Below, piece by piece: positions 1 to 40,496 of a stretch of 40,496 bases of DNA. Both the position numbers and the translations under genes were made by a program. Numbering within the stretch: position 1 is the first letter of the stretch; the number at the start of each line of letters is the position of its first letter. The stretch is from Cyanobacteria bacterium M_DeepCast_100m_m1_067 (GTDB taxonomy: Bacteria > Cyanobacteriota > Cyanobacteriia > PCC-6307 > Cyanobiaceae). Under the pieces are notes generated by a model. It ran no database searches, was not told where the DNA came from, and was given only the letters and a program-made list of their open reading frames with translations. Location of the stretch: contig VGQC01000004.1 in NCBI GenBank assembly GCA_016882385.1, positions 1 through 40,496 of the forward strand, written 5' to 3'.

Positions 1-50
1 TCAGCATGAAGGGCGCGCATGGCCTGTATCACGTGCTCTTTGACCCTCAT
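1..50 (-). CDS. Possible partial ORF leaving the window on the left
   Basis: Reading leftwards from an ATG at 50-48 gives an open frame (MRVKEHVIQAMRALHA) that is still open at base 1. It is too short to identify. No convincing ribosome binding site precedes it. It could be the start of a minus-strand gene that continues outside the window, or chance. Nothing else was recognised before base 138. Confidence 0.2.
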   Translation of the reverse strand, partial: MRVKEHVIQAMRALHA

Positions 51-137
51 GCGTGTGCGTGAGCTGTCCAGCGATGCCCGCTGTACTCACTTCCACCACT
101 CCAGGCTTGGCGTTGCTGTCTCTGGCAGCCTGGTGCC

Positions 138-233
138 ATGCCCTGGACGCCCTACGCCGATTGGATCTTCACGGTGGTGAGCACCGGCAGCATCCTGCTG
201 ATTGCCTGGCTGGTGCTGCGGCCCAGGCGGTGA
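138..233 (+). CDS. Very small single-span membrane protein (31 aa)
   Basis: An ATG at 138 opens a 31-residue frame, starting MPWTPYADWI and ending VLRPRR. Its central part (about residues 10-27, FTVVSTGSILLIAWLVL) is one hydrophobic helix followed by a basic end, the composition of a small inner-membrane protein. No family was recognised. There is no clear Shine-Dalgarno sequence, which is common in picocyanobacteria. A longer frame over the same bases (53-265) has a shadow-like composition and was not chosen. Another small membrane protein follows 62 nt later, so the two may be expressed together. Function unknown. Confidence 0.4.
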   Translation: MPWTPYADWIFTVVSTGSILLIAWLVLRPRR

Positions 234-295
234 CCCCATGCAGTGACCCCATGCAGGCGGCCTAGCCTGAAGCAGAGCTCCACGCCGCTTGTTGC

Positions 296-475
296 TTGAA
301 CAAGATCACCGGACCATTGCGCAGGGCCTTGATCTACGGGGCGATCAGCTATGGCGGGCTTGTGTTGATCAACAACGCCGAGCTCGACCTGCCGAACCTG
401 TGGGTCGCCTACGTGCCGATGTTGATCGGGGTCTATGTGCTGACCCAGTGGTTGGATCGCAAGATCGGCAGCTGA
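296..475 (+). CDS. Small two-span membrane protein (59 aa)
   Basis: This 59-residue frame starts with TTG at 296, the only start codon in frame after an upstream stop at 263-265. It begins MNKITGPLRRALIYG and ends WLDRKIGS. Two hydrophobic stretches (about residues 11-24 and 36-53) are joined by a short polar turn with NNAELDLP, so it is probably a hairpin membrane protein. It resembles small uncharacterised picocyanobacterial proteins, but no named family could be assigned. The TTG start has no obvious ribosome binding site, which lowers confidence in the exact start rather than in the frame. Confidence 0.5.
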   Translation: MNKITGPLRRALIYGAISYGGLVLINNAELDLPNLWVAYVPMLIGVYVLTQWLDRKIGS

Positions 476-515
476 CAGGGCGCTGCTTGTTTGACTCGCG
501 CCCAAGGCGATCCAC

Positions 516-538
516 AAAAAAGGGGGCCTGTGGCCCCC
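516..538 (-). terminator. Rho-independent terminator on the minus strand
   Basis: A perfect 7-bp GC stem (GGGGGCC at 522-528 pairing with GGCCCCC at 532-538, loop TGT) is flanked by six A residues at 516-521. Read on the minus strand the hairpin is followed by a T6 run, the classic intrinsic terminator form. It lies 60 nt downstream of the stop of the minus-strand DUF4278 gene and so most likely ends that transcript. On the plus strand the hairpin has no T run. Confidence 0.8.
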
Positions 539-598
539 TGGAAACTCTGCTGGGCTGATCCCTCAGCCGCTCACTGGTTCGTGTTCAGTAGTGAGTGA

Positions 599-781
599 TC
601 AGTGGTGGGCGTAGTGGTGGCCGCGGTAGGTGAGCTGCTTGGTTACATCGTCGGGCTTGGGCTCGTCGTGGTGGGCATCCACGTAGGGCACGCCGCGATA
701 GGACTTCGCCATCAGGTATTGGGCGTCATCGAGACGCTGGGCCTTGAGGATCCGGGTGCGGATCAGTTCGAGCACGTTCAT
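599..781 (-). CDS. DUF4278-type small protein (60 aa)
   Basis: The product carries two copies of the short motif YRGxxY (SYRGVPY near residue 27 and TYRGHHY near residue 53). As I recall the family, this is the signature of cyanobacterial DUF4278 proteins of unknown function. The ATG at 781 is preferred over a longer frame starting at 925 because GGAGAG lies just upstream of it and the extra N-terminal residues look non-coding. The N-terminal part (ELIRTRILKAQRLDDAQ) is probably helical. The end is His-rich (HHYAHH). A strong intrinsic terminator follows. Single-gene unit; function unknown. Confidence 0.7.
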   Translation of the reverse strand: MNVLELIRTRILKAQRLDDAQYLMAKSYRGVPYVDAHHDEPKPDDVTKQLTYRGHHYAHH

Positions 782-949
782 CACGCTCTCCACAGTGTCC
801 GCGTCCCCGTTGCCTGGCGCGGAACGATCTGCATCCACCGCTGGGTGGATCAACGTGCCCTCATTCAAGCACCTGGTAGCGGTTGATACCACATGATCCA
901 CCAGATTGCTTCTGTTTCGTTGCAATGGGGTGCGGTTCAGCTCCTGGGC

Positions 950-1129
950 TCAGCCATCACCAAGCTCCTCGCCCACAGCCTCAATCCGGTAGTACTCCCG
1001 ATCGTCGGAGCAGCACAGATCGGCGTAGTACCGCTCGAGCACCGCATGGGCTGCGCCGTAGCTCGCGAACACCTGGCCGGCGATGCCGTCGCGGATGCCG
1101 TCGTCGCGGAGGATCTGATAGCGGCTCAT
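950..1129 (-). CDS. Conserved small picocyanobacterial protein (59 aa)
   Basis: A 59-residue frame starts MSRYQILRDDGIRDGIAG and runs through an alanine-rich helix (ASYGAAHAVLERYYADL) to CCSDDREYYRIEAVGEEL. The adjacent cysteines and the pattern DLCCSD...YYRIE resemble short conserved proteins of Synechococcus, from memory; there is no known domain. It lies 28 nt downstream of the Nif11-domain gene on the same strand, so the two may be one transcript. No clear ribosome binding site precedes the ATG. The opposite-strand frame over these bases reads as a shadow. Confidence 0.65.
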   Translation of the reverse strand: MSRYQILRDDGIRDGIAGQVFASYGAAHAVLERYYADLCCSDDREYYRIEAVGEELGDG

Positions 1130-1157
1130 GGCGTGCAGCAGGGCGATTGCCCGGGAT

Positions 1158-1385
1158 TCAGGAGTAGCGGCCGGGATACTCGCCTGGATGATCGATCCGA
1201 CGCACCCGCACGCCCGAGGCGGACTGGCCGGAGAAGCGCAGGATGTCGCTTCCAGACACCGAAAAGCCGAGATCCTGGGCCAGCAGCGCCACTTCGTCAG
1301 CCGTGATCGCGTCTTCCACCTGCCGCTTCAGGGCCGGATCACGCTGCACGCGGGCCAGGAAGTGTTTGAGCTGCTCGAGCGTCAC
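1158..1385 (-). CDS. Nif11-domain protein (75 aa)
   Basis: The protein is almost entirely a Nif11 domain: TLEQLKHFLARVQRDPALK, then ITADEVALLAQDLGFSVSG. This matches the family pattern LxxFLxxVxxDxxLxxxL...TADEVxxLAxxxGF. A GTG start at 1385 is chosen because AGGGG lies about six bases upstream and the domain begins there; the frame is open up to 1439. Nif11 domains serve as leader peptides of ribosomal peptides in some cyanobacteria. Here the tail after the domain (ending HPGEYPGRYS) has no cysteine and no Gly-Gly cleavage site, so a stand-alone Nif11 protein is more likely than a peptide precursor. Divergent from the toxin gene, with 76 nt between them. Confidence 0.8.
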   Translation of the reverse strand: MTLEQLKHFLARVQRDPALKRQVEDAITADEVALLAQDLGFSVSGSDILRFSGQSASGVRVRRIDHPGEYPGRYS

Positions 1386-1461
1386 CAAGAACCCCTGAGA
1401 TCGCCACCCTAGTGCAGCCTTGGTGAGGACATTAGGCACACAGCGTCGCTACGTTGGTGAA

Positions 1462-2028
1462 ATGAAGCCCTTCGCGTGGAGTCCTGAGATCAATGCTCAG
1501 CTGATCGTGGAGCGGCAACTCTGCTTCGAAGCTGTCGTCATCGCCATCGAGGGGGGAGATCTTCTGGATGTGCTGGAGCATCCCAACCCGCAGCGTGACC
1601 CAGGCCAACGGATCCTCATCGTTCGCCTTGAGGGATCCGTGCATTTGGTACCCGTCGTGGAAACCGACGAGCATTTTTTTCTAAAAACGATCATTCCCAG
1701 CCGTAAGGCCCATCGGCAGTACACCTCTGAAAAAAACCGACCAAACCGAGCCATGAAGACGATTCCCGCCACTCCTCGCCTGGATGCAGAGGAACACCAG
1801 CTGCTCAACGATTTTGAGGCCGGTGCCCTGCGCAGCACCTCCAGCCCAGAGCTGCTGCAAGCGCTCAGTGAGTCCGCCAAGGCAACAGGCCTGAAAGACC
1901 AGCGCATCAACATCCGCATCTCCCGTGGAGACCTGCAAGCTCTCCGCACGCGTGCACTGCAGGAAGGCATCCCGTACCAAACGCTGATCAGCAGCGTGCT
2001 GCACAAATACGTCAGCGGAACGCTGTAA
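1462..2028 (+). CDS. BrnT/COG2929-like toxin fused in frame to CopG-type antitoxin
   Basis: One open frame encodes two proteins that are normally separate. Residues 1-87 (MKPFAWSPEINAQLIVERQ ... LKTIIPSRKAHRQY) match the BrnT-like RNase toxin family with its usual FLKTIIPSRKA ending. Residues 98-188 match the partner ribbon-helix-helix antitoxin, with RINIRISRGDLQAL and EGIPYQTLISSVLHKYVSG. A short linker (TSEKNRPNRA) joins them at an A7 run (1730-1736). Loss of one A would end the toxin at TGA 1754-1756, overlapping the antitoxin ATG at 1753, the usual operon layout. So this is either a real fusion, a slippage-controlled pair, or a recent indel. ATG 1462 starts at the conserved toxin N-terminus; 1420 is an alternative. 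Confidence 0.8.
   Translation: MKPFAWSPEINAQLIVERQLCFEAVVIAIEGGDLLDVLEHPNPQRDPGQRILIVRLEGSVHLVPVVETDEHFFLKTIIPSRKAHRQYTSEKNRPNRAMKTIPATPRLDAEEHQLLNDFEAGALRSTSSPELLQALSESAKATGLKDQRINIRISRGDLQALRTRALQEGIPYQTLISSVLHKYVSGTL
1753..2028 (+). CDS. Antitoxin part, possible independent start (CopG/RHH-like, 91 aa)
   Basis: An internal ATG at 1753 is exactly where the free-standing antitoxin of this toxin family normally starts (MKTIPATPRLDAEEHQLL). The C-terminal 45 residues contain the conserved core RINIRISRGDLQALRTRA and a helix ending LHKYVSGTL. In the family this is a DNA-binding and toxin-neutralising module that represses its own operon. The upstream bases give only a weak ribosome binding site (CCGAG). 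It is listed separately because translation from this ATG would give an antitoxin without the toxin moiety. Whether it is used cannot be seen from sequence. Confidence 0.55.
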   Translation: MKTIPATPRLDAEEHQLLNDFEAGALRSTSSPELLQALSESAKATGLKDQRINIRISRGDLQALRTRALQEGIPYQTLISSVLHKYVSGTL

Positions 2029-2125
2029 ACCTGCCCAAACTGGCGATCGTCTCGAAAACCCGGGTTGCTCCAGGTTCAGATGCGCCGCTCCCTCCAGACT
2101 GCGGCGGCTGGCTTGCCTGATCTGG

Positions 2126-3589
2126 ATGCGTTCCCACCCCCTGCCGCCGATCGCGGGCCGAGTAGCCGAGATCCTGGCCCTGGTGCAGCACCACCAGCCT
2201 GTGTTTGCCTCCCGTACCAGCCCCGACCTCTCGCAGATCCACTCGGCTTTCGCCTGTGCCCTGCACATGCACCAGCCCACGATCCCGGCCGGAGCAAACG
2301 GGGAGCTGATCTCCCACCTGCAGTACATGTTTGAACACCCCGGCGAGGGGGATAACCACAACGCCGAACCATTCGCCCAGTGCTACCGGCGCCTGGCCGA
2401 ATTGATTCCGCAGTTGATCAGCGAGGGCTGCGATCCACGGATCATGCTGGATTACTCCGGCAACCTGCTCTGGGGGTTCGAGCAGATGGGCCGCGCCGAC
2501 ATCCTCGAGGCGCTGCGCTTTCTGGCCTGTGATCCCGCCATGCAACCCCACGTGGAGTGGTTGGGAACGTTCTGGAGCCACGCCGTGGCCCCATCCACGC
2601 CGATCCCCGATCTCAAGCTGCAGATCCTGGCCTGGCAGCAGCACTTCGCGGCCCTGTTTGGTGAGGCGGCTCTGCAGCGGGTGAAGGGCTTCTCACCGCC
2701 GGAGATGCACCTGCCCAACCACCCCGACACGCTCTATGAATTCGTCAAGGCCCTGCGGGAGTGCGGCTACCGCTGGCTGCTGGTGCAGGAACACAGCGTC
2801 GAAAACCTCGATGGCTCCGGCCTCAGCCACACCCAGAAATACATCCCCAATCAGCTGGTGGCACGCAGCTCCAGCGGCGACACGGTGAGCATCACGGCCC
2901 TGATCAAAACCCAGGGCTCCGACACCAAGCTGGTGGGCCAGATGCAGCCCTGCTACGAAGCCCACAGCCTCGGCCGCATGCCTCTGGGCGACACCACCAT
3001 TCCCGCCCTCGTCTCCCAGATCGCCGATGGCGAAAACGGCGGCGTGATGATGAACGAATTCCCCCAGGCCTTTCTCCAGGCCCACCGCAAGCTGGCCGGG
3101 GAGAGCGGTGGCGCAGGCGGGCGCACGGTGGCCCTCAACGGCACGGAATACCTCGAGCTGCTGGAGGCCGCCGGTGTGACGTCTGACGCCTTCCCTCAGA
3201 TCCAGGCGGTGCAGCAGCACAAGCTCTGGCAACACCTGGATGGGCCGGCCAGCCCGGAAGCGGTGCAGGCCGCCATCGGCGCACTCCAGGCCAGCGATCA
3301 CGGCTTTTCGATGGCCGGCGCCTCCTGGACCAACAACCTCAGCTGGGTGGAGGGCTACGCCAACGTGCTGGAGCCGATGAACCGCCTCAGCGCCGACTTT
3401 CACCAGCGGTTCGATGCGCTGGTGGCGGCCGATCCCGCTGTCACCCGCAGCGCGCCGTATCAAGAGGCCCTGCTGCAGCTGTTGCTGCTCCAAACCAGCT
3501 GCTTTCGCTATTGGGGCCAGGGCACCTGGACCGACTACGCCACGGAGATCCACCGCCGGGGTGAGGCCGCCCTCCATGGCCAGCCCTGA
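2126..3589 (+). CDS. Glycoside hydrolase family 57 protein (487 aa)
   Basis: This is a GH57-type (beta/alpha)7-barrel protein. The family's first motif is present as HMHQP (residues 47-51). It is followed by GEGDNHNAEPF, MLDYSGNLLWGFEQM, GFSPPEMHLP (whose glutamate is at the position of the family nucleophile), DGENGGVMMNEFP and SCFRYWGQGTW. The family cleaves or rearranges alpha-glucans such as glycogen. This cyanobacterial subgroup has no assigned substrate, so a cytosolic glucan role is inference. Length is normal for the subgroup. The ATG at 2126 is the first in frame, with no strong ribosome binding site. Its end overlaps the next gene by 14 nt, so the two are probably co-translated. Confidence 0.85.
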   Translation: MRSHPLPPIAGRVAEILALVQHHQPVFASRTSPDLSQIHSAFACALHMHQPTIPAGANGELISHLQYMFEHPGEGDNHNAEPFAQCYRRLAELIPQLISEGCDPRIMLDYSGNLLWGFEQMGRADILEALRFLACDPAMQPHVEWLGTFWSHAVAPSTPIPDLKLQILAWQQHFAALFGEAALQRVKGFSPPEMHLPNHPDTLYEFVKALRECGYRWLLVQEHSVENLDGSGLSHTQKYIPNQLVARSSSGDTVSITALIKTQGSDTKLVGQMQPCYEAHSLGRMPLGDTTIPALVSQIADGENGGVMMNEFPQAFLQAHRKLAGESGGAGGRTVALNGTEYLELLEAAGVTSDAFPQIQAVQQHKLWQHLDGPASPEAVQAAIGALQASDHGFSMAGASWTNNLSWVEGYANVLEPMNRLSADFHQRFDALVAADPAVTRSAPYQEALLQLLLLQTSCFRYWGQGTWTDYATEIHRRGEAALHGQP

Positions 3590-4148
3590 GCCACTGCCGC
3601 CCTGGCGGCCCCTGCTGCGGGGGGCGCGCGAGCGGGAGGGGCGCTCCCCCCAGGCCCGCTGGTTGCAGCTGGCCAGCGTGGCGGCCGATGGCACGCCGCG
3701 GCTGCGCACGCTGGTGTTCCGCGGCTGGGCCGGCGCCACGGAGTTGGATCTGCTCACCGATGGCCGCAGCGCCAAGGCTGCTGAGCTGCACCACCAGCCG
3801 GCAGTGGAGCTGGGCTGGCTGCTGCCCAAGGCCCGCTGCCAGTTCCGCCTGCGCGGTGCGGTGCTGAACCTTCCGGCGGAGCTGGAGGCCCGCGAGCGGA
3901 AACGCCACTGGCAGAGCCTCACCCCGGGCGGCCGGGCCCTCTGGGGCTGGCCGGCGCCGGGCGAGCCGCTCGAGCTTGAAGCAGACTTTCCCTCCGAACT
4001 CGGCGAAGCGCTGCCGATCCCCGCCTGTTTCCAGCTGCTGCGCATTGGCCTGGAGCAGGTGGAGCTGCTGGAGCTCACCAACCACCCGCATCGCCGCCGC
4101 CGCTGGTGCCGCGAGGATGGCTGGGCGGAGCAGCGCCTCAATCCCTGA
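3576..4148 (+). CDS. PNPOx-like FMN-binding protein (Alr4036 type, 190 aa)
   Basis: The product resembles the pyridoxamine 5'-phosphate oxidase-like split-barrel proteins of the Alr4036 group. [20 protein letters not shown] near the N-terminus is the usual FMN-pocket strand pair. [18 protein letters not shown] then matches the family's TDxRSxKxxEL motif, and [18 protein letters not shown] follows. The start ATG at 3576 lies inside the end of the GH57 gene (14-nt overlap); a longer frame upstream is a shadow of GH57. The family binds FMN and some members act on pyridoxine phosphate or other flavin substrates, but the true substrate here is unknown. Confidence 0.85.
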
Positions 4149-4210
4149 TCTTTCCGCTGAAACGCCTCCCCCGCTCTGATGCCCCACCGCTGAGATGCCT
4201 CTCTGCTGCG

Positions 4211-4390
4211 ATGCCCCACCACGCTGAGCGCCCCACAAAAATCTGCCCCGTGTGCCAGCGCCCCTTCCAATGGCGCAAGAAGTGGAAGGACGTGTGGGCC
4301 GAGGTGCGCTACTGCTCCGACCGCTGCCGGCGCCGCCGCGGGGCTCCGAGTGCTGCAGCCGAGCCCCCCGATTCGGCAGCACAATCGTGA
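4211..4390 (+). CDS. DUF2256 small zinc-ribbon-like protein (59 aa)
   Basis: The sequence [20 protein letters not shown] followed by [12 protein letters not shown] is the hallmark of DUF2256. Two CxxC-type pairs (CPVC and CSDRC) probably bind one zinc, with a central WRKKW patch and a basic tail. The ATG at 4211 puts the cysteine motif about ten residues in, as in the family; longer upstream frames are not conserved. As I recall, DUF2256 genes often sit near Fe-S photolyase genes in other bacteria. Here such a photolyase lies 19 kb away on the same strand, so the link is only suggestive. Confidence 0.88.
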
Positions 4391-4413
4391 CCACCAGTTC
4401 GGCCCCTCCTGCC

Positions 4414-4857
4414 ATGTCCGCACTCCTCACCCCGCCCTTCAACCACGACAGCCTGCGACAGCTGTTCACCAAGCCCTACGGCGTGGCCGCGCCCACGGCT
4501 GAGCAGTGGCGGCAGGTGTATGCCGAGACCGTGCACTTTGAAGACCCCACCCAGAGCAAAGACGGCGTGGATGCCTACATCCAGGCCCAGCAAGGCTTGG
4601 TGCAACGCTGCGACGATGTGTTTCTGGAGGCCGATGCGGTGGCCATTGATGGCGACACCGCCTTCGTGGAATGGCGCATGGGCCTGAAGATCAAGGGGAT
4701 CGAATTTCTCTACCCCGGCACCAGTCGCCTGCGCTTCGGAGCCGATGGCCGCATCGTTGACCATCGCGACTACTTCGACTTCGTGGGCCCCACCTTTGCG
4801 CCGGTGCCGCTGGTGGGCGGCTTCGTGCGCTGGCTTTACAAGCGTTTCGTGGCCTGA
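4414..4857 (+). CDS. NTF2/SnoaL-like protein (147 aa)
   Basis: The protein fits the SnoaL-like NTF2 fold. It has an early FEDPTQSKDGVDAYIQAQQG, then VAIDGDTAFVEWRMGLKIKG, then GTSRLRFGADGRIVDHRDYF, which are the usual strand elements of the cone-shaped pocket. The C-terminal GGFVRWLYKRFVA resembles the tail of NTF2-like proteins found in light- and singlet-oxygen-responsive clusters of proteobacteria (recollection, not tested). No catalytic residue can be assigned, so substrate or ligand is unknown. Its stop TGA overlaps the ATG of the phosphoribosyltransferase gene by one base, suggesting translational coupling. Confidence 0.8.
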   Translation: MSALLTPPFNHDSLRQLFTKPYGVAAPTAEQWRQVYAETVHFEDPTQSKDGVDAYIQAQQGLVQRCDDVFLEADAVAIDGDTAFVEWRMGLKIKGIEFLYPGTSRLRFGADGRIVDHRDYFDFVGPTFAPVPLVGGFVRWLYKRFVA

Positions 4858-5264
4858 TGGGCGCCAGCACTAGCACCATGCGCTTGCTCAGCTGGGACGA
4901 CTTCGACCGAGCCGTGGACCACATCGCCGCCCGCTGCGCCGGGCGCCGCTTCAGCGGCATTCATGGCATCCCCCGCGGCGGGTTGTGTTTGGCGGTGGCC
5001 CTGAGCCACCGGCTGGCACTGCCCTTGCTGGCTGATGCCCGCCCTGGTTGCTTGCTGGTCGACGATGTCTACGAGACCGGCCTCACCCTGGAGGCCCACC
5101 GGCAGCTGCCCGAGGCCCAGGCCGTGGTGTGGATCAGCAAGGCCGAACCGCAGTGGTGGCATGCCGTGGAGGTGACCAGCTCCAGCGATTGGATTGTGTT
5201 TCCGTGGGAACTCCAGGCCGATGCCGCCGCCGATGAGCGGCGCTACCGCAGCTCGCGCAGCTGA
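4857..5264 (+). CDS. Phosphoribosyltransferase-fold protein (135 aa)
   Basis: The stretch RFSGIHGIPRGGLCLAVALS followed by GCLLVDDVYETGLTL is the PRPP-binding core of type I phosphoribosyltransferases: the IPRGG loop, then VDDVxxTGxTL with its two acidic residues and P-loop. These enzymes move the ribose phosphate of PRPP onto a base. At 135 residues it is short compared with hypoxanthine or adenine enzymes and has only a minimal hood, so the base is unclear. The next gene is a nucleoside deoxyribosyltransferase-like protein, which supports a nucleobase salvage role. ATG 4857 overlaps the preceding stop by one base. Confidence 0.82.
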   Translation: MGASTSTMRLLSWDDFDRAVDHIAARCAGRRFSGIHGIPRGGLCLAVALSHRLALPLLADARPGCLLVDDVYETGLTLEAHRQLPEAQAVVWISKAEPQWWHAVEVTSSSDWIVFPWELQADAAADERRYRSSRS

Positions 5265-5272
5265 TCTGAGCC

Positions 5273-5767
5273 ATGCCAGCGCTGCCCCGTCCCACCCTCT
5301 ACCTCGCCTCCCCCTATGGCTTCTCGCCCCACTGGCGCACGCGATTGCTGCCGGATTTCATCACCGCCCTCGAGGCCCTGGGGCTGGAGGTGTGGGAACC
5401 CTTCAGCCGCAATGGCCAGGTGGATCTGGCCCAGGAGGGCTGGGCCTGGCGGGTGGCCCAGGCCGACCTGCAGGACGTGCGCGACGCTGATGCGTTGCTC
5501 GCGATCGTCAACGGAACGCCTCCCGATGAGGGCGTGATGCTGGAGCTGGGGGCGGCGATCGCCCTGGGGAAACCGGTGTTTCTGTATCGCGACGACTTCC
5601 GCCGCTGCAGCGACTCAGAGGACTACCCGCTCAACCTGATGGTGTTCAGCGGCCTGCCGCAGCACGATTGGCAGGACTACCTCTACGGCGCCATCGATGA
5701 GCTGGCTGATCCGCGCAAAGCCCTGATGCGCTGGTTGGGGGAGAAGCCACCTGGTGGCTGTGGCTAG
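5273..5767 (+). CDS. Nucleoside 2-deoxyribosyltransferase family protein (164 aa)
   Basis: YLASPYGFS at the N-terminus and DADALLAIVNGTPPDEGVML, continued by ELGAAIALGKPVFLYRDDFR, are the nucleoside 2-deoxyribosyltransferase signatures; the conserved DEG...ELG glutamate is the nucleophile in characterised members. The family exchanges or hydrolyses the base of 2'-deoxynucleosides, and some members act on deoxynucleotides. It lies 8 nt after the phosphoribosyltransferase gene, so the pair is probably a salvage or nucleotide-cleaning unit. The stop TAG sits inside a CTAG that also holds the stop of the opposite-strand gene. Confidence 0.87.
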   Translation: MPALPRPTLYLASPYGFSPHWRTRLLPDFITALEALGLEVWEPFSRNGQVDLAQEGWAWRVAQADLQDVRDADALLAIVNGTPPDEGVMLELGAAIALGKPVFLYRDDFRRCSDSEDYPLNLMVFSGLPQHDWQDYLYGAIDELADPRKALMRWLGEKPPGGCG

Positions 5768-5976
5768 TCCGCAGGTTCACCGTCTTCGTTGACGCTCAAC
5801 CGGTGCCTGGCGCGGGATTCCAGGAGTTTCTTGGCGGGGCCTGCGGCCACCTCGCCGATCAGGATCGCGGTGCCCAGCATCAGCAGAATCCTGGCGGCGG
5901 AGGCAATCATGTGGATCGCTACCTCCTGCGAGGTGGCATGCAATGGGGTTGGGGCGGGACTGGTGGTGTGAGCCAT
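5764..5976 (-). CDS. Small single-span membrane protein (70 aa)
   Basis: A 70-residue frame from ATG 5976 begins MAHTTSPAPTPLHATSQEV, then has one hydrophobic segment (about residues 24-43, ASAARILLMLGTAILIGEVA), then a charged tail ending SVNEDGEPAD. No known domain was recognised. The longer frame starting at 6024 adds residues of atypical composition, so 5976 is preferred; only a weak CAGG element precedes it. Its stop overlaps the stop of the convergent deoxyribosyltransferase gene by four bases. Function unknown. Confidence 0.55.
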   Translation of the reverse strand: MAHTTSPAPTPLHATSQEVAIHMIASAARILLMLGTAILIGEVAAGPAKKLLESRARHRLSVNEDGEPAD

Positions 5977-6111
5977 AACGACAGACCTGAACAACATGGC
6001 CTTAGGCAAGACGCCAGAGCCCATGACGAGCTGCCCCCAACCTGCCGATCAGTGCTGCACCAATCCTGCACAAGCAGCTCCTGCAGACGCGTCAGCAGCT
6101 CGGGCCGGTGA

Positions 6112-6249
6112 GACGCTCTGGCGTTGGGACTCAAGGCAGCCTTCCTGGTGATCGCCAACGGGCTGCGGCTGCTGAAGGGTCTGGAGCCCCTCACCAGGGC
6201 AAGCGCTCCCCATTGGCATGCCAGAAGCTGCCCGAGTTCTCCAGGGTGA
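6112..6249 (+). pseudogene. Remnant of the C-terminus of a heavy-metal P-type ATPase
   Basis: Just after a stop codon (6109-6111) the frame reads ALALGLKAAFLV followed at once by IANGLRLLKG. In P1B-type metal-exporting ATPases, ALGLKAxFLV begins the last pair of membrane helices and (V/I)xNGLRLL is the extreme C-terminus. About 25-30 residues normally lie between them and are absent here, as if removed by an in-frame deletion. The rest (GLEPLTRASAPHWHAR) is unrelated and runs over the 3' end of the opposite-strand dehydrogenase gene. The rest of the ATPase is not seen upstream. The call rests on remembered family motifs, so confidence is moderate. Confidence 0.45.
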
Positions 6250-6880
6250 GGGCATCGATGCGGGCCAGCAGTCCGCGCACCGACTCCTCCGGGCTGATCC
6301 CCTGGGGGTTGAAGTTGATCATGCGGGTGCGCACCAGGCCGGGGTGCAGGATCGCCACAGCGATGCCGCGGGGCTTGAGGTCGATCGCCAGCGATGTGCC
6401 GGCCATGTTCAACGCCACCTTCGACATCCGGTAGCCGTAGGAGCCGCCGGAGGTGTTGTCGTCGATGGATCCCATGCGGCTGGTCATCAGGATCAGCTTG
6501 GATCCCGCATGCAACTGGGGCAGCAGCGCGTGGGTGAGCCGGAGGGGGGCCAGGGCATTCACCTCAAACTGGCGCCGCAGGCTGTCTGGATCCAGGTGCT
6601 CGAGGCTGGTGGCCTCCAGCACGCCGGCATTGAGAATCACCCCATCCAGCGGCAGGCCCGCCAGCCGTTCCACCAGATCGGCAACGGCGGCCTCACGGGT
6701 GAGGTCCACCCCCGCCTCGATGCGCACCCCCAGTGCCTCCAGCTCAGGCGAGGGGGTGCGGCAGACGGCGATCACCTGCTCCCCCCGCTCCTGCAGCTGG
6801 CGGCAGTACTCCAGGCCGATGCCCCGGTTGGCACCGGTGACGAGGAAGGTGTTCAAGGCAAAAGAGTCGCGTGGGCCCAC
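6191..6880 (-). CDS. Short-chain dehydrogenase/reductase, C-factor-like (229 aa)
   Basis: A classical SDR: the NAD(P)-binding TGANRGIG is at the N-terminus, then DGVILNAGVL, SKLILMTSRMGSI and the catalytic YRMSK (in GGSYGYRMSKVALNMAG). The C-terminal end SGSFWHANGERLPW is typical of the CsgA/C-factor-like SDR group. Substrate unknown. The frame begins with GTG at 6880, six bases after the stop of the SPFH gene; a TTG at 6856, nearer the nucleotide-binding strand, is possible. The two genes are probably one minus-strand transcript. Confidence 0.88.
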   Translation of the reverse strand: MGPRDSFALNTFLVTGANRGIGLEYCRQLQERGEQVIAVCRTPSPELEALGVRIEAGVDLTREAAVADLVERLAGLPLDGVILNAGVLEATSLEHLDPDSLRRQFEVNALAPLRLTHALLPQLHAGSKLILMTSRMGSIDDNTSGGSYGYRMSKVALNMAGTSLAIDLKPRGIAVAILHPGLVRTRMINFNPQGISPEESVRGLLARIDALTLENSGSFWHANGERLPW

Positions 6881-6886
6881 CCACGT

Positions 6887-7696
6887 TTAGCGGCGTCCGT
6901 TGACGATCACCGCGTTGCCAGAACCGCCAGCGGAGCCGGGCAGCGCCGGCACCACGGAGGTCTGGCCATCCCACTTGTCGAGGAAGAGCTTGTAGAGCAC
7001 CTGGTCATCGAGGCTGGTGTTCAGCGTCTCGTAGCGCTTGGCTTCCTGTTCGGCGATCAGCACTTCGGTTTGGGCCCGCAGCAGCTGCTGCTCGGCGATC
7101 TGTTTCTGCTCGATGGCGGCGCGGTATTCCTCGGCGATCTGCAGGCCGGTCAGGTCGAGGCCCTGCACCGTCACGTAGTCGAACTTGCGCAGCTCCTCCG
7201 CCACCTTCTCCTGCACGAGCTCGGAAATGGAGTTCCACTCCGTGGCAATGGTGACCAGCTCGTATTGCGAGAACACGGATTTCAGCGCCTTGAGCAGGGA
7301 GGGCTGAATCACCCGGGGATAGATCTGCTGGTCATCGGTGGCAATCGTTTCGTAGATGCGTCCGGCTTCGGTCGGTTTCATCGCATACTTCACCGTCGCC
7401 GTGGCCTGGATCACCTGCAGATCCTTGGTCAGGGTGGAGAACTGCTCAGGTCGCACCTGGGTGCGCACGTCAAACAGCGACGTGTTCTGCACCAGCGGTG
7501 CCTTGATGTTGGCGCCGGGATTGCGCGGAACACCAGTCACCTTGCCGAGGGTGGTGACCACGGCCACGTTGCCGGCCGGAACGATGAACACGGTCTGGCT
7601 CAGCAGAATCGCCAGCCCCACCACCACGGCGATGATCAGGCTGAAGGCTGCTCCCGGCCCATCTGGACTGGCGGCGGAGCGAAGGGGCGACTGCAT
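6887..7696 (-). CDS. SPFH/prohibitin family membrane protein (269 aa)
   Basis: An N-terminal helix (about residues 17-38, FSLIIAVVVGLAILLSQTVF) anchors an SPFH/band-7 domain: PAGNVAVVTTLGKVTGVPRN, then TSLFDVRTQVRP and LTKDLQVIQATATVKYA. A long Glu/Gln/Arg-rich coiled coil follows (AEEYRAAIEQKQIAEQQLLR, AQTEVLIAEQEAKRYE), ending in a Gly/Ser tail NAVIVNGRR. Prohibitin-like proteins form ring assemblies on membranes and are linked to quality control with FtsH-type proteases; that role here is inference. ATG 7696 is chosen; ATG 7774 would add a second hydrophobic stretch and cannot be excluded. Located upstream of the SDR gene on the same strand. Confidence 0.87.
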   Translation of the reverse strand: MQSPLRSAASPDGPGAAFSLIIAVVVGLAILLSQTVFIVPAGNVAVVTTLGKVTGVPRNPGANIKAPLVQNTSLFDVRTQVRPEQFSTLTKDLQVIQATATVKYAMKPTEAGRIYETIATDDQQIYPRVIQPSLLKALKSVFSQYELVTIATEWNSISELVQEKVAEELRKFDYVTVQGLDLTGLQIAEEYRAAIEQKQIAEQQLLRAQTEVLIAEQEAKRYETLNTSLDDQVLYKLFLDKWDGQTSVVPALPGSAGGSGNAVIVNGRR

Positions 7697-7751
7697 CAGG
7701 AGAACCGGGACAATCAACAACCCTAGGAACGGTCGTTGATGAACCAACGGC

Positions 7752-8126
7752 TCACAAGCTGGTAGCGCTTTCATCGCCCACCTGGGGAGGCGCGCCGCCG
7801 CATTCGACCACCAGGTGGGCACTCGAGGCTCCACGGATCGTCACCCCCATCGGTGGGCTCAGACCGGCTGGGTCAACGTCCTGGTCTCCCAGGGCCAGCA
7901 GGGCCCTGTGTTCATCGATCGTTGTCTCGGCTGGGCGCGGCAGCGGCGGCTGCGTCGCGAAGCTCGTGCACCGGCGCTCTCCCCAGGGCTGGCTGGGTTT
8001 CCGCTTGGCCTCGATCACCTCGGCCACCAGGGTGATGGCGTCGGTGTGCAGGCCTGGATCTCCGCCCGCGGCCAGCCAGGGGAGATTGGCGGAGTTGCCG
8101 CCTGAGCACCAGGAAAGCCGCCACAT
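7752..8126 (-). pseudogene. 3' fragment of a COG3457-type amino-acid racemase gene
   Basis: This frame reads SGGNSANLPWLAAGG, then TDAITLVAEVIEAKRKPSQP, then RALLALGDQDVDPAGL and IRGASSAHLVVE. These are the consecutive C-terminal blocks of the PLP-dependent alanine/ornithine racemase-like family (COG3457), as I remember it. Between the first two blocks the family's RIGEAILLG segment is missing, and the last ~25 residues are replaced by DESATSL and a stop. The barrel with the PLP lysine is absent. So it is a decayed, internally deleted fragment. It begins within the coding sequence of the truncated GAF gene but in another frame, with racemase similarity starting near 8105. Confidence 0.65.
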
Positions 8127-8733
8127 CGCGCAAAGCCTGGTCGGAGGCCGCCTGGCCCCAGCGATGCCGCACCTGGCTGAAGTGGTCGAGCTGCAAAGCC
8201 AGCAGGGCCAGGGGCTGACCGCTCAGACGGGCGCGACCGATCTCCGGCTCCGCTTGCACCAGAAAGCTGCTTCGCTGCACAAAGCCGCTGATCGGATGCA
8301 CGATCGCTTGGCGGCGCAGCTCGAGTTCTCTGGACAACAGTAGGGCCAGGTCCTCCAGCAAGCGCACCTGGTTGCCACTGAAATGGCGAGGCAAGCGATC
8401 GATGACGCAGAGCGTGCCAAGGTTGTGACCGTTGCGGCTCTGCAAGGGTGCGCCCGCGTAGAAGCAGATCTTCGGGTCATGGATGACGAGGGGGTTGGTG
8501 CAGAAGCGTGGGTCCTGGTGTGCATCCGGCACCACCATGGTTTCGTCGCTGGCAATGGTGTGGGCGCAAAAGGCCATCTCCGGCGGCGTTTCGGTGGTGT
8601 CCAGGCCGTGATGGGACAGAAACCACTGGCGGTCGCCATCCACCAAGGAGATCAGGGCGATCGGTGTTTCCAGCACGGTGGAGGTCAACCGCACCAGCCG
8701 CTCTAAATATGCGTCGCCGGGATGATTCAGCAC
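7912..8733 (-). pseudogene. GAF-domain signalling gene truncated in a GGDEF-like domain
   Basis: A clear GAF domain: ETPIALISLVDGDRQWFLSH, AFCAHTIASDETMVVPDA, DPKICFYAGAPLQSRNGHNL and GTLCVIDRLPRHFS. A linker helix follows, then the start of a GGDEF (diguanylate cyclase) domain: LALLALQLDHFSQVRHRWGQ with SDQALRDVAAFL. The sequence then loses similarity at about 8105, before the GG(D/E)EF motif. The remaining frame to 7912 is an Arg/Ala-rich shadow. Coding similarity also extends upstream of the GTG at 8733 to about 8826 (PIPAHEALRQRDLERIG) with no usable start codon. Both ends are therefore damaged. It may still yield a GAF-only protein, but cyclase activity is impossible. Confidence 0.65.
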
Positions 8734-8878
8734 CCCGATGCGTTCCAGGTCCCGTTGCCGCAGCGCTTCGTGCGCGGGAATCGGACAGTCGGGATACGGT
8801 GTAACCGCGTGCCGAGGATCTCCAGCCTAGGAAGGTTGATCTCGCCATGATTGAGGGATCCCGAATGGCTGCGATCCC

Positions 8879-9199
8879 ATGTCCCTCTCTCAGGAAGCCT
8901 GCATCCCCTGCACCGAAGGTGCTCCCACCCTCAGCGACACCGAGCTTGCCGCCCTGCTGCTGGAGCTGCCGGGTTGGGAGGTGATCGAGGCGCACCACCT
9001 GCACAAGGCCTGGACCTTTCCCGATTTTCAGCAGGCCCTCGATTGGGTGAACCGTGCTGGCGCGATCTGCGAGGCCGAGGGCCATCACGCCGAGTTCACT
9101 CTGGGCTGGGGCCACGCTGAAGCGCTGGTGTACACCCACAAGGTGGATGGACTCACCCGCGCCGATGCGGTGCTCGCAGCCAAGTTGGATCAGGCCTAG
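8879..9199 (+). CDS. Pterin-4a-carbinolamine dehydratase family protein (106 aa)
   Basis: The 106-residue product matches the PCD/DCoH family. It has SDTELAALLLELPGWEVIEA, a helix (FPDFQQALDWVNRAGAICEA), then the active-site block EGHHAEFTLGWGHAEALVYT and THKVDGLTRADAVLAAKLDQ. The paired histidines and the later THK motif are where catalytic residues lie in characterised dehydratases. The enzyme recycles 4a-hydroxy-tetrahydropterin. Its role in cyanobacteria without phenylalanine hydroxylase is not settled. The N-terminus (EACIPCTEG) has the CxxC-type start seen in this subgroup. ATG 8879 has no clear ribosome binding site. A tandem repeat follows at its stop codon. Confidence 0.87.
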   Translation: MSLSQEACIPCTEGAPTLSDTELAALLLELPGWEVIEAHHLHKAWTFPDFQQALDWVNRAGAICEAEGHHAEFTLGWGHAEALVYTHKVDGLTRADAVLAAKLDQA

Positions 9200-9239
9200 G
9201 TCGAGGTGCTCAGGTCGAGGTGCTCAAGTCGAGGTGCTG
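9198..9239 (+). repeat. Three tandem 14-bp repeats after the pterin dehydratase stop
   Basis: AGGTCGAGGTGCTC is repeated exactly at 9198-9211 and 9212-9225, then with two changes at 9226-9239. The array starts inside the TAG stop codon of the pterin dehydratase gene. It is a small head-to-tail repeat, probably from replication slippage, with no sign of an extended reading frame. Confidence 0.85.
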
Positions 9240-9352
9240 GCACTTAGACCGGTTGGGCGGCGTTCTTCACATAATCTTCCGTAGAGAACCTGCTGCTCCA
9301 GCCTCGATCTGCTCCAAATCTCCATAGGGTCCGCAAAACGTGTAGTTCCGTC

Positions 9353-9529
9353 ATGGCTTCCCGGGAGGAGCTCCACTCCAGCGGTGATCTGTTTGAGCCC
9401 CGCAGCTTGGAGTGGCAAGACAACGGTGAGCTGGCTGCCAGCGAAGTCTTTGAGCTGGTCAAGCGTTTGCGGGCGGTGGAATCTGGCGAGCACGTCAACG
9501 AGTTGTGGCGGCTCAGCCAGAAGCCCTGA
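9353..9529 (+). CDS. Small conserved hypothetical protein (58 aa)
   Basis: A 58-residue frame begins MASREELHSSGDLFEPRSLE and continues ASEVFELVKRLRAVESGEHV to LWRLSQKP. It is acidic, soluble and mostly helical by appearance, with no cysteine and no membrane segment. The frame is the most protein-like on either strand here, and the composition resembles small conserved picocyanobacterial proteins, but no domain is known to me. A CATAAT hexamer at 9270-9275 might be a -10 element, without a well-placed -35. Function unknown. Confidence 0.6.
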   Translation: MASREELHSSGDLFEPRSLEWQDNGELAASEVFELVKRLRAVESGEHVNELWRLSQKP

Positions 9530-9610
9530 ACCCAACATTGCAGCGCCCGCGCTGCAGATTTGCGTGCATTGAACACCGCCAGATCGCATCAAACTGATGA
9601 CAGCGATGGA

Positions 9611-9616
9611 AGGAGG
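9611..9616 (+). promoter_or_regulatory. Perfect Shine-Dalgarno AGGAGG before a non-ATG start
   Basis: AGGAGG lies 2 nt before GTG 9619 and 5 nt before TTG 9622. An ATG at 9617 is out of frame and leads to no plausible product. The site supports initiation at GTG or TTG. It is unusual in this window, where most genes lack a clear Shine-Dalgarno sequence. Confidence 0.6.
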
Positions 9617-9618
9617 AT

Positions 9619-9834
9619 GTGTTGTTTCTCAAATTGCATGATGCAAACGACGAGAGCCTGGTGGAGGTGCTCGATCTGAAGCACCTGATGGATCCGTTTG
9701 TCGCCGATGTGCTGGTGCGTCTCCATGCCGGGGAGGAGCTTCAGGAACCGGGTCCCGTTCGGAAGGATCATCTGGTCTTTCCCTCCGGGGAGGTGCTGCC
9801 CCGCTGCTGGTTGCAGCTCAACGGCCAGGCCTGA
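9619..9834 (+). CDS. Small conserved hypothetical protein (71 aa)
   Basis: The frame encodes FLKLHDANDESLVEVLDLKH, then LMDPFVADVLVRLHAGEELQ, and ends FPSGEVLPRCWLQLNGQA. It resembles a small conserved Synechococcus protein of unknown function that has an LxDPF...HAGEELQ...FPSGExLPRCW pattern (from memory). A strong AGGAGG at 9611-9616 decides the start region: GTG 9619 is very close to it, while TTG 9622 has better spacing, so the true start may be either. No membrane segment. Function unknown. Confidence 0.65.
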   Translation: MLFLKLHDANDESLVEVLDLKHLMDPFVADVLVRLHAGEELQEPGPVRKDHLVFPSGEVLPRCWLQLNGQA

Positions 9835-10029
9835 GGCCTTCCGCCTTTGGGGGAGGGCGCCATCGTGTTGGCCTGGTTTGCTCCCGCTGACAGCAAAGCC
9901 CCGCTGATCCCCTGGCCCGCTGCTCCCGGATCGTGATCTGCTGATACGCCCGACCAAAAGGATGGAAGACCGACAAAATTGCCGCACCTCTGATCGATAT
10001 GCGCAGTGGCGTGCTCCTCAGGTTTTCCG

Positions 10030-11118
10030 ATGTCCGGTAACAACCTTGATGCGAGCGACCTCACCCTGCGGCAGTTGCGCCACCTGGCCAGCAACCTCGG
10101 CATCGGGCGCTACAGCCGCATGCTCAAGGAGCAGCTGCTGCGAGCGATCGAGCGTCAGGCGCCCTCTCCCGGCGAGCCTGGGCAGGGCCCGGCTGATCTC
10201 CGCGCCCTGGAGGCGGGCATGGCTCCGGCCCCTCGGCCGGAAGCCCAGACCTCGGTGGTCTTTCTGCCGCGTGATCCTCAATGGGCCTATGTGTTCTGGG
10301 AGCTGTCTGATTCCGATCGGCGTCAGGCGATGGCCGACGGAGCCAATCAGTTGGTGTTGCGCATCGCCGATGTCACCGGCCTGGGCGATGGAGGCACCCA
10401 TCCCCACACCATGCAGGAAGTGGTGGTCAACAGCCATGCCACCGAGTGGTACCTGCCGGTTCCCCTGAGTGACCGTGCCTACCGGGTTGAACTGGGGTAT
10501 CGGGATGCGGGGGGTGGTTGGCGCTCGTTGGCGTATTCCGCCGTGGCCCACGTGCCCTCGCTCCATCCCAGCGAGCTGATCCTGGATCAATTCGTGCCTT
10601 TCACCCTTGAGGCTCCGGTGACGGAGGCAGCCGCTGCGCCGCTGCTGTCCGAGGCCGCGCCGGGAATTCACGAACGCGTTTACCAGGTGGCCACCTCCAC
10701 CTGGCGGGCGACGGGCCGCGGTTCTGAGGCCTTCCATGAGATGGATGCTTTCGCTGATTCCAGCCAGGGGCTCAACGCCTCCGGTGCTGGTGTTTGGGCC
10801 AGCGGCCGCACTGCATCGGGTGCCGGTGGGGTGGCCTCACGCCAGCGCTCCTTCTGGCTGGTTGCCGATGCCGAATTGATCGTCTACGGCGCTACCGATC
10901 CCTCGGCCACCCTGCGCATCGGCGAGGAGTTGGTGCCCCTCGCCGAAGACGGCACCTTCCGCATCCAGGTGCCGTTCCGCGATGGACAGCAGCTGTATCC
11001 GATCACGGCGGTGGCGGCCGATGGCGAACAGCGCCGCCACATCACCCTCGACTTCAGCCGCTCCACCCCCGACGCCAACGTCAACACGGTGGAGGACGCG
11101 GTCGCCGAGTGGTTCTGA
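10030..11118 (+). CDS. DUF4912 domain protein with SAP/Rho-N-like N-terminus (362 aa)
   Basis: The N-terminus (LTLRQLRHLASNLGIGRYSR, MLKEQLLRAI) looks like a Rho-N/SAP helix-turn-helix that may bind nucleic acid. A DUF4912 region follows (TSVVFLPRDPQWAYVFWELS, QLVLRIADVTG, EWYLPVPLSDRAYRVELGY), the cyanobacterial family with an Ig-like beta fold. A variable Ala/Ser/Gly-rich stretch leads to a second beta-rich part (FWLVADAELIVYGATDPSAT, then FRIQVPFRDGQQLYPITAVA). Function unknown; cytosolic by appearance. ATG 10030 is preferred over an upstream frame extension at 10006. Its stop is six bases from the stop of the convergent leuS gene. Confidence 0.85.
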   Translation: MSGNNLDASDLTLRQLRHLASNLGIGRYSRMLKEQLLRAIERQAPSPGEPGQGPADLRALEAGMAPAPRPEAQTSVVFLPRDPQWAYVFWELSDSDRRQAMADGANQLVLRIADVTGLGDGGTHPHTMQEVVVNSHATEWYLPVPLSDRAYRVELGYRDAGGGWRSLAYSAVAHVPSLHPSELILDQFVPFTLEAPVTEAAAAPLLSEAAPGIHERVYQVATSTWRATGRGSEAFHEMDAFADSSQGLNASGAGVWASGRTASGAGGVASRQRSFWLVADAELIVYGATDPSATLRIGEELVPLAEDGTFRIQVPFRDGQQLYPITAVAADGEQRRHITLDFSRSTPDANVNTVEDAVAEWF

Positions 11119-11123
11119 GGCCC

Positions 11124-13730
<2,607 letters not shown>

Positions 13731-13789
13731 AGCAGCCAGGCCTGGTTCAGAGCTGTGATCGTGCCACAGCCCAGTTGGTCAGAGCAGGC

Positions 13790-14029
13790 TCAGCCCAGGG
13801 CGCGGATCGTGCAGGCTGCAGCGCGGTTGATCAAGGTGAGGGGACGCCCTTCCGCCTGGCTGAGGGCGAGATAGGCAACGTCCTGCCAGTGCAGGGTTCC
13901 CTCCAGTTCACCGACACCCATCACCTGAACGGCCACGGGAGTTTTGTGGCGGATCAGATCCTGCAGATGGCGAATGCTCGGCTGGGAGGTATCGAGAGCC
14001 GTCGAGCGCTTCTCGAAAAAGCTCTGCAT
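13790..14029 (-). CDS. hfq: Cyanobacterial Hfq-like RNA chaperone (79 aa)
   Basis: The product begins with a variable tail, then QPSIRHLQDLIRHKTPVAVQ and GELEGTLHWQDVAYLAL. This matches the divergent Sm-fold Hfq of cyanobacteria: a PSIRxLQxLI helix, then strands with LxGxLxWQD. In cyanobacteria Hfq acts mainly with the type IV pilus base protein PilB1 and affects motility, rather than acting as a typical sRNA matchmaker; applying that here is inference. The usual Sm2 motif is weakly conserved. The start ATG 14029 lies only about 5 nt from the start of divergent dapF, so both promoters must overlap coding sequence. Confidence 0.85.
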   Translation of the reverse strand: MQSFFEKRSTALDTSQPSIRHLQDLIRHKTPVAVQVMGVGELEGTLHWQDVAYLALSQAEGRPLTLINRAAACTIRALG

Positions 14030-14034
14030 AGGAT

Positions 14035-15207
14035 TTGGTGGTGCCTGCCTTTGCCCCCATCGTGCTCCAGTTCAGCAAATATCAAGGTCTGGGAAACGAT
14101 TTCCTCATGCTCGATGCCCGGGGGGCGGGCAGCAGCGACAGCGATCTGGGCCTCACTCCTGAGCGGATTCAACGCCTGTGCGACCGCCGCTTTGGCGTGG
14201 GCGGTGACGGGGTCATCCTGGCCCTGCCACCCCGGGAGGGTGGAGAACTGCGCATGCGGATCTTCAATGCCGATGGCAGCGAACCTGAGATGTGCGGCAA
14301 TGGCATCCGCTGCCTGGCTCGCTTCCTGGCCGACAGCGACGGGGATGCCCCGGGCCGGCAGTGGCAGATTGAAACCCTGGCCGGTCGCATCGTTCCCGAG
14401 CTCTGCGCCGACGGCACCATCCGCGTTGACATGGGCGCCCCCTTCCTCGAGCCCGCTGCCATCCCCACCACCCTGCCGCTTGGGGAGGCCGGGGTCGCCC
14501 AGGGGAGCCTGGAGGTTGGGGGTGAAACCTTCGCGGTGGGAGCGGCAGGCATGGGCAATCCCCATGTGGTGATTCCCGTGGACGATGTTGCGGCGGTCGA
14601 TCTCGAGCGTTATGGCGCCGCCTTGGAGGTGCATCCGGCCTTCCCCGCCCGCACCAACGTGCACTTCGTGCAGGCCCTCAGCCCCACCCATCTGGTGATG
14701 CGGGTGTGGGAGCGGGGTGCTGGGCCGACCCTGGCCTGTGGCACCGGTGCCTGCGCCACCTTGGTGGTGGCCCATCGGCTCGGCTTAGCGGAGCGCCGCG
14801 CCCGCCTGGATCTCCCTGGCGGACCTTTGGAGATTGCCTGGGACGCCACCAGCGATCACGTGTTCATGACCGGTCCGGCGGTGGCGGTGTTCGACGGTGT
14901 GGTGACCCCGGAGCTCTGGGGCGAGGAGCCTGCTGCCAGTGCTGCAGAGGCCACCACCGCAGCGCCCACCACCGCAGCCACCGTTCCAGCACCCACCCCA
15001 GCAGCTACCCCAGCAGACATCGACTGCGCCACAGCCTGCGTCAACGGTTGCGTTCGCCCCGAGGCCTGTCCCTCGGCGGAGGCGCGGGCTCGCGTGGCGG
15101 ACCTGCTCAGCAGCAGTTCCCTCGACGACCTTGTTGCCCTGGCCACCAACTCCCTGGAGTCGCGGACGCGAGCGCGCGTGGAGCGGGACAGCGGCTTGTT
15201 CCGTTAG
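14035..15207 (+). CDS. dapF: Diaminopimelate epimerase with Cys-containing C-terminal extension (390 aa)
   Basis: DapF interconverts LL- and meso-diaminopimelate for lysine and peptidoglycan. The two catalytic cysteines are present: EMCGNGIRC (Cys87) and ACGTGACAT (Cys235). FSKYQGLGNDFLMLD starts the fold, and GVGGDGVIL and GMGNPHVVI are also conserved. The normal enzyme ends near residue 290. About 100 extra residues follow: an Ala/Thr/Pro linker, then DCATACVNGCVRPEACPS (spacing C-x3-C-x3-C-x5-C), then a helical tail ending SGLFR. This tail resembles separate short cyanobacterial proteins that I recall only loosely. The start is a TTG/GTG/GTG cluster at 14035-14043, so the exact start is uncertain. 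Confidence 0.95.
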   Translation: MVVPAFAPIVLQFSKYQGLGNDFLMLDARGAGSSDSDLGLTPERIQRLCDRRFGVGGDGVILALPPREGGELRMRIFNADGSEPEMCGNGIRCLARFLADSDGDAPGRQWQIETLAGRIVPELCADGTIRVDMGAPFLEPAAIPTTLPLGEAGVAQGSLEVGGETFAVGAAGMGNPHVVIPVDDVAAVDLERYGAALEVHPAFPARTNVHFVQALSPTHLVMRVWERGAGPTLACGTGACATLVVAHRLGLAERRARLDLPGGPLEIAWDATSDHVFMTGPAVAVFDGVVTPELWGEEPAASAAEATTAAPTTAATVPAPTPAATPADIDCATACVNGCVRPEACPSAEARARVADLLSSSSLDDLVALATNSLESRTRARVERDSGLFR

Positions 15208-15211
15208 GCCC

Positions 15212-16435
15212 TTGGCTGCCTCCGCACCGGCTGCCTTCGCACCGCTCTATCTCGATGCCTGCGCCACCACCCCGCCGGCGCCTGAGGTACTCGAGGTTAT
15301 GGCCGCGGTGCAGGCTGAGGCCTGGGCCAACCCCTCGAGCCTGCATGGTTTTGGGCTGGCGGCCGCCGAGCAGCTGGAGCGCAGCCGTTGGCGCCTCGGC
15401 GAGCTGCTCGGCTGCGCCGCCAGTCAGCTGGTGTTCACCTCGGGGGGCACCGAATCGATCCACACCGCCCTGCTCGGGGTCGCCGGGCAGGGGTCTCCAG
15501 GACGTCTGTTGATCTCCGCGGTCGAACACCCGGCCACCCTGGCCGCAGCGGTGCAGGTGCAACGGCTCGGCTGGCAGGTGGAGATCCTGCCGGTGGACCA
15601 CCTGGGGGTGGTGGATCTCGAGGCCCTCGATCGCTTGCTGGTGCCTCCCACGCGGCTGGTGTCGTTGATCTGGGGCCAGAGCGAAGTGGGCACGATCCAG
15701 CCGATCGAAACGATCGGGGCCCGCTGCCGCGAGGCCGGCGTGTTGTTGCACGTGGATGCGGTGCAGGTGCTGGGCCACCGGCCGTTGGCCTTCGATGCCC
15801 TGCCGATCGATCTGCTCAGCCTGGCGGCCCACAAGCTGCAGGGGCCCCGGGGCGTTGGCGCCCTGTTGGTACGCCAAGGCGTGTCGCTATCCCCCTTCAT
15901 CGGCGGGGGCGGCCAGGAAGCAGGGCGGCGGGGTGGCACCGAGCCGGTGGCCCTGGTGGCGGGGCTCACCCGTGCCCTGGAGCTCTGTCAGGCTCGCCTG
16001 GGGTCCCACGGGGGGCAGGATCCCATCGCCGATCTGCGCGATGGTCTGCTGGCCCGTGTCTTGGAACTGGAGGGGGTGTGCCTCAGCGGCCCCGATCCCC
16101 GCCACGCCGCCGATCCGCCCCGTCTGCCCCACCATCTCAGCCTGTTGGTGGCCAACCCATGCGGCACGCCCCTGTCGGGCCGAGGGCTTGTGCAGGCCCT
16201 CTGGCAGCAGGGGTATGCGGTGAGCAGTGGATCGGCTTGCAGCAGTGGGCGCGCTGCCGAAGGGGGGCTGGCTCCCAGTCCGATCCTGCAGGCCATGGGC
16301 TATGCCGATGCCGAGGCCGCCAGTGGTGTGCGCCTGAGCCTGGGGCCCTGGCTCACCGCCGCCGATCTGGAGGGGGTTCCCGCGGCGCTTGAGCAAGCCC
16401 GGGTGCGGCTGCAGGCCGTACTCTCAGCACGCTGA
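15212..16435 (+). CDS. Cysteine desulfurase (NifS/IscS-like, 407 aa)
   Basis: PLP-dependent enzyme that removes sulfur from cysteine for Fe-S cluster and cofactor assembly. Motifs in order: LYLDACATTPPAPEVLEVM, WANPSSLHGFGLAA, FTSGGTESIHTALLG, SAVEHPATLAA, HVDAVQVLGHRPL, the PLP lysine in SLAAHKLQGPRGVGAL (Lys208), and the active-site loop SSGSACSSGRAAEGG (Cys343). This is a class I NifS-type layout. A TTG at 15212, four bases after the dapF stop, gives the usual start just before the first conserved strand; no ATG is available nearby. It is likely co-transcribed with dapF. Confidence 0.93.
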   Translation: MAASAPAAFAPLYLDACATTPPAPEVLEVMAAVQAEAWANPSSLHGFGLAAAEQLERSRWRLGELLGCAASQLVFTSGGTESIHTALLGVAGQGSPGRLLISAVEHPATLAAAVQVQRLGWQVEILPVDHLGVVDLEALDRLLVPPTRLVSLIWGQSEVGTIQPIETIGARCREAGVLLHVDAVQVLGHRPLAFDALPIDLLSLAAHKLQGPRGVGALLVRQGVSLSPFIGGGGQEAGRRGGTEPVALVAGLTRALELCQARLGSHGGQDPIADLRDGLLARVLELEGVCLSGPDPRHAADPPRLPHHLSLLVANPCGTPLSGRGLVQALWQQGYAVSSGSACSSGRAAEGGLAPSPILQAMGYADAEAASGVRLSLGPWLTAADLEGVPAALEQARVRLQAVLSAR

Positions 16436-16482
16436 CGCCTTGGTCAGGGAGCCCTTAGGGTCGGCCGACCCGTGCTGGCTTG

Positions 16483-17175
16483 ATGCTTCCCCCCGACCTG
16501 CGCTCCGCCGAGGCTGAAGCTCTGACGGCGATCCAGGCTGCTCTCAGCGGTGGTGCCAAGGGTCTGTGGACCGTGGAGCTGCGTTTTGAGGGCCTGCGGA
16601 TTTTGCCGTTGGCCCTGCGTTTGCAGGCGGCCCTCAGCCCGGCATTGCCCAGCCTGCGGCTGTTGTGTCCGGATGCCGGTGCCACGGCCCTGGCCCAGCG
16701 CGATGCCCCGGATTTCGCCGCCCGCATCGCCAGCCTGCGGGATCAGATGCGCCTGCAGCAGGCCGACGGCGGCAGCGAAGGTGTGCTGCTGCTGGTGGCC
16801 CCCTCCCCCGCCGACTACGAGGAGGTGGAGCAGGTGTGCGCCCTGCACCGTGGCGCGGTGGTGCTGCTCAACGGCAGCCTGGAGGATGCGGCGGTGGGCA
16901 TTGGCAGCGTCGCCCGGGAGCGCCGCAAAGGATTTTTGTCGGGATGGCAAAGCGCCTATGCCCTGATTCCCTCGGGTGATGGGGCGCTGCGCCGCGCCTG
17001 TCCTGATCCCTGGGAGCTCTACCGCTGCGATCCCGATGGCTACCGCTTTGTGGCCCACTTCGATCAGAAGCCGGATGCGGAGCAGCAGGCCCTGGCTCTG
17101 GCCGGTGAGGGCGGGCTGGGGCTCGGCGGCAACCTCAAGGTGATGGATGCCTTCATCGAGGGGCTGCGCAACTAG
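16483..17175 (+). CDS. DUF1995 family protein (230 aa)
   Basis: The protein begins MLPPDLRSAEAEALTAIQAA and contains GLWTVELRFEGLRILPLALR, LLLVAPSPADYEEVEQVCAL and AVVLLNGSLEDAAVGIGSVA. It then has a Trp/Tyr-rich segment (FLSGWQSAYALIP, PWELYRCDPDGYRFVAHFDQ). This is the DUF1995 architecture found in cyanobacteria and plastids; plant members include thylakoid-associated proteins. The biochemical function is unknown. ATG 16483 follows an in-frame TTG at 16480; the ATG is taken as start. Soluble, without a signal peptide. It lies 47 nt after the cysteine desulfurase gene on the same strand. Confidence 0.88.
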   Translation: MLPPDLRSAEAEALTAIQAALSGGAKGLWTVELRFEGLRILPLALRLQAALSPALPSLRLLCPDAGATALAQRDAPDFAARIASLRDQMRLQQADGGSEGVLLLVAPSPADYEEVEQVCALHRGAVVLLNGSLEDAAVGIGSVARERRKGFLSGWQSAYALIPSGDGALRRACPDPWELYRCDPDGYRFVAHFDQKPDAEQQALALAGEGGLGLGGNLKVMDAFIEGLRN

Positions 17176-17265
17176 GCACGCGACCCGCCCCCTGCCCTGG
17201 TGGGTCGCGGCCCTGGTGGGACCCGACGAACCTCCGTACACTTCGCCGAACCCTGGATCAGCCCG

Positions 17266-17805
17266 ATGGCCTCCGAGCGCGACCTGTCTTCAGCACGCAA
17301 CGGCCGCTCCTGGAGCCTGGTGGATCTCGGCGCCGCCGCCGCGGTGGTGCTCGCCGCCGTTGGTGTGATCTGGAGTCCCAAACTCAGCGGGGCCGTGGCC
17401 CAGGCCACCGGTGCCCTCACGCCGGTCACGGTGCTGGTGGATGTCCGCGGTGTGCCGGTGGCGGATCCCACCGCCTTGATTCAGGCGGCGCAGCGCGAAG
17501 GCAAGGTGGCCATCGTGATCCGCAACCAGCCCCATGGATCGGTGGATGTCAAGCAGGTTCTGCCCCTGCAGCGCCGGCTGACGGCTGTGCAGCCCAACGG
17601 CACGGTGGTGACGGCGGCGGATCCGAACCAGACCACCATGGGCAGCCTGGATGCCCGCTTTGTGCTGCAGGGCCAGGGCCGCAAGAGTGGCGGCGGCGTC
17701 GTCTTCGGCAACCAGAACCTCAAGGTCGGCGCCCCCGTGGAGATCGAGGGCTTGCAGTACCGCGTCGGGGGCACGGTGAGTGGCCTGCAAGCTGGAGGCC
17801 AGTGA
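17266..17805 (+). CDS. DUF4330 membrane-anchored protein (179 aa)
   Basis: An N-terminal arginine-containing segment (NGRSWSLVDLGAAAAVVLAA, then VGVIWSPKLSGAVAQATG) forms one membrane anchor. A beta-rich extracytoplasmic domain follows, with PVTVLVDVRGVPVADPTALI, VAIVIRNQPHGSVDVKQVLP and a closing FGNQNLKVGAPVEIEGLQYR. This is DUF4330, a cyanobacterial family of unknown function. Two bases after its stop begins the dacB-type gene, with a GGAGG ribosome binding site inside this gene's last codons. That suggests coupling and a possible cell-envelope role (inference). Confidence 0.88.
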   Translation: MASERDLSSARNGRSWSLVDLGAAAAVVLAAVGVIWSPKLSGAVAQATGALTPVTVLVDVRGVPVADPTALIQAAQREGKVAIVIRNQPHGSVDVKQVLPLQRRLTAVQPNGTVVTAADPNQTTMGSLDARFVLQGQGRKSGGGVVFGNQNLKVGAPVEIEGLQYRVGGTVSGLQAGGQ

Positions 17806-17806
17806 G

Positions 17807-19105
17807 ATGGGCTCCATCCGTGGTTCCCTCCAAGCGGCTGCCGGACTGATCACGCTGGCGGTGCTGCCGGCGGCAGCCCTGGCCCAGCAGGCCCCGGCGA
17901 TCACCGCCTATGCGCTGGAGCCGGCGCCGCTGGCCACCCTGCCGCCGCTGCCCCCTCCGCTGGGCCTGCCCCAGTTGCAGGCGCAGGTGAGCTGCCCGGC
18001 GCTGCAGCAGCGGCTCCTGGCCACCGTGGGCAGCCAGGCACCGGTCTGGAGCATCAGCATTGCCGATGGCCAGGGTCGTCTGCTTGCCGATCTCAACGGC
18101 ACCCGGCCCCGCATCCCGGCCTCCAACCAGAAACTGCTGAGCACGGCCTACGCCCTCGATCGGCTCGGGCCCGATTATCGCCTCAACACCCAGCTCTGGC
18201 GCCTCAGCGACGGCAGCTTCCGCCTTACCGGTGAGGGCGACCCCGACCTGGCCTTGCCCCAGCTGCAACGCTTTGCCAAGTTGGCCCTTGGAACGGGCGG
18301 CAGCAGCGGCGAGCCTCCCTCGCTGGTGCGCCTGCAGATCGCCGAAGAGCCCCGCCAGGCCTGGTGGCCGCAGGGCTGGCATCCCGACGACCGCTACTAC
18401 GCCTACGGGGCACCGATCACACGGCTGGCCATCACCAGCAATGCCATCCACGACGCGGTGATGAATCCGCCCTCCCGTCTGCAAGCCCTGCTCCAAAAAA
18501 CCGTGGGCCTGCAGGGCGGCAAGGTGCAGGTGTCTCAGGTGTCGTCGCGCGCGCCCCTGCCGGGCGATGCCGTGCTGCTGCATCAGGAAGCGTCAGCTCC
18601 GATGCACAACCTGCTGAGCCTGGCCAACACCGAGAGCCACAACTTCACCGCCGAAGTGCTGCTGCGGCAAGCCGCCGGCAGTTGGGATCTGGGTGAGGCC
18701 GCCCAGCGCCAAACCCTCTGGCTGGGTGAGCAGGGCCTGCCGATGCAGGGGGTGCGCATCGCCGATGGCAGTGGTCTTGACCGGGCCAATCGCCTCACCA
18801 GTCGCTTCCTCACGGCCCTGTTGCTGCGGATGGATCAGCACCCCTATGGCCGTGCCTACCTGGCATCCATGGCTGTTGCCGGCCAGCGGGGCACCCTGCG
18901 CAATCTCTACGTGGGGACCCCTCTGCAAGGCCAATTCTTTGGCAAAACCGGCACGATCAGCGGGGTGCGCTCGATCAGTGGTGTGCTGCTCACCAGTGCT
19001 GGCCCTCGCTACGTGAGTGCGATCAGCAATGGAGCCAGCTCCCCCAACGACACCATCGGCCGGGTGCTGCGCCAGGCGCAGAACACCCAGCTCTGCCCGC
19101 TCTAG
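17807..19105 (+). CDS. dacB: D-alanyl-D-alanine carboxypeptidase/endopeptidase, PBP4 type (432 aa)
   Basis: A signal peptide (LITLAVLPAAALAQ at about residues 14-27) directs it to the periplasm, where class C penicillin-binding proteins trim peptidoglycan side chains or cleave cross-links. The three active-site motifs are SNQK (Ser106-Lys109), SHN (Ser277-Asn279, usually SxN) and KTG (Lys380-Gly382, in FFGKTGTISG). Length agrees with cyanobacterial PBP4. ATG 17807 is supported by GGAGG at 17794-17798. The upstream gene is DUF4330. The stop TAG lies within a CTAG that also contains the stop of the opposite-strand DivIVA-like gene. Confidence 0.93.
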   Translation: MGSIRGSLQAAAGLITLAVLPAAALAQQAPAITAYALEPAPLATLPPLPPPLGLPQLQAQVSCPALQQRLLATVGSQAPVWSISIADGQGRLLADLNGTRPRIPASNQKLLSTAYALDRLGPDYRLNTQLWRLSDGSFRLTGEGDPDLALPQLQRFAKLALGTGGSSGEPPSLVRLQIAEEPRQAWWPQGWHPDDRYYAYGAPITRLAITSNAIHDAVMNPPSRLQALLQKTVGLQGGKVQVSQVSSRAPLPGDAVLLHQEASAPMHNLLSLANTESHNFTAEVLLRQAAGSWDLGEAAQRQTLWLGEQGLPMQGVRIADGSGLDRANRLTSRFLTALLLRMDQHPYGRAYLASMAVAGQRGTLRNLYVGTPLQGQFFGKTGTISGVRSISGVLLTSAGPRYVSAISNGASSPNDTIGRVLRQAQNTQLCPL

Positions 19106-19974
19106 CCCGCCAGCTGCTTCAGGGTGTTGGCCACCCGCCGGCGGCGGCTCACGGGCTCCTCAGTGCCGCTTGAGGTTGCGTCCGGGGCCTGGAGTCGCAC
19201 CAGTTCGCGCCGGCCCCCCAGCACCACCTGACTCATCTCCTTGAGCCGGCCTTCCAGTTCGCCCAGCACCTGCTCGGCATAGCGATTGGCACCGTCCTGG
19301 ATGGTGGCGGCCTCCTGGCGGCTGCGGGACACCAGGGCATCGCATTGCTGCTGGGTCTGCTGGCGGAACTGCAGGGCGTCGTTGTGCAGCCGCTCCGCTT
19401 CGGCCTGGCTGTCGCGCTGCACCCGCATCCCCTCCTGGCGGATCTGCTCCAGCTCCGCCATCGCCTGTTGCCTGTTGCGCTCGTGTTGCTCCAGCAGCTG
19501 ACGGTTGCGTTCGGCGGCCTCCTGCTCCAGCTGCTGGCGGCGGGCCGCAAACTGTTGCTCCATCTGGGCCATGCGGGCCTGGTGTTCCTGCTCGGCCTGG
19601 GCCACCTGTTGGCGGGCCTGCAGCATCAGCTGCTCGCATTGCTGGCGGGCCTGGTCGCGCAACTCCGCCACCTGTCGCTCCGCCTCCTGGCGGATCGCGG
19701 CGCTGTTGATGAGCTGTTCCCGCTCGCGCTTGCCGGTGGCAATGATCTCGTCGGCCTGCTGGCGGGCCTGCCCGATGAACTCCTCCCGCTGGCGGATCAG
19801 CTCCACCGCCTGGCTCAGCTGCGTTGGCAGCGCCTCCCGCAGAGCATCCATCACTTCGATGGCGTCCTGTTCGTTCACCAGGCGGCCACCGCTGAAGGGA
19901 ATGCGGCTGCCTTCGAGCACGATCTCCTCGAGTTGATCGAGCTGATCGAGCACGGTGATGGTGGCCTCGGCCAT
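19102..19974 (-). CDS. DivIVA-like coiled-coil protein (290 aa)
   Basis: After a short start (TITVLDQLDQLEEIVLEGSR, IPFSGGRLVNEQDAIEVMDA) comes a single long coiled coil of about 190 residues. It is very rich in Gln, Glu, Arg and Ala (REREQLINSAAIRQEAERQV, AQMEQQFAARRQQLEQEAAE). It ends near ELEGRLKEMSQVVLGGRREL, with a basic C-terminus RRRRVANTLKQLAG. Cyanobacterial proteins of this layout are usually labelled DivIVA-domain or ATP-synthase-B-like. A cytoskeletal or division role is inference, supported by the neighbouring PBP4 gene. It lies 8 nt downstream of coaD on the same strand, which fits a coaD-coiled-coil operon. Confidence 0.85.
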   Translation of the reverse strand: MAEATITVLDQLDQLEEIVLEGSRIPFSGGRLVNEQDAIEVMDALREALPTQLSQAVELIRQREEFIGQARQQADEIIATGKREREQLINSAAIRQEAERQVAELRDQARQQCEQLMLQARQQVAQAEQEHQARMAQMEQQFAARRQQLEQEAAERNRQLLEQHERNRQQAMAELEQIRQEGMRVQRDSQAEAERLHNDALQFRQQTQQQCDALVSRSRQEAATIQDGANRYAEQVLGELEGRLKEMSQVVLGGRRELVRLQAPDATSSGTEEPVSRRRRVANTLKQLAG

Positions 19975-19982
19975 GGACGGCT

Positions 19983-20477
<495 letters not shown>

Positions 20478-20520
20478 CTATGGGCGCCCCTGGCGTTTCT
20501 AGAGTTGGATCAGTTCCGTA

Positions 20521-20532
20521 CGCCCTAGGGCG
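20521..20532. promoter_or_regulatory. Perfect 12-bp palindrome in a divergent promoter region
   Basis: CGCCCTAGGGCG reads the same on both strands and lies 11 nt before the flavin reductase start, within the coaD/flavin reductase intergenic space. A dimeric repressor could bind there, but palindromes of this composition also arise by chance at this GC content. Confidence 0.3.
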
Positions 20533-20543
20533 CTCTTGCCGCC

Positions 20544-21038
20544 ATGGCCCCAATTGCTTCCCTCAACGCCGAAGCCAAGAAGACGCTGCTGCGCAAGATT
20601 CCCCATGGGGTGTTCATCTGCGGCGTGGCCGAAGGTGAGGAGGTGAACGGTTTCACGGCCAGCTGGGTGACCCAGGGAAGCTTTGAGCCTCCCCTGGTGG
20701 TGATGGCGGTTCGGGCCGACAGCACCAGCAACGGCATGATCCAGCGCACCGGCAAGTTTTCCCTGAACGTGTTGGCGGCCGACCAGAAAGATCTGGCCGC
20801 CGTGTTTTTCAAGCCCCAAAAAGGGGTGGGCGGGCGCTTTGACGCCGCCCCGTTCCAGCTCGGGGAGCTGGGTTTGCCGATCCTGGAGAACGCGCTGGGG
20901 GCGGTGGAGTGCGAGCTGGTGGGTCAGGTGGCCCATGGCGACCACACTGTGTTTGTGGGTGAGGTGAAGACCGCCACCCTGCACCGCGATGGTGCCGCCC
21001 TGGAGCTGGGCAGCACGGGCTGGCAGTACGGCGGTTGA
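20544..21038 (+). CDS. Flavin reductase-like FMN-binding protein (164 aa)
   Basis: The protein has the split-barrel flavin reductase fold: [20 protein letters not shown], then [20 protein letters not shown] (the conserved FMN-binding N-G-x-T-x-S-W segment), then [20 protein letters not shown]. Family members reduce FMN or FAD with NAD(P)H, or pass electrons to partners such as rubredoxin-type proteins. No partner domain is fused here. ATG 20544 is a clear start with the palindrome upstream. Its TGA overlaps the TTG start of uvrC (bases 21035-21038), so the two are coupled. Confidence 0.88.
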
Positions 21039-22996
21039 GCCTGCCCCTGCTGCAGCAACCTGATCGGCTCAAGGCCCGGCTGAGGGAGGTTCCCCCCGAG
21101 CCGGGCTGCTATCTGCTGCGCGACGCCAGCGACCGCATCCTCTACATCGGCAAGGCCAAGCTGCTGCGCAACCGCGTGCGCAGCTACTTCCAGAGCGGCA
21201 GTGGCCACGCCCACAGCCCGCGCATCTCGCTGATGGTGCGCCAGGTGGCCGAGATCGAATTCATCGTGACCGACAGCGAAGCTGAGGCGCTGGCGCTGGA
21301 ATCCAACCTGATTAAGCAAAACCAGCCGCACTTCAACGTGCTGCTGAAAGACGACAAGAAATACCCCTACCTCTGCATCACCTGGAGTGAGGCCTACCCG
21401 CGCATCTTCATCACCCGGCGGCGTCGCTTCCGCTCGCCCCTCGATCGCTTCTATGGCCCCTATGTGGATGTGGGCCTGCTGCGCCGCACCCTGGCCCTGG
21501 TGAAACGGGTGTTTCCCCTGCGTCAGCGGCCTCAGCCGCTCTACCGCGACCGCACCTGCCTCAACTTCGACATTGGCCGCTGCCCAGGCGTTTGCCAGGA
21601 GAAGATCAGCTCAGACGACTACCACCGCACCCTGCGCCAGGTGGCGATGGTGTTCCAGGGGCGCAACGAGGAGTTGTTGGAGCTGCTGCACGAGCAGATG
21701 GGCAAGTACGCCGAGCGGCTCGACTTCGAGAGTGCCGCCCGGGTGCGCGACCAGCTGCAGGGCATCGACACCCTCACGGCCGATCAGAAGATGAGCCTCG
21801 GCGACAGCTCGGTAAGCCGCGATGTGCTCGCCCTGGCGGCCGATGCGCGGGTGGCGGCCGTGCAGTTGTTTCAGATGCGGGCCGGCAAGTTGGTGGGTCG
21901 GTTGGGCTTCACCGCTGATGCCATCGGCGCCGATGGCTTGCCCCTGGAGCCTGGCCGGATTCTGCAGCGGGTGGTCGAGGAGCACTACAGCCAGGTGGAG
22001 CCGGTGGAGATCCCGCCCGAGCTGCTCTTGCAGCACCCCTTGCCCCAACAGCCCCTAATCGAGGAGTGGCTGGTGGAGCGCCGCGGCCGGCGCGTCAAGC
22101 TGGCCGTGCCCCAGCGGCAGCAGAAGGCCGACCTGATCGAGCTGCTGGAGCGCAACGCCAGCTACGAGCTGCAGCGGGCCCAACGGGGTGCTGAACAGCA
22201 GTTGCTGGCCACCGAAGACCTGGCCCAGCTGCTGGAGCTGCCCAGCCCGCCGCGGCGCATCGAGGGCTACGACATCAGCCACATCCAGGGCAGCGATGCG
22301 GTGGCCTCCCAGGTGGTGTTCATCGATGGGCTGCCGGCCAAGCAGCACTACCGCAAATACAAGATTCAGAGCAGCTCGATCCGCGCCGGCCACTCCGACG
22401 ACTTCATGGCCATGGCCGAGATCATGCGGCGGCGCTTCCGCCGCTGGGCCCAAGCCAAGGCGGAGGGAGCGGATCTGAGGACCCTGCGCCGGGCTGCCAA
22501 CACGGCCCTGCACACTGGCGGCCTCAACGACTGGCCCGATGTGGTGATGATCGACGGCGGCAAGGGCCAGCTCTCAGCCGTGATGGAGGCCCTACGGGAG
22601 CTGAACCTGGATGAGGAGCTGGTGGTCTGCTCCCTGGCCAAGCAGCGGGAGGAGGTGTTCGTGCCCGGGGCGAAGCAACCGCTGGAGAGTGAACCCGACC
22701 AGCTGGGGGTGCAGCTGCTGCGCCGCCTGCGCGATGAGGCCCACCGCTTCGCGGTGAGCTTCCACCGCCAGCAGCGGGGCGAGCGGATGAAGCGCTCCCG
22801 CCTGTCCGACATCCCGGGCCTCGGCCCCAAGCGGGTGAAGGAGCTGCTGGCCCATTTCCGCTCGATCGATGCCATCCAGCTGGCGAGCCCCGATCAGATC
22901 GCGGCGGCCCCGGGGGTGGGACCGGCGCTGGCCCGCCAGGTGTGGGACTACTTTCATCCCAGTGACGACCTCGCCGGCGAGGAGTTGGCCAGTTGA
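21035..22996 (+). CDS. uvrC: Excinuclease ABC subunit C (653 aa)
   Basis: UvrC makes both incisions of nucleotide excision repair. An N-terminal GIY-YIG nuclease is visible ([20 protein letters not shown]). A Cys-containing region ([20 protein letters not shown]) follows, then the UVR segment that contacts UvrB ([19 protein letters not shown]). Next come the RNase H-like nuclease ([20 protein letters not shown], then [14 protein letters not shown]) and C-terminal helix-hairpin-helix motifs ([18 protein letters not shown]). A TTG start at 21035 overlaps the preceding stop; no nearer ATG would keep the nuclease motif. Its stop in turn overlaps the next gene's TTG. Confidence 0.97.
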
Positions 22997-23313
22997 GGCG
23001 CCTGGCTTTCCCCCTGCTGCTCTCCCTGGCCCTGGGTCTGCTGCTGCTCCTCTCTCCAGCCCTGACCAGCCCGGCCCTCGGCGCGCCCGGAATCTGCGTT
23101 GGCCCGGTGTGCGGCGATGAGATCAGCCGCAGCGCCAAGCACCACTGGCAGTTGCGCCTGCGGGTGAGCGACCAGCAGGGCCAGCACGAGCGCCTGGTGG
23201 TGGATTGCCGCAATGGCGGCGTGAGCCCCTTGGCTGGCCCGGTGGAGCGGGGTTATGCCGCCGCTGTGGCGCGACGCGCCTGCCGCCTGGCCGGGGAGTC
23301 CCCTCTGGCCTAA
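22993..23313 (+). CDS. Small exported hypothetical protein (106 aa)
   Basis: Begins [20 protein letters not shown] followed by [13 protein letters not shown], a clear signal peptide with likely cleavage after about residue 31. The mature part has two close cysteines ([15 protein letters not shown]), then [20 protein letters not shown] and a third cysteine in [12 protein letters not shown], with a fourth near the end (ARRACRLAG). So the mature protein may form disulfides. No known domain was recognised. It starts with TTG at 22993, overlapping the uvrC stop. It looks like a small conserved exported protein of picocyanobacteria; function unknown. Confidence 0.65.
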
Positions 23314-23418
23314 CGGTCGCGACCGCGCTGGGCGGCGTGTCCGGTTCTCCGCCCCTTGGCCGCCGTTGCCGCTGGAGCTGTAGCCCCAGAATAAGTGTTG
23401 ATTCGCGCAAGGGCTGCC

Positions 23419-23676
23419 ATGGCTTCGACCCAACCCCTCCGGGTTGCCGGCAGGAACGGTCCCCCGCCTGCCTTCGTGGCTCCGATTCTGGGTCTCGCCG
23501 CCGTGGGTGCCCTGGTGATGATTCCCCTGGTGGCGCTGGCGGCGATCCCCTTGGTGCTCGCGGCTTTGATGGCTGTGGGCGGGGTGGTGGCCTTCGGCCT
23601 CAGCGTTTGGGCACTGATTGAAGGGCTGGCCGCCTTTGAGCGTTGGATCGAGTCCGACGGGCGCTTCCAGCAATGA
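23419..23676 (+). CDS. Small two-span membrane protein (85 aa)
   Basis: From ATG 23419 (MASTQPLRVAGRNGPPPAFV) the protein has a very hydrophobic Ala/Val/Leu/Gly-rich middle (ILGLAAVGALVMIPLVALAA, then IPLVLAALMAVGGVVAFGLS), probably two membrane helices, and an end FERWIESDGRFQQ. No family was recognised. It lies between the exported protein and the photolyase gene, all plus strand. An upstream start at 23395 is possible but less likely. Function unknown. Confidence 0.6.
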   Translation: MASTQPLRVAGRNGPPPAFVAPILGLAAVGALVMIPLVALAAIPLVLAALMAVGGVVAFGLSVWALIEGLAAFERWIESDGRFQQ

Positions 23677-23707
23677 CGGCGGGGCGTCACCTTCCCTGGG
23701 CCATGCC

Positions 23708-25243
23708 GTGAAGGGGATCTGGGTGCTGGGCGACCAGCTCTCGCAGAACCATCCGGCCCTGGCCTCCCTCGCTCCTGCCCAGGCTCGGGTGCTGCTGATC
23801 GAAAGCACATCGGTGCTGCAGCAGCGGCTGTATCACCGCCAGAAACTGGTGCTGGTGTGGAGCGCGATGCGCCACTACGCCGCTGCGCTGCGTCAGCTGG
23901 GCTGGAGCGTGGATTACGCCGAGGCGACCACCTTCGCCGCCGCTCTGCAGACCTGGATCACGCAGCACGGCATCCGTGAGCTGCACCTGATGGAGCCGGC
24001 CGAGCGTCCCTTCCGGATGGCGATTGAGCGGCTCGATCTGCCGGTGCCGTTGGTGTGGCATCGCTCCAACGCCTTCCTCTGGAGCCAGGCTGACTTTGCG
24101 GCCTGGGCCCAGCCCTACAAGCAGCTGCGCATGGAGCTGTTTTACCGGCAGGGGCGCAAGCGCTTCGGTGTGCTGATGGCCGACGACGACCAGCCCCTGG
24201 GCGGCCAGTGGAATTTTGACCACGACAACCGCAAGGCCCCGCCCAAGGGGCTGGCCGGCCCCGAACCGCTGGGGTTCGAGCCCGATGCGACCACCCGGGC
24301 GGTGATGGCCAAGGTGGAGCACCTTGCCGCAGAACTGGCGGCGAGCGGGGCCGTGCCCCTGCCCGGGCTGAGTGAACCGTTCCGCTGGGCCGTGACCCGC
24401 GAGCAGGCCCTGGCTGCGCTGGAGCACTTCATCGGCAGCCGCCTCGATGGCTTCGGACCGTTTCAGGACGCCATGGTGAGCGGCCAGCCCACCCTCTGGC
24501 ATGCCCTGCTGTCTCCCTATCTCAACCTGGGCTTGCTGCACCCCCTGGAGGTGATCCGGCGGCTGGAGCAGGCGGGCCTGGAGCGGGGCACCCCGCTCGC
24601 GTCGCTGGAGGGGGTGATTCGTCAGATCCTGGGCTGGCGGGAATACACCCACGGCCTGTATTGGTGGTTTGGGCCCGACTATCCCCAGCGCAACCATTTC
24701 GGCGCCGATCGCCCTCTGCCGGTGTGGCTGGAGCAGCTGGGCGGCAGCGGCATGGCCTGCATGGACACGGTGCTGGCGGAGCTGAACAGCAGCGGCTATG
24801 CCCACCACATCCAGCGCCTGATGGTGCTCGCCAACTACGGCCTGATCGCCGGCTTGGATCCCCAGGCCTTCACAGCCTGGTTCCACCGGATGTTTGTCGA
24901 TGGCTACGACTGGGTGATGCAGACCAATGTGATCGGCATGGGTCTGTTCGCCGATGGTGGTCTCCTGGCCAGCAAGCCCTACGCCGCCAGTGGCAACTAC
25001 ATCAACCGGATGAGCACCTACTGCAAGGGCTGCCGTTACAACCCCAAGCAGCGCACGGGCCCAACGGCCTGCCCATTCAATGCCCTGTATTGGGACTTTC
25101 TGGCCCGCCACGCCGAAACGCTGCGGCGCAACCCCCGCATGGGCCTGGTGATGAAGCAGCTCGAGAAGATCCCTGGCGACGAGCTGGTCGCGATCCGGGC
25201 TGCAGCGGCTGCCCACCTGGGCGTTGAAGCCTCTCCGGGATGA
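23708..25243 (+). CDS. Fe-S bacterial photolyase, PhrB/FeS-BCP group (511 aa)
   Basis: A cryptochrome/photolyase of the prokaryotic Fe-S group (COG3046). The N-terminal domain begins WVLGDQLSQNHPALASLAPA and the FAD domain includes ILGWREYTHGLYWWFGPDYP. Four cysteines fit the 4Fe-4S cluster: Cys351 (in GMACMDT), then Cys439 and Cys442 (CKGCRYNPKQ) and Cys455 (TACPFNALYW). Their spacing agrees with the cluster ligands of Agrobacterium PhrB (350, 438, 441, 454), as I recall them. Characterised relatives repair (6-4) photoproducts; that activity here is inferred. GTG 23708 is chosen because the conserved strand begins there. Its stop overlaps the bestrophin start. Confidence 0.92.
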   Translation: MKGIWVLGDQLSQNHPALASLAPAQARVLLIESTSVLQQRLYHRQKLVLVWSAMRHYAAALRQLGWSVDYAEATTFAAALQTWITQHGIRELHLMEPAERPFRMAIERLDLPVPLVWHRSNAFLWSQADFAAWAQPYKQLRMELFYRQGRKRFGVLMADDDQPLGGQWNFDHDNRKAPPKGLAGPEPLGFEPDATTRAVMAKVEHLAAELAASGAVPLPGLSEPFRWAVTREQALAALEHFIGSRLDGFGPFQDAMVSGQPTLWHALLSPYLNLGLLHPLEVIRRLEQAGLERGTPLASLEGVIRQILGWREYTHGLYWWFGPDYPQRNHFGADRPLPVWLEQLGGSGMACMDTVLAELNSSGYAHHIQRLMVLANYGLIAGLDPQAFTAWFHRMFVDGYDWVMQTNVIGMGLFADGGLLASKPYAASGNYINRMSTYCKGCRYNPKQRTGPTACPFNALYWDFLARHAETLRRNPRMGLVMKQLEKIPGDELVAIRAAAAAHLGVEASPG

Positions 25244-26196
25244 TGGATGTGCGTTCGCTTCACCCCATGTCCACGCTGCTGACGGGTGGTCATGGTGATC
25301 CTCCCCGCACCCGCCGGCACGACTACGGACTGGTGGTGCTGCAGCTGTTCTGGCGGATGCGCCTCGATCTGCTGGTGTTTGCGCTTTTGGTGGCGGCGGT
25401 GGTGTGGCGTGGCCCCCTGCAGAGCCGCTGGACCCTGACGCCCATGGGCATCTCCGTTCTGGGGATCGCCGTGTCGATCTTCATCGCCTTCCGCAACACC
25501 CAGGCCATCAACCGCTGGTGGGAAGCACGCACCCTCTGGGGAGCCATGGTGAACCACAGCCGCAAATGGCGCGATGTGCTCCTGGCCTTGCTGCCCCACC
25601 GACAGCTCGCCACCCAGCGGGGGCGCTGCTTGATGGAGTATCAGGTGGCTCAGGTGTGGCTGCTCAACTTTGAGTTGCGCAATTTCTGGCGCGCTGATCT
25701 GCACCGCGGCGTGGAGGGTCTGTTGGGCGATCTGCAGCTGCAGCCCACAACCACTCTGCAGGAGGTCTGCCGGCAACGGGCTCAGGCGATTGAGCGGTTG
25801 CATCGTGATGGCTGGATTGATGGCTGGGGCCGGCAACAATTGATGGAGGTGAGCAACCTCTGCCACGACGCGATTGGTGGTCTGCAACGCATTCGCAACA
25901 CCCCCATTCCCGCGTCCTACGACGTGTTCGTGCGCATGATCACCTGGCTTTATGGCCTGCAGTTGCTGTTGGAATTTCAGCGATCCAGCCACTGGCTGAT
26001 CGGGGTGGTGCTGTTCATGGGCTTTCTCACGGCCGAGCGCATCGGTTCCTACGTGGAGGGCCCCTTCGATCGCGATGGCAGCAGCTTCTCGCTGCCCCTC
26101 AATGCCATCTGCAGCACCATTACCAATGATCTGATGCAACGGCCGCTGGATTTCGGCAGCTTCCGCCCCAGCCAGGATCCGGCTCGCTGGGATTGA
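25240..26196 (+). CDS. Bestrophin-like channel protein (318 aa)
   Basis: The protein has membrane helices near its start (LDLLVFALLVAAVVWRGPLQ; ISVLGIAVSIFIAFRNTQA) and the bestrophin/UPF0187 signature AINRWWEARTLWGAMVNHSR. An RIRNTPIPASYDVFVR segment and further helices (LIGVVLFMGFLTAER) follow. Bacterial bestrophin homologues form pentameric ion channels; in photosynthetic organisms relatives pass chloride or bicarbonate across membranes. The ion here is not predictable from sequence. Start is ATG 25240 or the adjacent in-frame ATG 25243, overlapping the photolyase stop codon (ATGATG). Confidence 0.88.
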   Translation: MMDVRSLHPMSTLLTGGHGDPPRTRRHDYGLVVLQLFWRMRLDLLVFALLVAAVVWRGPLQSRWTLTPMGISVLGIAVSIFIAFRNTQAINRWWEARTLWGAMVNHSRKWRDVLLALLPHRQLATQRGRCLMEYQVAQVWLLNFELRNFWRADLHRGVEGLLGDLQLQPTTTLQEVCRQRAQAIERLHRDGWIDGWGRQQLMEVSNLCHDAIGGLQRIRNTPIPASYDVFVRMITWLYGLQLLLEFQRSSHWLIGVVLFMGFLTAERIGSYVEGPFDRDGSSFSLPLNAICSTITNDLMQRPLDFGSFRPSQDPARWD

Positions 26197-26318
26197 CTGA
26201 ATCACCGATCGCAACGCTGCTCAGCACGCCCCTGCCAAGGCTTGGCAGAGGTTGTCCTGCTCTGGAGCGCCCGGTGGCCTGAGGCCCTACCTTGTGGCTC
26301 GCCCTGCCCACCACCGCC

Positions 26319-26909
26319 ATGCCCCTGCTGGCCCTGAGCTGGCCTCCGGAGGCCTACCTCTGGTTCAAGACCCTGCACATCGTCGGGGTGGTGGTGTGGT
26401 TTGCCGGCCTGTTCTATCTGGTGCGGCTGTTCATCTACCACCGGGAGGCTGAGGAGCTCGATACCCCCTTGCGGCTGGCCTTTCAGGACCAATACGGGCT
26501 GATGGAGCGCCGGCTGGCCAACATCATCACCACCCCAGGCATGGTGGTTGCCGTTGTCTGTGCGGCGGGTCTGCTCAGCGTCAACCCGACCTGGCTCCAG
26601 CAGGGCTGGATGCACGCCAAGTTGGCGTTCGTGGCGGCGCTTCTGGCCTATCACGCCTTTTGCTACCGGCTGATGGGTCAGCTGCAGGCCGGCTGCTGTG
26701 GCTGGAGCCCGAAGCAGCTGCGCGCCCTCAATGAGCTGCCCACCCTGCTGCTGGTGATCGTGGTGATGCTGGTCGTGTTCAAGAACCAGTTCCCCACCGG
26801 CGCAGCCACCTGGTTCATCGTGGCGCTGGTGGTGTTCATGGCGGCCTCGATCCAGTTTTATGCCCGCTGGCGTCGGCTGCGGGCCGAGCGCCTGGCTGCC
26901 GGTGCCTGA
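26319..26909 (+). CDS. hemJ: Protoporphyrinogen oxidase HemJ (196 aa)
   Basis: HemJ oxidises protoporphyrinogen IX to protoporphyrin IX in the inner membrane, the step shared by heme and chlorophyll synthesis in cyanobacteria. The conserved first-helix histidine is His20 (FKTLHIVGVVVWFAGLFYL), followed by RLFIYHREAEE. The block MHAKLAFVAALLAYHAFCYR carries the conserved lysine and second histidine. Four membrane helices are apparent and the length is right for the family. ATG 26319 is preferred over TTG 26292. Upstream lie 122 non-coding bases after the bestrophin gene, with no obvious promoter. Its end overlaps the PHP gene start. Confidence 0.93.
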   Translation: MPLLALSWPPEAYLWFKTLHIVGVVVWFAGLFYLVRLFIYHREAEELDTPLRLAFQDQYGLMERRLANIITTPGMVVAVVCAAGLLSVNPTWLQQGWMHAKLAFVAALLAYHAFCYRLMGQLQAGCCGWSPKQLRALNELPTLLLVIVVMLVVFKNQFPTGAATWFIVALVVFMAASIQFYARWRRLRAERLAAGA

Positions 26910-27567
26910 CCCCCAGCCAGCCCACCATCCGCTGCGACCCGTGCTGCAGCAGCTGACGCCGCGCTGCTGCCCAGGCCGGGTCAACTTTCACTGCCACACC
27001 ACCTGCAGCGACGGCAGCCTGCTCCCCCAGGAGCTCGCCGAGCAGGCCCTCGCTCTGGGCCTGGAGCACCTGGCGATCACCGACCACCACAGCATCTCCG
27101 CCTACGGGCCGGTGCTGGAACACTTTGAGGCTGCATCCCACTCAGGCCAATCGGTGCCGAGGCTTTGGCGGGGAGTGGAGATCAGCTGCCTGCTGGAAGG
27201 CTGCCTGGTGCACGTGTTGGCGCTGGGCTTCGGCGCGCAGCATCCCAGCCTGGAGCCCTACCTGCAGGGACAGGCCGTGGTTGGTCCGGCGCTGCAGGCC
27301 GGCGCCGTGCTGGAGGCGGGCCGCCGGGCCGGGGCGTTACTGCTGCTCGCCCATCCAGCCCGCTACCGCCTGCCCTTCCAGCGGCTGATCGCCGCTGCCG
27401 ATCGGTTGGGCTTTGATGGAGCAGAGGTCTGGTACGACTACCAGATGCAGCCCCGCTGGGCGCCCACACCGGTGGTGTGCGAAGCGATCGCCACCGACCT
27501 GCAGCAACGGGGCCTTTTGATGAGTTGTGGTACGGATACCCATGGCTTGGCGCTTCACGGCCGCTAG
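26902..27567 (+). CDS. PHP-domain metal-dependent phosphoesterase (221 aa)
   Basis: The PHP motifs are present: RVNFHCHTTCSDGSLLPQEL (HxH at residues 30 and 32), LEHLAITDHHSISAYGPVLE, RGVEISCLL, LLLAHPARYRLP and the final GTDTHGLALHGR with its metal-binding Asp and His. Small proteins of this kind hydrolyse phosphate esters, for example nucleoside 3',5'-bisphosphates or RNA ends (YciV/RNase AM-like); which applies here is open. GTG 26902, overlapping the hemJ stop, gives a natural start; ATG 26860 would reach far into hemJ. The protein is shorter at its C-terminus than many relatives. Confidence 0.83.
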   Translation: MPDPQPAHHPLRPVLQQLTPRCCPGRVNFHCHTTCSDGSLLPQELAEQALALGLEHLAITDHHSISAYGPVLEHFEAASHSGQSVPRLWRGVEISCLLEGCLVHVLALGFGAQHPSLEPYLQGQAVVGPALQAGAVLEAGRRAGALLLLAHPARYRLPFQRLIAAADRLGFDGAEVWYDYQMQPRWAPTPVVCEAIATDLQQRGLLMSCGTDTHGLALHGR

Positions 27568-27596
27568 GGTTTGGCGACGCTTTCCCGTGCCAGTCG

Positions 27597-28139
27597 ATGG
27601 GTCTGTTTGATCGTCTGTTCGCCCCCCGCGCCGGCAACGCCAACTCCGGCAAGTCCCCCGCCCAGCCGAAAAAGGAGGTGGAAACCTTCTTCCTCGATGC
27701 CGACGCCTCCAGCAGCATGGGCAATGTCGAGTTCATGCGGCGCTCCAACACGATCCGCCGCACCTTCCCCGGCACCGCCGACAGCCCCGGCAACAAGGAG
27801 ATGGTGGCTGAGGTGGCCTCGATGGAGGCCAAGCTCGAGAAGATGTCCGAAGGCCTTGGCGGCCAGACCAGCCAACAGGAGTCGATCAACCTCACCGGCG
27901 GCATCCCCAAGCCGGTGAAGAAAACCTTCGCCCAGACGATGTCCCAGGCGGAGCTGGATCAACGGATGAAGGGAACGGCCTTTGGTGTGAATGTGCCCGG
28001 GGGCACTGCCGCCATCAAGAAGGAGAAGGAGCAGATCCAGGCAGACTCCCAGGCTCAGCCCCAGATCAGCCAGCAGCCCACCGGCAAGGCCGGCGCCATC
28101 GATCCGTTCAAGCAGATGGTGAGGGATCTCAACAGCTGA
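27597..28139 (+). CDS. Conserved picocyanobacterial protein (180 aa)
   Basis: Starts MGLFDRLFAPRAGNANSGKS, continues EVETFFLDADASSSMGNVEF, MRRSNTIRRTFPGTADSPGN, and AKLEKMSEGLGGQTSQQESI, and ends FKQMVRDLNS. It is soluble and polar, largely disordered in the middle, with a Gln/Pro-rich region near the end. It matches a conserved Synechococcus/Prochlorococcus protein without known domain (from memory). ATG 27597 fits the conserved start GLFDRLF. No function can be assigned. It closes the plus-strand run before the convergent cobN gene. Confidence 0.7.
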   Translation: MGLFDRLFAPRAGNANSGKSPAQPKKEVETFFLDADASSSMGNVEFMRRSNTIRRTFPGTADSPGNKEMVAEVASMEAKLEKMSEGLGGQTSQQESINLTGGIPKPVKKTFAQTMSQAELDQRMKGTAFGVNVPGGTAAIKKEKEQIQADSQAQPQISQQPTGKAGAIDPFKQMVRDLNS

Positions 28140-28163
28140 GCGCTGAGTTCAACGCAGTTCCAC

Positions 28164-31100
28164 TCAGCTCTGTTCGATCAAGCTTTCACTGTCCAACACC
28201 AGCTGGCGCAGATGCTCCAGCTGGTTTTTTTGTGCCCCGTCCCAGAGCCCCCGGTTGTGGGCTTCCAGCAGCCGCTCGGCCATGTCCCGCAGGGCCCAGG
28301 GATTGCTCCGCTCCAGAAAAATGAGCACGGCGGGATCACTGAGCCATTGGTCGCATAGGGCCCCATAGCCCCAGTCGGGCACACGGCCGGTGCTGGCGTC
28401 GTAGGCAAACAAATAGTCGAGGCTGGCCGCCATCTCGAAGCCGCCCTTGTAGCCGTGCTGCTGCATCGCCTCGATCCAGCGTGGGTTGAGCACGCGGCTG
28501 CGCAGCACCTTGTCGAATTCCCGCTCCAGGCGGTGCAGTTTCGGTCTGGCGCTGCGGGAGTGGTCGCCAAACCAAAGGGCCGGCCGCTGCCCCGACAGCT
28601 TCTCAACGGCGGCGCTGAGTCCCCCCTGAAATTGGTAGTAATCGTCGGAATCCAGTAGGTCGTGTTCGCGGTTGTCCTGGTTGTGCAACACCACCTGGAC
28701 GGCGGCTAGCCGTTGCTCGAGGCCTTGCCGATCGGCCTGGGCCTCGATGCCCCCCTGGCCGGGACTGCCCGCCTGGCTGTCGTAGCGCCAACCGCTCCAG
28801 TTCAGGAACGCCTCGCCCAGGTCGCTGCGCTGCTCCCACTGGCCGCTGTCGATCAGCCCCTGCAGCCCCGCTCCATAGGCGCCTGGGGCTGAGCCGTACA
28901 CCCGGGCGCTGTGACCGTCCCGCCGCCAAGCCGCCGCCAGCGGGTTGGCGGCATCCGGCTCCTCGAGCGCCGCCACGAGGGCGGTTGCCCGGTTCACCCA
29001 TCCCACCAGCTGGGGGAACGCATCGCGGAACAGCCCTGAGATGCGCAGGGTCACATCCACCCGCGGCCGGTCCAGGAGGCTCAGCGGGATCACCTCCAGG
29101 TCCACCATCCGGCGGGTGGGCCCATCCCACACCGGCCGCACTCCCAGCAACGCCAGCACTTGGGCGATGTCCTCGCCGCCATTGCGCATCGTCGCCGTGC
29201 CCCACACCGACAACGCCAGGGTCTGGAGGTGGTCGCCCTGCTCCTGCAGATGCAGCTCCAGCAGCAGCTCAGCGCTGCGGCGCCCCAGGTCCCAGGCGGC
29301 CTCCGTAGGCAGGCCGCGCAGATCGACGCTGTAGAAGTTGCGGCCGGTGGGCAGCAGATCGGGCCGGCCCCGGGTCGGGGCTCCGGAGGGTCCGGCGGCG
29401 ATGCGCTCTCCATCGAGCCCCTTGAGGAAGGCTTCCCGCTCAGCTTTGCCGCAGGCCAGCAGCCGCGGCAGCACGGCCTGGCGGAGATGCTGCAGGGCTT
29501 GCCGCACGGCCGGACCCAGCTCACCTGCCTCGCCCTGGCCGGGCCCGTTCTCCAGCAGCTCCTGCTCCACCAGCGCCAGGGCCCGCTGCTCCAGCAACGC
29601 CACCCCATCCCCCACCAGGCGTGGCGGCTCACCGCCAAAAGCAACCTGGAGCCGCCGCTGGTCGCCAGGTTCGAGCGGAGCGGCATCGGTCTCAGCCCAG
29701 GGGTCGAAGGTGAGCTGCAGGTCGCGGGCCAGGGCCTGGGTCAGGCCGGGTTGGTTGGCCAGGGGGCAGCGCACCAGGCAAAGCAACAGCTCGGCTAAGC
29801 GCTGGGCCTCCGGCAGGGTGCCGTAGGTGTGCAGCCCGAGCCGGATCTGGGCTTCCTTGAGTTCGCAGAGGTAGCCATCGGCCGCATCCAGGCGCGCATC
29901 CAGCTCCGCGGCGGTGCCCAGGGGCAATTGCAGGGTCTCCAGTTGTTCCGCCAGGGTCTGCCGCAGTGGGGCGGCCCGCTCGCTGCCGAGCTGGCTGGCC
30001 TCCCAGTATTCGTCGAGCAGCACCTCCAGTTGTTGCAGGGCACCATGCAGCCCGGCGCGACCCAACGGAGGGGTGAGGTGGTCGAGGATCACGGCCTGGC
30101 TGCGGCGCTTGGCCTGGGAGCCCTCGCCAGGATCGTTAACGATGAAGGGGTAAAGGTGGGGCAGCGGCCCGAGGGCCCACTCCGGGAAGCAGCCATCCGA
30201 GAGCCCCAGCCCCTTGCCGGGCAACCACTCCAGGTTGCCGTGCTTGCCCACGTGCACCACGGCATGGGCCCCAAAGGTCTGGCGTAGCCACAGGTATTGG
30301 GCCAGGTAGGCGTGCGTTGGGGGCAGGTCGGGGCTGTGGTAGCTGAGGGTGGGATCGCGGTCGTAGCCGCGCTCTGGCTGGATCAGCACGGCCACATGGC
30401 CCAATTGCAGGCCACGCACCGGAAAGCCCTGCGTGCCCCCCGGGCCCGGGGTCTGCACAAGCCCTGCATCCCGTTCTGGGGGGCCCCAGTGGGCCTCCAG
30501 CTGCTCGCGCCCCTGCCGCGGCAGCTCCGCATACCAGGCCCTGTAGTCCGCCAGGGGCACCAGGGCCAGAGGCGGGCGGTGCTCGCTTTCCGGATCGTTG
30601 CTGCGGCCGGCCAGCAGCTGGTGGATCAGGGCGTCGCCAGTGCTGGGCAGGCCCTCGCTGAGCTGATACCCCGCCTCGGCCAGCCACTGCAGCATCAAGG
30701 CCGTAGACGCCGGCGTGTCGAGCCCCACGCCGTTGGCCAGGCGACTGTTGCGTGTGGGGTAATTGGCCAGCACCAGGGCGATGCGCCGCTCCCCGGCAGG
30801 GGTCAGCCGCAGGCGGATCCACTGGGCGGTGAGCTGGGCAATCCAGGCCAGGCGCTCTGGGTCCGGTTGGTAGCGCTGCAGGGCTGAGGCCAGGCGCTCA
30901 CTGGCCCCCACCGTCTCCTTGAAGGCGCCGATGCGGGTGGTGAGCCTGCCATCCAGTTCGGGGAGGGCCACCTGCAGGCTGAGGTCGGTGGGGCCGAGGC
31001 CGATGCTGCTGGCCTGCCACTGGCTGCGGGGCTGGCTGCTGCACAGCAACTGCAGCACCGGCACCCCGAGTTGCTCCCACAGGGGAGCCCCCAGACCGGC

Positions 31101-31895
31101 CTCCTCAAACTGCACCGACGCAAACGACGTGCTGCAGAGCACCGCTTGCACCCCTTCCCGTTGCAACAGGTCGGCGACGCCCCGTTGCACGGCCCGATCC
31201 CGCAGCCCACTCACCCAAAGCGCCCGCGGGCAGAGTTCAGCCCGCCGCAGGGCCGCGAGGGTGGCATCGATCAGCGCCAGGTCGCCGGCTTGCAGCAGGG
31301 CCCGGTAGGCGATCACCCCCACCCGAGCTCCCGGCTCCTCGCGCCAGTCGTAGGGGAGGGGATCGGCCAGGGGTTCGGCGCAGGGTGGAGCTGGGGTCTC
31401 GCCATGGAGAAGCCCCCGCAGGCACTCCAGCAAGCGACGCAGGTTGCCCGGCCCGCCCTCCCGCAGGCAGCGGGCCAGGCCCACCGCCAGTTCAGGCGCC
31501 ACCGTGCCCAGTTCGGCCAGGGCGGTCTCCTCCTCCGGCGTGCCGGCCAGCACCAGCAACTGGCGGCCTGGCTGGGCAGCCGCCCAGAGCTGCAGTTGTT
31601 CCAGCCCATAACTCCAATGGCCCCGCCCCCCCAGCAACCGCACCACCACCAGCCGGGCCTGGCGCACCGTGGAGCTGAGGTAGTGGTCGATCTGGGCGGG
31701 ATGGGCCAGGGCCGCGAGGTTCAAGCCCCGCAGTTCAGCCCCCAACAGCTGCGGCTCCTGCGCCAGCAACTGGTCGATGGCCAGCAGGTCGGTGTCGGCA
31801 CTGCTCAGCAGCAGCACCGGTGCCGGGGGCTGCTCCACCAGGGCCCCGACATCGGCAGCCTCCCCTCCTCCCGGTACCGACGCCAAGCGATGCAT
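28164..31895 (-). CDS. cobN: Cobaltochelatase subunit CobN (1243 aa)
   Basis: CobN is the large, tetrapyrrole-binding subunit of the ATP-dependent cobaltochelatase that inserts cobalt for cobalamin. Diagnostic stretches are YLWLRQTFGAHAVVHVGKHG, NLEWLPGKGLGLSDGCFPEW, PHLYPFIVNDPGEGSQAKRR and, near the C-terminus, LDYLFAYDASTGRVPDWGYG. Length (about 1240) fits CobN rather than the longer ChlH. It starts at ATG 31895 (MHRLASVPGGGEAAD); a longer open frame upstream lies over ilvE and is a shadow. The divergent 84-nt region to ilvE is too short for a cobalamin riboswitch. metH nearby uses the product. Confidence 0.95.
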   Translation of the reverse strand: MHRLASVPGGGEAADVGALVEQPPAPVLLLSSADTDLLAIDQLLAQEPQLLGAELRGLNLAALAHPAQIDHYLSSTVRQARLVVVRLLGGRGHWSYGLEQLQLWAAAQPGRQLLVLAGTPEEETALAELGTVAPELAVGLARCLREGGPGNLRRLLECLRGLLHGETPAPPCAEPLADPLPYDWREEPGARVGVIAYRALLQAGDLALIDATLAALRRAELCPRALWVSGLRDRAVQRGVADLLQREGVQAVLCSTSFASVQFEEAGLGAPLWEQLGVPVLQLLCSSQPRSQWQASSIGLGPTDLSLQVALPELDGRLTTRIGAFKETVGASERLASALQRYQPDPERLAWIAQLTAQWIRLRLTPAGERRIALVLANYPTRNSRLANGVGLDTPASTALMLQWLAEAGYQLSEGLPSTGDALIHQLLAGRSNDPESEHRPPLALVPLADYRAWYAELPRQGREQLEAHWGPPERDAGLVQTPGPGGTQGFPVRGLQLGHVAVLIQPERGYDRDPTLSYHSPDLPPTHAYLAQYLWLRQTFGAHAVVHVGKHGNLEWLPGKGLGLSDGCFPEWALGPLPHLYPFIVNDPGEGSQAKRRSQAVILDHLTPPLGRAGLHGALQQLEVLLDEYWEASQLGSERAAPLRQTLAEQLETLQLPLGTAAELDARLDAADGYLCELKEAQIRLGLHTYGTLPEAQRLAELLLCLVRCPLANQPGLTQALARDLQLTFDPWAETDAAPLEPGDQRRLQVAFGGEPPRLVGDGVALLEQRALALVEQELLENGPGQGEAGELGPAVRQALQHLRQAVLPRLLACGKAEREAFLKGLDGERIAAGPSGAPTRGRPDLLPTGRNFYSVDLRGLPTEAAWDLGRRSAELLLELHLQEQGDHLQTLALSVWGTATMRNGGEDIAQVLALLGVRPVWDGPTRRMVDLEVIPLSLLDRPRVDVTLRISGLFRDAFPQLVGWVNRATALVAALEEPDAANPLAAAWRRDGHSARVYGSAPGAYGAGLQGLIDSGQWEQRSDLGEAFLNWSGWRYDSQAGSPGQGGIEAQADRQGLEQRLAAVQVVLHNQDNREHDLLDSDDYYQFQGGLSAAVEKLSGQRPALWFGDHSRSARPKLHRLEREFDKVLRSRVLNPRWIEAMQQHGYKGGFEMAASLDYLFAYDASTGRVPDWGYGALCDQWLSDPAVLIFLERSNPWALRDMAERLLEAHNRGLWDGAQKNQLEHLRQLVLDSESLIEQS

Positions 31896-31979
31896 GACCC
31901 CATCCTGCTTGCTGCAGTGAGAAGATCGGGGCATCCCGGCCTCCGGCCGCCGCGTCTGCTCCGCCCGCTTCGCCCCACC

Positions 31980-32897
31980 ATGCACCAGTTCCTGCCCTAC
32001 GCCTGGTTTGGTGGCAAATGCGTGCCCTTTGCCGAAGCCACCCTGTCGGTGGCCACCCATGCCCTGCACTACGGCACAGGTGCCTTCGGCGGCATGCGGG
32101 CCCTGCCCAATCCCAGCGACCCCGCCGAGATCCTGCTGTTCCGCGCCGACCGGCATGCCCGGCGGCTGAGCCAGAGCGCTCGGCTGCTCCTCACCGAGCT
32201 GCCGGAGCAAACGATTCACGACGCCATCGGTGTTTTCCTACGGGCGAATAAGCCCACCTGCCCGGTCTATCTGCGCCCGTTTGTGTACACCAGCGACTTG
32301 GGAATCGCCCCACGGCTGCACAACATCGAAACCGATTTTCTGATCTACGGCCTTGAGCTGGGCGACTATCTCTCCCCCGATGGGGTGAGCTGCCGCATCA
32401 GCTCCTGGACCCGCCAGGAAGATCGTTCCCTGCCCCTGCGCGGCAAAATCAGTGGCGCCTACATCACCAGTTCCCTCGCCAAAACGGAGGCTGTCAAGAG
32501 CGGCTTCGACGAGGCCCTGCTGCTCAACAGCCGCGGCAAGGTGAGCGAGGCCAGCGGCATGAACCTGTTCATCGTGCGCGATGGCGTGTTGATCACCCCC
32601 GGCGTCGACCAGGACATCCTTGAGGGCATCACCCGCGCCAGCGTGCTGGAGCTGGCTCAGTCGATGGGCATCCCCACCCTGGAGCGCCCCGTCGACAAGA
32701 GCGAGCTGTTCATTGCCGATGAGGTGTTCCTGAGTGGCACCGCCGCCAAGGTGACACCCGTGCGTCGCGTCGAATCCACCGATCTGCCCAGCGATCGGCC
32801 GGTGATGAAGGCGATTCGCGAGCGCCTCACAGCGATCACGGAGGGCCGCGATCCCGCCTATGACCATTGGGTGAAACGGGTCCGCGTGGACGGTTGA
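31980..32897 (+). CDS. ilvE: Branched-chain amino-acid aminotransferase (305 aa)
   Basis: Class IV PLP aminotransferase that converts 2-oxo acids to Leu, Ile and Val. Motifs: [58 protein letters not shown] (the Lys after RG is the PLP-binding lysine), [20 protein letters not shown], and [20 protein letters not shown], with [21 protein letters not shown] 31980 is a clear start. The metH gene begins 6 nt after its stop, so they probably share a transcript. Length is normal. Confidence 0.95.
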
Positions 32898-32902
32898 GCG
32901 AG

Positions 32903-35900
32903 ATGGGTACGGCAGTGGCACCCCGGGTAACGCAGCGGATGGGTTTTCTGGAGCGGTTGCACGCGCCCGAGCGGCCCGTGCTCGTGTTTGACGGTGCCAC
33001 CGGCACCTCGCTGCAGCAGATGGACCTGAGCGCCGACGACTTCGGCGGAGCGGCGCTGGAGGGCTGCAACGAGGTTCTGGTGTTCACCCGGCCAGATGCG
33101 GTGCAAGCGGTGCATCGCCAGTTTCTGGAGGTGGGTGCCGATGTGATCGAGACCGACACCTTCGGAGCCACCTCACTGGTGTTGGCCGAATACGACATCG
33201 CCGATCAGGCCTTTGCCCTCAACCAGCGGGCCGCCGAACTGGCCCGGGAGATGGCCGATGCCTTCTCCACCCCCGAGAAGCCCCGCTTTGTGGCGGGGTC
33301 GATGGGGCCCACCACCAAGTTGCCAACCCTGGGGCACGTCGACTTCGACACGATGAAGGCTTCCTTCGCCGAGCAGGCTGAAGGGCTGCTAGCCGGCGAC
33401 GTCGACCTGTTCATCGTCGAAACCTGCCAGGACGTGCTGCAGATCAAGGCAGCGCTGCAGGGGATTGAGGCCGCGTTCAGCAAGACCGGCCAGCGCCGGC
33501 CGTTGATGGTGAGCGTGACGATGGAGACCACTGGCACGATGCTGGTGGGGTCCGACATCGCCGCTGTGGTGGCGATTCTCGAGCCGTTCCCGATTGATGT
33601 GCTCGGCCTGAACTGCGCCACAGGCCCGGAGCAGATGAAGGAGCACATCCGCTACCTCAGCGAGCACAGCCCCTTTGTGGTGAGCTGCATCCCTAACGCC
33701 GGCCTGCCGGAAAACATCGGCGGCGTGGCCCACTACCGGCTGACGCCGGTGGAGATGAAGATGCAGCTGATGCACTTCGTCGAAGATCTCGGGGTGCAGG
33801 TGATCGGTGGCTGCTGCGGCACCACCCCCGCCCATATCGGCGCCCTGGCCGACCTTTCGGCTGAGCTGCATGCGGCGCCCCGGCCGGTGCGTACCCCCGA
33901 AAGCCAGCACGCCCGTCCCCTGTTGCAGGGAGAGCCTTCAGCCGCCTCGATCTACGGCACCACGCCCTATCACCAGGACAACTCCTTCCTGATCATTGGC
34001 GAGCGGCTTAACGCCAGTGGCTCCAAGAAGGTGCGCGAGCTCCTGGCGGAGGAAGACTGGGATGGCCTGGTGGCCGTGGCCCGCGGCCAGGTGAAGGAGA
34101 ACGCCCACGTGCTCGACGTCAACGTCGACTACGTCGGTCGCGATGGCGAGCGGGACATGCATGCACTGGTGAGCCGTCTGGTCACCAACGTCAACCTGCC
34201 GCTGATGCTCGACTCCACCGAGTGGCAGAAGATGGAGGCCGGCCTCAAGGTGGCCGGTGGCAAGTGCATCCTCAATTCCACCAACTACGAAGACGGCGAC
34301 GAGCGCTTCTTCAAGGTGCTGGAGCTCGCCAAGGCCTACGGCGCCGGCGTGGTGGTGGGCACTATCGATGAAGAGGGCATGGCGCGCACGGCGGAGCGCA
34401 AATTCGCCATCGCCCAGCGCGCCTATCGCGATGCCCTCGAGTTCGGCATTCCCGCCCACGAGATCTTTTACGACCCCCTGGCCCTACCGATCTCCACCGG
34501 CATCGAGGAAGACCGTCTCAATGGTGCGGCCACCGTGGAGGCGATCCGGCGCATTCGCACCGATCTGCCCGGAGTGCATGTGGTGCTCGGGGTCAGCAAT
34601 GTGAGCTTCGGTCTGTCGCCGGCGGCGCGGATCGTGCTGAATTCCGTCTTCCTGCACGACTGCTGCGAAGCCGGCATGGATGCGGCCATCGTCAGCCCCG
34701 CCAAGATCCTGCCCCTGGCCAAGATCAGTGAGGAGCATCAGCAGGTCTGCCGCGACCTCATCTACGACCGCCGCCGTTTCGAAACGGACCAGCCCGGCGC
34801 GATCTGCAGCTACGACCCCCTGACCGTGCTCACCACCCTGTTTGAGGGCGTGAGTGCCAAGGAGGCCCGGGCCTCAGGCCCCTCCCTGGCTGACCTGCCG
34901 GTGGAGGAGCGGCTCAAGCAGCACATCATCGATGGCGAACGCATCGGCCTGGAAGCCTCGCTCGATGAAGCGCTGCACACCTACCCGCCCCTGCAGATCA
35001 TCAACACCTTCCTGCTCGATGGCATGAAGGTGGTGGGCGACCTGTTCGGCTCCGGCCAGATGCAGCTCCCGTTTGTGCTGCAGAGCGCTGAAACCATGAA
35101 GGCGGCCGTCGCCCAGCTCGAGCCCCACATGGAGACGGTTGAAGGAGAGAGCTCGGCCAAGGGCAAGTTTCTGATCGCCACCGTCAAGGGCGACGTGCAC
35201 GACATCGGCAAAAACCTGGTTGACATCATCCTCACCAACAACGGCTACGAGGTGATCAACCTCGGCATCAAGCAGAGCTGCGAAGCGATCATCGAGGCCC
35301 AGCGGCAACACCAGGCCGACTGCATCGCCATGAGCGGGTTGCTGGTGAAGTCGACGGCGTTCATGAAGGACAACCTGGAGGCCTTTAACGCAGCCGGCAT
35401 CGCCGTGCCGGTGATCCTCGGCGGAGCCGCCCTCACACCCCGCTTTGTGCATGGCGACTGCCGCGCCGCCTACAAGGGCCAGGTGATCTACGGGCGCGAC
35501 GCCTTTGCCGATCTGCGCTTCATGGATGCGCTGATGGAGGCCAAGGCCGCCGATGCCTGGAACGATCACCAGGGCTTCCTGGGGCCGATCCCCGAAGGCC
35601 TGGGCCTGGCAGCCAGTGATGCTGCGGATGCGCCGGCTAGTGGCGCTGAGCCGGAAGCGACGGCTGAGCCCGCCGCCGCCGCGGTTGCTGCGCCCGAGCT
35701 CGCCCCCAACGATGAGCGCTCCGAGGCTGTGCCGCAAGAGCCCGCCCTGGAGCCCCCGTTCTGGGGCAGTGCGGTGTTGACCGAGGAGCAGATCGATCTG
35801 GAGGAGGTGTTTGCCTACCTCGATCGCAATGCCCTGTTCGCCGGCCAATGGCAGCTGCGCAAGACCCAGCAGCAGAGCCGCAGCGACTACGAAGCGATGC

Positions 35901-36565
35901 TGGCCGAGAAGGCGGAGCCCGTTCTGCAGCAGTGGAAGCAGCGTTGCCTGGCGGAAGGGCTGCTTTCTCCTCGCGTGGCCTACGGCTACTTCCCCTGTGG
36001 CCGCAGCGGCAACGCGGTGGTGCTGTTCGACCCTGCCGAGCGTGGGCGCGAGCTCGGTCGCTTTGCGCTGCCACGTCAGCGCTCCGGCAACCGCTATTGC
36101 ATCGCCGATTTCTACCGTGATCTCGTGGTCGGAGCCGATGGCTCAATAACGCCAACCGATGTGTTGCCGATGCAGGCCGTGACCATGGGGGAACGGGCCA
36201 CCCGCTTTGCCCAGGAGTTGTTCAAGGCCGATCAATACACCGACTACCTCTACTTCCACGGCCTGGGGGTGCAGATGGCCGAAGCCCTGGCGGAGTGGGT
36301 GCATGCCCGGATTCGCCGCGAGCTGGGCTTCGCCGATCCAGCCGAGATGCCGCTGCGGGATGTGCTGGCCCAGCGCTATCGCGGCAGCCGCTACTCCTTC
36401 GGCTATCCGGCTTGCCCGAATGTGGCCGACTCCCGGCAGCAGCTCACCTGGCTCGGGGCCGATCGGATCGGCCTGACGATGGATGAGAGCGATCAGCTGG
36501 AGCCGGAGCAGAGCACCACGGCTCTGGTGGCGCTGCACAGCCAGGCCCGCTACTTCTCGGCCTGA
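32903..36565 (+). CDS. metH: Cobalamin-dependent methionine synthase (1220 aa)
   Basis: MetH methylates homocysteine from methyltetrahydrofolate through methylcobalamin. Homocysteine domain: [20 protein letters not shown], with zinc cysteines Cys238 ([11 protein letters not shown]) and Cys304-Cys305 ([11 protein letters not shown]). The folate domain starts near [16 protein letters not shown]. The cobalamin domain has Asp764-x-His766-x-x-Gly769 (GDVHDIGKN). The reactivation domain has [11 protein letters not shown] near residue 1163. An Ala/Pro/Glu-rich linker of about 45 residues (roughly residues 906-952) separates the last two domains and looks disordered. ATG 32903 is chosen. Located right after ilvE. 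Confidence 0.97.
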
Positions 36566-36637
36566 CATCCAGGCCGTCGCGGGATCTGAGATCGCATCTG
36601 GGGCCTTCTAGCCTGGTCGTTCCTGTGAAGCACTGTC

Positions 36638-36910
36638 ATGGCCATTGCCGGACCCGGCGGCGTTGATGCCGCCATCGCCTCGGGCATCGACCTCGACGGA
36701 ACCCCGATTCCCGCCGAGATGGTGGCCCTCTACACGGAGGTGATGGACCTGGAGAGCCAGCGCGCCCGGAGTGGCGTTAAGAAATCGATGCGCAACCGGA
36801 TCGTGAAAACGGGCTCCAAGCACTTCGATCAGGCCACCCTCGATGCCCGGTTGCAGGCTGCGGGATGGGAAGGACTCAAGCCGAAGGAGATTGCCTTCTT
36901 CTACGCCTGA
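36638..36910 (+). CDS. Conserved small protein (90 aa)
   Basis: Encodes MAIAGPGGVDAAIASGIDLD, then GTPIPAEMVALYTEVMDLES, QRARSGVKKSMRNRIVKTGS, and ends LQAAGWEGLKPKEIAFFYA. It is soluble and helical with a basic middle (KKSMRNRIVKTGSKHF), so nucleic-acid binding is conceivable but untested. It resembles a conserved picocyanobacterial protein of unknown function (from memory). It lies 72 nt downstream of metH on the same strand. No domain name can be given. Confidence 0.72.
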   Translation: MAIAGPGGVDAAIASGIDLDGTPIPAEMVALYTEVMDLESQRARSGVKKSMRNRIVKTGSKHFDQATLDARLQAAGWEGLKPKEIAFFYA

Positions 36911-36913
36911 GCC

Positions 36914-37141
36914 CTAGCTGCACATGTCTTCCAGGGTATCGATCACCTCCTGCTGAAACTCCTCCAGGTTCGAGGAGTCGCTGAGATCGATGCCCTCGCC
37001 GGCGGCGTTCTGGGTGAGTTCCTGGAAATGGAAGGCCCCTTCGCCGTGGGCGAGGAATTCCATGGCGGAGGGTTCACCGCTTTCTTTGTAGGCGTCGCAG
37101 AGGGCCAAAAAGGCCGCATCTTCGGTGAATTCCCAGCTCAT
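36914..37141 (-). CDS. Conserved small acidic protein (75 aa)
   Basis: Reads MSWEFTEDAAFLALCDAYKE, then SGEPSAMEFLAHGEGAFHFQ and ends NLEEFQQEVIDTLEDMCS. Acidic, soluble, with two cysteines, and no known domain; similar small proteins occur in marine Synechococcus (from memory). Two starts compete: ATG 37141 fits the conserved beginning, while GTG 37180 has AAAGG five bases upstream and would add 13 residues. The stop lies four bases from the stop of the convergent 90-aa gene. Function unknown. Confidence 0.68.
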   Translation of the reverse strand: MSWEFTEDAAFLALCDAYKESGEPSAMEFLAHGEGAFHFQELTQNAAGEGIDLSDSSNLEEFQQEVIDTLEDMCS

Positions 37142-37339
37142 GAAGGGGGCCGCGCTGAAAAACAAGGTGAACGCGCACACCGACCTTTAACGCCTACCCC
37201 CCGGAATCCGTCAACCACCCTGCCCAACTTTGTGCCGGTGTGTTGCCTTGGAGCCTTGGGTTCGCGACGCACCTTGAAGGCCCTGCAACGGCGCGAACCA
37301 TTGGCCAGACTGGAGCCACCGCCCAAAGAGCCTCATCCC

Positions 37340-37723
37340 GTGAGCGAGTTCAGCGCCGGAACCAGCCCCGACCTCAACGTCTTGGGTGAACCCCTCGTGG
37401 TGTGCGGCTGTGAGCCGATGACCGGCTGGTTTCGGGATGGTCATTGCCGCACCAATGCGGCCGACCTGGGTCGCCACAGCGTCTGCTGCGTGGTGACAGA
37501 GGCCTTCCTGCGCTACAGCCAGGCCCAAGGCAACGATCTGAGCACCCCGGCCCCGGCCTATGGCTTTCCCGGCCTGAAGCCCGGCGACCATTGGTGCGTC
37601 TGCGCTCCGCGCTGGCTGGAGGCCTACGAAGACGGCATGGCTCCGCCGGTGCGTCTGGAGGCCACGGAGGACACGGCCCTGGAGGTGATTCCTCTGGAGC
37701 TGCTGCAGGCCAACGCAGCCTGA
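37340..37723 (+). CDS. DUF2237 family protein (127 aa)
   Basis: Matches DUF2237: NVLGEPLVVCGCEPMTGWFR, DGHCRTNAADLGRHSVCCVV, TEAFLRYSQAQGNDLSTPAP, YGFPGLKPGDHWCVCAPRWL and APPVRLEATEDTALEVIPLE. The family is widespread in bacteria and has many conserved cysteines and histidines (CGC, CRT, CC, WCVC), but no known activity. GTG 37340 gives a start about 14 residues before the conserved NVLG, with AAGAG nine bases upstream; the in-frame extension upstream is not conserved-looking. The 160 bases between it and the divergent small gene hold no clear promoter. Confidence 0.88.
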   Translation: MSEFSAGTSPDLNVLGEPLVVCGCEPMTGWFRDGHCRTNAADLGRHSVCCVVTEAFLRYSQAQGNDLSTPAPAYGFPGLKPGDHWCVCAPRWLEAYEDGMAPPVRLEATEDTALEVIPLELLQANAA

Positions 37724-37750
37724 GGCTGGTGCTTTGACCCGGTGCCATGC

Positions 37751-38518
37751 CTACCAGGGAATGGACTGACCGTCCCAGGCCCAGAACTGGCCGCTCTGCT
37801 CCGGTGTGAGCCCTTCCAGAACCTCCAGCAGCTGTCTGGCGGCCCGCGCGGGGCTGAACAGCCTCTCCGGTGCCACGCCAGCCTGGAAGGGGCCGGAGAG
37901 GGCCGTGGCGGTGGTGCCTGGATGCAGCAGGCTCACGCAACCCTGGGGCTTTCTGCGCCGCCACTCCAGTGCCAGGGTGCGCAGCAGCTGATTCTGGGCG
38001 GCCTTGGCGGCCCGGTAGGCATACCAACCGCCCAGGTGGTTATCGCCGATGCTGCCCACCCGGGCCGAGAGGCTGGCGAAGTGAAACGGGGCATTGCTCG
38101 GCAGGGCGGCATCCAGGGCCTGGGCCAGCAGCAGGGGCCCATAGGCGTTCACCGCGAAGCTCTGCTCCAGGGCGGCACGGCTCACCTGGCTGAGGCGTTT
38201 TTCAGGCTGCAAGCACGGCCCATGCAGCAATCCGGCGGTGTGGATCACCAGCCGCAGGGGGGGGAAGGTGTCGAGGCTGGGATGCAGCCGGGCCAGGCTG
38301 GCGTCGTCGACCAGATCCAGAGGGAGGTGCGTCACGCCCTGCCAGCTGAAATCCCCTGATCGTCGCCAGTCGCGGCGCGAGGCCCCCAGCAGTTGCAGCT
38401 GGGGTGCCCGTTGCGTGAGCTCCTGCAGCAGCGCCTGGCCGATGCCGCCACAGCCCACCACCAGGGCGCTGCCCTGCCAAGCGTGCAGGGGGTTGGGAGA
38501 AGGGAGAGCTGAAGACAC
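37751..38518 (-). CDS. Short-chain dehydrogenase/reductase, C-factor-like (255 aa)
   Basis: A Rossmann SDR: ALVVGCGGIGQALLQELTQR (nucleotide loop), LRLVIHTAGLLHGPCLQPEK, NAYGPLLLAQALDAALPSNA, FASLSARVGSIGDNHLGGWY, and the catalytic YRAAK (in AYRAAKAAQNQLLRTLALEW). It ends SGQFWAWDGQSIPW, like the other SDR in this window. Substrate unknown. GTG 38518 is preferred: the frame continues upstream to 38671 but there covers gpsA and looks non-coding. Divergent from gpsA, with 73 nt between. Confidence 0.87.
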   Translation of the reverse strand: MSSALPSPNPLHAWQGSALVVGCGGIGQALLQELTQRAPQLQLLGASRRDWRRSGDFSWQGVTHLPLDLVDDASLARLHPSLDTFPPLRLVIHTAGLLHGPCLQPEKRLSQVSRAALEQSFAVNAYGPLLLAQALDAALPSNAPFHFASLSARVGSIGDNHLGGWYAYRAAKAAQNQLLRTLALEWRRRKPQGCVSLLHPGTTATALSGPFQAGVAPERLFSPARAARQLLEVLEGLTPEQSGQFWAWDGQSIPW

Positions 38519-38591
38519 GCAGACCCAGGACTGACGCCACAATCTCAGCCCTGGCGCATGATGGCAGCGCTTGCCTGCTGCACCGGAATCG

Positions 38592-39515
38592 ATGGGGCTT
38601 CGCATTGCCGTGTTGGGGCTGGGAGCCTGGGGCCAGACGCTGGCGGAGCGCTGGCAGAGCCAGGGCCACACGGTGTCTGGATGGTCGCGGCGCGACGGCG
38701 GCAGCCCAGTGGATCAGCTGAATCAGCAGGATCTGGTGGTGTCGGCAGTGGCGATGTCCGGTGTGCCGTCCCTGGCCCAGGCACTGGGACCCCATTGGCC
38801 CGCAGGCTTGCCTCTGCTGAGCTGCAGCAAAGGGCTCGACCTCACCCAGCTGGCCACCGCGACCCAGCTCTGGGCTGCCCAGCTGCCCAGCACACCACTG
38901 GCGGTGCTGAGTGGCCCCAACCTCGCCACGGAGGTCAAGCAGGGGCTGCCAGCCGCGAGTGTGGTGGCCAGTGCCGATGCGGAGCTGGCCCAGCTGCTGC
39001 AACAGCAGCTCAGCGATCGGGCGCTGCGCTTCTACACCAACAGCGATCCGATTGGGACTGAAGCGGCCGGGGCCCTCAAAAACGTGATGGCTGTGGCGGC
39101 TGGAATCTCGGATGGCTTGGCCTTGGGGGCCAACGCCAAGGCTTCGCTGCTGTGCCGCGGTCTGGCCGAAATCGGTGTGGTGCTGGAGGGGCTCGGTGGG
39201 GTGACCAGCACCCTCTACGGACTCGCTGGGTTGGGCGATCTGCTGGCAACCGCAAACAGCCACCTCAGCCGCAACTACCGCTGCGGCCTGTTGCTGGCAG
39301 AGGGATGCAGCGAGGAGCAGGCCTACGGCCAGATCGCTGCCACCGTGGAGGGACCCCGCACCGCTCGGGCGGCCCTGCAGCTGGCTGCTCGCCAGGGCTG
39401 GCACCTGCCGATCTGCGAGCAGGTGGTGCAGGTGCTCGATGGCGCGGCCACTCCGGCGGATGCGGTGCGCGCCCTGATGGAGCGGGATTTGCGGCCCGAA
39501 TGGGCGCAGCCATGA
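38592..39515 (+). CDS. gpsA: Glycerol-3-phosphate dehydrogenase [NAD(P)+] (307 aa)
   Basis: GpsA reduces dihydroxyacetone phosphate to glycerol-3-phosphate for membrane lipids. Motifs: IAVLGLGAWGQTLAERWQSQ (GxGxxG nucleotide loop), LLSCSKGLDLTQLATATQ, AVLSGPNLATEVKQGLPAAS, EAAGALKNVMAVAAGISDGL (with the conserved lysine), ALGANAKASLLCRGLAEIG, and GLAGLGDLLATANSHLSRNY. ATG 38592 is preferred to TTG 38571 because the Rossmann strand begins directly after it. Length is a little short but complete. Its TGA overlaps the ATG of the PhzF gene (ATGA). Confidence 0.95.
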   Translation: MGLRIAVLGLGAWGQTLAERWQSQGHTVSGWSRRDGGSPVDQLNQQDLVVSAVAMSGVPSLAQALGPHWPAGLPLLSCSKGLDLTQLATATQLWAAQLPSTPLAVLSGPNLATEVKQGLPAASVVASADAELAQLLQQQLSDRALRFYTNSDPIGTEAAGALKNVMAVAAGISDGLALGANAKASLLCRGLAEIGVVLEGLGGVTSTLYGLAGLGDLLATANSHLSRNYRCGLLLAEGCSEEQAYGQIAATVEGPRTARAALQLAARQGWHLPICEQVVQVLDGAATPADAVRALMERDLRPEWAQP

Positions 39516-40474
39516 CCAGCAGCAGCCCGCCGAGGGTTGAGCCGCAGCTGGTTCGCGGCCTGGTGCAGCGCCCAGCCGTGCTGGTGGAGGCCTTTGCCGA
39601 TGGGCCCTGCGGTGGCAACGGCGCCGCCGTGGTGCTCCTGGACGAGCCCATGGGTGACCAGGCCCTGCAGGGCATTGCCCGCAGCCTCAACCAATCGGAA
39701 ACAGCCTTTTTGCTGCGCCAGCACGACCGCTGGTGCCTGCGCTGGTTTACCCCCAGCTGCGAGGTGAACCTCTGCGGCCACGCCACCCTGGCGGCCCTGC
39801 TGGCCTTGGGCCATTGGCAGCTGCTGGGCCCCAACGAAGCGATCGAGCTGCTGACCCGCAGCGGCCCCCTGGCGGTGGCCCTTGACCCCGGTGGTGCCTC
39901 GGGGTGCCTGGTGCTCCCAAGCGATGGCCTGCAGCCGGCCGAACCCTCCCCGCCCCTGATCCGGCTTCTGGAGGGGCGCCTGGGCGTCGCCCCATTGGCT
40001 TACTGGGGATCGGGCCTGGGGTATCGCGTGGCGTTGCTGCCGGCGGCGGCGCCCTTGCAGGCCATGGCGGGCCTTGCCGGGGAGCTCCAGGGGCCAGATC
40101 GGGCCGGGCTGGTGCTGATGCAGGCCTGTGCCAACGATCTGGCCGAGCCGCCCCCCACCGTGTTGGGCCAGCCAGCCGATTACCAACTGCGCTTTTTCGC
40201 ACCGGGACTGGGCATCGACGAGGATCCCGTCACCGGTTCGGCCCATGCCCTGGTGGCGCCCTTCTGGTTGGAGCGGTTGGGCCGCCGCTCCGTGGTGGGT
40301 TGGCAATGTTCGCCACGTCCTGGCGGCATGGTGTGCGAGGTGGTGTGCGAATCGGCGTCCTCAGGCATGATCCGCCTAAGCGGTACGGGCCATCTCCTGT
40401 GGAACGGCACATTGCGGGTGCACGCCGATGGCTCCGGAGCCGAGGCCTGGTCCTCCCTGTGCGCCCTTTCCTGA
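39512..40474 (+). CDS. PhzF family isomerase-like protein (320 aa)
   Basis: Member of the PhzF/diaminopimelate-epimerase-fold group. VLVEAFADGPCGGNGAAVVL is the family start (usually GNPAAV; here Gly replaces Pro). LNQSETAFLL carries the conserved glutamate, FTPSCEVNLCGHATLAALLA the GHAT motif, and PGLGIDEDPVTGSAHALVAP the (E)DPVTGSAH block. The true reaction is unknown; relatives isomerise diverse substrates. It starts with ATG 39512 inside the gpsA stop. A further 22 nt of unassigned sequence complete the window. Confidence 0.9.
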   Translation: MTSSSPPRVEPQLVRGLVQRPAVLVEAFADGPCGGNGAAVVLLDEPMGDQALQGIARSLNQSETAFLLRQHDRWCLRWFTPSCEVNLCGHATLAALLALGHWQLLGPNEAIELLTRSGPLAVALDPGGASGCLVLPSDGLQPAEPSPPLIRLLEGRLGVAPLAYWGSGLGYRVALLPAAAPLQAMAGLAGELQGPDRAGLVLMQACANDLAEPPPTVLGQPADYQLRFFAPGLGIDEDPVTGSAHALVAPFWLERLGRRSVVGWQCSPRPGGMVCEVVCESASSGMIRLSGTGHLLWNGTLRVHADGSGAEAWSSLCALS

Positions 40475-40496
40475 ACTGGCCCGCGCTGCCGCTCAA

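Follow-up and report, generated by a model that had tools for sequence, protein, structure and literature searches.

Probable recent one-base insertion in a BrnT/BrnA-like toxin-antitoxin locus that appears to be losing its toxin

Open frame and predicted domains at the locus

The stretch of DNA analysed here (the window, 40,496 nucleotides, 67% GC) comes from the genome of Cyanobacteria bacterium M_DeepCast_100m_m1_067 (genome G000), and carries a single open frame on the plus strand at 1462–2028, running from ATG at 1462 to TAA at 2026–2028 and encoding 188 amino acids. Residues 1–97 (1462–1752) make up a BrnT-like toxin domain, followed without an intervening stop by an antitoxin domain of the RHH/CopG type (1753–2028, 91 amino acids plus the stop codon). 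A run of seven A residues lies near the junction at 1730–1736 and is read in the phase GAA AAA AAC. A first-pass annotation had described the toxin and antitoxin as one protein read across this run, with the heptamer A_AAA_AAC in phase, and this description is confirmed; both domains of a BrnT-BrnA single-gene fusion are present in one open frame. The antitoxin's own ATG (1753) is still present inside the fusion and overlaps a would-be toxin stop in the shifted frame (TGA, 1754–1756), so that a run of A6 would place an antitoxin start and a toxin stop in an ATGA overlap at 1753–1756. Three A/T runs of at least 7 bases occur in the window, none of them reaching 8, and two of the three fall within the toxin-antitoxin frame, namely A7 and a T7 run inside the toxin at 1674–1680. 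Immediately upstream of the locus, and divergent from it, is a gene for a small Nif11-domain protein (PF07862, E 3.5e-11) on the minus strand at 1158–1439.

The assignment of the toxin domain draws on relatives and on structure prediction. The window toxin domain gave no match to Pfam BrnT (PF04365) at E≤10. Its ortholog in Synechococcus sp. 8F6 matches this family with an E-value of 0.0055, below the curated cut-off of 34.5 bits, and 24 of 25 relatives match it at E≤1, the best with 1.2e-7. An AlphaFold2 (AF2) model of the fusion has a pLDDT of 89.9, with both domains confidently predicted. Residues 1–82 of the model align to Brucella BrnT (3u97) with a modest Z of 7.3 and 2.5 Å over 75 residues, and the toxin domain aligns to the 7vd7 toxin with a similarly modest Z of 7.5 (VIA-align). 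These two best structural matches both come from toxin-antitoxin systems, one of them being BrnT, and the next match for the toxin domain is CdiA (5i4q, Z 5.0). A PDB sequence search with the fusion returned no match, and a search with the toxin-family profile returned 7vd7 only (E 0.005). A plain Foldseek search of the PDB gave nothing at E≤0.001, with RelE/ParE toxins as the top rows. The predicted toxin domain has a BECR/RelE-like fold as in BrnT, at these modest Z values.

The antitoxin half matches PF12441 weakly (E 6.4e-5, 24.1 bits, curated cut-off 28) and BrnA (PF14384; E 0.003, 18.3 bits, curated cut-off 26.1). Its domain adopts an RHH fold in the model, aligning to CopG (1ea4) with a Z of 5.8 over 43 residues, and we thus find an antitoxin with a C-terminal RHH domain, with profile scores below the cut-offs. 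The locus shares its gene order, toxin first and RHH antitoxin second, with the BrnT/BrnA type II toxin-antitoxin system of Brucella abortus (PF04365 toxin, RHH antitoxin), whose BrnT structure (3u97) is the one matched by the predicted toxin fold. It differs from that system in belonging to a divergent branch, in which the 8F6 copy scores below the Pfam curated cut-off and the window copy is fused, altered and without a match.

Comparison with Synechococcus sp. 8F6

Of the relatives found, Synechococcus sp. 8F6 (genome G171) is the closest, and it has A6 at the same place. The flanks of the run are almost identical in the two genomes, with identity in its immediate vicinity. The 8F6 toxin ends in ...EKTDQTEP, and the two genes are separate, with an ATGA overlap, bearing out the earlier proposal that A6 or A7 decides between an ordinary overlap and a fusion. 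T7, which lies some 50 bases upstream of the A run, is identical in 8F6. Synteny with 8F6 extends over 38.4 kb at about 92% identity. Apart from A7/A6, this alignment contains no 1-base homopolymer indel flanked by near-identical sequence, in line with the recent indel that the first-pass annotation had kept as an alternative. Every other clean gap either has a length divisible by three or falls outside any convincing gene. One of 4 bases, at 38571, was considered as a second frameshift and rejected, the spanning 8F6 frame having no Pfam match and appearing spurious.

Within its first 89 residues, the window toxin carries 5 replacements relative to 8F6; K10I, Y46D and Y59S, three of the five, fall at columns at least 97% invariant among 74 relatives. 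Codon 10 (1489–1491, plus strand) is K in 73 of the 74, the remaining one having a gap; codon 46 (1597–1599, plus strand) is Y in 72 of 74; and codon 59 (1636–1638, plus strand) is Y in all 74. Since 8F6 keeps these residues, the three replacements are most simply changes in the window lineage. Eighteen toxin columns reach this level of invariance, and all 18 are kept in 8F6, so the locus belongs to the BrnT/BrnA family by descent even though the window copy, which keeps 15 and has K10, Y46 and Y59 replaced, looks disabled. In 53 close pairs used as a control, 5 of 323 replacements fell at such columns, giving a binomial P of about 5e-5 for the 3 of 5 in the window, the pairs not being independent of one another; with purely random placement over 90 sites, P is 0.05. 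The rest of the window toxin is intact, including the KTIIPSRK motif. The antitoxin carries the change S58R at a fairly conserved site (85%). The dN/dS values against 8F6 are 0.29 for the toxin and 0.09 for the antitoxin, a difference that is weak by itself given the small number of substitutions (5 replacements in the toxin).

On this sequence evidence the window toxin is probably inactive or nearly so; that its activity has been lost, and that the organism itself carries the inserted A as a genuine mutation, are our inferences. The reading that we favour, and consider likely, is that one A was recently inserted into a chromosomal BrnT/BrnA-like type II toxin-antitoxin locus that is losing its toxin. 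In this pathway, a single A gained in a run of six in this lineage would have removed the toxin stop, bringing the toxin and antitoxin into one 188-amino-acid frame. The toxin half would meanwhile have gathered changes at positions conserved in nearly all relatives, probably leaving it inactive or nearly so, while the better conserved antitoxin half may still be produced, as the C-terminal domain of the fusion or from its own ATG. The accompanying loss of residues kept by nearly all relatives points to an ordinary toxin-antitoxin pair in decay, rather than to a new switch.

The seventh A could instead be an error made in sequencing or assembly, or reflect a minority variant picked by the assembler, the organism having A6 and two ordinary genes. 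Of all the copies found, only the one in this assembly has A7, the assembly is 83.7% complete in 162 contigs, and the arrangement that would result from A6 is exactly that of 8F6. However, a single homopolymer indel in 38.4 kb, with no pattern of such indels elsewhere in the alignment, gives no indication that the data are error-prone; the T7 run close by agrees with 8F6, and an error would leave the three lost toxin residues unexplained. We therefore regard an error as unlikely; a miscounted A run and a decaying toxin could also occur together.

The A run as a possible slippage site

The first-pass annotation had proposed that slippage on the A run could make both a fusion and a free toxin. 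The run does supply an in-phase heptamer (A_AAA_AAC), as in programmed −1 frameshifting, and A6 and A7 yield exactly the two arrangements. However, a −1 shift on the heptamer leads to PTKPSHEDD..., 26 unrelated residues ending at a stop at 1815–1817, and thus produces neither the end of the toxin nor the antitoxin. A free toxin (ending DQTEP*) requires the +1 frame, or a transcript with one A fewer; the heptamer accordingly fails as a −1 route to a free toxin. As for a downstream stimulatory RNA structure, three stretches folded no better than shuffled sequences (z of +0.5 to +1.2) in a test limited to folds free of pseudoknots. The slippery site is not conserved in relatives: a run of A at the junction is confined to the window (A7) and 8F6 (A6), and is absent from the other relatives with separate genes. 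A search of one literature library returned no paper on a frameshift switch or slippery site in a toxin-antitoxin pair.

The A7 run is also short, with no tract of 8 or more present, and with three near-invariant residues lost from the toxin, a switch would probably have no active toxin to act on. With the −1 shift giving the wrong frame, the run unconserved, the downstream RNA no more structured than shuffled sequence and three toxin residues lost, the proposed slippage switch between fusion and free toxin is not supported. We consider it very improbable that A7 serves as a functional switch, whether by phase variation through replication slippage or by transcriptional or ribosomal slippage, between a free toxin and a fusion that neutralises itself. 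It is just as hard to credit that an A6/A7 phase-variable or transcriptional-slippage switch toggles a cell lineage between the two states. Such a switch, if true, would be a new form of toxin control; the evidence, however, speaks against it.

Fusion and decay across relatives

A match to the locus was found in 46 of 400 sampled genomes of the picocyanobacterial family, and in 3 of 16 genomes of the genus. The 49 copies in the 46 family genomes comprise 21 that are bicistronic with both parts full, 21 that are degraded, some of them perhaps truncated where their contig ends, and 7 that are fused. The A7 fusion occurs in the window genome alone, with separate genes in its sister 8F6, and no relative shares it. 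Phage records and viral contigs yielded no relatives in our search, and there is thus no sign of a phage-borne locus. Plasmids hold distant relatives in 39 records, all below 60% identity.

The antitoxin tree, which has few columns and some long branches, places fusions at several separate points: the window, the SynAce01/Cruz-7E5 pair, the L022/L024 group and a Hyphomicrobiales contig. In-frame fusion has arisen several times, mostly through deletions. In the complete genome of Synechococcus sp. SynAce01 and in Cruz-7E5 (L031:3001-3519 and L032:3001-3519), toxin and antitoxin form one frame of 172 amino acids, common to two genera, in which a deletion between similar ATCATCCC and ACCATCCC stretches has removed the toxin C-terminal SRKAxxxY. 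A second, independent deletion fusion is found at L022:1264-1776, L033:343-855 and L024 (minus strand), where the toxin is cut after FFL and joined to MINSPSP...; L016 is a close, unfused relative. These fusions resemble that of the window in belonging to the same family and forming one frame, but differ in having arisen by deletions that removed the SRKAxxxY or KTIIPSRK region of the toxin C-terminus, and in keeping residues 10, 46 and 59. Since the dN/dS of the toxin part is near 0.12 both in SynAce01/Cruz-7E5 and in two further genomes (the L022/L024 group), these fusions might be maintained, unlike that of the window.

Fusions of BrnT and BrnA genes have been published previously, 28 of them prokaryotic and 4 eukaryotic (PMC11980606, Table 2). 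As in the window, these have an N-terminal BrnT and a C-terminal RHH antitoxin in one chain; the window fusion differs in being one base away from a relative with separate genes, and in having a toxin that looks disabled. A further explanation for the window is that selection has kept the fusion as a single-chain autoregulator or a tethered toxin-antitoxin pair, like these published cases. The existence of bacterial BrnT-BrnA fusions, the shared deletion fusions with low toxin-part dN/dS in the same cyanobacterial family, and an AF2 model that is confident in both domains are consistent with this explanation. However, the window fusion is shared by no relative and its toxin is altered at near-invariant sites that the deletion fusions keep, and we consider a selected fusion improbable.

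The recent insertion in a decaying locus that we favour, together with the deletion fusions, shows how toxin-antitoxin fusions can originate: two overlapping genes are joined through the change of one base, or through a short deletion that keeps the frame. Because fusions in the picocyanobacterial family sit beside many decayed copies, a fused frame alone is no evidence of a working single-chain system, and the residue-level conservation of the toxin needs to be checked in fused frames. Two much shorter in-frame remnants of about 105 amino acids, with the first 40 or so toxin residues joined to the RHH part of the antitoxin, were observed in L122 (minus strand, about 756–1058) and L123 (about 659–946). 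At L044:128-691, on a single short contig of a Hyphomicrobiales metagenome-assembled genome, toxin and antitoxin are also fused in frame; this distant fusion retains the toxin C-terminus in full.

Follow-up and report, generated by a model that had tools for sequence, protein, structure and literature searches.

Sequence homology between a C-terminal extension of cyanobacterial DapF and a small stand-alone four-cysteine protein

Introduction

DapF, diaminopimelate epimerase, is an enzyme of the lysine and peptidoglycan branch, and its two catalytic cysteine motifs are CGNG and CGTG. In the window, by which we mean the whole stretch of 40,496 nucleotides analyzed here, the dapF open reading frame does not stop where the epimerase domain ends; an extension of 100 aa begins at 14905 and contains four further cysteines. 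A gene fusion is one of the classic hints at what a protein does, and the locus raises the question of what this extension is, how it came to be joined to DapF and what it might do there.

Results

The fused ORF consists of a complete epimerase domain followed by a linker and a small domain (Table 1). The TIGR00652 DapF model matches at 278.5 bits against a cut-off of 114.65, covers profile positions 2-268 of 270 and reaches residue 290, in agreement with the initial annotation, which had described a complete domain followed by an extension of about 100 residues. As in DapF generally (TIGR00652, PF01678), the whole domain with both cysteine motifs is present here too, and the catalytic-type motifs CGNG and ACGTGA are both found in 57/57 aligned fusion rows, window included. 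The top Foldseek matches of the epimerase part were DapF structures, the best being 9mro, a cyanobacterial DAP epimerase. By these profile and fold matches, the window ORF is DapF plus a C-terminal extension. A DapF with a second role is likewise represented by NF038284, the NCBIfam exception model for a bifunctional DapF/glutamate racemase; membership was rejected, since the window scores 98.7 bits against a cut-off of 350.

Table 1. Features of the fused dapF gene and the genes that follow it (window coordinates)
Feature	Coordinates	Strand	Basis and remarks
dapF fused ORF	14035..15207	+	390 aa, counted from the listed, putative TTG start
Complete diaminopimelate epimerase domain, residues 12-290	14068..14904	+	TIGR00652 match
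Ala/Thr/Pro-rich linker, 39 aa counted from residue 290	14902..15018	+	composition and predicted disorder
Fused small domain, 62 residues, homologous by sequence to stand-alone cyanobacterial 4-Cys protein	15019..15204	+	profile searches
CX3CX3CX5C motif	15025..15069	+	Cys codons 15025-15027, 15037-15039, 15049-15051, 15067-15069
Two predicted helices, model residues 336-350 and 353-375	15070..15189	+	AlphaFold2 and alignment
NifS/IscS-type cysteine desulfurase	15212..16435	+	class-V aminotransferase match; TTG start assumed
DUF1995 protein	16480..17175	+	domain match; also downstream in f10 genome G334

The linker holds 13 Ala, 8 Thr and 7 Pro in its 39 aa and is predicted by AlphaFold2 to be mostly disordered (pLDDT <50 at model residues 289-316). 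In the model of the fused tail, a short helix (321-326) is also predicted in the cysteine part, and confidence over the tail is moderate, with block means of 60-83. Composition, codon positions and predicted helices thus agree with the earlier description of an Ala/Thr/Pro linker, four cysteines spaced 3-3-5 and a helical tail. Five residues of the helical stretch (S352, L353, A360, R367 and R371, model numbering) are invariant in 57/57 fusion rows. Over 697 sequence pairs, with rows L158 and L021 left out, dN/dS was 0.30 in the cysteine part, 0.345 in the helices, 0.57 in the linker, where pS is near saturation, and 0.21 in the epimerase domain; the Cys-less group provided 2 usable pairs only and says little. 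The tail is under purifying selection, though the constraint is weaker than on the epimerase domain. Two familiar cysteine signatures were considered for the tail and rejected. Bacterial 4Fe-4S ferredoxins carry CX2CX2CX3CP, a spacing of 2-2-3 that differs from the 3-3-5 seen here, and there was no Pfam ferredoxin match. Radical SAM proteins combine CX3CX2C, a spacing of 3-2, with a barrel domain; the tail has a spacing of 3-3, a domain of only 62 aa and no Pfam match.

Homologues of the tail were then sought with the tail alone. Its last 61 residues match 150/299 genomes of the window's order at E<=0.1 and 135/299 at E<=1e-3. Eight of the 15 weaker matches were checked at the DapF C-terminus: five (G115, G191, G193, G205, G216) have a diverged, Cys-less tail, and the remaining three (G036, G081, G151) are tail-free DapFs, so false matches. 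At the fused loci inspected the tail lies at the C-terminus of the DapF ORF, with the exception of L023, a chance match; a second match in the window's own genome (G000 C91, E 0.158) was also rejected as chance. A profile built from 12 fused tails (A1) matches 141/386 genomes of the phylum, fused and stand-alone forms together, and recovers stand-alone genes mostly at E values between 1e-13 and 4e-5. Outside family f1, which we take to be Cyanobiaceae, the main A1 matches lie in short ORFs of 60 to 139 aa stop-to-stop, encoding proteins of ~60-80 aa (for example L091:3956-4153:- and L082:1456-1653:-). A mixed profile (A2) also matches 141/386 genomes, the stand-alone forms scoring far better than with A1; 32 of these genomes belong to f1, 107 to class-mates outside f1 and 2 to another class, the last two matches being weak (E 0.001 and 0.007) and not trusted. 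With a profile of 42 stand-alone rows, partly picked by score (A3), 149/194 genomes in one order of the class gave a match and 45/194 did not, a figure for the share of class members outside f1 without the small protein that covers this one order only. Judged by these profile searches, the tail shares homology with a small protein that stands alone in other cyanobacteria, where it is widespread but not universal. A likeness to a short stand-alone cyanobacterial/plastid protein had been tentatively suggested in the initial annotation, and the same matches bear out its existence as a separate gene in other cyanobacteria.

Like the fused tail, the stand-alone protein has CX3CX3CX5C followed by two predicted helices. 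It ends mostly in a PPKWVxPED-type motif, and W[VI].P[DE] is present in 36/42 chosen rows and in 0/57 fusions; the other 6 of the 42 stand-alone rows also lack it, and its loss is no strict mark of fusion. Two and three residues after Cys3, all stand-alone rows (42/42) have Leu-Gly, whereas the fusions mostly have Arg (38/57) and Pro (53/57), and CX3CX2GCXLGX2CP is carried by 42/42 chosen stand-alone rows. The model of the stand-alone protein has predicted helices at 7-10, 24-36 and 39-55 and a mean pLDDT of 76, falling to about 62-64 over its initial 20 residues, a stretch that includes three of the cysteines; Foldseek returned no match for this model. Gene fusion as such is well known, and the small family is, as far as database searches go, unnamed: Pfam, NCBIfam, PHROGs and PDB sequences yielded no credible relative of the tail or of the stand-alone proteins, and weak matches such as those to MSP1_C (E 0.23) and to ribosomal S12 (E 0.7) were put down to chance. 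A search of plasmids and phages with one stand-alone query gave no match, and an A2 scan of viral contigs gave 6 pattern stretches, of which 0 were confirmed. One stand-alone copy (L200, at about 1402 on the minus strand, genome G695) is broken by a stop and is apparently decaying.

The cysteines are conserved in part. The alignment of fusions (A4) comprises 57 rows: besides the window it contains 56 of the 66 fused rows that were gathered, the other 10 being discarded as near-copies or doubles; 11 ORFs without a recognized start, including the Cys-less L133-L135 and L141, were left out. All four cysteines are present in 48/57 rows and Cys1-3 are missing in 9/57, 3 of those 9 keeping Cys4, a share that does not represent a natural frequency because weak matches were fetched on purpose. 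Five stand-alone genes (L195-L199) also lack Cys1-3, with Cys4 kept in L199, and retain the helices and a PPKWVIPD-like end; this loss is independent of that in the fusions. The expectation that the four cysteines would be conserved therefore holds for the 48 fusions and fails for 9 fusions and 5 stand-alone genes. The joint loss of Cys1-3 is compatible with a single common site, most often explained by metal binding. Cys1-3 were nevertheless dropped in 9/57 fusions with the helices kept, and the metal or Fe-S site proposed earlier is the weaker part of that interpretation. Since the helices persist without Cys1-3, their role does not appear to need the cysteine site; from the alignments, the helices look like the lasting core and the cysteine site like an optional part.

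We assessed the distribution of the fusion in two sets of genomes. DapF is present in 30/30 f1 genomes and in 30/30 genomes of other families. Outside f1 the tail is absent in 30/30, as judged from the C-termini for 29 and from a 281-aa ORF for G383. The 30 f1 genomes are a chosen set with mostly weak or missing tail matches, and among their DapFs 17 have no recognizable tail and 13 a Cys-less one. Compared with DapF elsewhere, the window thus adds a linker and domain of about 100 aa, and the fusion is clade-specific, as had been suspected: fused tails occur in f1, and 0/30 of the non-f1 genomes checked have a DapF tail. In a quick maximum-likelihood tree built from 90 DapF domains, with long branches and many weak forks, all f1 rows cluster in a single group (support 92), which also takes in the aberrant long row L192. 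The f1 rows without a tail are nested within the fused group and need 2 changes (fork support 91, not starred), and for the Cys-less tails 7 changes are required, of which starred branches force at least 3; the tree's 15 Cys-less rows count one sequence twice (L080, L150). This tree does not resolve family f10, presumably Synechococcus elongatus-like, as the family nearest to f1. L192, the DapF of G383, is unusually diverged against the other cyanobacteria checked (E 3.5e-69, end branch 4.23), and its place in the tree is unsure. In the DapF of G005 (L148 1231-2367, minus strand) the C-terminal stretch of 89 aa bears no likeness to the tail and is possibly a decayed remnant; in L151, a close relative, this stretch is only 19 aa long.

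The neighborhood of the small gene bears on the origin of the fusion. In the f10 genome G334 the order is dapF, stand-alone gene, cysteine desulfurase, DUF1995, as in the window, and in G627, another genome of the same order, dapF, the small gene and the desulfurase follow one another before the locus ends, short of any DUF1995 position. In both f10 genomes (2/2) the two genes are in the same frame, the dapF stop codon being followed by 12 bases and then the ATG of the small gene. This adjacency with one stop codon makes it plausible that fusion occurred by stop-codon loss, and an ancestral trio of dapF, small gene and desulfurase followed by such a loss would be the simplest history. The earlier proposal of a gene fusion thus gains a separate homologue outside f1 that is adjacent to dapF and in frame with it in f10. 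The next gene had also been read correctly as a cysteine desulfurase. A desulfurase-like gene adjoins dapF in 30/30 f1 genomes (the chosen set), 2/2 of f10 and 0/29 others, with a flank of ~1.5 kb, so that the desulfurase link stands for the f1 and f10 genomes checked and not beyond; in some small f1 genomes this gene is only 28-30% identical to the window's. At 20 stand-alone loci opened, dapF and a desulfurase each lie within ~4 kb only at the f10 one. Clustering of the neighbors found one gene, presumably mnmE, shared by 4 of these loci and no other shared by 3 or more; it was rejected as a functional clue. The neighbors of the stand-alone gene provide almost no functional clue, and the desulfurase link is clade-restricted. 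After the window's DUF1995 gene follow a DUF4330 protein (17200-17805, +) and an S13 D-Ala-D-Ala carboxypeptidase (17780-19105, +), and DUF1995 and DUF4330 matches are likewise downstream in G334. Between leuS and dapF lies an Hfq-related ORF (13790-14029, minus strand; PF21979, 63.5 bits); a figure legend in PMC1242208 describes, for marine cyanobacteria, a putative hfq lying in the gap between dapF and leuS. A link between Hfq and the tail was dropped, as the Hfq-like ORF still adjoins dapF in L148 and L151, both without a recognizable tail.

Discussion

The reading that we tentatively favor, as plausible though short of probable, is that the tail is a helical module that binds another protein, carries a metal/thiol knuckle and is held on DapF as an accessory arm. 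The loss of the stop codon and growth of the Ala/Thr/Pro linker would have given the arrangement seen in the window. The N-terminal four-cysteine knuckle might hold a metal ion or act as a thiol switch, steadying or tuning the helical module, and the long linker would keep this module mobile, so that the arm could bring DapF to the module's partner or let that partner influence DapF. The helices would be the essential part, because the cysteine site was dropped repeatedly without their loss. Several small-genome f1 lineages, presumably Prochlorococcus-like, have no arm, which suggests that it is dispensable under genome streamlining. Counting against such an arm, the module has no named or structural relative in the searches made, its stand-alone model is only moderately confident, and the tail is less constrained than the epimerase; nor does anything tie the stand-alone protein to DapF beyond f1 and f10, as only 1 of the 20 loci opened is near dapF.

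That last point would be expected if two operon neighbors were simply joined by stop loss and the small protein kept a job unrelated to DapF, with DapF as its mere carrier. We regard this as a real possibility, and hold it and the accessory arm nearly level. The adjacent, same-frame genes of f10, the long linker predicted to be disordered, the position of the stand-alone gene away from dapF at the other loci opened, with no common neighbor but the one in 4/20, and the f1 lineages without a tail all agree with it. Repeated decay of the cysteine site in the fused state would be odd if the old job were unchanged, yet the five stand-alone genes have also lost Cys1-3; similarly, the absence of W[VI].P[DE] from every fusion suggests a change of role, yet six stand-alone rows are without it as well. 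An extension that is meaningless read-through without homologues, to which the silence of Pfam and NCBIfam on the tail might point, is refuted by homologues in 135/299 order-mates at E<=1e-3 and as stand-alone genes, and by the constraint seen in dN/dS.

It is also conceivable, if unlikely, that binding Zn or an Fe-S cluster is the main purpose of the four cysteines, perhaps served by the neighboring desulfurase. That Cys1-3 are kept or lost together, and that the full motif recurs in 42/42 of the partly score-picked stand-alone rows, is consistent with such a site. The desulfurase, next to dapF in the f1 and f10 genomes checked, suggests Fe-S by position only, a position common to these two families, and is absent from that place in 29 other genomes; the fusions and stand-alone genes that retain their helices without Cys1-3 argue against a main role for the metal, and the cysteine part is of low confidence in both models. 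According to PMC5296763, DapF of Corynebacterium glutamicum can be inactivated by a disulfide between its two catalytic cysteines, and published redox switching of this kind makes it conceivable that thiols in the tail respond to oxidation by shielding or switching DapF. The window DapF has both of the catalytic-type motifs. Even so, we find this improbable: the 30 non-f1 DapFs checked do without the tail, several fusions have lost cysteines, which speaks against a general need, and our literature search found no paper tying cyanobacterial DapF to thioredoxin. Returning to the accessory arm, a bolder version, which we offer as speculation and rather doubt, is that the stand-alone protein is a metal- or redox-tuned DapF adaptor, that picocyanobacteria fixed this partnership through one lost stop, and that several lineages later shed first the sensor and in the end the entire arm.

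In the literature searched, in which subscription journals are thinly covered, no title or abstract start describes the fusion of DapF with this tail, and we do not claim its absence from print. The fusion points from a well-known enzyme to an unnamed small family that is widespread in cyanobacteria. Living lineages show unfused neighbors (f10) and, as apparent stages of decay, Cys-less tails and no tail at all, so each step, from fusion through the loss of the cysteine site to that of the arm, is open to study, and DapF offers a direct way to test what the stand-alone protein does.
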